Under the pieces are notes generated by a model that worked only from the letters and a program-made list of their open reading frames with translations, made no database searches and was not told the DNA's origin. The position numbers and the translations under genes are program-made. From contig NZ_FXUF01000004.1 of the NCBI RefSeq assembly GCF_900182905.1, forward strand, positions 62,001-126,000: a stretch of DNA of 64,000 nt, given 5' to 3'. The DNA comes from Anoxynatronum buryatiense (GTDB taxonomy: Bacteria > Bacillota > Clostridia > Peptostreptococcales > Tindalliaceae). Of the stretch, positions 1 to 64,000 are shown one piece after another (position 1 is the stretch's first letter; the number at the start of each line of letters is the position of its first letter).

Positions 1-4
1 TGTC

Positions 5-595
5 ATGATCACCAAAAAACCGGAAAAACTCACCGTCATAGTCAATCGGGAGCATCCCCTGCCGGAAGACTACGTGCCGGACAATCTGGTGACACCCAAC
101 GTGTCTGTCATGTATTCCGGCGAAGCCAGCCTGCTGAGAAAAGAGGCGGCGGATGCCCTGGAAGAAATGGTGGCAGCCGCCCTTGAAGCAACAGGGGAGC
201 AGCTGGTTCTCAGGTCAGGCTACCGGTCCTATGCCACCCAGCGATACCTCTTCAACACCAGAGCCAGAGAACGGGGAGAAGCTGTGGCCAACCGATCCAC
301 TGCCCGGCCTGGCGAGAGCGAACATCAAACAGGGTTGGCAGCAGACATCACTTCTCCCAGTGTGAGGCGGCAGTTGACCACCCGCTTTGGCGAAACACCT
401 GAGGGCAAATGGCTCCAGGAAAATGCCCACCACTACGGCTTCGTTCTCCGGTATCCGGCAGGCAAAGAGGAGATCACCGGGTATATCTATGAGCCCTGGC
501 ACTTCCGCTATGTGGGTCATGGCCTGGCCACCCGCCTCTATGAATCCGGTTTGACCATGGAAGAAGAGTTGGCAGAATTTCCATTCGACAGCTAA
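5..595 (+). CDS. D-alanyl-D-alanine carboxypeptidase, VanY/M15B family (possibly 5'-partial)
   Basis: This zinc peptidase is expected to trim the terminal D-Ala from peptidoglycan stem peptides outside the membrane. The M15B signature is complete: SGYRSY at residues 71-76, SEHQTGLAADI at 105-115 (His107 and Asp114 as metal ligands) and EPWHFRYV at 163-170 (catalytic Glu163, ligand His166). The visible protein has 196 residues and begins just before the usual 'NREHPLPEDYVP' segment, with no signal peptide. The frame is open to the left edge of the window, so the true start and export signal may lie outside. Substrate specificity (D-Ala-D-Ala or D-Ala-D-Lac precursors) cannot be read from sequence. 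No vanH, vanA or vanX gene is nearby, so ordinary wall remodelling is likelier than glycopeptide resistance. Confidence 0.85.
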   Translation: MITKKPEKLTVIVNREHPLPEDYVPDNLVTPNVSVMYSGEASLLRKEAADALEEMVAAALEATGEQLVLRSGYRSYATQRYLFNTRARERGEAVANRSTARPGESEHQTGLAADITSPSVRRQLTTRFGETPEGKWLQENAHHYGFVLRYPAGKEEITGYIYEPWHFRYVGHGLATRLYESGLTMEEELAEFPFDS

Positions 596-716
596 ATGAA
601 ACCTTTCAAAATCACTCAATGATGGCTAAAAAGCATGCCAATAATCCCGTGCACGAAAATCTCATCCCTGACACTTGCTAACAACAAAACTTCAACAACA
701 ACCACACTTCATCAAT

Positions 717-758
717 AAAGCCTGAAACCCGCTGCAAAATGGGATTCAGGCTTTGTTG
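717..758 (+). terminator. Intrinsic terminator downstream of the VanY-type gene
   Basis: A 13-nt arm starting AAGCCTGAAACCC (718-730) pairs with GGGATTCAGGCTT (741-753) around a 10-nt loop, followed by a short T-rich stretch. It is the only structure seen in the 338-base gap between the VanY-type gene and the ATPase gene, apart from the ATPase promoter at 852-879. Confidence 0.6.
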
Positions 759-851
759 ATGTGGCTGACAATGCAATAAATACAAGAATTTGGATTGGTG
801 GACATTCATCATAGAACCTTTTTGTACATAAGCCACATCTATAAGCGAAAC

Positions 852-879
852 TTGAAATTATTATAAAATGAAGTATAAT
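852..879 (+). promoter_or_regulatory. SigA-type promoter of the DUF234 ATPase
   Basis: TTGAAA (852-857) and TATAAT (874-879) are separated by 16 bp. A second TATAAT lies at 889-894 inside a short repeat of AAGTATAATAAA. An upstream ATG at 868 lies inside this promoter, which supports the downstream start at 934. Confidence 0.6.
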
Positions 880-933
880 AAAGCAAAGTATAATAAATTA
901 AGTGCCATCCATTGTCAAGGAGATGATAATCGA

Positions 934-2358
934 ATGAACTCTTTCGTGAATCGGGAAGCTGAATTGCAATCATTAGAAAAAGAATACGCAAGAAAAGAAG
1001 CATCTTTTTATGTGCTGTACGGCCGAAGAAGAGTCGGTAAAACAAGACTGATTCAAGAGTTTATACGAAATAAGCCAGCTATTTACTTGATGGCCAGTGA
1101 AGAGATGGAAAGGGAAAACATGCTGCGCTTCCGGGATAAGGTGGCAGATTTCACCGGTAACGAGTTACTGAAACAGGTGACAGAGCTGAACTGGGAGATG
1201 ATTTTTCAACAGCTGGTTAAAGGAAAACCGGAAGGGCGCCCAATCATTGTCATTGATGAGTTCCAATACCTGTCAAAAAGCAACAAGGGATTTCCCTCCT
1301 TGTTTCAGCGCATTTGGGATGAATGTCTCCAACACGAAGACCTGATGCTGATCCTATGCGGGTCACTCATCACCATGATAGAATCCCAGGTGCTTCATTA
1401 TTCCAGCCCACTCTATGGTCGCAGAACAGCTCAGTGGAAATTGAAGCCCATTGGTTTCAATCACTACCATTACTTTTTTCAACAACATCATCAGAGTCAT
1501 CTTCAGATGAAGGACATGGATTTGCTGGCCCAATATGCCGTCACCGGAGGAGTGCCTAAATACATTGAAATTTTTCAGGGAAAGGGCAGCTTGTGGTCAT
1601 TAATTCGCGAAAATATGGCAACCAGAGGAGCTTATTTGCTGGAAGAACCTATCTTTCTCCTGGAAAAAGAAGTAAGTGAAATTGGAAGCTATATGTCAAT
1701 CATGAAAACCATCGCCCACGGTCACCATAAACTGGGAGAGATTTCGGCGGCGCTGAATGTGAAACCTCAGGGCTTGAGTAAATATTTAAGCATTCTGGAA
1801 GACCTGGATTTGATTCGACGCCAGGTGCCGGTCACAGAAGAAAATCCGGCTAAAAGCAAAAAAGGCCTCTATGAGATCAACGATCACTTTATCAAGTTCT
1901 GGTTTTTATTCATTTATCCCTACCGGGAAGAAATTGAAGCCGGGCAAACTGACCAGGTGATGAAGCAAATCAAGGACAGATTTATCGAAAAGCACGCTGC
2001 GTTTGTCTATGAAGAAGTGTGTCGGCAACAACTTCTGGAACATAGTTATTCTACAAATCAGCCATTCAGAATCACCAAAATAGGCAAGTGGTGGAATCGT
2101 CAGGAAGAAATAGATATTGTCGGCCTAAATGAAGAGTCAGGAGATATCATTTTTGGTGAATGCAAATTTACGGAGAAGCCGGTGAGCATGAGAGTATACC
2201 AGGAGTTGCAGCAAAAAGCGGAAAGTGTTCAATGGCATAAGAATCAGCGTCAGGAGTACTTTGTACTTTTCAGTAAATCGGGCTTCACCAACCAAATGAA
2301 AGCTTTTGCGGCAGAGAAGAGAAATGTGATGCTTTGGGAGAGATTAACACTTTTATGA
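934..2358 (+). CDS. DUF234-type P-loop ATPase (archaeal-ATPase-like)
   Basis: The protein has 474 residues. It opens with the 'FVNREAEL' start typical of these ATPases, then a Walker A GRRRVGKT at residues 30-37 and a Walker B 'IIVIDEFQYL' around 105-114. A winged-helix middle region follows ('KPQGLSKYLSILEDLDLI'). The C-terminal half ends in a nuclease-like fold signature, 'EIDIVGLNEESGDIIFGECKF', where a D...E-x-K pattern resembles PD-(D/E)XK enzymes. AAGGAG at 917-922 and the promoter upstream select the ATG at 934 over the one at 868. Base composition is more AT-rich than its neighbours, which suggests transfer. The cellular role of the family is unsettled; defence and mobile-element roles have been proposed. 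The gene is monocistronic here. Confidence 0.85.
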   Translation: MNSFVNREAELQSLEKEYARKEASFYVLYGRRRVGKTRLIQEFIRNKPAIYLMASEEMERENMLRFRDKVADFTGNELLKQVTELNWEMIFQQLVKGKPEGRPIIVIDEFQYLSKSNKGFPSLFQRIWDECLQHEDLMLILCGSLITMIESQVLHYSSPLYGRRTAQWKLKPIGFNHYHYFFQQHHQSHLQMKDMDLLAQYAVTGGVPKYIEIFQGKGSLWSLIRENMATRGAYLLEEPIFLLEKEVSEIGSYMSIMKTIAHGHHKLGEISAALNVKPQGLSKYLSILEDLDLIRRQVPVTEENPAKSKKGLYEINDHFIKFWFLFIYPYREEIEAGQTDQVMKQIKDRFIEKHAAFVYEEVCRQQLLEHSYSTNQPFRITKIGKWWNRQEEIDIVGLNEESGDIIFGECKFTEKPVSMRVYQELQQKAESVQWHKNQRQEYFVLFSKSGFTNQMKAFAAEKRNVMLWERLTLL

Positions 2359-2429
2359 AACCGGGTGCTTGTCTGTTTGTGCATTGCATCTGTCAACAGA
2401 CCTCAATGTGTTCAAGATTGCCAGAATAC

Positions 2430-2435
2430 TATAAT
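2430..2435 (+). promoter_or_regulatory. Possible -10 element upstream of the solitary CRISPR-like repeat
   Basis: A perfect TATAAT lies about 70 bp before the repeat at 2505. The hexamer 17 bp upstream (TGTGTT, 2407-2412) is a weak -35, so the promoter is tentative. If used, it would yield a roughly 130-nt RNA covering the repeat and ending at the hairpin at 2538-2578. Confidence 0.25.
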
Positions 2436-2504
2436 TCTTTGCGAAAAGCTCATTGAAGTTAAGAATAGCAATTGATAAAACGGGTATATCAATGCTTTCC
2501 AAGT

Positions 2505-2533
2505 TTGTTCCCCGCACACGCGGGGGTGATCCC
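2505..2533 (+). CRISPR. Solitary type I-E-like CRISPR repeat (orphan unit)
   Basis: The 29-nt stretch carries the hallmark TTCCCCGC-ACAC-GCGGGG hairpin and the GGTGATCCC end seen in type I-E repeats of Gram-positive bacteria. Only one copy is present: the next bases form a terminator, not a spacer and second repeat, and no cas gene lies in the window. It may be a relic of an array end, an isolated integration product, or part of a crRNA-like regulatory RNA. The match to the I-E consensus is from memory of the family and was not searched. Confidence 0.5.
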
Positions 2534-2537
2534 AATG

Positions 2538-2578
2538 GACTGCCTCTCCATCGATATTAGTGAGAGGCAGTCTTTTAT
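2538..2578 (+). terminator. Intrinsic terminator after the CRISPR-like repeat
   Basis: GACTGCCTCTC (2538-2548) pairs perfectly with GAGAGGCAGTC (2562-2572) and is followed by TTTTATT. It lies 4 nt after the solitary repeat and 180 nt after the ATPase stop, so it could end either transcript. Confidence 0.75.
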
Positions 2579-2670
2579 TGGATTAAATCAGTCCAGCAAC
2601 TGAATAGCTGAAAAGGTGTTACCTTTGCTGGAGGAACAGATGTAATTGACTGGTGGACAATAGCTTTTTC

Positions 2671-2679
2671 TGGTAAAAT
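2671..2679 (+). promoter_or_regulatory. Possible extended -10 promoter of the diguanylate cyclase gene
   Basis: TGGTAAAAT (TAAAAT at 2674-2679 preceded by TG-N) is an extended -10 element 82 bp before the ATG at 2762. No good -35 hexamer stands at 16-18 bp. The rest of the 403-base gap from 2359 holds only the repeat and terminator described separately. Confidence 0.35.
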
Positions 2680-2761
2680 GAGAATAAAGACCTATCTGCA
2701 GTGATTTATCCGAAGAGAAAGTTAGCAGAAAAGCGGTTTAAAACGAGAGGGGAAAACCGGC

Positions 2762-4498
2762 ATGTCTTTATCCGGGCAACAGATTCAGCATATCATACAG
2801 GAAGCACCCATTGCCATTGCTCACCACCGGCTGCTGGTTGATGAGAACGGATTGCCCTGCGATTATGAATTTTTGTCGGTCAACCAGGCCTTCGAAAAAA
2901 TGATGAAACTGCCGTCAGGAAAAATCACGGGGCGCCGCATGAGCCAGCTGTTTCCGCAGATGGCCGGCAGTGCCTTTGACTGGATTGCCTTCGCCGGTGA
3001 GGTGGCGCTGAAGGGTGGCCGTCAGGTGACAGAGCAGCCCATGTTTTCCGATGAAGTCTGGCACCGGGTGGTGGCGGAGTCCGCCGGTGACGGGTGTTTC
3101 ACCTTCTACATATCTGAGATCACCATGGAAAAACGGTTGATTGCCATCTCTGAGAAGTTGATGACAATGCCTCAGGGAGAGTTGGATGCCCAATGGGTGG
3201 CAGATGAGGTCCGGTTTATTTCTGGGGCCAAGTATGCCACCTTTGATCTTTATCGACCAGATGGCCGCTCTTCGGTGACGATGGCTGTAAGTGGCACCCA
3301 TGGTCACGTGGAGAAGGCCTCCCGCATGTTGGGTTTCGACCTGGTGGGGAAGGTCTGGACCTATGAGGAGTCCATGATTGAACGAAGCCGGGGAGCCGTG
3401 GTGCGGGAAGGCCTGCGCATGAAGGATTTAATGGATAACAGCGTGCCTGCGGCTGTTATATATGTGATTGAAAAAACCTTTGGAATTGAAGAAATGGTGG
3501 CCGTCAGCATCGAAAAAGATGAGAAACTCATCGGCGATTTTATATTGATCATGGCAAAGGGTACCAAATTGCAAAATCATAATCTGGTGGAAATCTTTGC
3601 CCGTTTGGTGGGCATGTCTCTGGAACGGAAACGGATTGAACGGGTGCTGAAAGAAAGTGAGGAGAAGTTTCGCTCATTCTTCGCCACGGCACCGGGGGGG
3701 CTGACGATCCGATCTGTGGAAACGGGTGAACTGCTGGATGCCAACCCGGCGGCCCTGGCCATGAGCGGCTGTGATACCCTGGAAGAGATGAAAGGCATCA
3801 ATGAATGGGCGGGCCCTCCCTACACCATGGAAAGAGGCATTGAAATCTTTTGCCAGGCGGTGAAAGAAGGGGCGCAGCGTTTTGAATGGCTGGCCCGGCG
3901 CGCCGACGGCACCATCTACTGGCAGGATGTGCTCCTTACCATTGTGGAGATTGACGGTGTGAAACGGGCCCTGGCCAACTCTCTGGATATCACCCGTAAC
4001 AAAGAAATGCAAAGGGAGATTGAATACCTGAGTTATCACGACCAGCTGACGGGAATGTACAACCGGCGCTATTATGAAGAAACTTTGAATCGGCTGGAAA
4101 AAGAGGGAGGTCTCCCCTTGTCGGTGGTGATGCTGGATGTGAATGGGTTGAAAATGACCAATGATGTGTATGGGCACCAGACTGGTGACAAACTGTTGAG
4201 GCAGATGGCTCAGGTGCTGGAGCGGGTGTGTACCCAGGGGGAAATCTGTGCCCGCATTGGCGGTGATGAATTTGTCATTCTGCTGCCGGAAAAAGATGCA
4301 GCGGCTGCTATGGCCCTGGAAGAAAAAATCTTGCAGGCAATGGCAGCAGATAATGAATCTCCTATTCCACTGCTGGCGGCAGTGGGCTGCGCCACCAAAA
4401 CCCATGAACAGCAGGACGTGCTGGAGGTGCTGCATCAGGCTGAAAGGCGGATGTACCAGCGAAAAGAGGCTCAGCGGGAGTCCCTCACAGATGAATAA
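2762..4498 (+). CDS. PAS-PAS-GGDEF diguanylate cyclase
   Basis: The 578-residue protein is predicted to make cyclic di-GMP from two GTP. An N-terminal PAS-like region (about 1-130), a GAF-like middle part (about 135-290) and a second PAS (about 295-415) precede a GGDEF domain (about 425-575). The active-site motif GGDEF is intact at 500-504. The position five residues upstream that would hold the RxxD product-inhibition site reads TQGE, so feedback inhibition through the I-site is probably absent. No membrane segment or EAL domain is seen, so it is a soluble sensor cyclase. The start follows a purine-rich GAGAGGGGAA. The gene is flanked by a minus-strand operon and appears monocistronic. The ligand sensed by the PAS domains is unknown. 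An HD-GYP protein at 37025-37744 could be an opposing enzyme. Confidence 0.9.
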   Translation: MSLSGQQIQHIIQEAPIAIAHHRLLVDENGLPCDYEFLSVNQAFEKMMKLPSGKITGRRMSQLFPQMAGSAFDWIAFAGEVALKGGRQVTEQPMFSDEVWHRVVAESAGDGCFTFYISEITMEKRLIAISEKLMTMPQGELDAQWVADEVRFISGAKYATFDLYRPDGRSSVTMAVSGTHGHVEKASRMLGFDLVGKVWTYEESMIERSRGAVVREGLRMKDLMDNSVPAAVIYVIEKTFGIEEMVAVSIEKDEKLIGDFILIMAKGTKLQNHNLVEIFARLVGMSLERKRIERVLKESEEKFRSFFATAPGGLTIRSVETGELLDANPAALAMSGCDTLEEMKGINEWAGPPYTMERGIEIFCQAVKEGAQRFEWLARRADGTIYWQDVLLTIVEIDGVKRALANSLDITRNKEMQREIEYLSYHDQLTGMYNRRYYEETLNRLEKEGGLPLSVVMLDVNGLKMTNDVYGHQTGDKLLRQMAQVLERVCTQGEICARIGGDEFVILLPEKDAAAAMALEEKILQAMAADNESPIPLLAAVGCATKTHEQQDVLEVLHQAERRMYQRKEAQRESLTDE

Positions 4499-4610
4499 AG
4501 GTTCTCTGCCAGGCTGAAGGCAAAATTGTGACCACCAGCGACAGCATAACCAGCACAAAACCTCTTGAAAACATTCTATCCGCAGTTCTTTGCGCATGTG
4601 ATTTCCTAAA

Positions 4611-4675
4611 CCATAAAAAAGGGAAACGGCCCTGGAAACAGCCATCAATGAAAATGGCAGGCAGGGTCGTTTCCC
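4611..4675 (-). terminator. Terminator of the minus-strand cobalt/peptide-type ABC operon
   Basis: GGGAAACGGCCCTG (4621-4634) and CAGGGTCGTTTCCC (4662-4675) form a 14-bp stem with one G-U pair. On the minus strand the stem is followed by a run of six T (A-run at 4615-4620). It ends the transcript that contains the ABC transporter genes. Confidence 0.75.
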
Positions 4676-4699
4676 GTAAGGGAGGCAAAAGAAATAAAG

Positions 4700-5419
4700 C
4701 TATACCAGCGCCACCAAAGAGGCAGAGCCGGTGGATGACATGGACATCACTTCGTCACTCATCCAGCGCACCACTTCGTGATCGTGGGAAATAAACAAAT
4801 AGGCCAGTTGGCGTTGCACCTGAAGGTCTTTCAGCAGGTGCAATATTTGTGACTGCACCGATACATCCAGCATGGAGGTGGCTTCGTCGAGTATCAGTAC
4901 CCGGGGCTGGGGCAACAGTGCCCGGCACAGGGCCAGTCGCTGAAGCTCTCCGCCGCTGAGTTGATGAGGATAGCGGGACAAAAGGGCGGGACGCAGCTGC
5001 ATCTGCTCCAGCAGGGGTGCCAGGGAAGCCTCGGCCGTCAGCTGATTGAACGTGGCGGCTGGCGAGCCGTCCCCCAGCAGACGAAGGGCCTCCAGCAGGC
5101 TGTGCTTCATGGTGTATGCCGGGTTGAAGAAGGTGTGGGGGTGCTGGGACAAAAACTGGACCCGGCGGCGAAAAAACAGCAGGGATTTCCCGCTGAGGTG
5201 GGTGATCTCCCGACCATCAAACCAGAGACTTCCCTGATCAGGGGGAATCAGGCGCAGCAGTACCCGGGCCAGGGTGCTTTTCCCGCAGCCGCTGGGTCCA
5301 ACCAGCCCCAGGGTTTTTCCCGGTACCAGATGCAGGCTCACATCGGAAAAGACGGGGGTGACAGAAGAACGCCAGAGGCCGGTGGCATAGCCTTTGGAAA
5401 GGGCGCGGGCTTCAAGCAT
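4700..5419 (-). CDS. ABC transporter ATP-binding protein, NikE/OppF type
   Basis: This is the second nucleotide-binding subunit of a peptide/nickel-class ABC importer (239 residues). It shows Walker A GPSGCGKST, signature LSGGELQRL and Walker B 'VLILDEATSMLD'. The chosen ATG at 5419 overlaps the end of the upstream ATPase gene by 8 nt and follows AGGTG; longer reading to 5527 would run deep into that gene. It is the last gene of the operon before the terminator at 4611-4675. Substrate is inferred as cobalt (or nickel) because the operon sits behind a cobalamin riboswitch. Sequence alone would equally allow an oligopeptide transporter. Confidence 0.85.
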   Translation of the reverse strand: MLEARALSKGYATGLWRSSVTPVFSDVSLHLVPGKTLGLVGPSGCGKSTLARVLLRLIPPDQGSLWFDGREITHLSGKSLLFFRRRVQFLSQHPHTFFNPAYTMKHSLLEALRLLGDGSPAATFNQLTAEASLAPLLEQMQLRPALLSRYPHQLSGGELQRLALCRALLPQPRVLILDEATSMLDVSVQSQILHLLKDLQVQRQLAYLFISHDHEVVRWMSDEVMSMSSTGSASLVALV

Positions 5420-6446
5420 AAAGAAAACACCTGACTTTCTGCCGGGGGGCGTCTTTGGGACGACTCTCCGGTGGTTTTTGTGTCTGGCATCTGGCCATGG
5501 CTGCGGGGCAACGGGATGAAAAGGCACAGCCGGTGAAGCGGGTGCCCAAAGCCGGGGGTTTTCCTGCCATGGGTTGAAAACCCTTCTCCGGCAAAGATGC
5601 CAGCAGCCCCCGGGTGTAGGGGTGACAGGGGGTGGTCAGGGTATGAGGCCCGGTTTCCAACATTTCACCGGCGTACATCACCGACACCTGGTCACAGAGA
5701 GCGGCGGCCATGGGCAGATCGTGGGTGATGACAATCAGTCCCCGGCGAGATTGGGCTGTCACGGTTTTCAGCAGCTGCACCGTCTGTTCTTTGGAGATCT
5801 GGTCCAGGCCCTTGGTGGGTTCATCTGCCAGAATCCAGGCCGGGTCTGCCGCCACTCCCATGGCTGCCAGTACCCGTTGCTGCATGCCGCCGCTCAACTG
5901 AAAGGCGTAAGCTTGCATGAGTGATGCCGGTGAAGAGAACCCCAGTTGATTCAAGAGCCGGCAGAGCAGGGATTGTTTTTCGCTGCGGGGAAGGGCATGA
6001 TGCCAGAGGGCGTCCAGCAGTTGACGGCCCAGCGGGACCACGGGATTGAGGGAATCCTGGGGTGACTGGGGGATGAGCCCGATTGATCGTCCCCGCAACC
6101 TTCTGAAATCTCTTTCGCGGCATTGCAGAAGATTTTGTCCGCGATAGTGGATACGCCCGGTGACGGCGGCGTAAGGGGGAAGCAGTCCCAGGAGGGAAAG
6201 CCCCAAAACTGATTTCCCGCACCCGCTTTCACCCACAATACCGTGAATGGTACCGTGATGAAAAGTAAGGCTGGCTCCGTTGACGGCTCGCACCGGGCCG
6301 GTGGCCAGGTGAAAATCCACTGCCAGTGCATCAAGGGTGAGGTGGGGGGGATCAGTAGCAGCTTCACCATGAGCATCAGTAGCCGCTTCAGGTGTCATCA
6401 CAGGTTGAATCGGTTCTTTCGTATGAAAATGGGAACTTGCGGTCAT
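5412..6446 (-). CDS. ABC transporter ATP-binding protein, NikD/OppD type
   Basis: First nucleotide-binding subunit (344 residues) of the same importer. Walker A GESGCGKSV, signature LSGGMQQR and Walker B 'WILADEPTKGLD' are present. The C-terminal extension carries the Opp/Dpp cysteine-containing tail ('FTGCAFSSRCPAAMARC'), normal for this subfamily. The start at 6446 gives a four-base ATGA overlap with the permease upstream and is served by AGGAGG ten bases before. A GTG at 6455 is too close to that Shine-Dalgarno. The N-terminus has about 35 unusual polar residues before the ABC core. Confidence 0.87.
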   Translation of the reverse strand: MTASSHFHTKEPIQPVMTPEAATDAHGEAATDPPHLTLDALAVDFHLATGPVRAVNGASLTFHHGTIHGIVGESGCGKSVLGLSLLGLLPPYAAVTGRIHYRGQNLLQCRERDFRRLRGRSIGLIPQSPQDSLNPVVPLGRQLLDALWHHALPRSEKQSLLCRLLNQLGFSSPASLMQAYAFQLSGGMQQRVLAAMGVAADPAWILADEPTKGLDQISKEQTVQLLKTVTAQSRRGLIVITHDLPMAAALCDQVSVMYAGEMLETGPHTLTTPCHPYTRGLLASLPEKGFQPMAGKPPALGTRFTGCAFSSRCPAAMARCQTQKPPESRPKDAPRQKVRCFLYA

Positions 6447-7279
6447 TCTTTCCACACCTCCTGGCTGCGGCGGTCTGCCAGGTTTCGCAAGGCATCTCCC
6501 ATCAGGTTGATGCTCAACAGCAACACAAAAATGCAGACACCTGGCACGAGAATCAAATGGGGACTGCTGCGGTAATACATACGGGCATCACTGATCATCA
6601 CACTCCAGTCGGGTGCCGGCGGCTGAAGTCCCAAGCCCAGAAAGCTGAGAGCGGCGATGGCCTGCACGGTACGGCCCGCCCGGGTGGTGAAAAGCACCAC
6701 AGTGTTGCCCAGTAGATGGGGAAGGATATGGCGAAATAAAATGTGGGCATGACTTGCCCCCAGGCAGCGTATCCCTTCGATGAAAGGTTCTTCTTTAAGA
6801 TGCATGACCTCTGCCCGCACAATGCGGGTAAATCCCGCCCAGGAGGTGATCACCAGGCCCAATAGCAGGCTGTGAAACCCAGGGCCCATGATGCCGGCAA
6901 TGGCCACCATGAAACTGGTACCGGGGAGTCCCTGAAAAATATTGGTGAGGGTGGTGATAAGCTGGTCCGGCCATCCGTTGAAATAACCGGCAAGGGAGCC
7001 CAGCACCAAGCCAAGGAGCATGGAAAGGAAGGTGGCGGCCAGGGCCAGCATCAAAGAAAGACGGCCGCCGTAGAGGGTTCGGCTGAAAAGATCCCGGCCC
7101 AGGGTATCGGTGCCCAGCCAGTGGGTGGCGGATGGTCCTTGCAGTCGTGCAGCCATGTGAATCTGATTGGGATCATAAGGGGCCAGCAGGGGTGCCGCCA
7201 GGCTGGCCAGCGCAATCCCCCCCAGCAGCAGGAGGGGCAGCACCAGGTCAGCGGGGGGCAGAGACGGTTGTTTATCCAT
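6443..7279 (-). CDS. ABC transporter permease, NikC/DppC type
   Basis: Integral membrane subunit of 278 residues with the usual six predicted helices. It carries the DppC-family N-terminal 'LGTDTLGRDLFSRTLYGGRLSL' region and the EAA-loop sequence around 'EPFIEGIRCLGASHAHILFRHILPH'. The ATG at 7279 follows GGGAGG at 11 nt and overlaps the upstream permease by 8 nt. It pairs with the NikB-type permease to form the translocation pore. Confidence 0.87.
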   Translation of the reverse strand: MDKQPSLPPADLVLPLLLLGGIALASLAAPLLAPYDPNQIHMAARLQGPSATHWLGTDTLGRDLFSRTLYGGRLSLMLALAATFLSMLLGLVLGSLAGYFNGWPDQLITTLTNIFQGLPGTSFMVAIAGIMGPGFHSLLLGLVITSWAGFTRIVRAEVMHLKEEPFIEGIRCLGASHAHILFRHILPHLLGNTVVLFTTRAGRTVQAIAALSFLGLGLQPPAPDWSVMISDARMYYRSSPHLILVPGVCIFVLLLSINLMGDALRNLADRRSQEVWKE

Positions 7280-8234
7280 GGGATGAAGCACCTCCCAACC
7301 GTACCCGGGGATTCAGCATTACAGACAACAAATCAACCAGCAGCATCACCAGTACATAAAAAGTGCCGGTGATGAGGACATAGCCCTGCAAGGCGGGGTA
7401 ATCCCGGGTGAAAATGGCTTCGATGGCGTAGCTGCCAATGCCGGGCAGGGCAAAAATACTTTCAATAACCACAGAGCCTCCCAAAATACCTCCCAGGTAA
7501 TTGCCCAGCAGGGCCATCACCGGTGGCAGGGCGTTGGGGAGGGCATTGGTGGCCACAAGGCGAAACCGGTGGAGGCCTTTGGCTCTGGCGGCCAGCATGT
7601 AGGGCTTGCCCATCTCCTGCAGCAGGGAAGCCCGGGTGAGACGAATGGCAATGGCTGAGGTGGCGGCAGAGAGGGTCAGGGTGGGCATGACAAAGTGAGC
7701 CAGGGTTCCGGTGCCGCTGGTGGGGAGCAGTGACCGGTTTTCTGCCAGCACTAAAATCAGCAGCAGCGCCAGCCAAAAACCGGGAAAGGATAACAACAGA
7801 TTCACCATCAGATTGATGAGGCGGTCCGGCCATTCCCGGTGAAAGACTACGGCCAGGGTGCCAAAGAACAGGCCGCTGAAACAGGTGAGCATAAAAGCAC
7901 TCCCTGCCAGCTGCAGGGTGAGGGGAAGGCGGCGCAGCAGTTCGCCGGCTACGGGACGACCATTGGTGTATGAGGTGCCCAGGTCACCCCGCAGCAGATT
8001 TTGAAACCAGTGCCCGTACTGCACCACCAGGGGGCGGTCCAGGCCCAGTTCGCTGCGCACCTGAGCAATTTGCTCTGGCGTGGGGGTATAGAGACCGCTG
8101 CGGTTCAGGGCAATTTCTGCAGGGTCTCCCGGGGCCAGCACTCCCAGGGCAAAGGCGATGATGCTGATGCCCACCAAAACAGGCACAAGGGCCAGCAGTC
8201 GCCGCCATACATAAAGGCCCATGGTGTGTTTCAT
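7272..8234 (-). CDS. ABC transporter permease, NikB/DppB type
   Basis: Permease of 320 residues that opens with the family's 'YVWRRLLALVPVLVGISIIAFAL' membrane segment. It also has 'GDLGTSYTNGRPV' and the EAA-loop region 'PYMLAARAKGLHRFRLVATNALPNA'. It lies 3 nt downstream of the binding-protein gene, so translation is probably coupled. The start at 8234 has only a weak ribosome binding site; a second ATG at 8222 is possible. Confidence 0.87.
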   Translation of the reverse strand: MKHTMGLYVWRRLLALVPVLVGISIIAFALGVLAPGDPAEIALNRSGLYTPTPEQIAQVRSELGLDRPLVVQYGHWFQNLLRGDLGTSYTNGRPVAGELLRRLPLTLQLAGSAFMLTCFSGLFFGTLAVVFHREWPDRLINLMVNLLLSFPGFWLALLLILVLAENRSLLPTSGTGTLAHFVMPTLTLSAATSAIAIRLTRASLLQEMGKPYMLAARAKGLHRFRLVATNALPNALPPVMALLGNYLGGILGGSVVIESIFALPGIGSYAIEAIFTRDYPALQGYVLITGTFYVLVMLLVDLLSVMLNPRVRLGGASSHG

Positions 8235-8237
8235 GGC

Positions 8238-9911
8238 TTATTCAGCCCAGCCGATGGCGGGCAGATCCAGGCCGTACACTTGGGCATCATAGTTGGCCAG
8301 CTTTTTATTGAACACCAGCAGGGTGACATCGTTAAAGAGGGGGATGATGGGCTGTTCTTCCGCTGAGATTTCCTGAATTTCCTGATAAATGGCATGGCGG
8401 CGGTCCAGGTTCAGTTCGCCATCGACAGCGGCCATGAGTTCATTCACCCGGGGATTATCGTAACCCAGGCGATAACCCACGTTCTGGTCACCGTCGGGAA
8501 GCATGAACCGGCGGAAGATGGTGGCGGCTTCGCTGTTGGACAAACCCTGTTGCGCCCGGGCCAAATGGTGGGTGCCTGCTTTCATTTCTTCCCGCACCGC
8601 GGTCCATTCCATCACCTGAATGGTGGCATCCAGACCGATTTCGGAAAACCAGACAGAAAGCAGTTCCGCCTCGGTTTTTTGAAGGGGTTCCCCGCCGTTG
8701 ACATAGAAGGTGATGGGCATCCGCTGGTCTCCCAGTACTTCGGCAGCCAGGGCTTTGGCCTTTTCAGGGTCGTAGGCCACGGGGATATCATGGTAGAAAG
8801 GGGTGCTGTAGTTCAGAATGTTGGTGGTGGGGGTTCCAAAGCCGTGATGCAGTTCATTCACAAAAGTTTCCCGGTCGATGATCAGGCTGGCGGCCTGGCG
8901 CATGCGCACATCATCAAAGGGGAAGGTGGTGCCGTTGGGAATGAGAAAACGAATCATGGTGGATTTGGTGCTGGAAAGGCCAAACCGTTCATCTTTCACC
9001 AGCTCTTCCGCCAAAGCGGGTGTGATGGCACTTAAATCAAGTACGCCCATGATTTCTTCTGCCTTCATGGCGGCAAAGCGGGTGTCCACATCGGGAATCA
9101 CTCGAATGCGAATGGTGTTGGCCACGGCTTTTTCGCCGTAATAATCTTCGTTTCGTTCCAGTACCAGGTATTCATCCAGCACATTTTCCACCAGGCGGAA
9201 AGGGCCGGTTCCCTGGGCAAGGCCGTTGAAATAACCATCTTCTGAGAAGTTGTGAGGGCTGTACATGGCACTGCCGAAGTTCACCATGTTGTAAAGCTGG
9301 GTGGGGGCAGGCTGGGAAAAGACCAGCTGAACCGTATGGTCATCCACTTTGAGCACTTCCTGCAGATTGGGGTAGTGGGTGTCGACATGAAGGGGATAGA
9401 AAGAAGACGTTTTGACTTCCCCGCCCATACGTTCAAAATTGGCCAGCACCGCATCGGCATCAAAGGGGGTGCCGTCATGGAAGGTAACACCCTGGCGCAG
9501 GTGGAAGGTCCACTGGTGGCCGTCTTCTGACATTTCCCAGTCTTCTGCCAGGCCGGGAATGGGAGAGGCGTTACTGTCCTGACTCACCAGGGGTTCCCAG
9601 ACAAAGAGAATAGAGCTGCAGTAGTAGGCGTCCCGTTCGCCGGGGGCCAGGTTACGACGGCCGGCCAGTACAATTTCAGCGTCAGGGTCAACAGGGGTGT
9701 TGGCTTCTGCCACAGCGGGGGCGGTGCTTTCAGCTGCGGGGGTACCGGCGGGTTCGTTCGCTGCAGCGGGGGCAGCGGGGCTGCAACCAGTGATAAGAAG
9801 CATCATCGCCAACAGGAGGGTGAGCAGCAGTGTAAAAGGCTGTTTTCCATGAAAGACGTTGGTGGGGAGCTGATTCGTTTTGCGGAGAGGGACTAAAGAT
9901 AACTGTTTCAT
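8238..9911 (-). CDS. Extracellular solute-binding lipoprotein, family 5 (NikA/DppA type)
   Basis: The 557-residue lipoprotein should capture the substrate at the outer face of the membrane and deliver it to the permeases encoded downstream. After a hydrophobic segment the lipobox LLITGC gives the lipidated cysteine, followed by an Ala/Pro-rich linker. The SBP_bac_5 core follows with 'GLAEDWEMSEDGHQWTFHLR' and 'GVTFHDGTPFDADAVLANFERM'. The ATG at 9911 follows AAGGT at 7 nt; an open frame to 10070 would overlap the upstream gene. Family 5 includes oligopeptide, nickel and cobalt binders. The cobalamin riboswitch and adjacent cbiM favour cobalt, but the metal-binding site cannot be identified from sequence. 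Confidence 0.87.
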   Translation of the reverse strand: MKQLSLVPLRKTNQLPTNVFHGKQPFTLLLTLLLAMMLLITGCSPAAPAAANEPAGTPAAESTAPAVAEANTPVDPDAEIVLAGRRNLAPGERDAYYCSSILFVWEPLVSQDSNASPIPGLAEDWEMSEDGHQWTFHLRQGVTFHDGTPFDADAVLANFERMGGEVKTSSFYPLHVDTHYPNLQEVLKVDDHTVQLVFSQPAPTQLYNMVNFGSAMYSPHNFSEDGYFNGLAQGTGPFRLVENVLDEYLVLERNEDYYGEKAVANTIRIRVIPDVDTRFAAMKAEEIMGVLDLSAITPALAEELVKDERFGLSSTKSTMIRFLIPNGTTFPFDDVRMRQAASLIIDRETFVNELHHGFGTPTTNILNYSTPFYHDIPVAYDPEKAKALAAEVLGDQRMPITFYVNGGEPLQKTEAELLSVWFSEIGLDATIQVMEWTAVREEMKAGTHHLARAQQGLSNSEAATIFRRFMLPDGDQNVGYRLGYDNPRVNELMAAVDGELNLDRRHAIYQEIQEISAEEQPIIPLFNDVTLLVFNKKLANYDAQVYGLDLPAIGWAE

Positions 9912-9940
9912 TGATTGACCTTCTTTCAGGTGTGTTTTTT

Positions 9941-10405
9941 TCATGAAATCACAGACCGCTTGTGATGGACTCGTCGGTGGAAGAACCAGGCGACGCCTCC
10001 GAAAAGCACCCACATACCACCCACCACAGGCCATTTGTGAAGCCGGCGCTGGGTGGTGCCGACGATCCACTGGGCCCGGTGGCCCAAACCGTCATCCACC
10101 AGAATGGTGTGGGGGTTTTCCAGATGACCGAAAGCATAGATCCCTTCATCATCCAGCCGGCCTTCTTCCATCACGTGGCCGATGGGGTCCAGTACGGTGA
10201 CCACCGTGCGGCGGGAAAAGCCGCCTCCGTCATAGGAAACCTGCACCCGGTCCCCTTCAAGGGGATCAATGTGCAGGGAGTGGGCCCAGACTGGCTGCCA
10301 CAGGGCCATGAAGAGCATGGCGCTCATGATGACCATGGCTGAAATAGCAGGAAAAATCAGTCGATGGCGGCTGGAGAAAAACGGAAAAGACGGAAAAACC
10401 AGCAT
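9941..10405 (-). CDS. NikL/CbiL-like membrane-anchored accessory protein of ECF metal transporter
   Basis: The 154-residue protein has an N-terminal hydrophobic segment ending in 'VWAHSLHIDPLEGDRVQVSY', an extracytoplasmic beta-rich domain (about 40-115) and a C-terminal membrane helix ('WPVVGGMWVLFGGVAWFF'). This layout matches NikL/CbiL-type components that replace CbiN in some nickel or cobalt ECF transporters. The conserved histidine after the signal-like region is compatible with metal handling. The gene overlaps cbiM by one base (TGATG), so the two are translationally coupled. No canonical cbiN exists in this locus. The assignment to this family is by resemblance and was not searched. 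Confidence 0.6.
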   Translation of the reverse strand: MLVFPSFPFFSSRHRLIFPAISAMVIMSAMLFMALWQPVWAHSLHIDPLEGDRVQVSYDGGGFSRRTVVTVLDPIGHVMEEGRLDDEGIYAFGHLENPHTILVDDGLGHRAQWIVGTTQRRLHKWPVVGGMWVLFGGVAWFFHRRVHHKRSVIS

Positions 10406-11013
10406 CAGGCAACCCCTCCTTCTTCAAGCCACTGGGGTTTGGCCCGGGCCATCAGCTGCAGGGCAAAGCCGGTGACGACGGCTTCGATGGCCACCAGGGG
10501 AAGGTGGCCGATGATCAGCAGGTTTACCACTGAGGCGGCACCCCGGGCAAAGAGGGGCTGGCTGGTTACCAGCAACAGCACCAGAATAGCCACGGTGAGC
10601 ACGGTGGCCAGCGCGCCGGCGACCATTCCCTTCACTAAGGGACTCAGAGAGAGCCGCAGGTACACCTGGCGGGCGGTGAGGGCAGGAATGGCCAGCATGA
10701 GGGTGTTGGCCCCCAGACTGGTGAGACCGCCGTGCTGGAACAGGATGGCTTGCAGCAGCAAGCCGATGAAGAGGGCGACGGGTGCCCGGCGTCCCAGCAT
10801 CACTCCCAGCAGCCCTGCAATGAGGGGATGAATGGAAGAGGGGCCCACGGGAATGCTGATGAGGGAGACGGCAAAAAAAGTGCCTGTCATCAGACTGATT
10901 TTAGGGATTTCTTCTTCCTGAATCTGTTTCAGACCATAGCCAACCAGGGCTGCGGTACCCGCATAGGTAATGGCGATGGTGGGGGCGTTCAACACACCGT
11001 CGGCTAAATGCAT
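10405..11013 (-). CDS. cbiM: CbiM, substrate-capture membrane component of an ECF cobalt/nickel transporter
   Basis: CbiM binds the metal through its N-terminal loop and works with CbiQ and the ATPase CbiO. The mature N-terminus MHLADGVL is the conserved metal-coordinating start, with His2 in its usual place. 'LFQHGGLTSLGANTLMLAIPA' is the family's mid-protein signature. It has about six hydrophobic segments in 202 residues, the normal size for the short CbiM form without a fused NikN domain. Its partners cbiQ and cbiO are in a separate transcription unit upstream on the same strand, and both units carry cobalamin riboswitches. Riboswitch control argues for cobalt rather than nickel. Confidence 0.88.
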   Translation of the reverse strand: MHLADGVLNAPTIAITYAGTAALVGYGLKQIQEEEIPKISLMTGTFFAVSLISIPVGPSSIHPLIAGLLGVMLGRRAPVALFIGLLLQAILFQHGGLTSLGANTLMLAIPALTARQVYLRLSLSPLVKGMVAGALATVLTVAILVLLLVTSQPLFARGAASVVNLLIIGHLPLVAIEAVVTGFALQLMARAKPQWLEEGGVA

Positions 11014-11074
11014 GGCTCATTGCCTCCTTTGATGGGTGTTCAAGAGTGGTTATCATCTCTTGGTGTACATTCGC

Positions 11075-11557
11075 TTAGTGGGTTATTTGATTTTCGGGGG
11101 TCAGGACTTCGCCGGTCTGGCCTAAAAACTGCAGGTTAAACTCTTCCGGCAGGTGTTCGGCAAAAAGCATGTACCGCCCCGCTTCTTCAATGGTAAAGTA
11201 AAAATGAGTACCCGCCGGGTTCAATTTCAGGGTGTATCCGTAATCCGGCAGGGCGGTGAAGGTGCCATCGGCGGCAATCACTTCTTTTTCTGCTTCCAGC
11301 ACGTGTTGGCCGTGATGTTCCAGATCGGTGATGGAACCATCCATCAGTACAAAGGCCAGGTCCATGGATTCATCTTCACTTTCTTCAAAAGTGATTTCGT
11401 AAGTTCCGATTTCCAGATTCAGTTCGCCGCTCCATTCGTAGGGCAGGTCGCCATGCTCGTGGCCATGGTCATTTTCGGCAGTGCTGCCGGTACATCCATG
11501 GAACAGCAGGGCGGCCAGAAGCAGCAGGATGGTCAGGCTCAAAATGTTTTTTTTCAT
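11075..11557 (-). CDS. Small His-rich lipoprotein of the cobalt locus
   Basis: No named family was recognised. The 160-residue product has a lipoprotein signal with lipobox LLFHGC. After it comes a short linker with HGHEHGD, a likely metal-binding motif, and an acidic beta-rich domain. Further histidines occur mid-protein ('DLEHHGQHVL'), with 'TPENQITH' at the end. It is the first gene after the cobalamin riboswitch at 11735-11890 and lies just upstream of cbiM. This suggests an extracellular metal-scavenging or delivery factor, which is an inference from context. The start has a clean AGGAATC-type ribosome binding site and follows the riboswitch terminator by about 80 nt. Confidence 0.7.
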   Translation of the reverse strand: MKKNILSLTILLLLAALLFHGCTGSTAENDHGHEHGDLPYEWSGELNLEIGTYEITFEESEDESMDLAFVLMDGSITDLEHHGQHVLEAEKEVIAADGTFTALPDYGYTLKLNPAGTHFYFTIEEAGRYMLFAEHLPEEFNLQFLGQTGEVLTPENQITH

Positions 11558-11641
11558 GATTGATTCCTCCCAAAAAGGTTGATGTGAACGTGGTGTATGT
11601 GAGCTGAATAGATGATCCTTTCAGGGAGGGACAGGACTGAC

Positions 11642-11671
11642 AAAAAAAATCCCCTGGCCATTGGCCAAGGG
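11642..11671 (-). terminator. Riboswitch terminator (expression platform 1)
   Basis: On the minus strand CCCTTGGCC and GGCCAGGGG flank an AAT loop and run into eight A/T pairs (T-run at 11649-11642). It lies between the cobalamin aptamer and the lipoprotein gene, as expected for a transcription-terminating cobalamin riboswitch. Confidence 0.75.
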
Positions 11672-11734
11672 TTTTTCCCATCAAAAATCCTCTGGTCGCC
11701 AAACAGGCATACATCCCATGCTTGCTGGCTGCTT

Positions 11735-11890
11735 TCAAGGCCGGTCTCCTGGCTCATGATTCCTCCGCCGCCCTTCCCTTCCCAGATCTTTTGATCCAGT
11801 GGTTTGACAGGGCATTGTCATCATCTACAGTGGTGGGTCCGCGCCGGCTTGCCCGGCTTCCCGATTCTCTTCTTTCGAAGCACCTTAAAA
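11735..11890 (-). promoter_or_regulatory. Cobalamin riboswitch 1 (upstream of lipoprotein-cbiM-nik-type operon)
   Basis: Read on the minus strand the aptamer shows the ordered cobalamin-riboswitch signatures. These are AAGGTGCTT at the 5' side, GAATCGGGAAGCCGG, GCGGACCCACCACTGT, GGGAAGGGAAGGGCGG, and the 3' box AGCCAGGAGACCGGCC. High adenosylcobalamin is expected to favour the terminator at 11642-11671 and shut off the metal transporter genes. A second, similar aptamer lies at 13795-13948. Confidence 0.92.
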
Positions 11891-11914
11891 GGATTGTCCG
11901 ATTCAGTTACCTTC

Positions 11915-11943
11915 AGTATAGGGGGAGAAAGCCTGTTTGTCAA
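11915..11943 (-). promoter_or_regulatory. SigA promoter of riboswitch unit 1
   Basis: On the minus strand TTGACA (11943-11938) and TATACT (11920-11915) are spaced by 17 bp. The same -35/-10 pair with the same spacing precedes riboswitch 2 at 14079-14107. Transcription would start about 20 nt before the aptamer. Confidence 0.8.
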
Positions 11944-11949
11944 ATGTGT

Positions 11950-11994
11950 GTCATACGTCTGCAGGTCATACGTCTGTGGGTCATGCATCAGAAG
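11950..11994. repeat. Three tandem 15-bp repeats abutting promoter 1
   Basis: GTCATACGTCTGCAG, GTCATACGTCTGTGG and GTCATGCATCAGAAG follow one another without gaps. The first two differ at two positions and the third is more diverged. They lie 6 bp beyond the -35 element of the riboswitch-1 promoter, a position suited to an activator site or UP-like element. The promoter of riboswitch 2 lacks them. Confidence 0.6.
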
Positions 11995-12075
11995 TTGCTC
12001 GACCTCGATAGGCGTGACGCCACCTCGATCTTCTCTCAATAAGCGAATGAAGTTGAATCACTTTTGAGTTGAGGC

Positions 12076-12867
12076 TCAGTCCTTTATCAAGGCCAGGGCT
12101 TCTTCAACATTTCGGGGCTGACGGGGATGACCGGCAAAAAGCCGGGCCAGCAGGGGCATGGGGAGCTTGGCGGCTGTCAGCAAGGGAGCGTCGGTGAGCA
12201 CCTCCAGAGGCGGGCCCTGGGCCAGCACTTCCCCTTCCCGCAGCAGAATGACTTCGTCTGCCCAGGCATAGGCCAGTTCCAGATCATGGGTGCTGAAAAT
12301 CAGGGAACGTCCCTGGGCAATCCACTCATCCAATACCTGGCGAAACTGTTCCTGAGCATGGGGATCCAGGCCTGAAAAAGGTTCGTCACATACGATGAGT
12401 TGGGGGTCGGTGGCCAGCAGACCGGCAATGGCCGCCCGTTTTTTCTGCCCAAGGCTCAGCTGATAAGGCGGCTTTTCTCCCAGTGCGGCCAGGCCTACCT
12501 GATCAAGGGAACGGGTGACAGACTGGGCTGTTGCTGTCTTGGAGAATCCCAGATTCCGGGGGCCAAAGGCCACATCCCGGGCAACGGTGGTGGCAAAAAG
12601 CTGGTGGTCTGGGTAATCAAAGAGAAATCCCACCTGCCGCCGCAGCTGGGGGAGCGTCTGGCGGGTGACGGGAATGCCCAGCACTGTTACCTGGCCCTGC
12701 TGGGGCAGAAAAGTGCCGTTCAGGTGGTACAGCAACGTGGTTTTACCACTGCCATTGACGCCCAGCAGGGCGGTGCGTCGGCCGGGGGCAATTTGCAGGT
12801 GAATTTGCTTCAGGCCGGTGGTGCCGTCTCCATAGGTATAGAACAGGTTTTGGATGTGAACCATCAT
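12076..12867 (-). CDS. cbiO: CbiO, ATPase of ECF cobalt transporter
   Basis: Energy-coupling ATPase (263 residues) with Walker A GVNGSGKTT, the CbiO-typical LSLGQKKR signature and Walker B 'LIVCDEPFSGLD', then the switch histidine in 'IFSTHDLELAY'. The start at 12867 shares an ATGA overlap with cbiQ, indicating coupled translation; frames reaching 13059 read through cbiQ and are not used. Together with CbiQ and the distant CbiM it should form a CbiMQO transporter. A homodimer is expected because only one ECF ATPase gene is present. Confidence 0.9.
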   Translation of the reverse strand: MMVHIQNLFYTYGDGTTGLKQIHLQIAPGRRTALLGVNGSGKTTLLYHLNGTFLPQQGQVTVLGIPVTRQTLPQLRRQVGFLFDYPDHQLFATTVARDVAFGPRNLGFSKTATAQSVTRSLDQVGLAALGEKPPYQLSLGQKKRAAIAGLLATDPQLIVCDEPFSGLDPHAQEQFRQVLDEWIAQGRSLIFSTHDLELAYAWADEVILLREGEVLAQGPPLEVLTDAPLLTAAKLPMPLLARLFAGHPRQPRNVEEALALIKD

Positions 12868-13610
12868 GGCAGCAACCCCCTTTCCAGAAAGATGAAACAC
12901 AGAAATAACAGGATCAGCAGCAGGGTGACACCCTTCTCCACAAGCCCCATGGGGGGCGGTGTCTCTGAGGGAATGTGGCCATTGAAAGACCGGGCCTTCA
13001 GTGCCCGGTAAACCTGTTCGGAATGATCGGAAGCTTTCAGAAAAAAGCCGCCGATCCATTCTCCCCAGAAGGGAAGCTGCTCTCTAAGGGACAGTTTTTC
13101 CATGCCCCGGGACTGGAGGGCCCGGCGACCGCTGATGACATCCTGGCGCACCATGATGAAGTAGCGAAAGCTGAGGAGGAGAATGGTGGTCATCACCTCA
13201 GGCATTTTCAGAAGGGTGAGGCCTTCCAGCAATGCTTCGCGGCTGCGGCTGGTGCCCAGGTAGATCAGCACCAGGGTGGCGTTGAAGATCCGCAGGGCCA
13301 GGGTGGCGGCGATGAGACGGTTTTCATGGGGCGGCGGCCAGCCCTGGGCGATGAGCAGGGGCAGGGTGAGTACCAGCAGCATGGGCAGAACCATGAGAAG
13401 CCGCCACCAGGCGGCGGGAGTCATCCGGTTGCCGGTGAACAGAAAAAGCAACAGCACTGGCAGCAGCAGTGCCATTGTTTCCGGCCGCTCCAGCAGCACC
13501 ATGCCCCACAGCACCACAAAGGCGTTGACAATGGCAAGGCCGGGGTGGGTCACCAGCAATGAGGTTGATCTCAGCATTGAAGCGTGGTTGGCTGCGGGCG
13601 GCGTGGGCAT
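12864..13610 (-). CDS. cbiQ: CbiQ, transmembrane coupling component of ECF cobalt transporter
   Basis: The 248-residue EcfT-type protein has several hydrophobic helices in its N-terminal half. Its C-terminal cytoplasmic arm carries a coupling helix with 'ALQSRGME' and a second 'YRALKARSF', the two A-R-G/S type motifs that contact the ATPases. The start is preceded by AGGAAG at 5 nt. It is the first gene after riboswitch 2. Unlike the common cbiM-cbiN-cbiQ-cbiO order, the cbiQO pair is separated from cbiM by its own promoter and riboswitch. Confidence 0.88.
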   Translation of the reverse strand: MPTPPAANHASMLRSTSLLVTHPGLAIVNAFVVLWGMVLLERPETMALLLPVLLLFLFTGNRMTPAAWWRLLMVLPMLLVLTLPLLIAQGWPPPHENRLIAATLALRIFNATLVLIYLGTSRSREALLEGLTLLKMPEVMTTILLLSFRYFIMVRQDVISGRRALQSRGMEKLSLREQLPFWGEWIGGFFLKASDHSEQVYRALKARSFNGHIPSETPPPMGLVEKGVTLLLILLFLCFIFLERGLLP

Positions 13611-13705
13611 GAAGGCTTCCTGCTTTCTGATTCAGATTGATAGTCATCAGATTGATAGTCAATAGTCAAAAGATACTTCATACTGATGCGCTCATGGTTT
13701 CAATG

Positions 13706-13745
13706 CAAAAATCCCTGGCAGGCTGCGAGCCACCAGGGATTTTCC
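13706..13745 (-). terminator. Riboswitch terminator (expression platform 2)
   Basis: On the minus strand AATCCCTGGTGGCT pairs with AGCCTGCCAGGGATT and is followed by a T-run. It sits between the second cobalamin aptamer and cbiQ, mirroring the arrangement of unit 1. Confidence 0.75.
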
Positions 13746-13794
13746 CATCTAAAATCCATGTCAAACCACCGCTGCGGCAGGCAGCAATGGTCAT

Positions 13795-13948
13795 TGTTCA
13801 AGGCCGGTCTCCTGGCTCATGAGTCTTCCGCCGCCCTGCCTTCCCAGGGTCACCCAGTGGCCTGTCAGGGCATTGTCCTCATTCACAGTGGTGGGTCCGC
13901 GCCGGCATGTCCGGTCTTCCCGATTCTCTTTCCTGCGAAAGCACCTTA
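13795..13948 (-). promoter_or_regulatory. Cobalamin riboswitch 2 (upstream of cbiQO)
   Basis: The minus strand reads AAGGTGCTTTCGCAGG, then GAATCGGGAAGACCGG, GCGCGGACCCACCACTGTG, a GGGAAGGCAGGGCGGCGG segment and the 3' box AGCCAGGAGACCGGCC. These are the same ordered elements as riboswitch 1. It should repress cbiQO when adenosylcobalamin is plentiful. Strong similarity of core boxes with divergent peripheral stems suggests an old duplication. Confidence 0.92.
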
Positions 13949-13969
13949 AACAAATCAATGTCATATAGT

Positions 13970-14073
13970 TTCTCAAGCTTCTTTAAGCTTCTTTTAATCT
14001 TCTCAAGTTTCTTAAGCTTCTTTAACCTTCTCAAGCTTCTTCACGTTCTTTAAGCCTCTTCAAGTTTCTTCTG
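13970..14073. repeat. Degenerate short-unit repeat inside the 5' leader of riboswitch 2
   Basis: Over about 100 bp the plus strand is built of CTTCTTTAAG, TTCTCAAG and close variants (for example TTCTCAAGCTTCTTTAAG at the left end). It lies between the promoter (14079-14107) and the aptamer, so it is transcribed as a purine-rich AAGAAGCTTGAGAAG-like leader. Riboswitch 1 has only about 20 nt in the same place. The minus strand has no sustained ATG-started frame here, so it is not coding. Confidence 0.7.
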
Positions 14074-14078
14074 ACTTC

Positions 14079-14107
14079 AGTATAGGTGCTGGCGAAAGGC
14101 TTGTCAA
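14079..14107 (-). promoter_or_regulatory. SigA promoter of riboswitch unit 2 (cbiQO)
   Basis: On the minus strand TTGACA (14107-14102) and TATACT (14084-14079) are 17 bp apart, identical in hexamers and spacing to the promoter of unit 1. The gap from 14108 to the aldolase stop at 14181 shows no convincing terminator. Confidence 0.8.
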
Positions 14108-14180
14108 ATTGCAGTCGCCGGCAAAGGGAAAGTCGGCCTGCCGGGGAGGCAGCAATGCAAAAATCAAAAAGCCGGCGGTG

Positions 14181-15068
14181 TTAGGTGATGGATGCCATGT
14201 AAATATCCCGAATGGCATCTTTCAGCATGGCATTAAAGGCATTGTCTGTTTGCTGTGCGGTCAGCCCTTCCACCAGTGCGCGAGAGAAACTGGCGATGAG
14301 ATGCGGGTTTCGGGACAGGCGTTCAACGGCTTCTTCCCGATTGTAACCGCCGGATAAAGCCACCACGCGCAGAACCCGGGGATGGGTGGTGAGATCCTGG
14401 TAAAAACCATCCCGATCTGGTATGGAGAGCTTCAGCATTACCAGTGCATCTTCAGGCAACTGGTCGAGATGGTTGAGAATTTCAATTTTCAACAGCCGTT
14501 CAGATTCGGCTTTGTCGGTGCTGTGAATATCCACTTCCGGCTCTAATATGGGAACCAGTCCGGCTGCAAGAATCTGCTTCCCGTAATCAAACTGCTGGTC
14601 GACAATTTTTCGAATCCCTTCGGGAACAGCGCTTTTGATCACAGAACGCATTTTTGTGCCAAATATGTGATGTTTTACAGCGCGCGCCAGCAGCTCATCC
14701 AAACCAGTCATGGGCTTCATCAGTTGGACGCCTTCTGAAACATCTGCCAGCCCCTGGTCAACTTTTAGGAAGGAAAGAATCCCTTTCTTTTCCCATAAGT
14801 AGGTTGCGGTGGGCATGCCGTCAACTAAACTGTCCATGGTTTGCTCGAACAGAATGACACCCAGGATATGACCAGAAGTGAAAGCGGGACTGGTCATGAT
14901 TCGGGAGCGCATTTCATGGACGAGTTCAAACATTTTCTCCTTACCGGTGTACTGGTCTTCTGAGATGCCGTAGGCTGCCAATGCTTTGGGGGTGCTGCCG
15001 CCACTCTGGTCGAGTGCCGCAATGAAACCCTTGCCGTTGCCCATTTTTTTAAGCTGGTGCATGTTCAT
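14181..15068 (-). CDS. Fructose-bisphosphate aldolase class I
   Basis: This enzyme should cleave or form fructose 1,6-bisphosphate through a Schiff-base lysine in glycolysis and gluconeogenesis. The 295-residue product matches the length and N-terminus of the Staphylococcus-type class I enzyme ('[20 protein letters not shown]'). It keeps '[14 protein letters not shown]' and the '[13 protein letters not shown]' phosphate-binding segment. The ATG at 15068 follows GGGGT; a frame open to 15116 lacks a ribosome binding site, and a second ATG at 15062 is possible. The gene stands alone between the cobalt locus and the chemotaxis-like genes. Class I aldolases of this type are less usual in Clostridia than class II enzymes. 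Confidence 0.88.
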
Positions 15069-15276
15069 GCATTTACCCCATTTCCATATTTCGACAAGAC
15101 GAGTCAACCTGCACATGCAGATCGATATACGGGTAAGCCTGTAACGTGATCCCGCAGTAAGATGATATCCGGATTCGATGGGTTTAAACGCTTCCCGGGA
15201 AAGGAATTATCAGGATTTGAAGGCCAGGGGTGAAAGTTGCTGGATAAAGTGATTGAACGTTGTTGAACAAAGGGGT

Positions 15277-15318
15277 ATCTCATTTAAAGCAGTAAGGGCA
15301 TCTTATTTAAAGCAGTAA
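15277..15318. repeat. 19-bp direct repeat, two copies at 23-bp period
   Basis: ATCTCATTTAAAGCAGTAA (15277-15295) recurs with one mismatch at 15300-15318. It lies in the 476-base AT-rich gap between the aldolase and cheB-cheR genes. No gene is seen in that gap. Confidence 0.6.
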
Positions 15319-15382
15319 AGAGAAGTCGGTGTGCGCATTGGTAATTTGGCTGACATCAATAAACGTGGGTGGAAAAATATAT

Positions 15383-15476
15383 CTGGATAAAAAAATAGTA
15401 TAAGTGGATAAAAATAATAAATTTGGGTAAAAATAATAAATTTGGGTGGATACGATGAGTTTGGGTAGATATAGGA
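15383..15476. repeat. AT-rich tandem repeat array upstream of the CheB-CheR gene
   Basis: The core is an exact tandem pair of AAAAATAATAAATTTGGGT (15410-15428 and 15429-15447). On each side are weaker copies of about 19 nt built around TGGATAAAAATA or TTTGGGTAGAT. The array ends about 70 bp before the ATG at 15545. It may serve as a binding or bent-DNA region, or it may be slippage-prone filler. Confidence 0.65.
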
Positions 15477-15544
15477 TGATGGAATCAGAAAAACATGAAA
15501 GGTGAAAGACTTACCTGCATTTATAAGGATAGGAGGCATCTTTT

Positions 15545-18142
15545 ATGCCGGAAGAGAAAACAGAACACTCCTCAGAAAACCAGTTTCCCATTGTCGGTAT
15601 TGGCGCTTCCGCAGGCGGTTTAGCAGCTTTCGAAGCTTTTTTTTCAGGGATACCTGCTGATAAACAGCCCGACATGGCCTTTGTCCTGGTGCAGCATTTG
15701 GCACCCGATCATAAAAGCCTGCTGGCAGATTTGATTCGGCGGCTCACTGACATGCACATGAAAGTGTATGAAGTGGAGGACGGTATGGTTGTCTTACCCA
15801 ACTGTGTGTATATTATTCCACCTAACTATAATTTATCACTTTCGCAGGGTGCATTGCAACTTGAGAAACCGACGGCCCCCCGGGGGCAGCGGCTGCCCAT
15901 TGATTTCTTTTTCCGTTCGCTGGCACAAGATCAGCATGAACGCGCCATCTGTATTGTGCTGTCTGGCACCGGCAGCGACGGCACCCTTGGTGTAAGAGCG
16001 GTAAAAGAAGAAGGCGGCATGGTCATGGTACAGGACCCGGATTCGTCTGATTATGACGGAATGCCAAGAAGTGTCATCGCGACAAACCTGGCGGACTACA
16101 CGCTTTCTCCTGAAAAGATGCCGGCACAATTGATGGCGTATGCAGCCCACCATTATGGCAAATCGGTTCTGCCGGTTGAAGCGACGCAGGTCACTGAAGA
16201 TGTGCAGAAGAAGATATTTTCGCTGCTGAGAAACCAGACAGGGCATGATTTTTCCCAATACAAGCCCAGTACCATTAACCGCCGCATTGAAAGACGCATG
16301 GCGGTGCATCAAACAGACACTCTTGAAGAATATGTGAAATACATGCAGCAGACTCCCCAGGAGGTGGAGGCACTTTTTCGCGATCTCCTCATTGGGGTCA
16401 CCAGCTTTTTTCGAGACCCAGAAGCCTTTGAAGCCCTGGAAAAACATGTTGAAGCCCTCTTTTCAAACAGACCGCCAGAGATCCCCCTGCGCATCTGGGT
16501 GCCTGGCTGTTCCACCGGTGAAGAAGCCTATTCCCTTGCCATCCTGATTTCCGAATATCAGGAGAAGATGAAACGAAATGACCAAATTCACATTTTTGCC
16601 ACTGATATTGATCAGAGAGCCATTGCGACAGCGCGCGCCGGTATTTATCCTGCCGGTATCGCCACCGATATTTCAGAAGAGCGACTGGCCCGGCATTTTA
16701 CACCTGAACCAAATGAGGCCCACGGTACCAATCGCACCAATGGCAGTCCGAGTTTTTATCGGGTGAGAAAAAACATTCGTGATCTGTTGATTTTTTCAGA
16801 GCAGAGCGTGGTGAAAGACCCGCCTTTTTCAAGGATTGATCTCATTAGCTGTCGAAACCTGTTGATCTATATGGGCAGCGACATGCAGAAAAAACTGATT
16901 CCCCTGTTTCACTACGCATTAAACACGGGTGGAATTCTATTTTTAGGCACTTCAGAATCTGTGGGGGAGTTCAGCGAAATGTTTTCGCACATGGATCGCA
17001 AACACAAGATCTACCAGCGCAAAGAAAACAACCCGCTGACCAATAAAGACATCGTCAGGCAATACCTGCCCCCGGCGGCGGTCGCCGATGAGCGGGCCTC
17101 TCATCCATCAAAGGGAAAAAGGGCCAACACCACAGAACCCACCTTGCGCTATCTGACTGATCAAGGGCTGTTGCAGCACATGAATTTGGCAGGGGCACTG
17201 GTCAATGAGAGAGGCGATTTGCTCTATCTCCATGGTCAAAGCGGCAAGTACCTGGAGCCGGCACCGGGTGAATTTGACAGAAACATTATCAGAATGGCCA
17301 GAGAAGGATTAAAACGTCCGCTGACAACGGCGCTTCACAAGGTGGCGGCCTCCAAAGAAACCGCCCGGCATCAGGGGTTGAAGGTGAAGATCAATGGCGA
17401 TTTCACCATGGTAAACATGACCATTCGATCCGTTTTCACCAAGACACTATCTTCAGAGAAAGAGTCCCTGTACCTCATCATTCTGGAAGAAGCTCCTGAG
17501 CCAATGCCTGTCATTGATCAGTGTACCGTGAAGGAAATGGCGCATGATCCTGAAAATGACCTGCGCAATGCACGTCTCAAACAGGAACTCCAAGAGATGG
17601 AAGAATACCTTCAGGCGACCAACGAAGAACTGGAAACTTCCAATGAAGAGCTCAAGTCATCCAATGAAGAAATGCAATCTGTGAACGAAGAGCTTCAGTC
17701 AACTAATGAAGAGCTGGAAACATCGAAGGAAGAATTGCAATCAATGGTTGAAGAATTGGCAACGGTGAATGCAGAGCTGCAGAATAAGGTGACCGACCTG
17801 TCAAGGGTCAACAGCGACATGAACAACTTGCTGGCAGGTACAGGGATCGCCACCGTGTTTGTGGATCATCAGCTGCGCATCATGCGGTTTACGCCCACCG
17901 CCACACAGATCATTAATCTGATTCTGAGTGATGTGGGGCGCCCGGTGGGGCATATCGTCAACAACCTGATGGGCTATGACAGCCTGGTAGAGGATACCCG
18001 GGCGGTCTTGGACACCCTTGTTCCAAAAGAGGTGGAAGTGCAGTCGATTGAAGGCAACCAGTACACCATGTACATTCAGCCCTATCGTACCCTCGAAAAT
18101 GTGATCGAAGGAGCCGTACTGACCTTTGTGAACCGGAAATAA
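15545..18142 (+). CDS. CheB-CheR-PAS fusion (chemotaxis-type methylesterase/methyltransferase)
   Basis: The 865-residue protein fuses three modules. A CheB methylesterase (about 12-195) has catalytic Ser22 in GASAGG, His51 in VQHLA and Asp145 in SGTGSDG. A CheR methyltransferase (about 210-490) has the N-terminal helical domain ending in 'GVTSFFRDPEAF', the SAM site 'VPGCSTGEEAYSLA' and 'IDLISCRNLLIY'. A long coiled coil (about 665-755) is built of repeated N-E-E-L units, and a C-terminal PAS follows (about 760-865). In many homologues a histidine kinase follows in the same chain; here it is a separate downstream gene. There is no CheY, CheA or receptor nearby, so it probably acts in a non-flagellar signalling pathway. 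The start follows TAGGAGG. Confidence 0.92.
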   Translation: MPEEKTEHSSENQFPIVGIGASAGGLAAFEAFFSGIPADKQPDMAFVLVQHLAPDHKSLLADLIRRLTDMHMKVYEVEDGMVVLPNCVYIIPPNYNLSLSQGALQLEKPTAPRGQRLPIDFFFRSLAQDQHERAICIVLSGTGSDGTLGVRAVKEEGGMVMVQDPDSSDYDGMPRSVIATNLADYTLSPEKMPAQLMAYAAHHYGKSVLPVEATQVTEDVQKKIFSLLRNQTGHDFSQYKPSTINRRIERRMAVHQTDTLEEYVKYMQQTPQEVEALFRDLLIGVTSFFRDPEAFEALEKHVEALFSNRPPEIPLRIWVPGCSTGEEAYSLAILISEYQEKMKRNDQIHIFATDIDQRAIATARAGIYPAGIATDISEERLARHFTPEPNEAHGTNRTNGSPSFYRVRKNIRDLLIFSEQSVVKDPPFSRIDLISCRNLLIYMGSDMQKKLIPLFHYALNTGGILFLGTSESVGEFSEMFSHMDRKHKIYQRKENNPLTNKDIVRQYLPPAAVADERASHPSKGKRANTTEPTLRYLTDQGLLQHMNLAGALVNERGDLLYLHGQSGKYLEPAPGEFDRNIIRMAREGLKRPLTTALHKVAASKETARHQGLKVKINGDFTMVNMTIRSVFTKTLSSEKESLYLIILEEAPEPMPVIDQCTVKEMAHDPENDLRNARLKQELQEMEEYLQATNEELETSNEELKSSNEEMQSVNEELQSTNEELETSKEELQSMVEELATVNAELQNKVTDLSRVNSDMNNLLAGTGIATVFVDHQLRIMRFTPTATQIINLILSDVGRPVGHIVNNLMGYDSLVEDTRAVLDTLVPKEVEVQSIEGNQYTMYIQPYRTLENVIEGAVLTFVNRK

Positions 18143-18189
18143 TGGCGTGATATCACCTCCTTTAGCAATTGAGAAAGGAAGGAACCTGC

Positions 18190-19548
18190 ATGACAACCGA
18201 AAACCAGAAAACAAATGAGAAAGACAAGGGTGTTGACCAGCGACTGCGGGAACAGGCTGAAGAGCTGATCAGAGGCAGACCGGTGGGGGTGGCTGCGGAG
18301 GATGCGTCACCACTTCCCAGGGAGATCAGCGAAACACTTCATGAGTTGCAGGTTCATCAAATTGAACTGGAAATTCAGAATGAAGAGCTGAGAACGATGC
18401 AGGCAGAGTTAATCACTTCCCGGGAGCGATATTTTGATCTGTACGATTTGGCACCGGTGGGGTACTGTACGTTAAGCGAAGAAGGACTGATACTTGAGAC
18501 AAACCTCACGGCGGCTAATTTACTGGGAACCTCGCGAAAAGAAATGGTCCAGCGACCATTCACCAGCTTCATTCTCAAAGAAGACCAGGATGTCTATTAC
18601 TTTCATCGAAAAGAAGTGCTTGAGACCAAACAGTCTCAGGAATGTGAACTGAGACTGGTGTGTTCGGGAGAGTCACCTTTCTGGGCCCATCTGACCACGG
18701 TTGTTGCAGCTGATGTCGATGGGGTAACAGTTTGGCGGGTCATATTGGAAGAAATTACGGTGCGCAAGAAGGCTGAAATGGAAATGATCAAAGCGAAGGA
18801 AGAAGCTGAAGCTGCCAATGCAGTAAAAAGCCAGTTTCTTGTCAATATGTCCCATGAAATCAGAACGCCGCTGAATGGACTGACGGGCATGCTGCAGCTG
18901 CTTGAAATGACACCCCTTTCAGATGAACAGAAGGAGTATGTCAAAATATCAAGAACCACGTCTGATGTGCTGATAAAAGTCATTACAGACATTCTTGATT
19001 ATTCTCAAATAGAAGCCGGGAAAATCGAGCTGGAAACCATCGATTTCGAATTGAAAAGGGTGGTGCAGGAAGCGGCAGACGTCTTTCGGGTAGCTGCGGC
19101 GAAAAAGGATTTGCAGATTCATCTTCATGACGGGGGTGAACTGCCGCTTCTGAGAGGCGACCCTTTCCGAATCAGACAGGTGTTATCCAATCTCATTGGG
19201 AATGCCGTTAAATTTACACATGCCGGAACCATCACGGTGAGGGTGAAACCAATTGACATAAAGAACACACGCCAGATCAAACTTGAATTTGCTGTGAAAG
19301 ATACAGGTATAGGAATTTCAAGCCATCAAAGACATGTTTTGTTCCAAAGCTTTAGCCAGGCCGATTTATCGACGACCCGTCAATATGGGGGGAGTGGGCT
19401 GGGGCTGTCCATCTGCCAGGGACTGGTGGAAAAAATGGGAGGTGCCATATGGTTTGAGAGTCAGGAAGGCGTCGGCAGCAGTTTCTATTTCACATGTATT
19501 CTGGAAAAATCAATGACAGACACTCTCCAATGCCCATCATTGCGCTGA
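18190..19548 (+). CDS. PAS histidine kinase with lost receiver domain
   Basis: The protein (452 residues) has an N-terminal helical segment with '[19 protein letters not shown]', a PAS domain (about 75-200), a HisKA dimerisation domain with His222 in [11 protein letters not shown], and an HATPase domain with N-box [15 protein letters not shown] and GGSGLGLSI. Translation then ends soon after the ATPase fold ('FYFTCILEK' plus 11 residues). The DNA that follows still encodes the last third of a receiver domain in another frame (19494-19682). The kinase was therefore once a hybrid kinase. The kinase core looks intact and may still work. AAGGAAGGA precedes the ATG at 18190, which lies 47 nt after the CheB-CheR stop; the two are probably co-transcribed. 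Confidence 0.88.
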
Positions 19549-19682
19549 CGGCAGATGTGCTTGCCGATTCCAGGGAAAAGTGCCTCGAGGCCGGCGTGGA
19601 TGAATGCCTGGCAAAGCCCTTTGGAGATACGAAACTGGAAATCTTGATTCATCAGTTGATGGGAAAAACAAACGAACGTTGA
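19494..19682 (+). pseudogene. Receiver-domain remnant of the preceding histidine kinase
   Basis: In the frame starting at 19494 the sequence encodes '[20 protein letters not shown]' and continues '[20 protein letters not shown]'. This is the beta4 to alpha5 end of a receiver domain and closely resembles the end of the downstream hybrid kinase ('PIIAVTAKALPGDREACLAA'). The first two thirds of a receiver, including the acidic pocket and phospho-acceptor Asp, are missing. The remnant is out of frame with the kinase, so an internal deletion of roughly 80-90 codons plus a frameshift is the simplest account. The junction lies near 19510-19525. Confidence 0.75.
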
Positions 19683-19708
19683 CCCGCATCTTCAAAGGAG
19701 TGCTATCG

Positions 19709-21688
19709 ATGAAAAAGAGTCAAAAGGTACAGGATATGATGGAGCGAATGACATCTGCCGGCTGCTTTATAAAGGATTATCAAACCAATCAGATCACCTG
19801 GTCCCATGAAATGTATTCTATTTTCGGAGTAACACCCGAGGCGTTTTCCCATACACATGAAGGATTCCTCGAAAGCGTTCATCCAGATGACCTGACAAGG
19901 GTGAGTCAAATGGTCTTGGATGAACAACACCAGGGGGGTGAATATGAACGGGAATATCGCATTATCCGAAAAAATGACGGTGCCGTTCGCTGTATCCTCG
20001 AAATAGGAGAGGTGGAAGTGGATGCTTCTGGTCGGATTCTCTGCGCCACGGGAGTTCTAAAGGATAACACGGAGCAAAAAGAAAAAGAAACAGGATTGGG
20101 CGACAGTGAAAATCGGTTTCGCAGGTTGGTTGACGGGATGCCAGCCCAGTTTAAGGAATTTTTGCCGGACGGCACCCTGACCTATGTGAACCAATATTAC
20201 TGCAACGATTATGGAATGACGGAAGCGGAATTGATTGGCCGTCGCTTTTTAGAGCTTCTGCCAGAAGAAAAACGTGAAAGTGTGGCAAAAAGCTACCTGT
20301 CACTGACCCCAGAAAAACCTTTCTGCATTGGTACCTTCAGCCGGGTGAAAAAGGGGGAAACCAGATGGCGTCAATGGCGATACCGGGCCATTTTCGATGA
20401 AGCGGGAGTGGCGCTGCGCTATCAGGCCATGGGAATTGATGTGACCGAAAACAGGCAAACAAATGCGGCCCTGAGAAAAGCCAATGCGGAAATGAAAAAA
20501 GCCGTCAAAATTTCCGATGAGGCCCTGCAGGAAAAAAGCAGGTTTCTGGCCAGCATGAGCCATGAGATACGCACCCCCCTTAACGGTCTGGTGGGGATGA
20601 TTCACTTAATGCAGCTGACCGAACTGACGGAAGAGCAGCAGGAACTGGCCATTCTTGCCCATACATCTTCTGATTTGCTGCTGAACCTGATTAATAATAT
20701 TCTTGACTATGCAAAAATGGAAGACAGCGGCCACCAGATGGACAATCATGAGTTTGTGCTGGACGAAGTGCTGCACGCTGTTGAAATGGTTTTTGCTCCC
20801 ATGATTAAAATGAAAGGGTTGGCGTTTAGAATCCACCGGGACAAAGAAATTCCCCACCTTTTGAAAAGTGATTCCATGAGGCTGAAACAGGTACTGATAA
20901 ATTTGCTTGGTAACGCACTTAAATTCACCAAGGAAGGGAGCATTCAGTTATCTGTCGAGATGGTGAAGCGTCAGGACCAGCAGATGATGTTGCAATGGGC
21001 GGTGAAGGATACCGGTGTGGGAATTCCCCTGGAAGATCAGGAAAGAATTTTTAACAGATTTGCTCAGGTAAAAAATGACACAAAGCAAGCATATGATGGC
21101 ACGGGTCTTGGACTGGCCATCTGCAAGTCCATCGTTGGGATGATGAAGGGGCACCTATGGGTGGAAAGTCAGGAGGGGAAGGGCAGCCGTTTTTTCTTTA
21201 CCACAGAGGTATCAGTGCCTGCTGCACAGACGGAATCACTGGAAGAAGAAAAGAAAGCTGACAGTGCAGGAACAGAGAACCTCATTCAGCTATTGGTGGC
21301 GGATGATGATGAAAACATGCGGTTTGTCATCGATCGAATTGGAGAAAAAAGAGGCTGGCAGGTGACTCAGGCTGAAAATGGACGGGTGGCCATTGCACTA
21401 TGCCAGGAGAAACGATTTGACATGATTTTAATGGACATGCACATGCCTGTGCTGGATGGATCTGAGGCAACCCAAAAAGTGCGGAAAATGGATGAAAGAA
21501 AAGGGATTCATACACCCATTATCGCAGTGACAGCAAAAGCACTGCCGGGTGACCGGGAAGCGTGTCTGGCGGCAGGAGTGGATGAATACCTGGCAAAGCC
21601 TTTTCAAGCAGAAAACCTGATCGAAATGGTGGAAGTTCAGGTGCGCTCACAACGAGCCAAACAAAGAGATTCACAAAATGATTCTTGA
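19709..21688 (+). CDS. Hybrid sensor histidine kinase (PAS-PAS-HisKA-HATPase-REC)
   Basis: A soluble 659-residue hybrid kinase. Two PAS domains (about 15-130 and 140-260) precede HisKA with His285 in [11 protein letters not shown]. The HATPase has NLLGNALKF, DTGVGI and GTGLGLAI, and the receiver has Asp576 in LMDMHMPVLDG. No membrane segment is seen, so it senses a cytoplasmic signal or partner. AAAGGAG stands 8 nt before the ATG at 19709. It follows the CheB-CheR and truncated-kinase genes closely and probably acts with them as a phosphorelay; its receiver could accept phosphate from the truncated kinase. No DNA-binding output protein is encoded next to it. Confidence 0.9.
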   Translation: MKKSQKVQDMMERMTSAGCFIKDYQTNQITWSHEMYSIFGVTPEAFSHTHEGFLESVHPDDLTRVSQMVLDEQHQGGEYEREYRIIRKNDGAVRCILEIGEVEVDASGRILCATGVLKDNTEQKEKETGLGDSENRFRRLVDGMPAQFKEFLPDGTLTYVNQYYCNDYGMTEAELIGRRFLELLPEEKRESVAKSYLSLTPEKPFCIGTFSRVKKGETRWRQWRYRAIFDEAGVALRYQAMGIDVTENRQTNAALRKANAEMKKAVKISDEALQEKSRFLASMSHEIRTPLNGLVGMIHLMQLTELTEEQQELAILAHTSSDLLLNLINNILDYAKMEDSGHQMDNHEFVLDEVLHAVEMVFAPMIKMKGLAFRIHRDKEIPHLLKSDSMRLKQVLINLLGNALKFTKEGSIQLSVEMVKRQDQQMMLQWAVKDTGVGIPLEDQERIFNRFAQVKNDTKQAYDGTGLGLAICKSIVGMMKGHLWVESQEGKGSRFFFTTEVSVPAAQTESLEEEKKADSAGTENLIQLLVADDDENMRFVIDRIGEKRGWQVTQAENGRVAIALCQEKRFDMILMDMHMPVLDGSEATQKVRKMDERKGIHTPIIAVTAKALPGDREACLAAGVDEYLAKPFQAENLIEMVEVQVRSQRAKQRDSQNDS

Positions 21689-21701
21689 AATCATGCCAGT
21701 C

Positions 21702-21745
21702 AAAAACCGCCTGTCTCTCAGTCAATCTGAGAGGCAGGCGGTTTT
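21702..21745. terminator. Bidirectional terminator between hybrid kinase and dctM
   Basis: AAAACCGCCTGTCTCTCA pairs with TGAGAGGCAGGCGGTTTT across a 7-nt loop, with an A-run on the left and T-run on the right. It can end both converging transcripts. Confidence 0.8.
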
Positions 21746-21753
21746 GTTCGACA

Positions 21754-23010
21754 CTACTTCACCAGCATCAGTGACAGCTGGGGCACAAAGGTGATAATCA
21801 TCAGGTTGATAATCAGCACGGCTATAAAGGGCAGGGTTCCCCGCACCACATTGGGTATGGAGAGGCCTGAGATGCCCGAGGCCACAAAGAGGTTCAGGCC
21901 GAAGGGGGGCGTCAGCATGCCGATGGCCAGGTTGACAATCATAATCACCCCAAAGTGGATGGGATCAACCCCCAGATCCATGACAATGGGGAGAAACAGA
22001 GGTGTCAGAATCAGCACCGCCGCGCTGGAGTCCATGATCATGCCCACAAACAGGAGAATCACGTTGATGGCCAGTAAAATAACAATGGGATTGCTTTCCA
22101 GGCTCAGCACGCTTTCGGCCACTTTGCCGGGAATCTGCTGGAAGGTGAGGAACCAGCTAAAAATTTTTGAATTGGCAATGACAAACATGATCATAGCCGA
22201 GGTGATAACCGACTTTCGGGCGATGCCCATCACGTCAGCAGGTTTGATCTCCCGGTAAATCAGCAGAGAAATCACCAGGCTGTAGATGATGGCCACTGCC
22301 GCTGCTTCGGTGGGAGTGGCGAAGCCCAGGTAAATGCCTCCCAGAATGATCACCGGCATCATAATGCTGAAAAAAGCACTTTTGAAGGCGGTGAGCACTT
22401 CGCGAAAGGTGGGCACCGCTGATTTTTCGTGCTTCATGATGCGGGCGTAGATATAGCTGTACAGCACCAGGGTCATGCCAATAAATATTCCGGGAACAAT
22501 GGCCGCCATGAAAAGCCGGCTGATGGACTGCTCAGAAACCACGCCGTAGGTCATCATGGTAATGCTGGGAGGGATAATGATTCCCAGGGAACCGGCGGCG
22601 CACATGAGGCCCACGCTGAACTTCTTTGGATACTTTTTTTCCACCAGGTTGGGAATCATCACGCCTCCCACACCGGCTACGGTGGCCGGGCTGGACCCTG
22701 AAAGAGCAGCAAAAAACATGGATGAAATGACGGCAGTGATGGGCAGGCCGCCGGTGATCCATCCGAACAGTTTGTTGGCAAAATCAATGAGGCGTTTGGA
22801 GGCCCCGCCTTTCAGCATGATATCCCCTGAGAATATAAAGAAGGGAATGGCCATGAGGCTGAAAGAGTCAACGCCGGAAAACATGCGCTGTACCGCTGTG
22901 GTCAGGGCGATGCCCTGGTCCATCATGGCCAGAATGGTGGATAGTCCGGTGGTAATGGCAATGGGCACTCCCAGTAAAAGGAGCACAATAAATGAAATTA
23001 AGAGGACCAT
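21754..23010 (-). CDS. dctM: TRAP transporter large permease, DctM family
   Basis: Large membrane subunit (418 residues, about 12 hydrophobic segments) of a tripartite ATP-independent periplasmic-type transporter that uses an ion gradient to import organic acids. Family features include the N-terminal 'LLLGVPIAITTGLSTI', the 'AALSGSSPATVAGVGGVMIP' reentrant segment and 'LTPPFGLNLFVASGIS' near the end. The start overlaps the dctQ stop by one base (TAATG) and follows AGGAG. It ends the six-gene operon that begins with the Old Yellow Enzyme gene. Confidence 0.93.
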   Translation of the reverse strand: MVLLISFIVLLLLGVPIAITTGLSTILAMMDQGIALTTAVQRMFSGVDSFSLMAIPFFIFSGDIMLKGGASKRLIDFANKLFGWITGGLPITAVISSMFFAALSGSSPATVAGVGGVMIPNLVEKKYPKKFSVGLMCAAGSLGIIIPPSITMMTYGVVSEQSISRLFMAAIVPGIFIGMTLVLYSYIYARIMKHEKSAVPTFREVLTAFKSAFFSIMMPVIILGGIYLGFATPTEAAAVAIIYSLVISLLIYREIKPADVMGIARKSVITSAMIMFVIANSKIFSWFLTFQQIPGKVAESVLSLESNPIVILLAINVILLFVGMIMDSSAAVLILTPLFLPIVMDLGVDPIHFGVIMIVNLAIGMLTPPFGLNLFVASGISGLSIPNVVRGTLPFIAVLIINLMIITFVPQLSLMLVK

Positions 23011-23522
23011 TAAGAGGCTCCTTTCTCGTCGGCAGCATCGGGTTCACCAGCGGCCAGCAGAATGATTTTGTCTTTCAGTTTAAAGAGGTAGCGAATCAGC
23101 ATGAGGGCGACGCCCACGGGCACAGAAGCATAAAAGATCCACAGGGGAAGATCGATGGAGGTGGCGGTGGAATTGATGGCCATGGCTGCTTTGACCATGT
23201 TGATGCCGGCAAAAACCACAAGGGCACAAAAAGCGATGTTAATCAGATCGATGAGAATGCCAACCGCTATTTTGGCTTTACCCTTCAGCAGAATGAAGGC
23301 AGCATCCATGTTCACATGGGCGTTCTCCTTCACCGCCATGCTGGCACCCAAAAAGATGAACCAGGCAATCATCAGGCGGGCCAGCTCCTCTGACCAGGCC
23401 AGGGAATAGTTGAACTGATACCGGAGCACCACCTGAACAAACACCAGCACAGAGGTGAGAATCAGCAGGCTGGAGGCAATCACTTCTTCGGTTTTATTCA
23501 GTAGATTAACAATGTTTTTCAT
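23010..23522 (-). CDS. dctQ: TRAP transporter small permease, DctQ family
   Basis: Small membrane subunit of 170 residues with four hydrophobic segments. It has the DctQ signature around 'YSLAWSEELARLMIAWFIFLG', followed by 'KENAHVNMD'. The ATG at 23522 is chosen because AGGA lies 8 nt upstream; an ATG at 23531 directly abuts that site. It is coupled to dctM. Confidence 0.9.
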   Translation of the reverse strand: MKNIVNLLNKTEEVIASSLLILTSVLVFVQVVLRYQFNYSLAWSEELARLMIAWFIFLGASMAVKENAHVNMDAAFILLKGKAKIAVGILIDLINIAFCALVVFAGINMVKAAMAINSTATSIDLPLWIFYASVPVGVALMLIRYLFKLKDKIILLAAGEPDAADEKGAS

Positions 23523-23588
23523 AAGGCACATCCTATCGGTTTAGAAATCCAACGAAGAACAGGTACAGGGGATCTAACAAGAACTATT

Positions 23589-23620
23589 AACGTCATTCAA
23601 CGGTCTTCAACGTCATTCAA
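23589..23620. repeat. 12-bp direct repeat between dctP and dctQ
   Basis: AACGTCATTCAA occurs at 23589-23600 and 23609-23620 (20-bp period). It lies in the 244-base gap together with the hairpin at 23693-23728. Function is unknown. Confidence 0.35.
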
Positions 23621-23692
23621 TATCATATCGGATCAAAGGGGTCAAATCAACAGAGGCTAAATCAACAGGAGACGGCCAACAGGATATTAATA

Positions 23693-23728
23693 AACGGAGC
23701 GGGAACAGCTGGTGTTCCTGCTCCGTTG
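23693..23728 (-). terminator. Hairpin between dctP and dctQ (partial terminator or mRNA stabiliser)
   Basis: AACGGAGCGGGAACA pairs with TGTTCCTGCTCCGTT around a 6-nt loop. On the minus strand a short T-rich stretch follows. In binding-protein transport operons such a hairpin often lowers expression of the membrane subunits relative to the binding protein; that role is inferred. Confidence 0.6.
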
Positions 23729-23766
23729 CATGATCCTTCCAGAAACTTCATTTTTCTGAAGATGCA

Positions 23767-24855
23767 CTATCGGGTGTACTGCTCCACCAGGTCCAGCAGC
23801 TCCTGGCCGTTTTCCTTGGCAGCAAACTCGTCGTACACAACAGCTGTGGCAGCCCGGTAGGCTTCTTTTTCAGCAGGGCCGAACTCGTCTACGATCATAC
23901 CGGCATCGATGATTTCCTGCAGGTATTCGGAATCCATGGCGGCGGTTTGCTCCCACTGCCATGCAGCCACTTCATTAGAGACTTCCTGCAGCAGGGCCTG
24001 AAGGTCTGCAGGCATGGCATCGTACTTGGCTTTGCTCATAATCAGGGCATAGCCCATGAAACCGTGATCACTGATGGTCATGTAGTCCTGCACTTCGTAA
24101 AACTTACGGCTGGCAATGTTGGAGTAGGGGTTTTCCTGACCGTCAACGGTGCCGGTTTGCAGGGCAGAATACAGCTCACTGAAGGGAACAGAGATACCGC
24201 CGGCGTTGATGGCACGGAACTGGGAAACCAGCAGCGGGCTTTGGCTCACGCGGATTTTCAGGCCGTCCAGGTCTTCAACGCTTTTAACGGGACGTACGTT
24301 GTTGGTCAGCTGCTTGAAACCGCCGCTCCAGTAACCCAAGCCCACCAGGCCTTTTTCCTGCAGGTATTCGTTGAACTTGGCGCCCACTTCACCATGAAGG
24401 GCGTTGAAGATTTGCTCTTCGCTGGTAAAGAGGTAAGGCAGGTCAAACAGTTCAAATTCTGAGACAAAAGAGGTGACAGTGGAGAAGAAGGGGGCGTTGA
24501 TATCCAGGGTGCCGGTGAGAATTTGCTCATTGATTTCCTGGTCGGTGCCCATTTGTGAATCGGGGAAAACCGTGACGGTGATGCGGCCGTTGCTGCGCTC
24601 TTCCAGCAGACGCTTGAACTCATCGGCGGCAGCACCCTTGGGGGTGGTGGGGCGCACCACGTGGGCAAATTTCAGTTCAAAGACTTCGTCGCTGGCAGGC
24701 GCTTCGGCAGGGGCATCAGAGGCCGCCGGTGTTTCAGAAGCCGCTGGTGCCGGCGCATTGCTTGAACCGCCGCAGGCAGTCAGGGTGATTAACATCAGGC
24801 CAATCAATAAGAAAGCCAAACCTTTGTGTAAGTGCATTTTTTTCATTCTTTTCAT
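23767..24855 (-). CDS. dctP: TRAP transporter substrate-binding lipoprotein, DctP family
   Basis: The 362-residue receptor has a lipoprotein signal with lipobox LTAC at about residues 25-28 and an Ala/Pro/Glu linker. The DctP fold follows with 'PTTPKGAAADEFKRLLEERS', 'PDSQMGTDQEINEQILTGTL' and 'DGLKIRVSQSPLLVSQFRAI'. The last holds the conserved Arg that clamps the substrate carboxylate in this family, implying an organic acid ligand. ATG at 24855 overlaps the flavoprotein stop as ATGA; an alternative ATG at 24846 has better ribosome-binding-site spacing. Confidence 0.92.
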   Translation of the reverse strand: MKRMKKMHLHKGLAFLLIGLMLITLTACGGSSNAPAPAASETPAASDAPAEAPASDEVFELKFAHVVRPTTPKGAAADEFKRLLEERSNGRITVTVFPDSQMGTDQEINEQILTGTLDINAPFFSTVTSFVSEFELFDLPYLFTSEEQIFNALHGEVGAKFNEYLQEKGLVGLGYWSGGFKQLTNNVRPVKSVEDLDGLKIRVSQSPLLVSQFRAINAGGISVPFSELYSALQTGTVDGQENPYSNIASRKFYEVQDYMTISDHGFMGYALIMSKAKYDAMPADLQALLQEVSNEVAAWQWEQTAAMDSEYLQEIIDAGMIVDEFGPAEKEAYRAATAVVYDEFAAKENGQELLDLVEQYTR

Positions 24856-26942
24856 CCTCTCTTCTCATCAAATATTTTTTGATCCCGAAAATCCGCCCAT
24901 ACGTTTTCAAACCAGGTGGTGTATTCGGGGATGGGGCGTACCTTCACCCATTGGTGTGTGACTTTCGCAGCAGCAACAGCAGCGTCTGTCGTTTGTTTGG
25001 TGTCAGGGCTGTCGGCTGGTGGGTCAAGCTTGACAAAGGTCTCACAAACCTGGTCCCGGAAATCCCGGTCCAGGGAGAAGGCAAAGTGCATTCCCTGGTG
25101 ACTGATGCGGTGGGTGCCTTCCTCATGGTCTATGAGGTAAGAGCCCCGGCTGTCGCCCTGCCTTTCATCGTAGGCCACCATGGCGCTGAGGCAGGCGATC
25201 TGGGCGATGAGCATGTCATACACCCGGAAGACCGCAGGGAGTTCTTTCAAATGACAGATGTGAATCTGGTTTGGAAAACGGGCCAGTTCATCCTGAAAAC
25301 GGTGCAAGGTTTCGGCGAGGGCCGGCCTTGACCGGATAAAGGCGCCGGACCGGGACATTAGCCGCTGGAGTTCCTGCTGAAAGGCCAGCACATTGGAAGG
25401 CTGCTCTGGGTTTACCACCAGGTTTTTCAGCAGTTTCAGGCGGTGCTGCACCAGATGTTCCGCCTGGGCCAGAAAAGTGTCGGTGGTTGTCGGCGGCTGG
25501 GTGTAACGGTGGCAGATATATTCCGCCGCCCGGTAGCTGCCCACCTGGGTGGCATTGAGGGCGGAACCGCCGGGGCGGTAAATCCCCAGGGTGCCGCTGG
25601 CCTCACCCACGGGGAAGAAGTGCTTCACATTACTCTCCCACCAGTGGTTGCCGGCCAGCCCGCCATTCTGGTGCTGGGCGCAGACATCGATTTCCAGGTA
25701 TTCCTGCTCCAGATCGATGCCGTGGGTGCGGTACAGGTCAATGGCCAGGGGATTCATTTTCTTCAGCCGCTCAATGGGGGTGGGCAGCAGTGCCTGTGAG
25801 TTGGTCAGGTACTGGCGTGCCGTCTCGCCCAGCAGGTCGAAGTTCAGGGTGCCCTGTTCATCGGCACACCGGGGGTTGCGGCGAAAATCCATAAACACCC
25901 GCCGGCCTTTCACCTGGGTTTCAATGTAAATCAGCAGATCCACCAGGGAGGAGCCGTTTTCCAGCAGCTTTCTGGAATCAAAGGGCCACTGGTAGCCTTT
26001 TAAGAAAATGGCGTCCAGCAGGGGGGTTGGCTCCTGGAAAAAATCTTCCAGAAACTCCGTCTCGTCGCCGCCATTGGCGTTGGTGGACACATACCGGGGA
26101 ATCACCTGCTGGTAAGTGCCCGACAGGTTCCACCGGAATTTGGTGGAGGCGATGCCGTACTGCCACTCTGTCAGGTTGTGGGCCTTGGCCCCGGCTTCCA
26201 GGGCGATGCCTGTGGCGCCTGCCTGACTTTTGGGAAACACGGAGCGGTGGTAAATGGAGGCGGGGCCTCCGGTGCCATAAATGATGTTGCGGCAGTTGAA
26301 AAGGGTCAGGCCGTAGCCGGTGTCATCAATGGCTTCCATGTTGATGGTGAGCAGGCCGGTGGCTGCTGGGTCACCGTTTTCCCCGGGGGTGGTGATTATG
26401 CCAATGACCAGATGACGGTCAAAGAGGGAGGTGCCATTGCGGCGCACCTGGGCTTCCAGCTTTTCGGTCATATACCGGGAGGTTAAGGGACCCACCGAGC
26501 TGGCCCGGCTGTTTTCATCGTGGTCTGTTTGGTAGCCCACGTACTGGCCATAGGTGTCATGGGGGAACGGCACGCCAATGCCCACCAAGTTATAGAAGCT
26601 TTTCAGTGACAGGGCCGCTTCCACCAGAGCGATGTCGCCGTGCATGGCACCGCCGTTAAACAGGGTGCGGGCCATTTTCAGAGGACTGTCGGCATCGGTG
26701 AAAGAGGTGGACTGCTTGTAGTAGGTCTGTTTGTCGGAGCCGGTGTTCCGGGAGGTGCCCCGGTTCATGCCGTCGGTCACCAGCGCGATGTCGGTCTGCC
26801 CCATGCGGTGAAGGGTGTCGGCGGCGTTGAGACTGGCAGCCCCTGACCCCACCACCACCGTATGACAGGTGTGTACCGTAAGGGGATGCTGGTGCAGGAT
26901 GACCGTCTGTGGGCTGTGGGACATTTCTTGCTTCAGATTCAC
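24852..26942 (-). CDS. Fumarate-reductase/aspartate-oxidase-like FAD-dependent oxidoreductase
   Basis: The 696-residue flavoprotein starts with a Rossmann motif 'VVVGSGAASLNAADTLHRMG'. It later carries 'AQHQNGGLAGNHWWESNVKH' and 'FFPVGEASGTLGIYRPGGSA', a substrate-side signature shared by succinate dehydrogenase, aspartate oxidase and related FAD enzymes. No haem or FMN-binding domain and no export signal are visible, so it is probably cytoplasmic. The GTG at 26942 is preferred because AAGGAGG lies 11 nt upstream; an ATG at 26924 is possible. It lies between the SDR and dctP genes. It may reduce a C=C bond or oxidise a substrate imported by the TRAP system, but the substrate is unknown. Confidence 0.82.
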   Translation of the reverse strand: MNLKQEMSHSPQTVILHQHPLTVHTCHTVVVGSGAASLNAADTLHRMGQTDIALVTDGMNRGTSRNTGSDKQTYYKQSTSFTDADSPLKMARTLFNGGAMHGDIALVEAALSLKSFYNLVGIGVPFPHDTYGQYVGYQTDHDENSRASSVGPLTSRYMTEKLEAQVRRNGTSLFDRHLVIGIITTPGENGDPAATGLLTINMEAIDDTGYGLTLFNCRNIIYGTGGPASIYHRSVFPKSQAGATGIALEAGAKAHNLTEWQYGIASTKFRWNLSGTYQQVIPRYVSTNANGGDETEFLEDFFQEPTPLLDAIFLKGYQWPFDSRKLLENGSSLVDLLIYIETQVKGRRVFMDFRRNPRCADEQGTLNFDLLGETARQYLTNSQALLPTPIERLKKMNPLAIDLYRTHGIDLEQEYLEIDVCAQHQNGGLAGNHWWESNVKHFFPVGEASGTLGIYRPGGSALNATQVGSYRAAEYICHRYTQPPTTTDTFLAQAEHLVQHRLKLLKNLVVNPEQPSNVLAFQQELQRLMSRSGAFIRSRPALAETLHRFQDELARFPNQIHICHLKELPAVFRVYDMLIAQIACLSAMVAYDERQGDSRGSYLIDHEEGTHRISHQGMHFAFSLDRDFRDQVCETFVKLDPPADSPDTKQTTDAAVAAAKVTHQWVKVRPIPEYTTWFENVWADFRDQKIFDEKRG

Positions 26943-26947
26943 CGTTG

Positions 26948-27694
26948 CTAAAGCCTCCTTAAATGGAACCCGCCGTCCACGTTGATGACATCGCCGGTGG
27001 AGTAGGTCATTTTGGGTGAGCACAGAAGGCTCACAGCGGCGGCAATGTCTTCGGGTGTTCCCCACCGCCGGATGGGCAGCAGGCCGTCATTGATGAGACG
27101 GTCATATTTTTCACTCACCTTGGCGGTCATGTCGGTTTTAATGATGCCGGGGCGGATCTCGTAGACCAGAATGCCCTGTTCAGCCAGCCGGTCTGCGAAA
27201 AGGGTGGTGACCATGCTGATACCGGCTTTTGAAATGCAGTATTCTCCCCGGTTCACAGAAGAGGTGTAGGAGGACATGGAAGCAATGTTGATGATTTTGG
27301 GGGGCACTGGCCGGTCCTGCTGCTGAAGCATCAGGTTGGCCGCCTTCTGCGTCATGAAAAAGGTGCCCTTCAGGTTGGTGTTCACCACAAAATCAAAGCT
27401 TTCCGGGGTGGTTTCCAGCAAATCCAGGCGTTCTTTGGGGGCGACGCCTGCATTGTTCACCAGGACATCAATGCGGCCAAAAACAGCCATCACTTCATCC
27501 AGAGAGGCCTGGATTTTTTCCGTTGAACCCAGATCTGAAGCAATAAAGCGAACGTTTCCCTGAGAGGATGCCACCAGTTGGGCGGCGGTTTCGTTGAGGG
27601 TGCGTCCCAGACAGGCCACCTGGTAGCCATCGGCATAGAGCTCCTTCACAATGCCAAAACCGATGCCCCGTGTGCCGCCTGTGACCACGGCCAC
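26948..27694 (-). CDS. Short-chain dehydrogenase/reductase
   Basis: A 248-residue NAD(P)-dependent SDR has the cofactor motif TGGTRGIG near the N-terminus, NNAG in 'VLVNNAGVA', catalytic Ser in 'IASMSSYTS' and the Y-x-x-x-K motif in YCISK. It resembles FabG-type 3-ketoacyl reductases and hydroxysteroid dehydrogenases. The start is uncertain: GTG at 27694 is 19 nt from AAGGAGG (27714-27720), whereas an in-frame CTG at 27703 would be better spaced. The gene follows the Old Yellow Enzyme gene by about 10 nt. It probably interconverts a hydroxyl and keto group on the same unknown substrate. Confidence 0.85.
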   Translation of the reverse strand: MAVVTGGTRGIGFGIVKELYADGYQVACLGRTLNETAAQLVASSQGNVRFIASDLGSTEKIQASLDEVMAVFGRIDVLVNNAGVAPKERLDLLETTPESFDFVVNTNLKGTFFMTQKAANLMLQQQDRPVPPKIINIASMSSYTSSVNRGEYCISKAGISMVTTLFADRLAEQGILVYEIRPGIIKTDMTAKVSEKYDRLINDGLLPIRRWGTPEDIAAAVSLLCSPKMTYSTGDVINVDGGFHLRRL

Positions 27695-27704
27695 TTTTTT
27701 CAGT

Positions 27705-29132
27705 TTAACGCACCTCCTTAGAAGCTGTTTGACTGCCTGTGTCTGGTTGACCGGCGGTTTCGCCGGCCTGTGCTGACGCCTCTTTGGCTTTCAGCTCTTT
27801 GTACAGGGGCAGGTAAACGTCTGCATCCCGCACCACACAGCCACAGGTGCCTATTTTTGATTTCAGTTCACTGCATTTGCTGCAGGAAATACAGACCTTG
27901 GTGCGGTCAAGGGCCTGATGGGTGAGGGCATCCCGGGCAAAATCCGGGTAAGCAATGGCTTCCCGGCCAAAGCCTGCCATGCGGCAAAGGCCCTGAGACA
28001 CACTGCCGGCGGCCACCTGGGCGGCAAACTGGCGGAACCAGCTGTAGCCGACGCCCACCACCACTGCCTGGGGGAAATCCTGCTGAATGGAACCGATTTC
28101 CCGAATGAGCCTTTCACAGCTCTCGATGGCCATTTCATCGGGTACATAGGCACCCATGTCATAGGGTTTGTTGATGTGGGGAATGAAATAGGGATTTCCC
28201 ATGGTGAGACCGAAGATTTCCACGCCCCGGTCCAGAAGCAGCTGCATCAACTGCTTTGGTTCTGTCAGGTCAATGTCACTGCCGCTGGCTTCTGACACAC
28301 CCCATCCCTGAGGATACGGCTGGGCATCATAGATATTCATGCGGGTGGCCAGAATCAGCCCCTCACATTGGGCATCTTTTTTCACGGCGTCCACCACATC
28401 AAGCATCATGCGGGTGCGGTTCTCAAAACTCCCGCCGTAGCGGCCATCCCGTTCAAAGGCTGAAAGAAGCTCACAGAGCAGGTAGCCGTGACAGGCTTTG
28501 ATATCCACCCCGTCAAACCCGGCTTTGCGGCTGAGTCGGGCGGCACTTAAAAAAGTGGCCTGCAGCTCATCCAGGTAATCATCGGTCACCAGGGGATGGG
28601 TGTGATCAATGCCCAGGCGGTCATCCAGCCGCTGTTTGCGGGTGGCAATCACCGGGCTGGGCTTGCCATTCACCTTGTGATAACGGCCGGAATGGTTCAG
28701 CTGAATAATGGTGATGGGATTGAAGTCAGGCCCGTAGGTTTCCCGGGCGGTTTTCTTAATCAGGTCGTTCAGGGCTTTGAAATCCTCCCAGTTATCTTCC
28801 TTTAGCCAGAGCTGCTTGTCATTGGAGCGGCCGTCTTTCGTGACGCTGACAGCTTCAACCCAAATGAGGCCGGCACCGCCCCGGGCTATTTTTTCATACT
28901 TCCGAAGGGTCATTTCCGTGGGGCTTCCATTGGCATCGGCATCGCCGCCTTCCATGGGAAGGGTTGCCAGGGAATTGGGGATCACGTGGTTTTTCAATGA
29001 AATTGGGCGACCCAGCACCGACAGATCATCGGAAATCTGAATGGACAGGTGTAGTTCCTGAAGATCTGCCTCCAGTTGTTCCAGATCTTTATATTGAAAT
29101 TTTCCAAGACTTGTTTGGTTGAATTTTGCCAA
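27705..29132 (-). CDS. Old Yellow Enzyme family oxidoreductase lacking the C-terminal NAD(P)H module
   Basis: The 475-residue protein has an OYE TIM barrel with 'SLKNHVIPNSLATLPMEGG', the active-site 'IIQLNHSGR' segment, and the region 'GFDGVDIKACHGYLLCELLS' followed by 'RDGRYGGSFENR'. It ends with a cysteine cluster (CISCSKC...CGC) like the Fe-S site of 2,4-dienoyl-CoA reductase and BaiCD-type enzymes. The flavin/NAD(P)H half that follows in those enzymes is absent. The start is a TTG at 29132, served by AGGAGG 7 nt upstream. It is first in the six-gene operon, divergent from an AraC regulator. A reductase for an alpha,beta-unsaturated carbonyl is the likeliest role; the electron donor may be another protein. 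Confidence 0.85.
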   Translation of the reverse strand: MAKFNQTSLGKFQYKDLEQLEADLQELHLSIQISDDLSVLGRPISLKNHVIPNSLATLPMEGGDADANGSPTEMTLRKYEKIARGGAGLIWVEAVSVTKDGRSNDKQLWLKEDNWEDFKALNDLIKKTARETYGPDFNPITIIQLNHSGRYHKVNGKPSPVIATRKQRLDDRLGIDHTHPLVTDDYLDELQATFLSAARLSRKAGFDGVDIKACHGYLLCELLSAFERDGRYGGSFENRTRMMLDVVDAVKKDAQCEGLILATRMNIYDAQPYPQGWGVSEASGSDIDLTEPKQLMQLLLDRGVEIFGLTMGNPYFIPHINKPYDMGAYVPDEMAIESCERLIREIGSIQQDFPQAVVVGVGYSWFRQFAAQVAAGSVSQGLCRMAGFGREAIAYPDFARDALTHQALDRTKVCISCSKCSELKSKIGTCGCVVRDADVYLPLYKELKAKEASAQAGETAGQPDTGSQTASKEVR

Positions 29133-29224
29133 GACATAACCTCCTGCCACTCCCGCTGCAGCCGGTTGAGTGATTTTTACAGATCAGGGCAGATCGCGAT
29201 GATTCTGTTGATCTTTATGGTCAA

Positions 29225-29240
29225 CTTCATTATAGTGAAG
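29225..29240. promoter_or_regulatory. Palindrome overlapping the -10 of the OYE-SDR-TRAP operon
   Basis: CTTCATTATAGTGAAG is an inverted repeat with 5-bp perfect arms. Read on the minus strand it contains TATAAT (29234-29229), a plausible -10 for the operon, without a strong -35. It lies midway between the operon and the divergent AraC gene and is a candidate operator for that regulator. Confidence 0.4.
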
Positions 29241-29310
29241 GGGATGGCAGGTTCATACTGATAAGTTGCTCAAAAATTGATGAAAGTTGCTGTGGACAAA
29301 AGGAGGACCC

Positions 29311-30156
29311 ATGGAACATAACCGGATTGACATGAACTATCGCACTCTAACCGCTCAAAATCAAGGGTTGTCGGATCATTTTCATATTGGGTATGAGATG
29401 ATTTTGGTGACAGAGGGCGAATCGGTTTTCACCATAAATGATCAAATTCGCCATTTCAACACCCATAGCCTGATCTTCATCAACAACCTGGAGAAGCATC
29501 GCATGCAAACCTACAAAACCCCATACTCCCGGTACATTGTCATCATTGAAGCCGATTATTTTGACAGTGTGATGAAAGACCCGGCGCTGCTGTCCATTTT
29601 TAAAATTCGCCCCAAAGATTTTAAGAACGGTTTTCAACTGCGCACCGAAGATGTGCAGCCCATCCAGCAGCTTTTTGAAACCCTCAGTGCCATTCACCAG
29701 AAGAAGGAGGAGTTCTGGCAGATTGAGTTCACTGGCCTGCTGTCACAGCTGATGGTGCTGTTGTACAGAGGGTACCGGCAGTACTTTCCCATTCAGAACA
29801 TCGACAAGGCTGAAAGGCGCATCTTTGAAATTCAGGCCTTCATCGATGAACATTTCAAAAAGCCCATTTCCCTGGAGTTTCTGGCGGAGGAATTTTATGT
29901 GAACAAATATTACCTGGCTCATTCCTTTAAAGAAGTAACCGGGTTTACCATTAAGCAATATATTCTACTGAAAAAAATTGCCTTTGCCAAGAACGAACTC
30001 TACTTCACTGAAAAGAGCATGACAGAGGTGGCCATGGACAGCGGCTTTAACAGCCAGAGTCACTTTATTCGCATGTTTCAGCAAAAAGAGAATAAAACCC
30101 CCCTTCAGTTTCGCAAGCATTATCGGAAAAAAAGCGGTGTGCCGGTAGATCGTTAG
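29311..30156 (+). CDS. AraC family transcriptional regulator
   Basis: The 281-residue regulator has an N-terminal cupin-like sensing domain with 'HFHIGYEMILVTEGESVFTI', and a C-terminal double HTH (about 180-280) with 'ISLEFLAEEFYVNKYYLAHS' and 'SMTEVAMDSGFNSQSHFIRM'. AAGGAGG precedes the ATG at 29311. Divergent orientation and a shared 180-base intergenic region suggest that it controls the OYE-SDR-flavoprotein-TRAP operon in response to its substrate; this is inferred from position. Confidence 0.9.
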   Translation: MEHNRIDMNYRTLTAQNQGLSDHFHIGYEMILVTEGESVFTINDQIRHFNTHSLIFINNLEKHRMQTYKTPYSRYIVIIEADYFDSVMKDPALLSIFKIRPKDFKNGFQLRTEDVQPIQQLFETLSAIHQKKEEFWQIEFTGLLSQLMVLLYRGYRQYFPIQNIDKAERRIFEIQAFIDEHFKKPISLEFLAEEFYVNKYYLAHSFKEVTGFTIKQYILLKKIAFAKNELYFTEKSMTEVAMDSGFNSQSHFIRMFQQKENKTPLQFRKHYRKKSGVPVDR

Positions 30157-30264
30157 GTACTTCAGCCCTTTCCATGATAAAGACTGATTCTCAACAGACT
30201 TTTCTGAGGGAACTCGCGTCATTTATTGAAGAAGAAAGAGCAGAAGAGAATGGAGAGTTGAATT

Positions 30265-31053
30265 ATGTGGACAAGAGCTGAACTGAAGAGCAATGCAAAG
30301 GATTTTTTACGCAGGCACTACTGGAAGTCTTTTCTCATCGCTCTGGTGATCGCCGTCACCGGCGGCAATGAGTATATGATGCAAAATGGCGGCGGCGGTG
30401 GCCGCAGCGGGCATCGGGGGGGCTCTGGTATTGGGGTGGAACTGGGGGAAGTTTTCTCCGGTGGCGGCAGCCCTGTTCCCACCAACTGGCTTTTTGAAAA
30501 GATTGGGTTCTCCACCATCGTTTTTATCACATTGGGCATGTTCATTGGCGGCATTGCCGTTTTCATGGCTTTCCGCATTCTGGTGGGAGCGCCCCTTGAT
30601 GTGGGCGGCCGCACCTTCTTTTTGCGGGGTCTGAGTGAAGAACCCGATGTGGGAGACCTGGCCTGGGTGTTTCGATCAAAGCACTATCTCAATGTGGTGA
30701 AGGTGATGTTTCTCCGGGGATTGTACAACCTTCTCTGGACACTGCTGCTGGTCATCCCGGGGGTCATCAAGCATTATGAATACCGAATGGTGCCCTATAT
30801 TCTGGCGGAGGATCCGTCACTGAATGCAGACGCCGCCATTGGCAAAAGCCGGGAAATAACAGAGGGTCACAAATGGGCCATGTTTGTGCTGGACCTGTCA
30901 TTCTTAGGGTGGTACATTCTGGGAGGGCTGATGCTGGGCATCGGCGTATTCTTCGTGCACCCTTATTACGAAGCCACTTATGTACAACTTTACGACACCC
31001 TGCGGGGCGGTTCGCCTGAAGAATTGGAACTGGTGGAAGAAGCTGCCTGGTAG
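30265..31053 (+). CDS. DUF975 family membrane protein
   Basis: The 262-residue integral membrane protein begins with the family's 'MWTRAELKSNAKDFLRRHYWKSFL' region and ends in a helix-rich part with 'KSREITEGHKWAMFVLDLSF'. Four to five membrane segments are visible. An unusually glycine-rich loop (about residues 36-60) interrupts the first half. The function of the family is not established. A terminator at 31075-31108 shows that it is the last gene of its transcript. Confidence 0.85.
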   Translation: MWTRAELKSNAKDFLRRHYWKSFLIALVIAVTGGNEYMMQNGGGGGRSGHRGGSGIGVELGEVFSGGGSPVPTNWLFEKIGFSTIVFITLGMFIGGIAVFMAFRILVGAPLDVGGRTFFLRGLSEEPDVGDLAWVFRSKHYLNVVKVMFLRGLYNLLWTLLLVIPGVIKHYEYRMVPYILAEDPSLNADAAIGKSREITEGHKWAMFVLDLSFLGWYILGGLMLGIGVFFVHPYYEATYVQLYDTLRGGSPEELELVEEAAW

Positions 31054-31074
31054 TATTACCCATCGATTCACAGA

Positions 31075-31108
31075 AAAGCCCGTACCAGAATGAGAATGGT
31101 ACGGGCTT
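31075..31108 (+). terminator. Terminator after the DUF975 gene
   Basis: AAGCCCGTACCA pairs with TGGTACGGGCTT around a 9-nt loop; an A-run precedes and a weak T-rich tail follows. A further GC-rich hairpin (CAGCGCCTG/CAGGCGCTG, about 31203-31241) lies downstream and may serve the minus-strand DUF1428 gene. Confidence 0.65.
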
Positions 31109-31202
31109 CAGACTGCAACCAAAATATAATGAAGACAAGGGATTTGGTGAAGGACAGTCTTGGAAATCTTGTCAGTGTTTTTTCGAAAAGATGAGAAAAC
31201 CG

Positions 31203-31256
31203 CCAGCGCCTGCTGTTTGAGCGCAGCGAGTTCAGGCGCTGTTTTCGAGACTTTCG
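31203..31256 (-). terminator. Probable terminator of the DUF1428 gene
   Basis: CAGCGCCTG and CAGGCGCTG form a 9-bp stem; on the minus strand a GGTTTTC tail follows. It lies downstream of the DUF1428 stop codon. The loop is long, so confidence is moderate. Confidence 0.4.
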
Positions 31257-31313
31257 ACTAAAAACACACAAGATTGGAATCAGCTGGCCGGGCCAAATCC
31301 CTTTGTCTTCAGG

Positions 31314-31679
31314 TCAATAATCCACCAGGGTTGCAAAACCGCCATAGGCCATACGCTTGTAGTCAAAAGGCTCTGAACCTTCGGCAGGCATGAGGGCTTC
31401 CATGCGGGGATCAGCCATCACCGCTTCATTTACCTGATCCCGGTGTTCCCTTGATTCATAAACAATCCATGAAAAGATCACCGTTTCCTCCGGCAATGCA
31501 CCGGCCATTTGAGGGAAAGGAATCATTTCTTCCACCTGCAGGTCATCGCCGGCGCACTCCACATAAGCCAGTGCCCCATGATCCATCCAGATTTTTCCGG
31601 CGGCTTCTGCAATTTTGCGATAAGCTTCCACCTGATCCTTTTTAACGGGAAGCACAAATCCATCAACATAACGGGCCAT
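31314..31679 (-). CDS. DUF1428 family protein (YbaA-like)
   Basis: The 121-residue protein matches the small alpha-beta barrel family DUF1428: 'YVDGFVLPVKKDQVEAYRKI' at the start, the 'WMDHGALAYVECAGDD' segment and 'DYKRMAYGGFATLVDY' at the end. GAGGAGG precedes the ATG. Homologues are conserved but have no established function. It is a single-gene unit. Confidence 0.88.
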   Translation of the reverse strand: MARYVDGFVLPVKKDQVEAYRKIAEAAGKIWMDHGALAYVECAGDDLQVEEMIPFPQMAGALPEETVIFSWIVYESREHRDQVNEAVMADPRMEALMPAEGSEPFDYKRMAYGGFATLVDY

Positions 31680-31762
31680 CGAAACTACCTCCTCATAACG
31701 TTCTGAGTGAATAGGGAATCATGTATAGGTTAAGGATACCAGAGAAAGCAGACGCGTATTTC

Positions 31763-32578
31763 TTATGGATTGCGGTCTTGCCGCTTTTCCTGCAGAAAAC
31801 GGTTCATCAACAGGGGCAGGGATATTAGAATGGGCGGGTCGTCCAGCCGGGGCGGGTACAGGGTGACTTCCAGCGGGGAAAAAGACCGGCGGGGATGTAC
31901 CTGAATGGGTGAATGGTATCGGGTGCGCAGGGTTTTCTGTGTCAGCAGAATGCCTTCTGAAGACATGTTCCAGGCAACGGCGGTGGCCATCAGGTAGTAG
32001 GTGCCGGGTTTGACGCCTGAAAGACAGAAAGTGGCCGGCGGTGACACCAGCGTTCCGTAAAGGGGAATGCCTTCGGGAATGGGGCGGGGAAAGAGCCCGA
32101 CGAGAGCAACTCCCTCAAAAGGAACACTTGTTCTAATGGCGCCGCCTATGGTACAATGAGGTGAAACGGCAGGCTGTGACAAACCGGAAGGGTTGTCTGA
32201 AGTGGGATGCGCCAGCTGCTGGAGGGCAGGCAACGGATCAACGGCGTGGGGGGCACTTCGACGGAAGGCGGCAGGCGTAACGCCCACCCGTTCCCTGAAC
32301 CGGGTGGTGAAGGTGCCCAGGCTTTGCTGGCCCACTTCCAGAGCGATGTCCCGAATGGTGAAGTCGGTGTGCAGCAGCAAATCCTTCGCCCGCTGCAATC
32401 GCAGTGCGGCAATAAAGTACAGCGGCGGCAGACCCATGTAAGTCTTAAAAAGGTGGGCAAAATGATAAGGGCTGTACCCCACATATCGGGCCAGCTTTTC
32501 CAGCGTCAGCGAATCATCCAGTTTTTCATGAATATATGCCACAACAGGGGCAATTTCTGAGGCATGATGAATGGCCAT
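31763..32578 (-). CDS. AraC family regulator with C-terminal effector domain
   Basis: The 271-residue protein has its DNA-binding double HTH at the N-terminus (about 15-110: 'LTLEKLARYVGYSPYHFAHL' and 'IRDIALEVGQQSLGTFTTRF'). A C-terminal region of about 150 residues follows with no clear family match, though the order recalls Rob/GyrI-type regulators. The C-terminal part contains 'GTLVSPPATFCLSGVKPGTY', which may be the ligand-sensing fold. AGAAGGGAT precedes the start. It lies next to DUF1428 on the same strand, but with an 83-base gap. Confidence 0.85.
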   Translation of the reverse strand: MAIHHASEIAPVVAYIHEKLDDSLTLEKLARYVGYSPYHFAHLFKTYMGLPPLYFIAALRLQRAKDLLLHTDFTIRDIALEVGQQSLGTFTTRFRERVGVTPAAFRRSAPHAVDPLPALQQLAHPTSDNPSGLSQPAVSPHCTIGGAIRTSVPFEGVALVGLFPRPIPEGIPLYGTLVSPPATFCLSGVKPGTYYLMATAVAWNMSSEGILLTQKTLRTRYHSPIQVHPRRSFSPLEVTLYPPRLDDPPILISLPLLMNRFLQEKRQDRNP

Positions 32579-32811
32579 GGCAGATCCCTTCTAATTAGAC
32601 AGACTCATCTTCGACAGACTCATCAAAATAGATGAGCCGCATCCATTTAAAACAAGTAACGGTTTCAGTTGCAGGTCTATAGTGATGAAATACCCAGCCA
32701 CATTTGAATTAAGCGTCGATTTCTGAAGAAATGGCGGTATATGAATCACCTAAAGAAAATGATGAAGTTGAAGAAAATGATGATGAAGGGCGTTTGAAAG
32801 GAGGAACAGGC

Positions 32812-33405
32812 ATGTTTTCATGGATCATTGATCATGAAAAACGGCTGGAGCTCCGGCTGTTGGAGCTGTCCCAGGCAGATGCACTTTTTCGCCTGACAGA
32901 GGAAAACAGAGGCTATTTGCGGCAATGGCTTCCTTGGCTGGATGCCATTCAACGGGTGGAAGATACCGGCAGGTTCATTGAATCCACCCAGGAGCAGCAC
33001 ATGTCCAACAGTGGGTTTCAGGCAGGGATCTGGAGTGAGGAAAGGCTGGTGGGGATCATCGGCCATCATGGCATTAACTGGCCGAACCGATCCACCAGCC
33101 TGGGTTACTGGCTGGGTGAGGCGCACAGCGGCAGTGGCATCATGACCGCGGCCTGCCGTGCAGTCGTGGCCCATGCCTTTGAAGAATGGCACCTGAACCG
33201 TGTGGAGATTCGGTGTGCCACCGGCAACCACAAGAGCCGGGCCATTCCCCAACGGTTGGGATTTGTCGCAGAAGGGGTTTTGAGAGAAGCAGAATGGCTG
33301 TATGACCATTATGTGGATCATGTGGTGTATGCCATGCTGGCCAGTGAATGGAAATCAGAAAAAGGAGGCACTCGTCATGAAATACCAAGTGATCAGACGC
33401 CATGA
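32812..33405 (+). CDS. GNAT N-acetyltransferase, RimJ/RimL-like
   Basis: The 197-residue acetyltransferase carries the RimL-type arrangement: N-terminal 'LRLLELSQADALFRLTEENR', the 'STSLGYWLGEAHSGSGIMTA' acetyl-CoA region and 'EIRCATGNHKSRAIPQRLGF'. Members acetylate N-termini of ribosomal proteins or small molecules. AAAGGAGG stands before the ATG at 32812; the acidic upstream frame is not needed. Its last 29 nt overlap the next gene, so the two are translated together. Confidence 0.88.
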   Translation: MFSWIIDHEKRLELRLLELSQADALFRLTEENRGYLRQWLPWLDAIQRVEDTGRFIESTQEQHMSNSGFQAGIWSEERLVGIIGHHGINWPNRSTSLGYWLGEAHSGSGIMTAACRAVVAHAFEEWHLNRVEIRCATGNHKSRAIPQRLGFVAEGVLREAEWLYDHYVDHVVYAMLASEWKSEKGGTRHEIPSDQTP

Positions 33406-33721
33406 ACCGGATACCGATAACCCCATTCGGCTGATAAAAGGGGAACTGGTGATTCCCGGCGAAGAAGCGACTTACTGGAAAAACTGGACCCATTGCACCA
33501 CTCCCGGAGGTGAAAAGGCAGGATGGGTACCGGCCCAGATTCTGAAAGAAACGGCACGGGGAACGGTGGTAGCGGAAGATTATGACGCCATTGAACTGAC
33601 GGTGGAAGCAGGTCAGATACTGGAATTGCTGAAAGTGCTGAACGAGTGGGGCTGGTGCCGGACATCGGAGGGTGTCGACGGATGGGTACCCATGGAAAAT
33701 CTGGCACCGGCTGAGGCATGA
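33377..33721 (+). CDS. SH3-domain protein (two SH3-like repeats)
   Basis: The 114-residue cytoplasmic protein contains two bacterial-SH3-like units, each ending in a GWVP motif ('EKAGWVPAQIL' near residue 47 and 'GVDGWVPMENL' near 101). There is no signal peptide, so a role in binding cell wall outside the cell is unlikely. AGGAGG precedes the ATG at 33377. It overlaps the acetyltransferase gene, hinting at a shared pathway, possibly acetylation of a partner. Function is otherwise unknown. Confidence 0.75.
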   Translation: MKYQVIRRHEPDTDNPIRLIKGELVIPGEEATYWKNWTHCTTPGGEKAGWVPAQILKETARGTVVAEDYDAIELTVEAGQILELLKVLNEWGWCRTSEGVDGWVPMENLAPAEA

Positions 33722-33748
33722 GTGACACCCGGGAGGGAAAAAATCATG

Positions 33749-33781
33749 TTGAGAATTTGTTTAGAATGGCTGTGGTACAAT
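33749..33781 (+). promoter_or_regulatory. Regulated promoter with 11-bp-spaced hexamer pair (kinase operon)
   Basis: TTGAGA (33749-33754) and TTTAGA (33760-33765) are 11 bp apart, followed after exactly 10 bp by the -10 TACAAT (33776-33781). The same arrangement, including the 10-bp gap, recurs at 37718-37750. Direct hexamers at one-helical-turn spacing over the -35 region are typical of sites for OmpR/PhoB-type activators. Confidence 0.6.
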
Positions 33782-33872
33782 GAGCTTCGCGGTCGCCGTC
33801 ATGCATGATGTCAGCAGACAACCGAAGCTGAAACGACAAACACAGGAACCGACAATATGAGATCAGACAGGC

Positions 33873-33905
33873 AGGTAACCGCAGTAGGGTTACCTGTTTT
33901 TGTTG
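33873..33905 (+). terminator. Terminator-like hairpin in the leader of the large kinase gene
   Basis: AGGTAACC and GGGTTACCT form a stem followed by GTTTTTGTTG. It lies between the promoter at 33749-33781 and the kinase start at 33940. It could attenuate the operon, or end a separate short RNA of about 110 nt. No well-supported leader ORF was found. Confidence 0.6.
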
Positions 33906-33939
33906 TCACGGCAGGCAATCTGAAAAAGGGGGAAGACCA

Positions 33940-36900
33940 GTGGCAGACCAACAAATAACTGCACTTCAAAGACGGCTGATCAAGCTGGAACTCATGGTGG
34001 CGCATATGCAGGATGTAATGATTGAACTGGACCGTCAGGGCTGCTACCGGTACTTTTCCCCTTCCTATGAACACTGTTTTGGCAAAACCGAAGGCATTCT
34101 GGGAACCAACTGTTTTCATTCCATTCATCCCGATGACCGTGACCGGGTGATGGCTGTTTTCGAACGGGGATTCAACGCCATGGGAGATGAACAGGTGACC
34201 TACCGCAACCATCATCCAGAAAAAGGCTATCGATGGCTGGAAGCCCACGGAACCACTTTTTACAACGATGAAGGGGAGCCGCGGGCCCTGATCACTGTCA
34301 GAGACATTACCCAGCGAAAACAGGAAGAAGAGGCGCTGAAGCGGAGCGAAGAAAAGTATCGTCATATTGAAGAACGCTGGCAGTTTGCCGTGGAAAACAG
34401 CGGCGACGGCGTCTGGGACTGGAACATTATGACGGGTGAAAATCAAATCTCTGACCGGTGGGCCCAAATGCTGGGCTATACCCCTGGTGACATTCGGGTG
34501 GATGTGGAGGATTTTTTCAACCTGCTTCACCAAGAAGACCGGGATCAGGTGCGAGCATGGCTGGGAGACTATGCCCGGGGAAAAGATTCACGATATTGGA
34601 ATGAATTTCGGATGCGCTGCCATGATGGCAGCTATAAATGGATTTTATCCATCGGGAAAATTGTGGAGTGGACAGTATCGGGAAAACCGCTGCGGGCCAT
34701 TGGCACCCACCGGGATATCACCCGGCAGAAAGAAGCCCTGGAAGCCTTGAAAGAAAGCGAACGGAGCAAGGCGGTGCTGCTGTCCAACCTGCCTGGCGTG
34801 GCATACCGGTGTGAACGGCGGGAAGACGGGTGGCAAATGGTGTATGTGTCTCAACAGTGCCACGAACTGGTGGGCTATCATCCGGAAGAGCTGATCAGAA
34901 AAAAAGCCACGCTGAAAGAAATGCTGGTGCCGGAAAAACTGGTTGCGCCGGCATACCAGCCCCTTTTATGGCAAAAATGGCAGGACTGCCTGGCGCAGAA
35001 AGAAACATTTTGCAGTGAGTATCAGGTGCACACCAGGCAGGGAGAACAGCTGTGGGCCTGGGAGCAGGGGCGGCTCTTTGAAAACAGCCTGGGAGAAGTG
35101 ACGGCCATTGAAGGATTCATCACCGACATAACAGAGCGCAAAGAAGCAGAAGAGAAAAACCGGCAACTGGATCGGCTGAAGGACGAATTTCTGGCCAACA
35201 CATCCCACGAGCTGCGCACCCCTCTTAACGGTATTATCTCACTGGTGGATGGCCTGCTGAAAGGAATAGGCGGACCACTGGCACCCAACCAACGGAAAAA
35301 TTTAAAGCTGGTGCTTGTCAGTGCCCGACGGCTTTCCAGCCTTGTGAACGACATATTGGACTTTTCCCGGATTAAAAACAGAGACATTCGTCTGCAATTG
35401 AAAAACACAGATATTTCAAGTATTCTGGCCATGGTGGTGGAACTTTTCCGACATCAAATTGATCATAAAGAGATTCGCCTGGTGAACCAGGTTCCCCGGG
35501 AAATGGACATGATCTGGGCAGATGAAAATCGGCTGAGCCAGATTCTCTTCAATCTCATTGGCAATGCTGTCAAATATACCGAAAAAGGAACCATCACCAT
35601 CAGTGCTGAAATCATCAGCGGAATGATGCGCCTGGCGGTGGAAGACACGGGCATTGGTATTCCGGAGGACCGATTGGATCAGGTGTTTGAAGCCTTTGAA
35701 CAAAGCGGTTACTCCCCGGAAAAAGAAGGGGGAGGAACCGGCCTGGGGCTTTCCATCACCCGGCAACTGGTGGAGCTCCACGGGGGAACCATTGCGGTGA
35801 CTTCTGCACTGGGAAAAGGAACCACCTTCACCTTCACCATGCCCCTGGCATCCGGCGACAACCGCCTGCCGTGCCGGGATTTCGGAAAAAACAGCGGTGA
35901 AAAGGAGTCACTCCCACAGCAGGCCACAACCCGTGAATCCCATTCATTTTATGTTCAGCCGGTAACAGAAGTTCACTTGCCGACAGTGGAAAACAGCGAG
36001 TTCACCATTATGCTGGTGGATGACGAACCGGTAAATATTCAGTCTCTGGCCAATGTGCTGTCATTGAGGGGGTACCGCACCATTCATGCGCAGACAGGGC
36101 AGCGGGCACTGGAAATGCTGGCAGATGGAAATGAGCCGGATCTGTGCATTGTGGATGTGATGATGCCTCGGATGAATGGATTTGAAGTGTGCCGGGAAAT
36201 CAGAAAACAGTTCACCAGTTTTCAGATGCCGGTGATCTTTCTCACAGCCCGTTATGGCGAGCAGGATCTGGCCCTGGGGTTTGACGCCGGCGGCAATGAT
36301 TTTCTCCATAAGCCCTTTGAAGAGACAGAGCTGATTGCCCGGGTGGCCACCCTGCTTCAGCTCAAAAAATCAGTTGCTGCCGCCATGGCGGCAGAGGTGG
36401 CATTTTTACAGGCTCAAATCAAGCCTCACTTTTTGTATAATGCCCTGAACACCATTGCCGCTCATTGCGAAAATGGCAGTCAGGAGGCGGGACATCTAAT
36501 TCTTTCTCTCGCCCGTTACCTGCGGGGCAGTCTGTGCTTCGAGAATTTACATGATGCGGTGTCGCTGGAAAAGGAACTGGCCCTGACAGATGCCTATGTC
36601 ACCATTGAAAAAGCACGCTTTCCTGATATTCAAGTGATTTTTCAAATCGATGCACCACCAGACTGTCTGTTGCCCCCGGTTACCCTGCAGCCCCTGGTGG
36701 AAAACGCCATTTGTCATGGGATTCGCCAAAAGGAAGGCGGCGGCACCATTCTGGTGCGGGTGACAGAGCAAGATGAAAAGCTGTCTGTGGAAGTGGTGGA
36801 CGATGGGAAAGGAATGACAGCCCATCAGGCCGCTCAGGTGCTTTCCATGACCGGTGAATCGGGAAGTGTGGGCTTGCGGAACATTCACACCCGGCTGCAG

Positions 36901-37038
36901 CGTCTTTACGGCACCGGGCTCACCATAGAAAGCCGGCCCTGGGAGGGGAGTAAGGTCAGCTTCTCGCTGCCATGCAAGTATGAAAGTGCCTGTGCCGATC
37001 CGGCCACAAGAAAGGAGATGTTCCATGTACCACTCTGA
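33940..37038 (+). CDS. Multi-domain sensor kinase: PAS3-HisKA-HATPase-REC-LytS-type kinase
   Basis: The 1032-residue soluble protein joins two different kinase modules. Three PAS domains (about 15-130, 140-275, 285-405) lead to HisKA with His423 in TSHELRTPLNG. The HATPase has [15 protein letters not shown] and GTGLGLSI. The receiver has Asp739 in IVDVMMPRMNG. The C-terminus is a LytS/YehU-type module with His830 in 'QIKPHFLYNAL' and its own ATPase (NAICHGIRQ, DDGKGM, GLRNIHTRL). Start is GTG with an AGGGGGAAG site. Related architectures with extracellular DISM sensors are known in Firmicutes; here all sensing is by PAS. The gene overlaps the HD-GYP gene by 14 nt, so c-di-GMP turnover is a likely output. 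Confidence 0.9.
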   Translation: MADQQITALQRRLIKLELMVAHMQDVMIELDRQGCYRYFSPSYEHCFGKTEGILGTNCFHSIHPDDRDRVMAVFERGFNAMGDEQVTYRNHHPEKGYRWLEAHGTTFYNDEGEPRALITVRDITQRKQEEEALKRSEEKYRHIEERWQFAVENSGDGVWDWNIMTGENQISDRWAQMLGYTPGDIRVDVEDFFNLLHQEDRDQVRAWLGDYARGKDSRYWNEFRMRCHDGSYKWILSIGKIVEWTVSGKPLRAIGTHRDITRQKEALEALKESERSKAVLLSNLPGVAYRCERREDGWQMVYVSQQCHELVGYHPEELIRKKATLKEMLVPEKLVAPAYQPLLWQKWQDCLAQKETFCSEYQVHTRQGEQLWAWEQGRLFENSLGEVTAIEGFITDITERKEAEEKNRQLDRLKDEFLANTSHELRTPLNGIISLVDGLLKGIGGPLAPNQRKNLKLVLVSARRLSSLVNDILDFSRIKNRDIRLQLKNTDISSILAMVVELFRHQIDHKEIRLVNQVPREMDMIWADENRLSQILFNLIGNAVKYTEKGTITISAEIISGMMRLAVEDTGIGIPEDRLDQVFEAFEQSGYSPEKEGGGTGLGLSITRQLVELHGGTIAVTSALGKGTTFTFTMPLASGDNRLPCRDFGKNSGEKESLPQQATTRESHSFYVQPVTEVHLPTVENSEFTIMLVDDEPVNIQSLANVLSLRGYRTIHAQTGQRALEMLADGNEPDLCIVDVMMPRMNGFEVCREIRKQFTSFQMPVIFLTARYGEQDLALGFDAGGNDFLHKPFEETELIARVATLLQLKKSVAAAMAAEVAFLQAQIKPHFLYNALNTIAAHCENGSQEAGHLILSLARYLRGSLCFENLHDAVSLEKELALTDAYVTIEKARFPDIQVIFQIDAPPDCLLPPVTLQPLVENAICHGIRQKEGGGTILVRVTEQDEKLSVEVVDDGKGMTAHQAAQVLSMTGESGSVGLRNIHTRLQRLYGTGLTIESRPWEGSKVSFSLPCKYESACADPATRKEMFHVPL

Positions 37039-37744
37039 AACCCCGCGGGAGCAAAGGTTCACTGCAGTGGAAAGCCAACAGCCCGCCGATCAACTGACGA
37101 CTAAAGTGGAAGAAGCCCACCGCAACCTGAAAGGCATGATTCGCATCCTGGAAAAAATGGTGGAATTAAAAGATCCTTATACTGCGGGGCACCAGCAAAA
37201 TGTGGCAGCCATGGCGGTGGCCATAGGCCGGAAAATGGGGCTGGCGTCGGATCAGCTTGAAAGCATTGAACTGGCCGGGGCGATTCATGATATTGGCAAA
37301 ATCGGCATTCCCACCGATATTCTCTGTAAGCCCGGGCGGCTTAGTGACATTGAAATGACGTTGGTGCAGGAGCATGCGGCTCACGGATTTTCCCTGTTGC
37401 AGGGGGTTTCGTTCACCTGGCCGCTGGCAGAAATTGTCCATCAGCATCATGAGCGGGTAAACGGTTCGGGCTATCCCCGGGGGCTTGAGGGAGATGATAT
37501 GTTGGTGGAGTCAAAAATTGTGGCAGTGGCCGATGTGTTTGATGCCATGGCATCCCACCGGCCCTATCGCCCGGCCCTGGGTGAGAAGGCGGCACTGGAG
37601 GAACTCAGAAAAAACAAAGGCATTCTCTATGACACACAAGTGGTCAATGCGTTGGAAGCCGTGCTGGGGGAAGTGCAGCCTGTGGAAAATAAACAAACAG
37701 AAAGAAATGAAGGGTTGTTTAGATTTTGTTTAGAAAGCATCTGA
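37025..37744 (+). CDS. HD-GYP domain c-di-GMP phosphodiesterase
   Basis: The 239-residue protein should hydrolyse c-di-GMP. The catalytic HD is in 'IHDIGKIGIP' and the second metal-binding region is 'HQHHERVNGSGYP', with Asn where most have Asp before GSGYP. 'VADVFDAMASHRPYR' follows. A short N-terminal helix is the only other part; there is no receiver or membrane anchor, so control probably comes from the kinase encoded just upstream, with which it overlaps. AAAGGAG precedes the ATG at 37025. The last 27 bases of the gene also contain the promoter elements of the next transcript. Confidence 0.9.
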   Translation: MYHSETPREQRFTAVESQQPADQLTTKVEEAHRNLKGMIRILEKMVELKDPYTAGHQQNVAAMAVAIGRKMGLASDQLESIELAGAIHDIGKIGIPTDILCKPGRLSDIEMTLVQEHAAHGFSLLQGVSFTWPLAEIVHQHHERVNGSGYPRGLEGDDMLVESKIVAVADVFDAMASHRPYRPALGEKAALEELRKNKGILYDTQVVNALEAVLGEVQPVENKQTERNEGLFRFCLESI

Positions 37745-37750
37745 TACAAT
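37718..37750 (+). promoter_or_regulatory. Second regulated promoter with 11-bp-spaced hexamer pair (membrane peptide)
   Basis: TTTAGA (37718-37723) and TTTAGA (37729-37734) are 11 bp apart, then 10 bp to TACAAT (37745-37750). The stretch TTGTTTAGAA N9 TACAATG is shared, at identical spacing, with the promoter at 33749-33781. The element overlaps the end of the HD-GYP gene and lies 54 bp before the peptide start. Confidence 0.6.
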
Positions 37751-37803
37751 GGTGCGTGTGATCGGATCGATAAACAGATAAAGGAGAAAGGAGGTGCCGC
37801 GAA

Positions 37804-37998
37804 ATGATGAATCGACATATGAAACACCTGATGATGGCAACAGCAGCTGTCACCATGATGACCGTGGGGTTGGGCGTCTGGATGATGAACACCCAGGCCG
37901 GAAAAAGCGCGGCGTCTCGACTGACTTCCATATCTGTCGAATTCCTTGTGAATGTGATCCATGTGATGGTGGGCGCGTGCAAGGGGTTCGTAGCGTAA
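37804..37998 (+). CDS. 64-residue membrane peptide of unknown function
   Basis: Not recognised. The product has a Met-rich start, a hydrophobic helix (about residues 9-27, 'MMATAAVTMMTVGLGVWMM'), a short polar region with 'NTQAGKSAASR' and a second amphipathic stretch ending in 'VNVIHVMVGACKGFVA' with one Cys. AAAGGAGG at 37787-37794 stands 9 nt before the ATG, a strong site, and the gene has its own promoter and terminator. Its size, strong expression signals and shared promoter with the kinase operon suggest a regulated stress, toxin-like or membrane-modulating peptide. None of these roles is shown by the sequence. Confidence 0.7.
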   Translation: MMNRHMKHLMMATAAVTMMTVGLGVWMMNTQAGKSAASRLTSISVEFLVNVIHVMVGACKGFVA

Positions 37999-38034
37999 CC
38001 TTCGGTACGATTGCTTGAACGTATTTTTGCGGGC

Positions 38035-38073
38035 AACAGGCATCTGCTTCGTATGGGGTGCCTGTTTTTTGTG
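38035..38073 (+). terminator. Terminator of the membrane-peptide gene
   Basis: ACAGGCA and TGCCTGT form the stem around a 16-nt loop, followed by TTTTTGTG. It makes the peptide gene a single-gene transcript of about 310 nt. Confidence 0.7.
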
Positions 38074-38125
38074 TCTTTATTTTGTATGTGAACCATGTGC
38101 TTAATATTGAATAGGAGCTGATCTT

Positions 38126-38482
38126 GTGAATGATAACTTGAAATCAAACACCGTTAAAAAAACATATACCATTATAGAAATGATCATTAACGTCTTAAAG
38201 GGATGTGTTTCCCTGCTGGGTCTGCTGATGATCACGGCCGTTATCGGAGGAGTCTTCTCGCAGATGAAAGACAATCATCCGGTGATTTTGACAGCGGGCC
38301 TGCTGCTCTTCGTTGCTGCCTTGTATCTGGGATCACAAAAAAGAAGAAGTGCTTTATTGCATGTTATTCATCAGGTATTTCGAATAGAGCGCCTGATGAT
38401 GCTGGAAGAAACAGAATCCCTGATGCTGGAAGAAAGAGATCGAATTGCCGGTGAAACCAAATCCCTGGATGACTGGCGATAA
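38126..38482 (+). CDS. Small membrane protein, hypothetical
   Basis: Not recognised. The 118-residue product has two hydrophobic helices (about 26-46 and 53-70) and a charged C-terminal tail with a Glu/Leu-rich helix ('LMMLEETESLMLEERDRIAG') that could form a coiled coil. The start is a GTG at 38126 preceded by TAGGAG at 8 nt. It is isolated between two terminators. AT content is higher than in neighbouring genes. Confidence 0.65.
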   Translation: MNDNLKSNTVKKTYTIIEMIINVLKGCVSLLGLLMITAVIGGVFSQMKDNHPVILTAGLLLFVAALYLGSQKRRSALLHVIHQVFRIERLMMLEETESLMLEERDRIAGETKSLDDWR

Positions 38483-38535
38483 TGCACATCAAAAACCTTT
38501 ATCTGCGAACCGATCACACCGGGTAATCGCTAATC

Positions 38536-38574
38536 ACCGCCTGTCGAAGAAATAATCGGCAGGCGGTTTTTTTC
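38536..38574 (+). terminator. Terminator after the small membrane protein gene
   Basis: ACCGCCTGTCGA pairs with TCGGCAGGCGGT around a short AT loop and is followed by seven T. Confidence 0.85.
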
Positions 38575-38599
38575 TGGCGGCGGTTTTGCTCCTGTGTCA

Positions 38600-38608
38600 T
38601 GATATAAT
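38600..38608 (+). promoter_or_regulatory. Extended -10 promoter of the PrpR-like activator
   Basis: TGATATAAT (TATAAT at 38603-38608 with the TG-N extension) lies 33 bp before the ATG at 38642. No convincing -35 is visible. Confidence 0.5.
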
Positions 38609-38641
38609 AAGCGGTATGAAACCATGACGGGAGGCGAGAGG

Positions 38642-40678
38642 ATGCAGAAAATCACCGTTATCACCATGGGCATTCCCACAGGAGAAGCCATTCGAAGTCA
38701 GTTGACAGCATTGCTGGAAGGTAAGGTAACGGTTGAAACCCGGCTGGCCTCAGAAGTGGAGCAACCGATTCTACATGCTGACCTGTTGCTGTTCAGCAGC
38801 GAGGCGCTGGCGAAGGTGATTCTCAAAAACGGTGAACCATCCATCCCCTGGATGGTGGCCCGGCGGGTGATTAATCACCGCAATATAGGCGATGTCATTA
38901 GCCTGCCCCGGGGAAGTCGGGTGCTGCTGGTCAACGACTTTGCCAACACGGCCCGGGAAGCCCGGGATCAGCTGGTGGAAATTGGTCTGGATCACATTGA
39001 ATACCTGCTCTATTCGCCGGGAAGTCCGCTTCCTTTCAAAGCAGAGGTGGTCATCACCCCGGGAGAGGTGGACTTGGTGCCGTACCCGCCCCGACGGCTC
39101 ATCAACATTGGCAGCCGCATTCTTGATGTTCAGAGCATTCACGGAATCGTGCAACAGCTGGGGCTGGAAGACGTGTTCACCAAAAGCGTTGTCACCGGGT
39201 ATTTAAAGGACATTGTGACCATCACCCATCTCATTGAAGAAAAGCGCCGGGCAGCCCTGGCTTCAGAAAAACAACTGGAAGCGGTGTTCAACAGCGTGGA
39301 TACCGGTCTGATTCACGTGGATGAAGGGGGACGGGTGGTGAATTTGAACCAGCGGGGTGCTTCCCTCATAGGAAAAAAGCGGAAAGATTTACTCTATCAG
39401 CCCCTGGATTCATGGCTCCCCCTGGAAAACCACTTTTTAACAGACGGCCATTCATGGATCGCCGACCTGGAGGGAAGGGAATGTCTTTTTGCGGTGCGCA
39501 AAATCAGCTTCGATGACCGGCTGGGGTATCTGATCACTGTGGGTGACGGCGATCAGATCTCCAAGTGGGACCATACCATTCGCCGCAGCCGGCAGAAGAG
39601 CATGCAGCGAAAGCGCCATGATTTTCAGGACTACCTCACCCTTCACCCGGAAATGAAGCTGGTGCTGAAACGGGCCAGGCAGTTTGCCCGCACTGACGCC
39701 ACCATTCTGATTCAGGGAGAAAACGGCACAGGCAAGGAAATATTGGCCCAGGCCATTCACCAGCATTCGCTGCGAAAAAGAGAAGCCTTTGTGCCGGTCA
39801 ACATTGCGGCGGTCTCCCCCAGTTTGCTGGAGAGTGAGCTCTTTGGCTATGAAGAAGGTTCTTTCACCGGAGCTCTGAAAGGCGGCAAACGGGGACTCTT
39901 TGAAATTGCCAGCGGCGGTACTATTTTCATTGATGAAATCGGAGAAGCGCCCCTGTCCTTTCAGGTGAAACTGCTGCGGGTGCTGGAAGAAAAACGGATC
40001 AGGCGGGTGGGCGCGTTGGAGGAGATTCCCGTGGATGTGCGGGTGATTGCTGCCACCAACCGAAATCTGATGCAAATGGTGGATCAGGGAGATTTTCGGG
40101 AAGACTTGTTTTTTCGCCTGAACATTCTGCCGCTGAAAACCATTCCCCTGCGCCACCGGCGGGAAGACATTCCTTACCTGCTCCAACACTTTTGCCGCAT
40201 CAGCTTTGGAAGGCATCAGCACATAGACCTGGCAGACCTGTTTGAGGCAGAGGCCCTTGTCTTTTTACAGCAGCACCGCTGGCGGGGCAATGTGCGGGAA
40301 TTGATGAATCTGGTGGAATACCTTTCTCTGATTTATGAAGGTGAGCGCATCGGCATGGAGGCACTTTGTGGATATCTTCCCGCCGACAAACCGGTGCCGG
40401 AGCTCCCGCTGCTGAACCGGGACGAGTATTGGATGTTACAGCAAATTGACAGTTGCGGCGGTACTGGTGTGGGGCGAAAAATGCTGACCAGTCTGGCAGA
40501 GGAACAGGTGTATCCTCTGGGAGAGGGAAAAATCAGACGGCTGTTGATGGAACTGACAGAAAAGGAACTGCTGGCATCGGCGGGGTCGCACCAGGGATGT
40601 CATCTTACCCGGAAGGGTGCAGCACTTCTTCAGAAGTGGAGAAATGTTGGCGTTGGAATGGATGAAAATGACCAATAG
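38642..40678 (+). CDS. Sigma-54-dependent activator, PrpR-like N-terminus with PAS
   Basis: The 678-residue enhancer-binding protein has a PrpR_N-type sensing region (about 1-195), a PAS (about 205-300) and an AAA+ domain (about 330-565). The AAA+ domain has Walker A 'GENGTGKE', the sigma-54 contact loop 'EGSFTGA' (Ser in place of the common Ala), and Walker B 'GGTIFIDEIGEA'. The C-terminal region (about 590-678) looks like a winged helix ('LLMELTEKELLASAGSHQG') rather than the usual Fis-type HTH. GGGAGG precedes the ATG. A -24/-12 promoter stands just downstream before the NhaC gene, so the likely targets are nhaC and iadA. The effector is probably related to isoaspartyl peptides or their products. 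Confidence 0.9.
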   Translation: MQKITVITMGIPTGEAIRSQLTALLEGKVTVETRLASEVEQPILHADLLLFSSEALAKVILKNGEPSIPWMVARRVINHRNIGDVISLPRGSRVLLVNDFANTAREARDQLVEIGLDHIEYLLYSPGSPLPFKAEVVITPGEVDLVPYPPRRLINIGSRILDVQSIHGIVQQLGLEDVFTKSVVTGYLKDIVTITHLIEEKRRAALASEKQLEAVFNSVDTGLIHVDEGGRVVNLNQRGASLIGKKRKDLLYQPLDSWLPLENHFLTDGHSWIADLEGRECLFAVRKISFDDRLGYLITVGDGDQISKWDHTIRRSRQKSMQRKRHDFQDYLTLHPEMKLVLKRARQFARTDATILIQGENGTGKEILAQAIHQHSLRKREAFVPVNIAAVSPSLLESELFGYEEGSFTGALKGGKRGLFEIASGGTIFIDEIGEAPLSFQVKLLRVLEEKRIRRVGALEEIPVDVRVIAATNRNLMQMVDQGDFREDLFFRLNILPLKTIPLRHRREDIPYLLQHFCRISFGRHQHIDLADLFEAEALVFLQQHRWRGNVRELMNLVEYLSLIYEGERIGMEALCGYLPADKPVPELPLLNRDEYWMLQQIDSCGGTGVGRKMLTSLAEEQVYPLGEGKIRRLLMELTEKELLASAGSHQGCHLTRKGAALLQKWRNVGVGMDENDQ

Positions 40679-40732
40679 GTGGATGAAATTATCCAATGCC
40701 GGGGGTGTCCACCATTGTTAATGAACGCTAAC
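40679..40732. promoter_or_regulatory. Candidate upstream activator sites of the sigma-54 promoter
   Basis: Two inverted repeats precede the -24/-12 element: TGGAT N6 ATCCA (about 40680-40695) and GTTA N8 TAAC (40717-40732). Their distance (about 30-80 bp upstream of -24) suits binding by the adjacent enhancer-binding protein. Arms are short, so chance is not excluded. Confidence 0.4.
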
Positions 40733-40758
40733 CCTTGAAAAATCATTCTTCCCATGAC

Positions 40759-40774
40759 TGGCATGCTTCTTGCT
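40759..40774 (+). promoter_or_regulatory. Sigma-54 (-24/-12) promoter of nhaC-iadA
   Basis: TGGCATG, four bases (CTTC), then TTGCT matches the sigma-54 consensus in both blocks with correct spacing. It lies 58 bp before the antiporter start. Confidence 0.85.
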
Positions 40775-40831
40775 TTTATGGATGAATAGAACGGAATCAT
40801 CCATCATCCATAACAGAAAGGAAGAGTGACG

Positions 40832-42316
40832 ATGAACAACAAGCAACTGGAAAGAAAAACCCCCACTTTTGGACAGTCCATCGCCCCCATTGTCTTCATG
40901 GTGCTGGCACTGACCATTGGCGTGGGGTACCTGAAGTTTCGGACGGAGCCCATGCTGATCCTGTCTGCCTTTTTCGCAGGTGCCATTGCCTGGCGATTGG
41001 GGTTATCCTGGCAGGAAATGCAGGAAGGGATCATTGAGAAGATTTCCAAAGCCCTGCCGGCCACATTGATCCTGTGGAGTGTGGGCTTCCTCATTGGAGC
41101 CTTCATGTTTGCCGGCACCGTTCCCATGATCATTTATTATGGGGTTGAAATTGTGAATCCCCGGTTTCTGTTGGTGACTGCCTTTCTGATTTCTGCCATT
41201 CTCTCCACGGTGACAGGCACCTCCTGGGGATCAGCCGGCACCATAGGGGTGGCCCTCATGGGCATTGCCGGCGGTTTGGGGGTTTCACTCCCCGCCACGG
41301 CAGGTGCAGTGGTGGCCGGGGCCTACTTTGGAGATAAAATCTCCCCCCTCTCCGACACCACCAACCTGGCGCCCATTGCAGCTGGAAGTGAACTGTACGA
41401 ACACATCAAACACATGCTGTACACCACAGTCCCTGCGGCCCTGGTGTCCATTGTGGTCTATCTCATCGTCGGCCTCCGGGCAACGGGTGATGTGTCCACC
41501 CCTGAAATGGTCATCACCCTGCAGGACCAACTCAGCAGCATGTTCAGCTGGAGCCCCCTTCTCCTGTTGCCGGTGGTGCTGATCATATTTGGTTCTCTGA
41601 AAAAATGGCCCACCATTCCCACTATGTTGGGCACCTCCCTGGTGACTCTTGTCATCGGTGTGGCGGTACAGGGCTTCAGTTTTCTGAATGGCTTCGCTTC
41701 TCTCATCAATGGATTCAATGTTTCCATGACAGGCTTTGACGGCGAAGTGATTAACGAAGTGACCCGGCTCATCAACCGGGGCGGGGTAGCTTCTGTCACA
41801 GGCACCACGGTGCTGATTTTCAGTGCCATGGGCTTTGCCGGGATCATCAGCAAGGCAGGCATGCTGGATGTGGTGCTGAACGCGCTGTTGTCACGGGTCA
41901 AGACCAACGCCGGCGTCATTCTGTCCACTATTGCTTCATGTTTTACCGTAGCCTTCGTCACCGGCAGTTCTTACCTGTCCATCCTCATCCCCGGTGAGCT
42001 GTTCAGAGATGGCTACGTAAAACGCAACCTGCATCCCAAAAACCTGTCCCGCACCCTGGAAGATTCAGGAACCGTGCTGGTGCCCCTCATTCCCTGGTCG
42101 GCGGCTGGTGCTTATATGACCGCCACCCTGGGCGTGCCCACCATTCAGTACCTGCCCTGGGCCATTTTGAACTACATGGGAATTGTCTTCGCCATTATTC
42201 TGGCCTTCACCGGTATTGGCATTGCCCCGTTGAATCCTGATGAAACGAAAGATATCGCTAAGAAAGCGTCAACGTCAAAGGCGCCGACAACTGATGCAGC
42301 AGCAGCAGCCGAATAG
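40832..42316 (+). CDS. NhaC family Na+/H+ antiporter-like transporter
   Basis: The 494-residue membrane protein has about 11 helices and NhaC-family motifs: 'VTGTSWGSAGTIGVALMGIA', 'AVVAGAYFGDKISPLSDTTN' and 'VTGSSYLSILIPGELFRDGY'. NhaC-like proteins exchange Na+ for protons, or in some clades for organic ions (malate/lactate, amino acids). Co-control with isoaspartyl dipeptidase by a sigma-54 activator suggests substrate transport (amino acid or dipeptide) rather than pH homeostasis. ATG at 40832 is better spaced from AAAGGA than the GTG at 40826. An Ala/Thr-rich C-terminal tail is unusual. Confidence 0.87.
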   Translation: MNNKQLERKTPTFGQSIAPIVFMVLALTIGVGYLKFRTEPMLILSAFFAGAIAWRLGLSWQEMQEGIIEKISKALPATLILWSVGFLIGAFMFAGTVPMIIYYGVEIVNPRFLLVTAFLISAILSTVTGTSWGSAGTIGVALMGIAGGLGVSLPATAGAVVAGAYFGDKISPLSDTTNLAPIAAGSELYEHIKHMLYTTVPAALVSIVVYLIVGLRATGDVSTPEMVITLQDQLSSMFSWSPLLLLPVVLIIFGSLKKWPTIPTMLGTSLVTLVIGVAVQGFSFLNGFASLINGFNVSMTGFDGEVINEVTRLINRGGVASVTGTTVLIFSAMGFAGIISKAGMLDVVLNALLSRVKTNAGVILSTIASCFTVAFVTGSSYLSILIPGELFRDGYVKRNLHPKNLSRTLEDSGTVLVPLIPWSAAGAYMTATLGVPTIQYLPWAILNYMGIVFAIILAFTGIGIAPLNPDETKDIAKKASTSKAPTTDAAAAAE

Positions 42317-42423
42317 TCCGTGATCAACAAGGGTATGAAGAGGTAAGGGAATCAAACACCTCATTCCCCGATGAACAACTGCTTTCCCCAAGGAAAGACT
42401 TTGGTGTTAAAGGAGTTACAGCC

Positions 42424-43566
42424 ATGATCTTAATCAAACAAGCATCCATCTACGCACCAGCCTTCCAGGGAGTGCAGGACGTGCTTCTGGGCGGCGAAAC
42501 CATCCTTTTGATGGGCGAAACCATTGAACTGAACCACCCTGACGTGATGGTGATTGACGGTGCCGGCAAACGGCTGGTGCCGGGGCTCATCGACCAGCAT
42601 GTGCACATCACCGGCGGCGGCGGTGAAGGCAGCTTTAAAACACGTGTGCCGGAAATCACCCTCTCCAAGCTGGTGGAGGCGGGGATCACCACCGTGGTGG
42701 GCCTGCTGGGAACAGACGCTTCCACCCGGAGCGTGGAAAATCTGGTAGCCAAGGCCAAGGCCCTGAAAGAAGAGGGGATCACTGCCTATGCCCACACCGG
42801 CTCTTACGAATATCCCAGTGTCACCCTCACCGGGTCTGTTCGAAAGGACATCGTATTTATCGAGGAAATCATTGGGGGAAAGGTGGCCCTGTCTGACCAC
42901 CGTTCTTCCAGCCTCACACCGGCAGAGCTGGCCCGCCTGGCTTCTGATGTGCGCACCGCCGGCATGCTTTCCGGCAAAGCGGGAGCGCTCATTGCCCATA
43001 TGGGAAGCGGCCGCCGGGGAATGGGAATGATCAGGGAGGTGCTGGAAAACACAGATATCCCCATCACCACCATTCGCCCCACCCATGTGAACCGGGCTGA
43101 AAATCTGCTGCAGGAATCTCTCCTGTTTGCCAAAGACGGCGGTATCATTGACATCACCTGCGGCACTTATCAGGAATGGCCGGCCCACCGGGTGATTCAA
43201 ATGGCCCGGGAGCAGCAGGTACCCCTTGAGAACATCACCATCAGCTCCGACGGTTACGGCAGCTGGTCCACTTACGACGAAAAAGGGGTCATGCTGAAGA
43301 TTGGGGTCTCCCAGGTTTCCAGCTTTTGGGAATCGCTGCGGCACATGGTGATGGAAGAAACCTTCACCCTGGAGGAAGCCCTTCCCTTTTTCACCAGCCA
43401 CGTTGCAAAAGCCTTGTGCCTGCAACAAAAAGGCCGGGTGGCGGTGGGGGCAGACGCTGATCTGCTGCTGGTGAACAGTGAGATGGAACTGGAGTCTGTC
43501 ATTGCCAGAGGCCGTCTGATGATGCATGAGGGCAACTGCCTGGTGAAGGGCACCTACGAAGTTTAA
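42424..43566 (+). CDS. iadA: Isoaspartyl dipeptidase (beta-aspartyl peptidase)
   Basis: This M38-family metallopeptidase hydrolyses beta-aspartyl dipeptides that arise from damaged proteins or cyanophycin breakdown. It has 380 residues, like the E. coli enzyme. Metal ligands His59 and His61 are in 'LIDQHVHITGGGGEGSF', the 'SYEYPSVTLTGSVRKDIVFI' segment and 'ITISSDGYGSWSTYD' with the catalytic Asp are present, and 'GRVAVGADADLLLVN' ends the barrel. It lies about 107 nt after nhaC, with an AAGGAG site, and is probably transcribed from the same sigma-54 promoter. Confidence 0.92.
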   Translation: MILIKQASIYAPAFQGVQDVLLGGETILLMGETIELNHPDVMVIDGAGKRLVPGLIDQHVHITGGGGEGSFKTRVPEITLSKLVEAGITTVVGLLGTDASTRSVENLVAKAKALKEEGITAYAHTGSYEYPSVTLTGSVRKDIVFIEEIIGGKVALSDHRSSSLTPAELARLASDVRTAGMLSGKAGALIAHMGSGRRGMGMIREVLENTDIPITTIRPTHVNRAENLLQESLLFAKDGGIIDITCGTYQEWPAHRVIQMAREQQVPLENITISSDGYGSWSTYDEKGVMLKIGVSQVSSFWESLRHMVMEETFTLEEALPFFTSHVAKALCLQQKGRVAVGADADLLLVNSEMELESVIARGRLMMHEGNCLVKGTYEV

Positions 43567-43794
43567 GTGGCACTTACAAAGTTCAAATGGCATCCGCCAT
43601 TCTTTAACACTGGAAGTTGAGCCATTGGCGATCCATAATAGTCCATATACGCAACTATTTTGCCGCCGGAGAGTGCCTGATGCATTCGCCGGCGGTGTTT
43701 TATTGCCAGGGCTTTCGTGATACAATGGAGCATGACAGACAGATTTGATCCGGTTGGCCGGACGATACAAAATGAACTGGAAAGGTGTGATGAC

Positions 43795-44187
43795 ATGCAA
43801 TATAAACTGGTGCATACCTGCCTGCGGGTGAGAGACCTGGAGGCTTCCCTGAAGTTTTATACGGAAGGGTTGGGGCTGAAGGAAACCCGTCGAAAATGCT
43901 TTCCCGAGCATGATTTTGACCTGGTGTTTCTCAGTGATGAAGCCGGGCATTTTGAAATTGAACTGACCTACAACTACGACAGAGAAGAGCCCTACGAAGT
44001 GGGCAACGGCTACAGCCATCTGGCCATGACCGTGGATGACCTGGAAGCCTCCCGGGAACGGCATGAGGAGATGGGATATCCGGTGACCAAACTGATGGGT
44101 CTGCCGGGGAGCCCGCCCCGCTACTACTTTGTCACCGACCCCGACGGGTATGATGTGGAAGTTATTCGGGCTCAGCCGGAAGCATAA
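43795..44187 (+). CDS. Lactoylglutathione lyase-like (glyoxalase I)
   Basis: The 130-residue vicinal-oxygen-chelate protein has His in 'YKLVHTCLRVRDLEASLKFY', Glu in 'FEIELTYNYD', His in 'GYSHLAMTVDD' and Glu in 'YDVEVIRA', the four metal ligands of glyoxalase I. It should convert the methylglyoxal hemithioacetal, though the thiol may not be glutathione in this organism. ATG at 43795 follows GGAAAGGTG. It is followed after 32 nt by an isochorismatase-like gene. Confidence 0.88.
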   Translation: MQYKLVHTCLRVRDLEASLKFYTEGLGLKETRRKCFPEHDFDLVFLSDEAGHFEIELTYNYDREEPYEVGNGYSHLAMTVDDLEASRERHEEMGYPVTKLMGLPGSPPRYYFVTDPDGYDVEVIRAQPEA

Positions 44188-44219
44188 ACCCGGGGCAAAC
44201 TCTGAAAAGGAGGAAAATC

Positions 44220-44762
44220 ATGCGGATACTGAAAGAACAGGCAGTGGGAGTGCTCATTGATGTGCAGGAAAAACTGGCGCCCCACATTCACGAAATGGAC
44301 CAGGTGCTTCAAAAACAGGTGATGCTGGTGAAGGGCCTGCAACAGTTGGGGGTGCCGGTACTGGTAACAGAGCAGTATGTACGGGGGCTGGGTAAAACTC
44401 TCCCGGAACTGCAGGAGTTGGTGAACACCGATGAAGCCCTGGAAAAACTGGCTTTTTCCTGCCATGACGACGCTGCCTTTGCAGAAAAACTGCGGGAAAC
44501 CGGGCGAAAAACCGTGATTCTCTTTGGCATTGAAACCCATGTCTGCGTCTTGCAGACAGTGCTGGACCTGGTGGAAAACGGCTATCAGCCCGTGGTCATC
44601 GAAGACTGCGTGTCGTCCCGAAAGCCGGAAGACAAAGCCATTGCCCTGCGCCGTATGGCTCAGGAGGGGGCGGTGATTTCCTCCGCCGAGTCCATTCTCT
44701 TTGAGCTGTGCCGGGTGGCGGGAACCGATGCGTTCAAGGCAATTTCCCGTTTGGTGAAATAA
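44220..44762 (+). CDS. Isochorismatase family cysteine hydrolase
   Basis: The 180-residue hydrolase has the family's Asp in 'VLIDVQEKLAPHI', Lys in the 'LEKLAFSC' region and Cys in 'ILFGIETHVCVLQTVLDLVE'. These are the residues of the catalytic triad of YcaC/nicotinamidase-like enzymes. Substrate is unknown. It starts after AAAGGAGG and shares a transcript with the glyoxalase gene, so both may deal with reactive small metabolites. Confidence 0.88.
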   Translation: MRILKEQAVGVLIDVQEKLAPHIHEMDQVLQKQVMLVKGLQQLGVPVLVTEQYVRGLGKTLPELQELVNTDEALEKLAFSCHDDAAFAEKLRETGRKTVILFGIETHVCVLQTVLDLVENGYQPVVIEDCVSSRKPEDKAIALRRMAQEGAVISSAESILFELCRVAGTDAFKAISRLVK

Positions 44763-44828
44763 ATCTTTTTCCAGGGGAAAGAAATCTCAATGTAAGGGAC
44801 TCGCTCTGGGAGAATTCATTCATCGAAG

Positions 44829-44877
44829 AAAAAAAGAGGCCTGCCACCGACTCGTGCCAGTGATGGGCCTCTTTTGA
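44829..44877. terminator. Bidirectional terminator between isochorismatase-like gene and the response regulator
   Basis: AAAAAGAGGCC pairs with GGGCCTCTTTT (GC-rich centre, one-base asymmetry), with an A-run before and T-run after, so it can serve both strands. The remaining bases to 45055 show nothing further. Confidence 0.8.
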
Positions 44878-45055
44878 TGTCAAAAAAAGACATGCACTCA
44901 AGAAATGCGAGTTGTTGAAAACAGAGAGAAGCATTCGCGGCGAAGGCATTCGTATCAGAAATCACTTGGAGAATATCTGATAGCTACGATGATCACGTAT
45001 TTTTATCTTCATCAATGCGGTAAACAATGGTAAAACTGTCGGCGATCCCTCTTGC

Positions 45056-45763
45056 TCACAAATATTTTTTCTTCACGCAGTAAGCCACCAGCTGCACCCG
45101 GTCCCGAAACCCATGGCGGGTCAGCATCCGGGAGATGTAGTTGCGCAGGGTACCATAGGAAATATAGAGCTGCCTGGCGATGGATTCGCTGTCATAGCCC
45201 TCCAGCAGCAGGCGCAAAATGTTCAGTTCCATATCGGAGAATTCTGGATTTTTTCCCTGCAGGGATTCAGTGGGTGGCAAAGAAGGGTCGCCTGAAGATG
45301 AAAGATCATCGGTGTCGCCCATCCTGGTTGCTGTCGAAGGTTCGCCCCCGGTGTCGGCGTCAACCAGTCGTGTAAAAGCGCTTTCGTCCAGCACTTTGAA
45401 GCCTTTCATGCAGTTTTCCATAGCAGAAAAAAGATCATTGCCTGAGGTGGTTTTCAGCACGTAGCCATCAATGCCGGCTTTTAATGCCGGCAGCATGGTT
45501 TCTTCATCATCAAAGGTGGTGAGCACCAGCACCCGGATTTCCGGGTGCTCTTTTTTGATGCACCGGGTGGCGACGGCACCGTCCATCAGGGGCATTTGCA
45601 GGTCCATCAGTATCAGGTCCGGCACCAGTGAACGGCACAGTGCAACAGCTTCTTCGCCGTTGCAGGCATTCCCCACCACCTGAAACCGGGAATCCCGCTG
45701 TAGGTTTTCCTGAAGCATTTCCCGAAAAAGGGTCTGGTCATCAACGATCACAACGCGAATCAT
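45056..45763 (-). CDS. NarL/LuxR-type response regulator
   Basis: The 235-residue regulator has a receiver (acidic pair in 'VVIVDDQTL', phospho-acceptor Asp in 'LILMDLQMPLMDG', 'LVLTTFDDEET' and 'GYVLKTT') and a C-terminal GerE/LuxR HTH ('EFSDMELNILRLLLEGYDSE'). Between them is an unusually long polar linker (about 135-175) rich in Asp, Gly and Ser. ATG at 45763 has GGAG 8 nt upstream and overlaps the kinase gene by 23 nt. Its likely phospho-donor is the kinase encoded just upstream. Confidence 0.92.
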   Translation of the reverse strand: MIRVVIVDDQTLFREMLQENLQRDSRFQVVGNACNGEEAVALCRSLVPDLILMDLQMPLMDGAVATRCIKKEHPEIRVLVLTTFDDEETMLPALKAGIDGYVLKTTSGNDLFSAMENCMKGFKVLDESAFTRLVDADTGGEPSTATRMGDTDDLSSSGDPSLPPTESLQGKNPEFSDMELNILRLLLEGYDSESIARQLYISYGTLRNYISRMLTRHGFRDRVQLVAYCVKKKYL

Positions 45764-47282
45764 GTGCATGGCTCCTCTCGTCTTCAAAAGCGGCCTGCCG
45801 ACCAACGGCAGTCTGGTGATCGGGTGAAGGGGATGGTGATGCTGTTGGTGCTGATTCCAGCGGCAGGGTCACTTTGACGGTAAAGCCCTGGGCAGATGGC
45901 TTCAGAATCAGCTGGCCCTTGAGCTGGTGGATGCGGCGGCGCATGCCGCTGATTCCCATCCCCTCCTCCAGGGGAGTTGTGCTGTGGCCGTCATCCTGAA
46001 TCATGAAATGCAGGAATTTGCCTGTTTGTTCACAGGTCACTTCCAGCTGGTGAGCAGCGCCGTGACAGACGGCGTTGATGAAGGCCTCCCGGCAGACTTC
46101 TGTCAACGCGTGGCAAATGGGTGCGGGGAGAAGCTCTGGAAGTTGGGAAAGATGAACGTTGATGCCAATCTCCCGATAGATGGCAGCCAGGGTGGTCAAT
46201 TCCTGACAAAAGTGCTGGGGCATGGGTGTGTTCAGGGTTTCTTCATCAAAGGTAAGGAGCATTTCCAGGGCTTTTTCCATCCGCCGGGTTCCCTTGTCCA
46301 GGTCATGGGGCATCTCCTGCAAGGCTGTATCGGCGGCGGCGGCCACAAAACCAATGCATTGGCCCAGACGATCATGAATCTGTTGGACCATCATCTGTCG
46401 TTCCTGATTTCGGGCAATGTCAAAGCGGCGATTCATCAAGTCCTTCAGAATCCGGTTACTGTGAGACAGCTCTTCATTCAGCTGTTCCAGTTGGTGGGCG
46501 CGGCTGACAAAGCTGCGCAGATCCTGGATTACGTGTACGTGGCTGGAACTTGAGAAACTTGCCAGCGGTTGTGTGTGGACATGAAAACTGCCGGAAGGCT
46601 GTGTTGTCAGCCGGTCGAGAAACAAAGGCCAGTGGTCGTCGGAAGAAGTGGTATGAAGCTGGCGGGCCAGTTTTTCAAAAGCAGGGTTTACCATGACAAC
46701 TCGATCACGGGAGTCGGTGACGGCCACAGGTTGATAGAGGCGGTCAATCAACTGACGCAGGGCCAGTGGTGTGAAGTGCTGTTTGATGTAAGGCGCCAGG
46801 GACAGCAGAAAAAGGCCGGCCTCAAAACCGGCACTCACCAGCCCTGTAAGGGCAGCAGCCTGCAGGGTGATGACGCCGGAGTTGATCACCGTCGGATGAC
46901 GCAGCCAGGTCAGGAGAGCATAGAGGGCGCCGGGAACAATCATGAGGGCTCCCCACCAGAGGGTTTGGGCATACACTGGCGCAGCCGCCTGGGGGGATGT
47001 TTTCATCCAGAAGAGATAATAAGCATACAGGAATAGAATTCCCAACGCCAGGAAGGTGCTGATCTGAGGCAATATGGTGGCGGGGGCCAGCGGTGTGGCA
47101 GGCATGGAAAACCGGTGTTGCAGCATTTCCAGTAAAAAGAAAAGATGAAGCACAGAGAAGCCGATTCGCAGCAACATGCCGGGCCAAAAAGGCGTTGCGG
47201 CTGAAAAAAGCTTATGAAAGAAAACGACGCCGATGAAGGAGGCCAAACAGGTGAGGGTGAGCATTGGAATCAGCCAGATCAT
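45741..47282 (-). CDS. Membrane sensor histidine kinase, NarX/HisKA_3 type
   Basis: The 513-residue kinase has seven hydrophobic segments in its first 190 residues, a PAS-like region and a HisKA_3 domain with the phospho-accepting His in 'MMVQQIHDRLGQCIGF'. The HATPase domain has 'EAFINAVCHGAAHQLEV', 'MIQDDGHS' and 'GMGISGMRRRIHQLKG'. Residues of all ATP-binding boxes are recognisable though the G1 box is shortened. It is the partner of the downstream NarL-type regulator. Its start shares an ATGA overlap with a related but degenerate upstream gene. Confidence 0.88.
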   Translation of the reverse strand: MIWLIPMLTLTCLASFIGVVFFHKLFSAATPFWPGMLLRIGFSVLHLFFLLEMLQHRFSMPATPLAPATILPQISTFLALGILFLYAYYLFWMKTSPQAAAPVYAQTLWWGALMIVPGALYALLTWLRHPTVINSGVITLQAAALTGLVSAGFEAGLFLLSLAPYIKQHFTPLALRQLIDRLYQPVAVTDSRDRVVMVNPAFEKLARQLHTTSSDDHWPLFLDRLTTQPSGSFHVHTQPLASFSSSSHVHVIQDLRSFVSRAHQLEQLNEELSHSNRILKDLMNRRFDIARNQERQMMVQQIHDRLGQCIGFVAAAADTALQEMPHDLDKGTRRMEKALEMLLTFDEETLNTPMPQHFCQELTTLAAIYREIGINVHLSQLPELLPAPICHALTEVCREAFINAVCHGAAHQLEVTCEQTGKFLHFMIQDDGHSTTPLEEGMGISGMRRRIHQLKGQLILKPSAQGFTVKVTLPLESAPTASPSPSPDHQTAVGRQAAFEDERSHAHDSRCDR

Positions 47283-48772
47283 GAATCTTCACCGGCTTTC
47301 AGGGGCAGTGAGAGGGTGGTTCGCTGCACATCACTGCCGCCGCTGCGGGTAAGCGTGCCATCCATCAGCCAGAATAAATCCGGTAATAGCAGGTTGCTTT
47401 CTGAAGCGTGGGAACGGGGAGCCGTATCCATTAACAGCAAAGAAAGGTGCTGGGGGGTGGCAGTCAATTGCAGCATGATGGGAATGGGTGCGATGTCGTC
47501 TTGAGATGAAGGATGCAGCTCTAAAACGAGGGCCTGTAAGCATGCAAAAAGGCAGCGATAAAGGCATTCGGCCTGTCGCAGCGGCATGGATCGGCTACCG
47601 GTGGGGATCAGGTCAATGGCAAGCCCCAGGGGGAGATAAGCCTGACATAACGCCTGCATCAGGGCTGCCAGGTGACGCAGGGGAAACAGACTGGATTTGA
47701 CGCGGTAAAGGTATAGCCGCAGCAGTTGATGGCAATGAATCGCTTGCAAGCGCACCTGAATTACCTGCCGGTGAAAAGCCCCAGGTGATTTGGTGTTGAG
47801 AGAGGCGGCAACGGCTTCGTGCAGGTCGGTGAGCTCGTGCCGCAGCAACTGGTTCATTTCTTGCAGAAAAAAACGCCGCTCCTGCCGGGCAGCCTGGTCG
47901 GCTGTGCCGGCAAGACTGGCTTTCAACAGCTGGTTCACCTGTTCCAGATTTCGGGTTTTCTCATGAAGCTGCTGAATCTGAAGGTTGGGAAGGGTGATGT
48001 TTTCCAACGCCAGCACAAAGCCGGGGCCTGCCGGCTGCACACGCAGGGAATAGGCGGCGGTTGGATCAAGGGGCGTCAGACCTGTTTTTTCCCAAAGTCC
48101 TTCGGCGGTGAAGGTGGATTCCGGTTGCAGGGAAAGGGATTTCAATTGTTTCGGGTTGAGGCGGGACGCTGCCTGAAAATGTGCTTCATAATAGGTGTTG
48201 TAATGAATGGGGCGACCGCTGAAGTCGGTCACCACCGCTGCCAGGGGGAAGGTTTGAATGATGTTATTCAGGTTTTTTTCGCGATAAAGAGCAGTCTTTT
48301 TCAGCAGCAGGGGCACCAGCACAAGAATCATCAGGGTGACTGCCGCCAGCAGCGGGTCAGTCAGGGGAGAGGCGGGTTCACGCAGTGGCAGTGTCCAAAG
48401 AGATACCAGGAACCAGCTGCAGGGAAAAAACCACCAGAACAAAGGAAACAAAAGGCGTTGTCTCACATGCCGGCGGGAAATAAGGCGCCAGCCCTGAAAA
48501 CAGTGATAGAACAGCGGCAATGTCCAGAGGGTGTCGATCCATGGCCGCAGGGGATAGGCGATTAAAGTGGGATGCACCAGCTGTATCAGGCGGAAAAAGA
48601 GCCAGAAGCCCAGCAGGAATGACAGAAAGAAAAAAGTATCAAACAGAACCCCCCGCTGCAAACGAAAGAGAACCACAGTGGCAGTCACCGTGACAAGGAT
48701 CAGGAGAGTCACAAGCCATAGGCTTTTCAGGAAGAGTAGATCCGGCAACAGGTGAACAGATTCGCTGTGCAT
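47279..48772 (-). CDS. Degenerate paralogue of the 7TM histidine kinase
   Basis: The 497-residue protein has the same plan as the next gene (about seven N-terminal membrane segments, a PAS-like region and a helical dimerisation-like part). The phospho-acceptor motif reads 'FFLQEMNQLLRHELTDLHEA', without I-H-D. The C-terminus lacks recognisable N, G1 and G2 boxes ('LLLMDTAPRSHASESNLLLP' stands where the ATP site should be). It probably does not phosphorylate and may act as a sensory partner or inhibitor of the intact kinase. Promoter TTGAAT-18-TATGAT lies at 48794-48823; an AAAGGGGG site precedes the ATG. Confidence 0.75.
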   Translation of the reverse strand: MHSESVHLLPDLLFLKSLWLVTLLILVTVTATVVLFRLQRGVLFDTFFFLSFLLGFWLFFRLIQLVHPTLIAYPLRPWIDTLWTLPLFYHCFQGWRLISRRHVRQRLLFPLFWWFFPCSWFLVSLWTLPLREPASPLTDPLLAAVTLMILVLVPLLLKKTALYREKNLNNIIQTFPLAAVVTDFSGRPIHYNTYYEAHFQAASRLNPKQLKSLSLQPESTFTAEGLWEKTGLTPLDPTAAYSLRVQPAGPGFVLALENITLPNLQIQQLHEKTRNLEQVNQLLKASLAGTADQAARQERRFFLQEMNQLLRHELTDLHEAVAASLNTKSPGAFHRQVIQVRLQAIHCHQLLRLYLYRVKSSLFPLRHLAALMQALCQAYLPLGLAIDLIPTGSRSMPLRQAECLYRCLFACLQALVLELHPSSQDDIAPIPIMLQLTATPQHLSLLLMDTAPRSHASESNLLLPDLFWLMDGTLTRSGGSDVQRTTLSLPLKAGEDS

Positions 48773-48793
48773 ACGGTTACCCCCTTTTTATTC

Positions 48794-48823
48794 ATCATAC
48801 CAGAAAAATGAAAAAACATTCAA
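48794..48823 (-). promoter_or_regulatory. Promoter of the kinase-kinase-regulator operon
   Basis: On the minus strand TTGAAT (48823-48818) and TATGAT (48799-48794) are 18 bp apart, with a TGG extension before the -10. Confidence 0.65.
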
Positions 48824-48903
48824 TCTTTCATTGACAGAGCATAAAGTCAACACCAGCCCGTTGCAATGGCTACAGATCACAGGGATCTGCCGGGGAAATG
48901 AAG

Positions 48904-48944
48904 TGACAACATTGATGACATTCTGTGTGACAGATTCGATGACA
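48904..48944. repeat. Four TGACA direct repeats with exact 12-bp period
   Basis: TGACA begins at 48904, 48916, 48928 and 48940, and a fifth variant CGACA begins at 48954 within the -35 of the next promoter. Flanking bases also partly match. The array lies in the divergent region between the kinase operon and the PH-like operon and is a candidate binding site for a regulator contacting one helical face, perhaps the adjacent NarL-type protein. Confidence 0.65.
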
Positions 48945-48952
48945 GCTGTGAA

Positions 48953-48982
48953 TCGACAGGCTTGAAACCCGCAGTCTATACT
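48953..48982 (+). promoter_or_regulatory. Promoter of the PH-like/WG-repeat gene cluster
   Basis: TCGACA (48953-48958) and TATACT (48977-48982) are 18 bp apart. The -35 overlaps the last, imperfect member of the TGACA array, so the array may be an activator site. Confidence 0.55.
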
Positions 48983-49025
48983 GAAAGTGATTCAGAGACA
49001 GGCCCAGATTGAGAGGAGGGATATC

Positions 49026-49388
49026 ATGTTGCAAGAGGGAGAACAAGAGAGAGGCAAATGGACCACCAATTTGCTGGTGGAGGGAAACCGAATGCTGGGA
49101 GAGTTGGTCATCACCGATGCACACATCTATTTCAAAAGCCAGTATCTTATTTCTCTGGAATCAGTGGTGCGCATGGGGGCTTTCAAACAATATGGGAATG
49201 ATGCGGAACAGATGCTGTGCATTCCCCGAAAGAGCGTGAGCCGTATTACGGCAGAAGAGAAGATGCTGAAAAAGAAAATTCTACTGGAAACGACTGCGGG
49301 TAATCTGGTAATTGATAACGGCATGATGTCGGTGAAAGCCATGATGCAAGCACTGGAACCCGAAGGACTCTCTGTGGAAAGAAGATAA
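49026..49388 (+). CDS. PH/GRAM-like small protein
   Basis: The 120-residue protein has the strand pattern of a bacterial pleckstrin-homology or GRAM domain: 'GELVITDAHIYFKSQYLISL', then 'VVRMGAFKQYG' and 'ILLETTAGNLVIDNGMMSVK', ending in one helix. No membrane segment or signal is visible. GAGGAGGG precedes the ATG at 49026. It may bind a membrane lipid or a protein; its position as first gene of the cluster under the TGACA array suggests regulation by the divergent two-component system. The fold assignment is by pattern only. Confidence 0.55.
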   Translation: MLQEGEQERGKWTTNLLVEGNRMLGELVITDAHIYFKSQYLISLESVVRMGAFKQYGNDAEQMLCIPRKSVSRITAEEKMLKKKILLETTAGNLVIDNGMMSVKAMMQALEPEGLSVERR

Positions 49389-49400
49389 GGAGTGAGAGGT

Positions 49401-50153
49401 ATGAGAATGACAGACCTGCTGGTTCCACTGTTGTTTCTCTTCGGCTTCGGCTTCATGGCCTGGCGGTTGATGAAAGGCAAAAAAGACAGGGATCAGCAGC
49501 TGACGCAACTGGCAGCCGCCAGGGGGTGGCACTTTTACCCTGGAAAAGGAGGCGGTGTGGTGGATCATCAACATCCCGAAGAGCGCAACAGGCTTTTCAC
49601 GCTGGAAGGTGTCACAGCCGCAGGGACTTCGTGGCGTCTTGAGTCAAGGGGAAAAATGGAGCTAAAAGGGCAGCGGACACTGCCGGCTTATACGCGGCTG
49701 GTGCTGGAACAGTTCAGTGAGGTTCCGGTGATGATGATTCCAGACCCGGGAAGTGAGTTGCCGGCAGGCATGATGAGCCGTCTGCTGGAAAACTACGGCG
49801 TACACCCGGAAGAGGGGGTTCTGAAACCGGCTGCATGGCCAAAGGGAATGGAGCCGCGGTACAGGCTGTATGCAAAGGCGCCGGAAAGACTGGCCCCTTT
49901 ACTGGAAATTGTCGCACAGGCCTTGCCAGTCTGGGCTGGGAAACTGCCGGCAGCCCGGCAGCCAGTATTTCTGGGTGGTGATGAAACCGGCCTTTTTCTC
50001 AACTGGGGCATCGAAAAGCCGGAAGATGTGGCGGCGCTGGTGACATTGGCGGAAAACTGGTCGGAAGTGCTGGCCAGGCTGACAGCATCAGATGAGGCAC
50101 CGGCTGGGGCTGAAGATGAAGGCAACAAAAATAAGGCCATGCACGGTGTATAA
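49401..50153 (+). CDS. Membrane-anchored protein of unknown function
   Basis: Not recognised. The 250-residue product has one N-terminal membrane helix ('LLVPLLFLFGFGFMAWRLM') followed by basic residues. The remainder is a cytoplasmic soluble domain that opens with 'LTQLAAARGWHFYPGKGGGV', an arrangement seen in several uncharacterised families of membrane-tethered DUFs. AAGGAG precedes the ATG at 49401. It follows the PH-like gene by 12 nt and is surely co-transcribed with it. Its C-terminal 30 residues are Ala/Glu/Lys-rich and probably disordered. Confidence 0.65.
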   Translation: MRMTDLLVPLLFLFGFGFMAWRLMKGKKDRDQQLTQLAAARGWHFYPGKGGGVVDHQHPEERNRLFTLEGVTAAGTSWRLESRGKMELKGQRTLPAYTRLVLEQFSEVPVMMIPDPGSELPAGMMSRLLENYGVHPEEGVLKPAAWPKGMEPRYRLYAKAPERLAPLLEIVAQALPVWAGKLPAARQPVFLGGDETGLFLNWGIEKPEDVAALVTLAENWSEVLARLTASDEAPAGAEDEGNKNKAMHGV

Positions 50154-50205
50154 CTGCTGGGTGTGTAAGTGCCGGGCGTGTAAGTGTTGAAAGAGGGGAA
50201 CAGCC

Positions 50206-51750
50206 ATGTTGAAACAGCTATATCAAAAAAGCCTGCATAACCTTCCGAGAACGGCAGCGTTGAGGGTTTTTAGGTTAAAAGTGTTGGCGTTGACGCTGGT
50301 GATGATGGTGCTTCTTGCTGCCCCAGTTCCCGCAGAAGCCTGGGGCTACGCAGAGTACAATGGGTTGGTTCATCGCAGCGGCCGGGTGATTCCTCTGCCT
50401 GACGGATACGTGTTGGAGGCAGACCCGGACGGGCCGACACTGGAAAATGACCCCCGGGAAGGATTTCAGGAGGGCTTGATTCCCGTGAGGGAAACAGATT
50501 CAGGGCTTTATGGATACATGAATATGGAAGGTGAAATCGTCATTGCACCCCAGTTCACCCTGGCTCAGCCTTTTTCGGAAGGCCTGGCAGCAGTGGCGCT
50601 GGACGAATGGTTTCAGCAATGGGGGTGGATCAACCCCCAGGGAAAAATGGTGATCGAACCCATCTACGACGCAGGTGGGTCATTCAGGGAAGGAGCTGCC
50701 TGGGCCTCGGTGTACCTGGGTGAAACCTTGGCGGAAGACCCGGCCTATGGTTTTCTTCGCCCAGACGGCAGTCTGCTCACCCATTTCAAATACTACCTGG
50801 CTGGTGATTTTCGGGAAGGCATGGCACCGGTATGTGAACTGCTGCAGTGGGGTTTCGTGAATCTTGAAGGTGAAGAAATCGTACCGCCTCAGTATGACTG
50901 GGTATCCTCCTTTGTGGAAGGGGTAGCCGTGGTCAGGCTCTATGACAGTCACGGATTGGTGAACCGGCAGGGTGACCTGTTGTGGCTGAAAGACTACGAT
51001 ACCCTTTCCGATTTTTATGAAGGTTATGGGGTCGCTTCCCGGGGCGAAGACCACTGCATCGTCACCCTGGATGGCAGGGAAATTCCCCTGGAACCCCCCA
51101 TACAAGGTCTTCTCTACTTCAATGCCGACCGGGGAGAAGGCTTTCGCTATGGGATGCTGCCGGTGATCGCCGCCGACGGCACCCAGGGATACGCCGATCT
51201 TTCGGGAAGGTTGGTCATTAGCGGACCCTACGAACAGGTCTTTGGTTTTCGGAACGGTCTGAGCGGGGTGATGATGTTCACCGACGAAACCAGTCAAATT
51301 AACCATGAGCAATTTCAGCAGGTTGTTGGATTTATTGATCTGGAAGGAGCGATGGTCATTGATCCGGTTTTTCCCATGGCGGGCAGCTACAACGAAGGGC
51401 TGTGCCCGGTGATGAACACTGAAAGGCGCTGGGGGGCCATTAATATGTGGGGCCAGTGGGTCATCGATCCGGTGTTTCTGGAAATGGGAGCCTTTGTCAG
51501 CGACTACGCACCAGTGGTGCTGCCACCGGACTGGGTGGCAGCAGCTTCGGTGACGGTAACGCCAGACACGACAAATAGATCTGATGAAGAAAATGAGAAA
51601 AACGAAGGGAATGATGTCGATATAGGAAATGAAACAGCGAACAATCACTCATTAACAAAACAATCTGGACTTGTGGGCTGGCTGATCCCTGGTCTTGTGC
51701 TGATGGTACTGGTAACGGGAACGGGGATGTGGCTGAAAAGAAAGTCGTAA
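50206..51750 (+). CDS. Secreted, membrane-anchored WG-repeat protein
   Basis: The 514-residue protein has a signal peptide ending near 'VPAEAWG' (about residue 45). About eight WG (KWG-type) repeats follow, such as 'YGYMNMEGEIVIAPQFTLAQ' and 'WGWINPQGKMVIEPIYDAGG', spaced by some 50 residues and filling about 45-450. After a polar Asn/Glu/Asp-rich linker a C-terminal membrane helix ('LVGWLIPGLVLMVLVTGTGM') ends in KRKS. It should be displayed outside the cell. WG repeats form beta structures of unclear function, probably binding. The gene belongs to the cluster beginning at 49026. Confidence 0.82.
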   Translation: MLKQLYQKSLHNLPRTAALRVFRLKVLALTLVMMVLLAAPVPAEAWGYAEYNGLVHRSGRVIPLPDGYVLEADPDGPTLENDPREGFQEGLIPVRETDSGLYGYMNMEGEIVIAPQFTLAQPFSEGLAAVALDEWFQQWGWINPQGKMVIEPIYDAGGSFREGAAWASVYLGETLAEDPAYGFLRPDGSLLTHFKYYLAGDFREGMAPVCELLQWGFVNLEGEEIVPPQYDWVSSFVEGVAVVRLYDSHGLVNRQGDLLWLKDYDTLSDFYEGYGVASRGEDHCIVTLDGREIPLEPPIQGLLYFNADRGEGFRYGMLPVIAADGTQGYADLSGRLVISGPYEQVFGFRNGLSGVMMFTDETSQINHEQFQQVVGFIDLEGAMVIDPVFPMAGSYNEGLCPVMNTERRWGAINMWGQWVIDPVFLEMGAFVSDYAPVVLPPDWVAAASVTVTPDTTNRSDEENEKNEGNDVDIGNETANNHSLTKQSGLVGWLIPGLVLMVLVTGTGMWLKRKS

Positions 51751-51987
51751 CATGATTTTTCATCAGATGCCATCAATTTCCATCGGATGCAGACAGGGAT
51801 ACCCTGTCCCATTGCGTCAGTGTATGGAATGCGCGCAGGACAGATGTGTCAATGCCGGTGAGGTACCATGTTCCAACGCGCGGTAGTCGTGGTAGTCTAT
51901 ACGGAAGTGGATGATTGTTGGATGGTGAATGGTTTTGGATCATGTAACGCTTTGAATCAGGTAACGCTCAAGATAAAGGAGGATGAG

Positions 51988-52917
51988 ATGCGTACAGTCA
52001 CATATCAATCAGGAAAAACACTGCTGATTCTGATTTTGGTAATGCTGGTGGCGGCCGCTGGCTGCGGCGCAAAAGCGGAAGTGGAAACAGGAGCGGAAAC
52101 GGAAGCAAAAGCGGAAGAGAAGGATCAAACCATTGATTTTTCAGGTGAATGGACAGGGACCCAATTGCTGGCAGAAATCAGCGGGGCAGATGCCGAGGCA
52201 TACAAGGAGATGGAAGGGTTAACGCTGGACAGCCGCTTGATTCTTTCCCTTTCCGACGACAGTGAAGGTGCGGCAGAATTGTATTTTGTCGATGACCTTG
52301 CCGGCCCTGAACTGAATGCGGCTGTGGTCGACAAGAGTCTCATATTGACCGGAACCCTTTGGGGAGACCCCTTTGAGTGGACCGGCACTTTTGAATATGA
52401 CGAAGCGGAAGCAGGGTGGACCCTGACCGGCGGGGGAGACATTACAGGCACGGCAGAAGATGTGGTTTTTCACATTGTTCTGAGTCTGAACCAGGCTTCT
52501 TCTGATGAACCCGGGAGTCAACCCGCTGCAACGGGTGATCAACCTGCTGCGGCCTCTGAATCAGGCAGTCAGGCCGTCAGTGCCGATGCCCCCCTTGAAG
52601 AGCTGTTAATTGGATCATGGATGAAGGAACCTTCCAATGTAATGGTGGAAAGAAGTGTGCTGACATTCGAGAAAGACGGATCTGCCATGACTTATTATGC
52701 CACACCGGGTGCCGGTGACAGCGAAGAAACCTGGCACACGGGATCCTGGAAAAAGGATGAGCCCATAGGCGGCACCTGGAAAACGGCCGGGAACATGCTG
52801 ACAGCTGAGTTTGAAAATGAATCAAGTTCCTTTGAAACAGAGGTGCGTGTCGTTGATGCCAACACCATTGTCATCGAAGTCTTCTATACCCGATCAGAGT
52901 ATGTCAGGCTGCCTTAA
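51988..52917 (+). CDS. Lipoprotein of unknown function
   Basis: The 309-residue lipoprotein has lipobox VAAAGC at about residues 25-30, then a Glu/Ala linker with repeated E-T-E-A-K-A units and two beta-rich regions. The first (about 50-165) has 'SGEWTGTQLLAEISGADAEA' and resembles lipocalin-like stress domains. The second (about 205-309) has 'LIGSWMKEPSNVMVERSVLT'. A low-complexity Ala/Ser/Pro/Gln linker joins them. AAAGGAGG precedes the ATG at 51988. No named family was recognised. Confidence 0.75.
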   Translation: MRTVTYQSGKTLLILILVMLVAAAGCGAKAEVETGAETEAKAEEKDQTIDFSGEWTGTQLLAEISGADAEAYKEMEGLTLDSRLILSLSDDSEGAAELYFVDDLAGPELNAAVVDKSLILTGTLWGDPFEWTGTFEYDEAEAGWTLTGGGDITGTAEDVVFHIVLSLNQASSDEPGSQPAATGDQPAAASESGSQAVSADAPLEELLIGSWMKEPSNVMVERSVLTFEKDGSAMTYYATPGAGDSEETWHTGSWKKDEPIGGTWKTAGNMLTAEFENESSSFETEVRVVDANTIVIEVFYTRSEYVRLP

Positions 52918-53072
52918 GATGCCAAGCGGCCTAAAGGTGCCCGCCTATCTTTGAAAAAGCGGGCATGGGTGCGTGAAAAAAACAGTTGAGGTCACACGAC
53001 CTTATGAATGGGTCGTGATAGAAGGAAGCGTAGCGAATATGAGAAGGGATCAGGAAAGGGAGGTTGAGACAA

Positions 53073-53663
53073 ATGAAACAAATGAAATGGTGGAATGACG
53101 TTTTAATGAGTCGCAGAGGCAGGGGAATGCTGATTTTGATGCTGGGATTGGTGCTCATGCTTACTGCCTGCGGTGGTTCTGGGGGTAACGAAGCCCAGGC
53201 GCCGGAACCGCCGGCCCAGGCTGAATCGGTGGCGGATGTGGACGGTCCGGGCAGCGAACTCTTCGGGCCGCCCATTGAAGGAGAGCGTTATGAGACTGAA
53301 AAAGTGTCCATGGTGATCCCTGATGGCTGGAATGTGATGGACATCAGTGGCGGGCTTCAGGCTTACCAGGGGAATAATGCGGTGGAAGTGTGGGTAAGGG
53401 GCAGTGGGTTAAGTGACGGCGATGCAGAGAAGGCCATGGAGGGTCTGGCTGCCGACTACGATGGTTCACCTGTTGAAACCTTCGAACACTGGGGACTTAC
53501 CTTCTACTCCACCGTTTTTGAAATGTACGGCAGCCAACAGTTTAAAATGAGTGCGGTGAAAGATGGTGAGCGAATTGAGATTGGATTGGCCATGCACAGC
53601 AGTGCCGATGAAGCTACAGAAGACCTGATGTTTGGCATGCTGGACACCATTGAACTGAAATAG
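53073..53663 (+). CDS. Lipoprotein of unknown function
   Basis: The 196-residue lipoprotein has a cationic start, a hydrophobic core and lipobox LMLTAC at about residues 29-34, then a Gly/Ala/Pro/Glu linker. The remaining domain ('GERYETEKVSMVIPDGWNVM' onward) has the strand pattern of PsbP- or MOG1-like folds found in surface proteins. GGGAGG precedes the ATG at 53073. It is followed after 30 nt by a large surface protein gene. Confidence 0.75.
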   Translation: MKQMKWWNDVLMSRRGRGMLILMLGLVLMLTACGGSGGNEAQAPEPPAQAESVADVDGPGSELFGPPIEGERYETEKVSMVIPDGWNVMDISGGLQAYQGNNAVEVWVRGSGLSDGDAEKAMEGLAADYDGSPVETFEHWGLTFYSTVFEMYGSQQFKMSAVKDGERIEIGLAMHSSADEATEDLMFGMLDTIELK

Positions 53664-53693
53664 CGGGGAGTTTTGATGGAAAGGAGAAAATCC

Positions 53694-55982
53694 ATGCATG
53701 AAAATAAGCAACCTCAATGTCAAATCTTCAGATGTTTGTTGGGTGTCCTGCTGGTGATCACCCTGACGGTTTCTTCTGTGGGAGCGACAACAGTGGCCTT
53801 CACCATGGGAGAAGCCGGCTATACGGTGGATGGTATCTGGCAGGCTTCAGATGCGGTGCCCTATATTCAGCAGGGCCGCACCATGGTGCCGGTACGGTTT
53901 GTGGCAGAAGCCCTGGGAGCAGATGTTCATTGGGACGCCAATGCCCGCCGGGTGACAGTGGACAAGGGTTCAGACCAGATTGTGCTGGAGATTGGCTCCC
54001 GAAACTTGATGAAGAACGATGAGCTGTTCATGGTCATGGATACCGAAACGGTGATTGTTCCGCCTGGACGTACCATGATTCCTGTTTCACGGCTGGCGGC
54101 TGCTTTGGATATTCCCTACCAGTGGGATGCTGCCGGCGGAAGAGCCCTTTTCATGCCTGGGGCATCGGTGAATCAACCAGCACTGGAGGCAGTCAAGGTC
54201 TTCGACACGCCGGGGGTATATGGCCCGGAAACTGGAATAGAAGCCATTGAAGGAAACGTGGTGGTGGCTTCGACGGGAGTCACCCTGCAAAACTATGAAA
54301 TCACGGGAGAACTGGTGATTGATGAACGGGTCGGTGATGGAACGGTGACGCTGAACCAGCTTAGGGTATGGGGCAGCACCCATATTCATGGCGGTGGTGC
54401 GGAGAGTATTCATATCAATGGCGGCCAGTACTGGCAGGTATATGTGAAGACGGGCAACGGTGAAGCAGTGCGCATTGTGGCAGTGGATGCTCATGGGCTG
54501 GAAATCATTCTCGCGGAAGATGCTGCCGGCCAGGAGCTGATTCTTGAAGGATCCTTTGACCTGTTGATGGTGGAGGCAGCTGGCGTCATCATCACCACTG
54601 CTGGTGACACCAGCATCAGTGACATTGTGGTCACTGCCTCTGCGGCAGAAGGGTCGCTGACCTTATCGCCGCAGACCCGGGTGGAAAAACTGATGGTGAA
54701 CAACGACACGCTGACCATGACAGCAACGGGTAACATTGGCACCGTTGAAGGAACGGGTAAAGAAGCGGTTGAGCAGCAGCGAAACCAGACAACCGCGCCA
54801 ACCACTGCGGCTCCGGCTGTCGGCGGTGGTGGCGGTGGCGGCGGTACTGGACAGGTTGAAACCATTGCAGTAAGTGGCGTTCAGGTATCTCCGAACACTC
54901 TGTCGCTGGTGGCTGGGGGAGTGTCGGGCACATTAACTGCCACTGTGGCGCCTGCCAACGCCAGCAACAAAGGTGTGCTTTGGTCCACCAGTGACGCTGG
55001 TGTGGCAACGGTGGCCAATGGAGTGGTGACACCTGTAGCACCGGGAAGTGCCGCCATCACGGCCACTGCATCGGGAGACGGAACCAAAAAAGCGGTGTGC
55101 AACGTGACGGTGGCACCTGCACCAACAGTGGGAATGACGGTGGATGCTGCTACCGTGCCGATTTTTCCTGTGGGAGACACCCGGGAGTTTGAGCTCAGTA
55201 TGGTGGGAAATGATGATACGGGGAAAGCGACATACGCCATGTTCACCATGCCCCTTGGCAGTATGCTGGAATTCAAGCACAGCAGTGGCGACTGGATCCA
55301 AATTCTGCAGCGGTTTCCCGCTTCGGGCAGCTTTCCTGTCGCCAACGATACCACCCTTTTTCGGGCTTCTTTTCAGCAGGCGGGCAACCATGATATTGAA
55401 GTGACTTTCTATGATGCCCAGTCAACGGAAGTCATGGCAAGTACCACCATACCGGCGGAGGTCAGGCCGGGTTACCAGGTGTTTTATGATGGCAACGGCA
55501 ACACTGCGGGAACGCCTCCTGTGGATCAAGGCAAATACTATGAGGGGGAAACAGTGCGGTTGCGCTGGAATGCGGTTACCGAGCCTGAAAGAATGAAAAA
55601 AGTGGATGGCGGTGTCACCTATTCCTTTTCAGGGTGGAACCGGGCGGCAGATGGCAGCGGAGAAGCCTGGCTGACAGGGCCGGCTTACCACTATATGACC
55701 ATGGGGAACAGTGATGTGACATTGTATGCCGTTTGGAAAAGCTTTCGAAGCCCCCGCTATTACGGCACTGAGCCGGGCCAGAGCCGTCTTGAAAGCTTTG
55801 TTGAAGTGGGAACCGCTTTCACTCTGTTTGATGGTGATGGCTGGACCAAAGCAGGATTCACCCTGAAAGAATGGAACACCCAGAGCGATGGTTCAGGAAC
55901 CCCGTATCAGCTGGGAGAAACCATTACCATGCCGGCGGGTGCCGGAGAATTTATCCTCCGGGCTATTTGGGAGCCGGAGTAA
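53694..55982 (+). CDS. Modular surface protein: copper-amine-oxidase N domain, Big2 and InlB-B repeats
   Basis: The 762-residue secreted protein has a signal peptide (about 10-33) and a copper-amine-oxidase-like N domain (about 35-150: 'YIQQGRTMVPVRFVAEALGA' and 'PGRTMIPVSRLAAALDIPYQ'). A beta-helix-like section (about 165-370) leads to a run of Gly near 385. A Big2 domain follows ('VSGVQVSPNTLSLVAGGVSG'), then a beta domain and two InlB_B/Flg_new repeats ('FSGWNRAADGSGEAW', 'LKEWNTQSDGSGTPY', each closing with Y/R-A-x-W). There is no S-layer-homology domain or LPXTG, so anchoring is unclear. AAAGGAG precedes the ATG at 53694. Confidence 0.85.
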   Translation: MHENKQPQCQIFRCLLGVLLVITLTVSSVGATTVAFTMGEAGYTVDGIWQASDAVPYIQQGRTMVPVRFVAEALGADVHWDANARRVTVDKGSDQIVLEIGSRNLMKNDELFMVMDTETVIVPPGRTMIPVSRLAAALDIPYQWDAAGGRALFMPGASVNQPALEAVKVFDTPGVYGPETGIEAIEGNVVVASTGVTLQNYEITGELVIDERVGDGTVTLNQLRVWGSTHIHGGGAESIHINGGQYWQVYVKTGNGEAVRIVAVDAHGLEIILAEDAAGQELILEGSFDLLMVEAAGVIITTAGDTSISDIVVTASAAEGSLTLSPQTRVEKLMVNNDTLTMTATGNIGTVEGTGKEAVEQQRNQTTAPTTAAPAVGGGGGGGGTGQVETIAVSGVQVSPNTLSLVAGGVSGTLTATVAPANASNKGVLWSTSDAGVATVANGVVTPVAPGSAAITATASGDGTKKAVCNVTVAPAPTVGMTVDAATVPIFPVGDTREFELSMVGNDDTGKATYAMFTMPLGSMLEFKHSSGDWIQILQRFPASGSFPVANDTTLFRASFQQAGNHDIEVTFYDAQSTEVMASTTIPAEVRPGYQVFYDGNGNTAGTPPVDQGKYYEGETVRLRWNAVTEPERMKKVDGGVTYSFSGWNRAADGSGEAWLTGPAYHYMTMGNSDVTLYAVWKSFRSPRYYGTEPGQSRLESFVEVGTAFTLFDGDGWTKAGFTLKEWNTQSDGSGTPYQLGETITMPAGAGEFILRAIWEPE

Positions 55983-56032
55983 GCAGTCGGTGTCAAGAAT
56001 CAGTAAAATGAAGAGATGGTGAATCACTCAAA

Positions 56033-56080
56033 AAACCGGCAGCATCAGAAGAGGTGTTCTGATGCTGCCGGTTTGCGTTT
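56033..56080. terminator. Terminator between the surface-protein cluster and murC
   Basis: AACCGGCAGCATCAGA pairs perfectly with TCTGATGCTGCCGGTT around an 8-nt loop, with an A-run before and TTT after. It can stop both converging transcripts. Confidence 0.8.
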
Positions 56081-56161
56081 GACTGCCCATCAAATGCTGT
56101 CTTTTCAAACAATCGAGGGTTGGTTGTGAAGAAAAGTTACTGCAGGATCAATGGAAATTCA

Positions 56162-57745
56162 TCAATATGAAAGCGGGTCAGGTGTGTCAGCGTTGGGAGT
56201 TCTGTCGAGTAATGCTTCACTGATGAGGGGTACTGCCTCATTCACCGGCCCGGCACCCATGGTGATGATCAGGTCACCGGGTTCAGCGGCGGCGGCGGCT
56301 GTTCTGGCAGCAGCCTGGTAATCAGGACAGTAGCTGGCATGGGTGCCCCTGGCAGAGACCAGATCCACCAGATCCCGGCTGTGCACCAGACCGTTATCCG
56401 GCTCCCGGGCGGCATAAATCTCGGTGACCACCACCACATCTGCCAGAGCCAGTGCCTGGGCGAAATCATGGAGCAGGGCATGGGTGCGGGTGTAGGTGTG
56501 GGGCTGAAAAATGCAAACGATGCGGTGGTGTGTGGTATCGGGGCAAAGGGGTACTGCGGCTGTCGGAGATGTCTCTGCCAGGGGTGCTTCCGCCAGCAAC
56601 GTGCGGGCGGCGGCCAGTGTGGCGGTGATTTCTGCCGGGTGGTGGGCGTAGTCGTCCACCACGGTGACGCCGGCCCAGTGGCCGTGGGTTTCGAAGCGGC
56701 GGTGAATACCGGTGAACCGGGGCAGCAGTTCCTGGAGCCGGTGACTTTTCACCCCCAGCTCCAGGGCCGCTGCCAGCGCCGCCAGGGCATTATGCACATT
56801 GTGTTTGCCGGGAATTCCCAGGTGAAAGCGGCCCAGATCGGACCCATTCTTCAGCAGGTTAAAAGACCAGCAACCACCTGGCAGGGGGGCAAGGGCTGTG
56901 GCGGTGAGCTGCTGCGTGTTCCCGGGCGGTGTAAGTGGAACAGCTTCACCCGGCGGAGGATCCACCTCAATGGTGATCACCCGGCAGGGGGCTTCCTGGA
57001 CCAGAAAGCGGCTGTTGGTATCATTGGCAGGCATTACCAGCAGGCCGTCGGTGGGGAGTTGGTTCACAAACTGGCGAAACACTGCCTGAATGGCCGCCAG
57101 GTCGGGGAAGTAATCCAGGTGGTCCAGGTCGATGTTCAGCACCAGTCCGATGCGGGCGGGGAACCGGAGAAAGCTGCCCTGATATTCGCAGGCCTCGGTG
57201 ATCATCACCTCACCGCCGCCGGCCTTCACATTGCCGCCGATGGCGTCCAGCTCGCCCCCCACCAAAATGGTGGGATCAAGGCCGCCCCATTCCAGCAGCA
57301 TGGCCAGCAGTGCCGTGGTGGTGGTTTTCCCGTGGCTGCCGGCAACAGAAATGGAGTGGGGATACTGTTTCATGAGAATGCCCAGCAGGGCTGCCCGGTC
57401 CATTTGCAGAATACCCTTTTCTCTCGCGGCTGCCCGCTCAGGGTTGTCGGCGGGAATGGCGGCAGAATACACCAACCAGTCAGGCTGCTGAAGGTTGGCG
57501 GCGTGATGTCCGGTGAAAATGCGGGCTCCTTCGTCGGCCAGACGCCGGGTGATGGGAGAATCACTCCGGTCTGAACCGGACACCTGAATGCCCTGTTTCA
57601 GCAGCAGATGAGCCAGACCGCTCATGCCGATTCCGCCGATGCCCACCAGATGCACATGGGTCACGCCTTCAAGTGTGGCAGGCAATTCATGGACTTCAGG
57701 CATTGTAGGGGAAACCGCGTTGGGGTTGGGTGAAGGCGTCAGCAT
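56162..57745 (-). CDS. murC: UDP-N-acetylmuramate--L-alanine ligase
   Basis: MurC adds L-Ala to UDP-MurNAc in the first amino-acid step of peptidoglycan synthesis. The 527-residue protein has the N-terminal 'VGIGGIGMSGLAHLLLKQG' nucleotide loop, the ATP loop 'SVAGSHGKTTTTALL', 'GEVMITEACEYQGSF' and 'VVDDYAHHPAEITATL'. It is longer than typical (about 460) through an Asn/Pro-rich N-terminus and two low-complexity insertions. The ATG at 57745 is preceded by AAAGGA at 10 nt; the ATG at 57772 has no site. It is divergent from purR, the usual neighbour in Clostridia. Confidence 0.93.
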   Translation of the reverse strand: MLTPSPNPNAVSPTMPEVHELPATLEGVTHVHLVGIGGIGMSGLAHLLLKQGIQVSGSDRSDSPITRRLADEGARIFTGHHAANLQQPDWLVYSAAIPADNPERAAAREKGILQMDRAALLGILMKQYPHSISVAGSHGKTTTTALLAMLLEWGGLDPTILVGGELDAIGGNVKAGGGEVMITEACEYQGSFLRFPARIGLVLNIDLDHLDYFPDLAAIQAVFRQFVNQLPTDGLLVMPANDTNSRFLVQEAPCRVITIEVDPPPGEAVPLTPPGNTQQLTATALAPLPGGCWSFNLLKNGSDLGRFHLGIPGKHNVHNALAALAAALELGVKSHRLQELLPRFTGIHRRFETHGHWAGVTVVDDYAHHPAEITATLAAARTLLAEAPLAETSPTAAVPLCPDTTHHRIVCIFQPHTYTRTHALLHDFAQALALADVVVVTEIYAAREPDNGLVHSRDLVDLVSARGTHASYCPDYQAAARTAAAAAEPGDLIITMGAGPVNEAVPLISEALLDRTPNADTPDPLSY

Positions 57746-57841
57746 GGTGTGGATCGTCCTTTCTGATTTCATCAGTTGTTTTCAGGGTCTGAATGAGTGA
57801 AGTTCACGACAAAAGCTGACAAAACGTGAATGCCAGGTTGT

Positions 57842-57869
57842 TTGAATGCTGGTCAGCAGGGTATATACT
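57842..57869 (+). promoter_or_regulatory. Distal promoter upstream of purR
   Basis: TTGAAT (57842-57847) and TATACT (57864-57869) are 16 bp apart. The transcript would pass through the hairpin at 57915-57948. Confidence 0.5.
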
Positions 57870-57914
57870 GTGTAAGATTTTGCCGGATTTTTTGTGGTGT
57901 TCCTCCTTATTATA

Positions 57915-57948
57915 CACGAAGGGAACCCGGGTTGCTTCGTGATTTTTT
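57915..57948 (+). terminator. Nested palindrome with T-run in the murC-purR gap
   Basis: CACGAAG pairs with CTTCGTG and encloses AACCCGGGTT, itself a palindrome; ATTTTTTAT follows. On the plus strand it looks like an intrinsic terminator or attenuator in the purR leader. On the minus strand it lies next to TATAAT (57914-57909), a likely murC -10, so it may also be an operator. Confidence 0.5.
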
Positions 57949-57966
57949 ATCTTCCGGGCCGCCCGC

Positions 57967-57995
57967 TTGCCGAATCCTGAAAAAACGAATAAAAT
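57967..57995 (+). promoter_or_regulatory. Proximal promoter of purR
   Basis: TTGCCG (57967-57972) and TAAAAT (57990-57995) are 17 bp apart and lie downstream of the hairpin. A palindrome centred on AACGTT (about 58003-58025) lies between this promoter and the ribosome binding site, a possible operator. Confidence 0.5.
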
Positions 57996-58043
57996 GAAAT
58001 AAAAAAATGGAAACGTTCATTTTTTCAGGAAGGAAGAAGTGCC

Positions 58044-58874
58044 ATGTCCCAGTCACGATACAAGCGCAGTGAACGCATTGCCGCCATGACCAGTATTTTA
58101 ACCAACCATCCCAATCGTCAGTTTGGTCTGGGAACCTTCAGTCAACAGTTGGATGCACTGAAGTCAGCCCTCAGTGAAGATTTGGGTGTGGTAAAGCGAA
58201 CACTGGAATCCCTTGAAATCGGGGAGATCCATTCGGCCACGGGAGCCGGCGGAGGTATACGGTTGATTCCCCGGATGCCCCGGGAAGCACAGCGGCTTTT
58301 TTTGAAGCAACTGACTGAAGAGCTGATCAAGCCTGAACGGATTCTCACAGGGGGGTACCTCTACTATACCGATCTCATCAGCTCACCCGACATGGTACAG
58401 TCCATGGCGGAGATGCTGGCCCAACACCTTGATTTCAAAGAAGCAGACATGGTGGTTACCGTGGAGACCAAAGGGGTACCCCTGGCCTTTATGACGGCCC
58501 GGTTGGTGAACCGCCCCCTGGTGATTGTTCGACGCACCAGTCGGGTGACTGAAGGCTCCACCATCAGTGTGAACTACCGTTCCGGGTCCACAGGCACCAT
58601 CCAGCAGATGGTCCTTTCCAGGCGGGCCATTCCTGCCGGCTCCCGGGTGGTGATGATTGATGATTTCATGCGGGGCGGCGGTACCGCCAGAGGCATGCAT
58701 GACTTAATGAAAGAATTCGACGCCCGTGTGGTGGGCAGCGGGGTGCTCATGGCCACCCGTGAACCCCGTCAGAAACGCAGCGGCCCCTGCACACCCCTGT
58801 TGTATCTGGAATCTGTGAATGAAGAAACGGGTGAAGTCTTGATTTCTCCCAATGAAGCGATTTGGAAAGAATAA
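58044..58874 (+). CDS. purR: Pur operon repressor PurR
   Basis: The 276-residue regulator has an N-terminal winged helix (about 1-75, 'YKRSERIAAMTSILTNHPNR') and a C-terminal phosphoribosyltransferase-like domain with the PRPP motif 'VVMIDDFMRGGGTARGM'. It should bind DNA near purine genes and release it when PRPP is high. AGGAAGGAAG precedes the ATG. It is followed by spoVG, as in many Bacilli and Clostridia. Confidence 0.93.
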   Translation: MSQSRYKRSERIAAMTSILTNHPNRQFGLGTFSQQLDALKSALSEDLGVVKRTLESLEIGEIHSATGAGGGIRLIPRMPREAQRLFLKQLTEELIKPERILTGGYLYYTDLISSPDMVQSMAEMLAQHLDFKEADMVVTVETKGVPLAFMTARLVNRPLVIVRRTSRVTEGSTISVNYRSGSTGTIQQMVLSRRAIPAGSRVVMIDDFMRGGGTARGMHDLMKEFDARVVGSGVLMATREPRQKRSGPCTPLLYLESVNEETGEVLISPNEAIWKE

Positions 58875-59112
58875 CACCAAGCAACACATACCAACCACGG
58901 TGGCAGCTGGTGTGAATCAGTTGTCACAACTCAGATTTTAAAAGCAAGCGGCGTACTGATCTCCCCCGCTGCACCGGGAAGGTGTTCGCTGCAAGCCTTT
59001 AAAATAGCCGTTTCCTGAAAGAAGTGCAACAATCCTTCCACCAGGAGCATCGGCATATGCACTTGCTGGATAGACACTGGAAAGAAGACTGCGGGAAGGT
59101 GGTGAAGGACAG

Positions 59113-59457
59113 ATGCAAGTAACCGACGTACGCATTCGAAAAGTAGCAGCGGAAGGTAAAATGAAAGCCATCGTTTCTGTAACCTTCGACGATGAATTTG
59201 TGGTGCATGATATTAAAATCATCGAAGGGCAGAACGGGCTATTCATCGCCATGCCAAGCCGCAAAATGGGAGAGGGTGATTTCCGCGATATTGCCCACCC
59301 CATCAATTCATCAACGCGGAACAAGATTCAGGATGCGATTTTTGTCAAGTATGAGCAGATGAACGATGAGGAAGAAGCTGCGTCAGCAGGGGAGGAAGAA
59401 GCAGCGTCAACAGGGGAGGGAGAGTCCGGCCAGATGGGAGATGACCCTGGTTTTTAG
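59113..59457 (+). CDS. spoVG: Septation/sporulation regulator SpoVG
   Basis: The 114-residue protein has the conserved core '[20 protein letters not shown]' to '[20 protein letters not shown]' (1-88), followed by an acidic tail with two copies of an E-E-A-A-S unit. SpoVG binds RNA or DNA and influences cell division and spore development. The start at 59113 follows a weak GGTGGTGAAGGAC site. The 238 bases before it show no clear promoter by eye. Confidence 0.95.
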
Positions 59458-59582
59458 CCGGCAGGGTTGATCCCCGGCAGGAAACAGACAGAAAAAGGCC
59501 TGAATCAGGCAATGGTGCAGCATGGACGGCTTTTTCAGGAAAAGCGCGTTCCGAAAGCCGGTAATTTGATGAAAACATAAAA

Positions 59583-59627
59583 CACCGCAGAAACGGAACA
59601 AATTTCCGGGTTCTGCGGTTTTCTTTT
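59583..59627 (+). terminator. Terminator after spoVG
   Basis: ACCGCAGAA pairs with TTCTGCGGT and is followed by TTTCTTTT. It separates spoVG from glmU. Confidence 0.75.
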
Positions 59628-59748
59628 GCTGTTTTCAGGTTTTTAACGGTTATTTCGGTAAATAGTCCTTCCTTCCTGGGAAAAAATCAGGTAAACTAAG
59701 AAGGGGTGATTCCATCTCCCTTAAAGAGCATGATGTGACGATTCAGCA

Positions 59749-59770
59749 GCCGAGGTGGAACCACCTCGGC
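59749..59770 (+). other. Perfect 10-bp hairpin in the glmU leader
   Basis: GCCGAGGTGG and CCACCTCGGC are fully complementary around a two-base AA loop, 26 bp before the glmU start. No T-run follows. The top resembles the AGGTGG-x-ACC core of T-box leaders, but no specifier stem is seen in the short upstream region. Confidence 0.6.
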
Positions 59771-59795
59771 AAAAAGCGTTTGAAGAGGTGACTGA

Positions 59796-61151
59796 ATGAA
59801 AAAACAAGCCATCATCCTGGCAGCCGGCGAAGGCACCCGGATGAAGTCAGCCCTGCCCAAGGTACTGCATCAGGCAGTCGGAAAGCCGCTGGTGCTCCAC
59901 GTGCTGGAAGGGGCAAAGCAATCAGGGGCAGATCATCTGATTGCGGTGGTGGGCCACGGAGCGGACGAAGTGAAGGCGGTACTTCCTCCCGGCTCAGCCA
60001 GTGTGCTCCAGGAACAGCAGTTGGGAACAGGCCATGCCGTTCAAATGGCAGCCCACCTGATTAATCCCGATGCGCTGGTGCTGGTGCTGTGTGGCGATGC
60101 CCCCCTGCTTCGGCCTGAAACCCTGGAGGCCCTGGCCCGGGAACATCAACACAATCAGAATGCAGCCACGGTACTTTCTGCCCGGCTGTCACAACCCTTC
60201 GGGTATGGGCGTATTCTCCGGAATGACCGGCAGGAGCTGCTGGGCATCGTGGAAGAGAAAGACGCCGATCCTGAAGAGAAAAAAATTGATGAAATCAACT
60301 CAGGCACCTACTGTTTCAGTGGAAAAGCACTGCTGCAGGTGCTTCCCCGGCTTTCCAATGCCAACCGGCAACAGGAATACTACCTGACAGATACATTGGC
60401 ACTGTTGCGTGAATCGGGGCAGCGGGTAGGGGTTCACTGTCTGACAGACCCGGAGGAAATCATGGCAGTCAACTCCAGAAGCCAGCTGGCCCAGGTGGAA
60501 GGTATTTTCAGGCGGCGCATTAATGAAGCCCACATGGCTGCAGGCGTAACCCTGATTCATCCTGAAAACACCTACATAGGCCCGGAAGTCATCATCGGCC
60601 GGGATACCCTCATTGAACCCGGTGTAATGCTGGAGGGCAACACCACCATCGGCGAAGCCTGTATCATCGGCCAAAACAGTCGATTAACCGACGTGACCCT
60701 GGGAAATCGTGTGCAGATTACCCATTCCACCCTGTGTCAGGCATTTGTGGATGATGACACCACTGTCGGCCCTTACGCCTATCTGCGCCCGGAAACCCAC
60801 GTGGGGAAACGGGTGCGTATCGGCGATTTTGTTGAGGTCAAAAAATCAGTGATCGGCGATGATTCCCGGGCCGCTCATCTGGCTTATATCGGCGATGCCG
60901 ACGTGGGCCGTAATGTGAACATTGGCTGTGGGGTTGTCTTTGTGAATTATGACGGCAAGAAAAAATCCCGGACCATCGTGGAGGACGATGCCTTCATCGG
61001 CAGCAACTCCAATCTGGTGGCCCCGGTGGTGGTGGAAAAAGGGGGCTATGTGGCCGCCGGTTCCACCATCAACCAAAACGTGCCCGCAGACGCCCTGGCC
61101 ATTGCCCGGCAACGTCAGCGAAACATTCAGGGCTGGAACAAGCGCTCCTGA
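59796..61151 (+). CDS. glmU: Bifunctional GlmU (UDP-GlcNAc pyrophosphorylase / glucosamine-1-P acetyltransferase)
   Basis: GlmU makes UDP-GlcNAc for cell-wall synthesis. The 451-residue protein has the uridyltransferase domain with 'ILAAGEGTRMKSALPKVLHQ' at residues 6-25, 'LVLCGDAPLL' and 'GYGRI', then a left-handed beta-helix with 'GPYAYLRPETHVGKRVRIGD' and 'RAAHLAYIGDADVG'. Length and order are standard. GAAGAGGTG precedes the ATG. Its place ahead of prs is conserved in Firmicutes. Confidence 0.96.
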   Translation: MKKQAIILAAGEGTRMKSALPKVLHQAVGKPLVLHVLEGAKQSGADHLIAVVGHGADEVKAVLPPGSASVLQEQQLGTGHAVQMAAHLINPDALVLVLCGDAPLLRPETLEALAREHQHNQNAATVLSARLSQPFGYGRILRNDRQELLGIVEEKDADPEEKKIDEINSGTYCFSGKALLQVLPRLSNANRQQEYYLTDTLALLRESGQRVGVHCLTDPEEIMAVNSRSQLAQVEGIFRRRINEAHMAAGVTLIHPENTYIGPEVIIGRDTLIEPGVMLEGNTTIGEACIIGQNSRLTDVTLGNRVQITHSTLCQAFVDDDTTVGPYAYLRPETHVGKRVRIGDFVEVKKSVIGDDSRAAHLAYIGDADVGRNVNIGCGVVFVNYDGKKKSRTIVEDDAFIGSNSNLVAPVVVEKGGYVAAGSTINQNVPADALAIARQRQRNIQGWNKRS

Positions 61152-61184
61152 TCCCAAACATCCCTAAGGAGGAATTGTGTACTC

Positions 61185-62132
61185 ATGAATACCAGTGGCA
61201 ATGAAATCAAGATTTTTACCGGTAACGCCAACCCGGAGCTGGCAGCAGAAATCGCCAGCGAGCTGGGTGTCCCATTGGGACGGGCGCTGGTCAGCACCTT
61301 CAGTGACGGTGAAATTGCCGTCAACATTAACGAAACCGTCCGCGGTGCAGACGTTTACGTGGTGCAGCCCACATGTCCGCCGGTGAATGAACACTGGATG
61401 GAACTGCTGATTATGATCGATGCCATGAAACGAGCGTCGGCCGGCCGTATCACGGCGGTGGTCCCCTACTACGGGTATGCCCGTCAGGACCGAAAAGCCA
61501 AGGCCCGGGATCCCATCACAGCCAAACTCATTGCCGACCTGGTCACCGTTTCCGGTGCCGACCGTATTCTCACCATGGACCTCCACGCTTCCCAGATTCA
61601 GGGATTCTTCAACATTCCAGTGGATCACTTGCTGGGGGTGCCCATTCTGGTGGAGTACTTCCAAAAGAAAAAGCTGAAGAATCCGGTGATTGTTTCCCCT
61701 GATATGGGAAGTGTCACCCGGGCCCGAAACTTCGCCCAATACCTGGAAGCACCCATTGCCATCATTGACAAACGCCGCCCCAAAGACAACGTGGCAGAGG
61801 TGATGAACATCATCGGTGATATCAAGGGGTATACCGCCATTCTGGTGGACGACATGATCGATACTGCCGGTACCATCACCGAAGCGTCCAAGGCTCTGAA
61901 AAAGTTCGGCGCCCTGGATGTCTATGCCTGCTGTACCCATCCTGTATTTTCGGGACCGGCCATTGAGCGCATTAAAAACTCTGACATCACCGAACTGGTG
62001 GCCGCCAACACCATTCCCCTGCCACCTGAAAAGCAACTGGATAAGATTAAAACCGTCACGGTGGCACCCGTGTTTGCAGAAGCCATCAGCCGTATTTACA
62101 AGAACAAGTCGGTTTCCACCCTTTTTGATTAA
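61185..62132 (+). CDS. prs: Ribose-phosphate pyrophosphokinase
   Basis: The enzyme makes PRPP from ribose 5-phosphate and ATP. The 315-residue protein is standard, with '[20 protein letters not shown]', the metal-site '[11 protein letters not shown]' and the PRPP motif '[18 protein letters not shown]'. AAGGAGG precedes the ATG and the gene lies 33 nt after glmU, surely co-transcribed. PRPP is also the effector of the PurR encoded upstream. Confidence 0.97.
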
Positions 62133-62258
62133 TTGCCAGCATGCATCACCCCGGGACACCCGGTTTCGATGTCACAGCTTTCACCGCAAACGCAGCAACG
62201 ATGACACCGGTGATTCACGCATTGATGTCAAAGACCGCCTATCATCGACTCATTCCCA

Positions 62259-62285
62259 GGATCAGCCTGCAGAACGGGCTGATCC
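62259..62285 (+). other. Intergenic hairpin between prs and pth
   Basis: GGATCAGCC pairs perfectly with GGCTGATCC around a 9-nt loop. There is no T-run, so it is likelier a processing or stability element than a full terminator. An open frame runs through here ahead of pth but lacks a ribosome binding site. Confidence 0.45.
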
Positions 62286-62311
62286 TCAACGTCTTTCAGG
62301 AGGAACCAACC

Positions 62312-62938
62312 ATGATCATCATCGCAGGACTGGGTAACCCCGGCGGCAAATACGATGCCACCCGGCACAATATCGGCTTTCACGTCATTGACGCCCTGGC
62401 GGCCGGCCAACAGACGGCGGTGAACCAGAAAAAATTTAAATCCCATTTTACCGAGATTCGGGTGGGATCAGAAAAAGTATTGCTGGTGAAACCCCAAACC
62501 TATATGAACCTCAGCGGCGAAAGCATCGGCCACTGGATGCGCTACTACCAACTGGCATCAGACCGGTTGCTGGTGGTGTACGACGACATGGATTTTGCAC
62601 CGGGGGAGGTCCGGCTGCGCCAGAAAGGCAGTGCCGGGTCTCACAATGGGATGAAATCCATCATTCAGCATCTGGGAACCACAGAATTTCCCCGTTTACG
62701 GGTGGGAATCGGCAAGCCCCTGTGGCAGGATGCCGCCAGCTTTGTGCTGGCCCGCTTCACACCGGAGGAAATCCCGGTGATGAGGGATGCAGTAACCACG
62801 GCGGCTGAAGCGGCCCAGTGCTTTGTGCAAGAAGGCATCCAAATGGCCATGAACCGGTACAACCGGAAACCGGAAGAGCCGGTACAGGAAAAACCGGCCA
62901 ACGAAACGGCACAGGAAAAGGAAGCGAATCAGCCATGA
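62312..62938 (+). CDS. pth: Peptidyl-tRNA hydrolase
   Basis: Pth releases tRNA from stalled peptidyl-tRNA. The core has 'GLGNPGGKYDATRHNIGFHV' with the catalytic His, 'VKPQTYMNLSGESIGHWMRY', the 'VYDDMDFAPGEVRLRQKGSA' segment and 'GSHNGMKSIIQHLGTTEFPR'. The 208 residues include a Glu/Lys/Pro tail of about 25 residues with E-K-P-A-N and E-K-E-A-N units. ATG at 62312 has AGGAGG at 7 nt; the frame upstream to 62141 is not expected to be translated. It overlaps mfd by ATGA. Confidence 0.96.
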   Translation: MIIIAGLGNPGGKYDATRHNIGFHVIDALAAGQQTAVNQKKFKSHFTEIRVGSEKVLLVKPQTYMNLSGESIGHWMRYYQLASDRLLVVYDDMDFAPGEVRLRQKGSAGSHNGMKSIIQHLGTTEFPRLRVGIGKPLWQDAASFVLARFTPEEIPVMRDAVTTAAEAAQCFVQEGIQMAMNRYNRKPEEPVQEKPANETAQEKEANQP

Positions 62939-64000
62939 ATTTATCTGCCTCTGTCGCGCTGCAGCCACTCCAACAATCCAGGGAGTTTGTGCAGCTCACC
63001 GACGCTTTAAGAACCAAAGAGCATACCCTGGGGGTCTATGGGCTTGTTGATTCCCAAAAATCCCATCTGGCCGCCGCCCTGCAACACCATCGGGGCAGAC
63101 AGCTGTTACTGATCACTGAAACAGAAGTTCAGGCCCGCCAGCTGGCGGAAGACCTGAGCTTTTATTTGGGTGCCCAGGCTCATCTTTTTCCCTCCCGTCA
63201 ACCGGTGCTCTATGAGACAGAAGCCAGCAGTGTCAGCACGGGTGATGAGCGCCTGAAAACACTGGCATTTCTGGCGGCAGAGCAACCCGCCGTGATCACG
63301 GCCTCCATGGACGCTCTTTTTGTGAAATTACCGCCTCCCGCCCTTTTTCGACGGCTGCAGCTCACCTTCCGCGTGGGCGAAACCATTCCCCGGGAAACCA
63401 TGCTGCAAATGCTGGTGGCCCAGGGTTATCAGCGCGCCGATCAGGTGGAGGAAAAAGGTCAGTTCAGTATTCGTGGAGATATCATCGACCTGTTTTCGCC
63501 GGTGGAAACGGCCCCCTGCCGAATTGAACTCTTTGATGAAGAAGTGGATTCCATCCGCTATTTTGACCTGGCCACCCAGCAATCCATCGATAAAATCAGC
63601 GCCATCACCATTAGCCCTGCCACTGAATGGATTCTGGAAGAAAAGGACCGCCGGCGGATGGTGGACGTCCTGAAGCGGATGAAGAACCAGTCCCGCCCGG
63701 GAAGCGGTGATGCCTCCGGCTGTGAACCGCCGGAACGGTGCGCCCATTTAACGGTGCGTCTTGAAGAAAACCGGGTGCCTCATGACATGGAGGGTCTGCA
63801 GGATCTGGCTTACGAAAAGGCTGCCTCTCTGCTGGACTACTTGATGCCTGACAGTCTGGTGCTGCTGGACGAGCCCCAGCGGCTGCGCAGCCGGGCCGAA
63901 GGAGCAATGGATGAGTGGAAGGAGCATTTCACCGTATTGCTGGAAAGACAGCAGGTGCTGCCCATACAGGCCCATTGCCTGTTCACCTATTCAGAACTGG
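62935..64000 (+). CDS. mfd: Transcription-repair coupling factor Mfd, N-terminal part (runs off the window)
   Basis: Mfd displaces stalled RNA polymerase and recruits UvrA. The frame is open from the ATG at 62935 to the window end (355 codons visible of about 1,170 expected). It covers the UvrB-homology region: 'GVYGLVDSQKSHLAAALQHH' replaces a classic Walker A as usual in Mfd domain 1. It is followed by 'PSRQPVLYETEASSVSTGDE', 'LVAQGYQRADQVEEKGQFSI' and 'RGDIIDLFSPVETAPCRIEL' (UvrB-like 'RGxxxDxF' element). The start shares an ATGA overlap with pth. The helicase and RNA polymerase-binding domains lie outside the window. Confidence 0.95.
   Translation, partial: MNLSASVALQPLQQSREFVQLTDALRTKEHTLGVYGLVDSQKSHLAAALQHHRGRQLLLITETEVQARQLAEDLSFYLGAQAHLFPSRQPVLYETEASSVSTGDERLKTLAFLAAEQPAVITASMDALFVKLPPPALFRRLQLTFRVGETIPRETMLQMLVAQGYQRADQVEEKGQFSIRGDIIDLFSPVETAPCRIELFDEEVDSIRYFDLATQQSIDKISAITISPATEWILEEKDRRRMVDVLKRMKNQSRPGSGDASGCEPPERCAHLTVRLEENRVPHDMEGLQDLAYEKAASLLDYLMPDSLVLLDEPQRLRSRAEGAMDEWKEHFTVLLERQQVLPIQAHCLFTYSEL

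Follow-up and report, generated by a model that had tools for sequence, protein, structure and literature searches.

Type I-E CRISPR-Cas loci with a Cas2/DEDDh fusion, of the Megasphaera type, have been described (available text of PMC10284694). In Legionella pneumophila, recombination between repeats stripped a type I-F array of all its spacers, down to a single repeat that is usually the mutated last one; the same loss of spacers in type I-C is mentioned there from earlier work (PMC7056967, in the portion available). A solitary repeat may also be a Racr-type unit, a reading that calls for a mobile element as well as a system to be targeted (accessible part of PMC10651486). Here, the window, i.e., the whole 64-kb stretch of Anoxynatronum buryatiense DNA that was analysed, carried a lone type I-E repeat preceded by a leader-like stretch and a cas2-like tail, and this combination is very probably the remnant of a decayed type I-E CRISPR-Cas locus.

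The repeat and its distribution

The repeat was located on the + strand at positions 2505–2532, with a length of 28 nt, hairpin arms at 2510–2515 and 2520–2525, and the perfect core of a type I-E repeat. Re-checking the window gave TTGTTCCCCGCACACGCGGGGGTGATCCC at 2505–2533, confirming the sequence and coordinates of the preliminary description, which had counted a unit of 29 nt. The repeat is present, but its proper end is probably at 2532, because a Clostridiales MAG whose arrays have almost the same repeat varies at the 29th base. Unlike several terminal repeats of the arrays examined, its 3′ end was not degenerate.

Pattern searches revealed a single match in the 64-kb window with up to three mismatches (none in 100 shuffles), and again a single match with up to two mismatches in the 4.16-Mb genome assembly (99.8% complete), with none for the reversed-pattern control. 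When all 29 nt of the repeat were compared with the + strand of the window, the second-best position had 11 mismatches. Between 1501 and 4000 nothing further was found on either strand within 12 mismatches, and relaxing the limit to 13 added just a match at 3677 and one that overlapped the repeat itself out of register. The repeat was solitary in both window and genome, where an array would hold at least two, and the earlier statement that the window has no second repeat or array was borne out by the window, both-strand local and whole-genome searches.

A scan of genome_contigs for bases 2506–2533 returned three array-bearing contigs, two belonging to the Clostridiales MAG and the third to a Dehalococcoidia MAG, and bases 2506–2532 were present in the array repeats of both MAGs. 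The 23-nt core was identical in I-E-type arrays of these two MAGs and of G709, and one mismatch away from the repeats of G051, a genome with Cse1. On the MAG contig L100 the open frames were read by eye as I-E cas genes, and its Cas2 was scanned with Pfam. Allowing up to one mismatch, the general repeat pattern occurred in 18 of 393 sampled genomes of the same order, A. buryatiense included (reversed-pattern controls zero), and was absent from the six other genomes of the genus and family that were searched. None of the relatives searched carried the locus, hence the comparison with related genomes proposed earlier yielded no copy and no intermediate.

An exact search of viral_contigs returned nothing for the 26-nt repeat and a single match for the 23-nt core, within a mini-array of two repeats. 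The viral contig IMGVR_UViG_3300028797_000254 (L116) carried, at ~1740–1823, a two-repeat type I-E mini-array with one spacer, adjoining frames that by eye resemble tail genes; its second repeat was 3′-degenerate, and its spacer had no further exact match in viral_contigs. Phage and plasmid records similar to 2380–2640 (2 and 93, respectively) gave short matches only, none spanning 80% of the query. Two further genomes, both without a Cse1 match, contained I-E-like repeats outside arrays. In G356 (contig C130, L035), three dispersed repeats, 319 and 819 nt apart, are possibly solitary repeat units of a mobile element, and in G052 (contig C19, L038/L114) one repeat directly before the tail of an apparent LPXTG surface-protein gene is perhaps another relic.

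Sequences flanking the repeat

Upstream of the repeat and on the same strand, a frame ending at the stop codon 2473–2475 read QDCQNTIILCEKLIEVKNSN and resembled the C-terminus of Cas2-DEDDh fusion proteins. This putative 3′ remnant of a cas2-DEDDh fusion gene spans 2380–2475, its left edge being approximate, and the frame ends ...CIASVNRPQCVQDCQNTIILCEKLIEVKNSN. The end of the tail, VQDCQNTIILCEKLIEVKNSN, aligned with LSDCRATFHLLCKLIEIRDATR in L100 and with MQDCLSTKQVYEKLIDLEQKDK in L118. The reference I-E loci were of the same order and class as A. buryatiense, together with the Clostridiales MAG. In one set of these, the fusion gene stood directly before the array and on the same strand in eight of ten arrays, as it did at further loci, and all three fusion genes scanned contained PF09707 and PF00929. 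From the tail stop to the CCCC of the repeat core there were 34 nt in the window, compared with 34 (L023), 35 (L100), 37 (L117) and 34 (L118) nt in four reference loci; this spacing is not fixed, since nine other loci had 19, 31, 40, 40, 47, 56, 93, 94, and 94 nt.

Every stop-anchored 20-residue segment on both strands was scored gaplessly against Cas2-DEDDh C-termini. The tail ranked first among 4179 segments of the 64-kb window and first among 6096 segments from 94 kb of the A. buryatiense genome (16 reference tails), in the latter case with a best score of 40 against 32, and a mean score of 19.6 against 9.6, for the next independent segment. It was also the top fragment of the window's six frames with an HMM of the C-terminal region, but with an E-value of 0.21; this alignment was gapless over 2380–2466, and a suspected frameshift within the tail was dropped. 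Of 2000 shuffles, 4 reached its score in local alignment to the C-terminal 60 aa, and 70 did so in a less strict six-frame test. When window positions 1–4600 were searched by tblastn with Cas proteins taken from two loci, it came third in the list (E 0.28). L105 and L110 had only short frames, of 130 and 70 aa, whose stops lay 119 and 83 nt upstream of the repeat, and these two loci were omitted from the reference set. Five of the nine Cas2 loci of a second set had been missed by the ORF filter and were later added to the 6096-segment test; L103, with a C-terminus almost identical to that of L101, was excluded from the HMM and from the 4179- and 6096-segment tests and kept in the shuffle tests. 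The histidine found in 16 of 16 reference tails, presumably the catalytic residue, corresponded to proline in the HMM alignment of the tail, as expected for a dead remnant. At 20 residues the match is short, and on sequence alone it is weak; what makes it convincing is where it lies, together with its strand, its spacing and its exact end.

The 29-nt stretch that separates the repeat from the cas2 stop (2476–2504, + strand) would represent the remnant of the leader, similar in length to the leaders of L023, L100, L117, and L118. Against six hand-chosen I-E leaders (L106 cut to its last 30 nt), compared without five repeat bases, the stretch had p-values of 0.0004 for the mean score and 0.0038 for the best score over 5000 mononucleotide shuffles, which control for composition, not for dinucleotides. 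The repeat is adjoined by collinear cas and leader remnants, an assignment in which position counts as much as the score of a short match.

Left of the tail, an ATPase_2/DUF234 gene (868–2358, + strand; PF01637, E 4.7e-31; PF03008, E 4.5e-29) occupied the place expected of the remaining cas operon, and the cas2 similarity began at ~2380, just beyond the end of this gene. Its true start is probably near 934, because similarity to the copy in G006 begins there. The gene had been described as AT-rich, and its GC content was indeed 42%, compared with 53% for the window. The G006 copy was 76% identical, and its surroundings (3.1 kb) lacked such a repeat. Relatives of the ATPase occurred in 16 of the 60 genomes searched (A. 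buryatiense included). A link between the repeat and the ATPase family was rejected, the best 24-nt repeat match outside the window's own having eight mismatches in 21 other loci; the 22 loci examined, out of 30 returned, comprised the window's own and these 21, one of them from A. buryatiense, some being gene fragments and some several loci of one genome. Upstream of the gene, at 850–883, lay a 34-bp element with an 8-bp inverted repeat (TTATTATA/TATAATAA). This element was identical at 34 of 34 positions in G006 (L069), compared with 74% DNA identity for the ATPase gene, and is likely a strongly constrained operator or element end.

With filters off, tblastn with 15 Cas proteins detected no convincing cas remnant to the left of the ATPase gene or beyond the hairpin described below; the best E-values, 0.013 (500–900) and 0.009 (2520–2800), were obtained on tiny targets and were taken as noise over 15 queries. 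Among G001–G006, the flanking GGDEF gene had no clear orthologue (best matches 30–44% identity), and a search for the VanY gene, which had no positive control, gave no orthologue at E 0.001. Because no flanking synteny was found in G001–G006, no empty site was demonstrable.

Downstream, 5 nt after the repeat end at 2532, a terminator-like hairpin occupied 2538–2572 on the + strand. Its perfect 11-bp stem (2538–2548/2562–2572), present as reported before, encloses a 13-nt loop, with TTTTATT starting at 2573; the hairpin could serve as terminator for the old array or for the ATPase gene. A terminator scan of 2300–2800, whose loop limit was 8, gave no terminator-like sites. An RNA starting from a TATAAT had also been suggested: the motif is present at 2430–2435, but a sigma-70-like promoter scan of 2300–2800 gave no sites (0.7 in shuffles). 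The stretch 2505–2578 folded strongly (z −5.3) and would form two hairpins as RNA. Rfam on 2000–3200 returned one match below the gathering score, which was taken as chance.

Cas content of the genome and alternative readings

The A. buryatiense genome contained no match to the type I-E families Cse1, Cas6e, and Cas7e (PF09481, PF08798, and PF09344), each of which matched in two or three of 14 control genomes, with Cse1 also matching in G051 and G119. A search of the genome for a type I-E cas operon, put forward earlier as a check, was therefore negative for these Cascade genes, and the lone Cas1 match lay within a type I-C locus on another contig (controls for the Cas1 search included Escherichia coli, where Cas1 matched). 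Beside the repeat, in place of cas1 and cas2, only the cas2 tail was present. The previous claim that the window holds no cas gene stands as far as Cse1, Cas6e, Cas7e, and a second Cas1 are concerned, for which the whole genome gave no match, but not for the apparent cas2 3′ remnant at ~2380–2475. The type I-C locus (L026 1–12082, contig C12), with a long array starting near the contig end, had Cas3, Cas5, Csd1, Cas7, and Cas4 beside Cas1, and one family of 30 repeat-spacer-repeat units with a repeat quite different from the I-E repeat. A Cas2-DEDDh query had two matches in the genome; the listed one spanned the exonuclease half only, in a 1471-aa frame.

What speaks against a relic is that the repeat has stayed intact beside a tail that has not, that its 3′ end is not degenerate, and that neither further convincing cas remnants nor an intermediate in the relatives searched were found. 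A leader-repeat-terminator unit that was retained after the loss of the cas genes, and stayed intact because it still works as a repeat-mimic RNA or an empty acceptor array, is very unlikely; if true, it would be a host-encoded “Racr” or a landing pad derived from a dead CRISPR locus. A residual function of the remnant is possible, and unsupported. Also very unlikely is a zero-spacer array serving as a landing site, in which leader and repeat could accept spacers if Cas1-Cas2 were transferred in. Both the leader-like stretch and the repeat are there, and a one-repeat type I-F array of L. pneumophila was refilled by a coincident system (PMC7056967, as far as its available text goes). However, the only Cas1 match of the genome belongs to the I-C locus, the listed Cas2-DEDDh match is the exonuclease half, and nothing indicates selection to keep the unit. 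This reading is compatible with a relic.

A Racr-type solitary repeat unit would be the repeat-mimic RNA of a mobile element, titrating Cas6 and Cas7 of type I-E hosts, and two type I-E candidates have inhibited a type I-E system (PMC10651486, in the sections available). Judged by the criteria for solitary repeat units in the same source, the repeat here is a high-identity, intergenic single repeat with no second repeat within 100 bp, and it is intact and has a hairpin terminator. Neither a mobile element nor a target system was found here, the flanks having been read mostly by eye: no phage or plasmid genes were seen by eye in the open frames from ~12.5 kb left to 9.5 kb right, with three flanking genes Pfam-scanned, and the host has type I-C and no I-E match. 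Moreover, no promoter was found, the viral_contigs matches were limited to the mini-array noted above, and a cas2 tail and leader directly upstream would be superfluous for a mimic. Such a unit is highly improbable here.

The single repeat and the upstream TATAAT had suggested a CreA-like antitoxin or another regulatory crRNA that directs Cascade to a gene of the host. CreA-type crRNA-like antitoxins are defined by a cognate Cascade in the same genome, and the Cascade present here is that of type I-C, with its quite different repeat; no match to the three I-E families and no promoter was found, and the stretch that would serve as guide is itself a strong hairpin. The suggestion was rejected, its chance of being right being close to nil. 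A REP-like or chance palindrome, which had been named as a possible refutation and has the hairpin shape and nothing further in its favour, is almost certainly excluded, since REP elements occur in many genomic copies whereas this repeat is present once in 4.16 Mb and never in 100 shuffles, and its match to array repeats extends outside the palindrome.

Probable decay of a type I-E locus and comparison with known systems

The decayed type I-E locus remains the best explanation, and the earlier suggestion of a lost array, of which this would be a relic or the isolated end, gains both support and detail from what is left of cas2 and the leader. The ancestor would have had a cas operon ending in cas2/DEDDh, then the leader and then the array; in G051 the operon order is cas3-cse1-cse2-cas7-cas5-cas6e-cas1-cas2/DEDDh. 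A deletion would have removed the cas genes, sparing only some 30 codons at the end of cas2/DEDDh, and the ATPase_2/DUF234 gene, which now stands at the break, may or may not have caused this loss. The array would have been brought down to one repeat by recombination between repeats or by deletion; given the intact 3′ end of the repeat, loss by simple deletion and survival of a last repeat free of mutations are possible to the same degree. Whatever the order of these events, we infer that the remnant is now inert, except perhaps for termination of the ATPase transcript at the downstream hairpin.

Such a relic is ordinary in kind. It suggests that single-repeat remnants, which array finders would skip, are recognisable by an adjoining cas2 tail and leader. 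These features would tell dead loci apart from genuine solitary repeat units, and could cut the number of false chromosomal Racr candidates.

In comparison with known systems, the locus resembles Racr solitary repeat units (PMC10651486, available sections) in having one intact intergenic repeat without partners. It differs from them in that no mobile-element genes were seen nearby, cas2 and leader remnants lie upstream, the host system is non-cognate and no promoter was found. The collapsed arrays of L. pneumophila (PMC7056967, same portion) likewise retain one repeat, but their cas genes were kept and are of type I-F (or I-C in the earlier work), whereas those of the window were lost too, and the repeat here is not visibly a mutated last repeat. 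The likeness to the Megasphaera-type I-E loci with a Cas2/DEDDh fusion (PMC10284694, in the available text; L023, L100, L117, and L118) extends to the repeat type and the cas2/DEDDh C-terminus. Unlike these loci, the window has no other I-E cas gene that could be found, but the cas2 tail, leader and one repeat that it keeps stand in the same cas2-leader-repeat order and with the same spacing.
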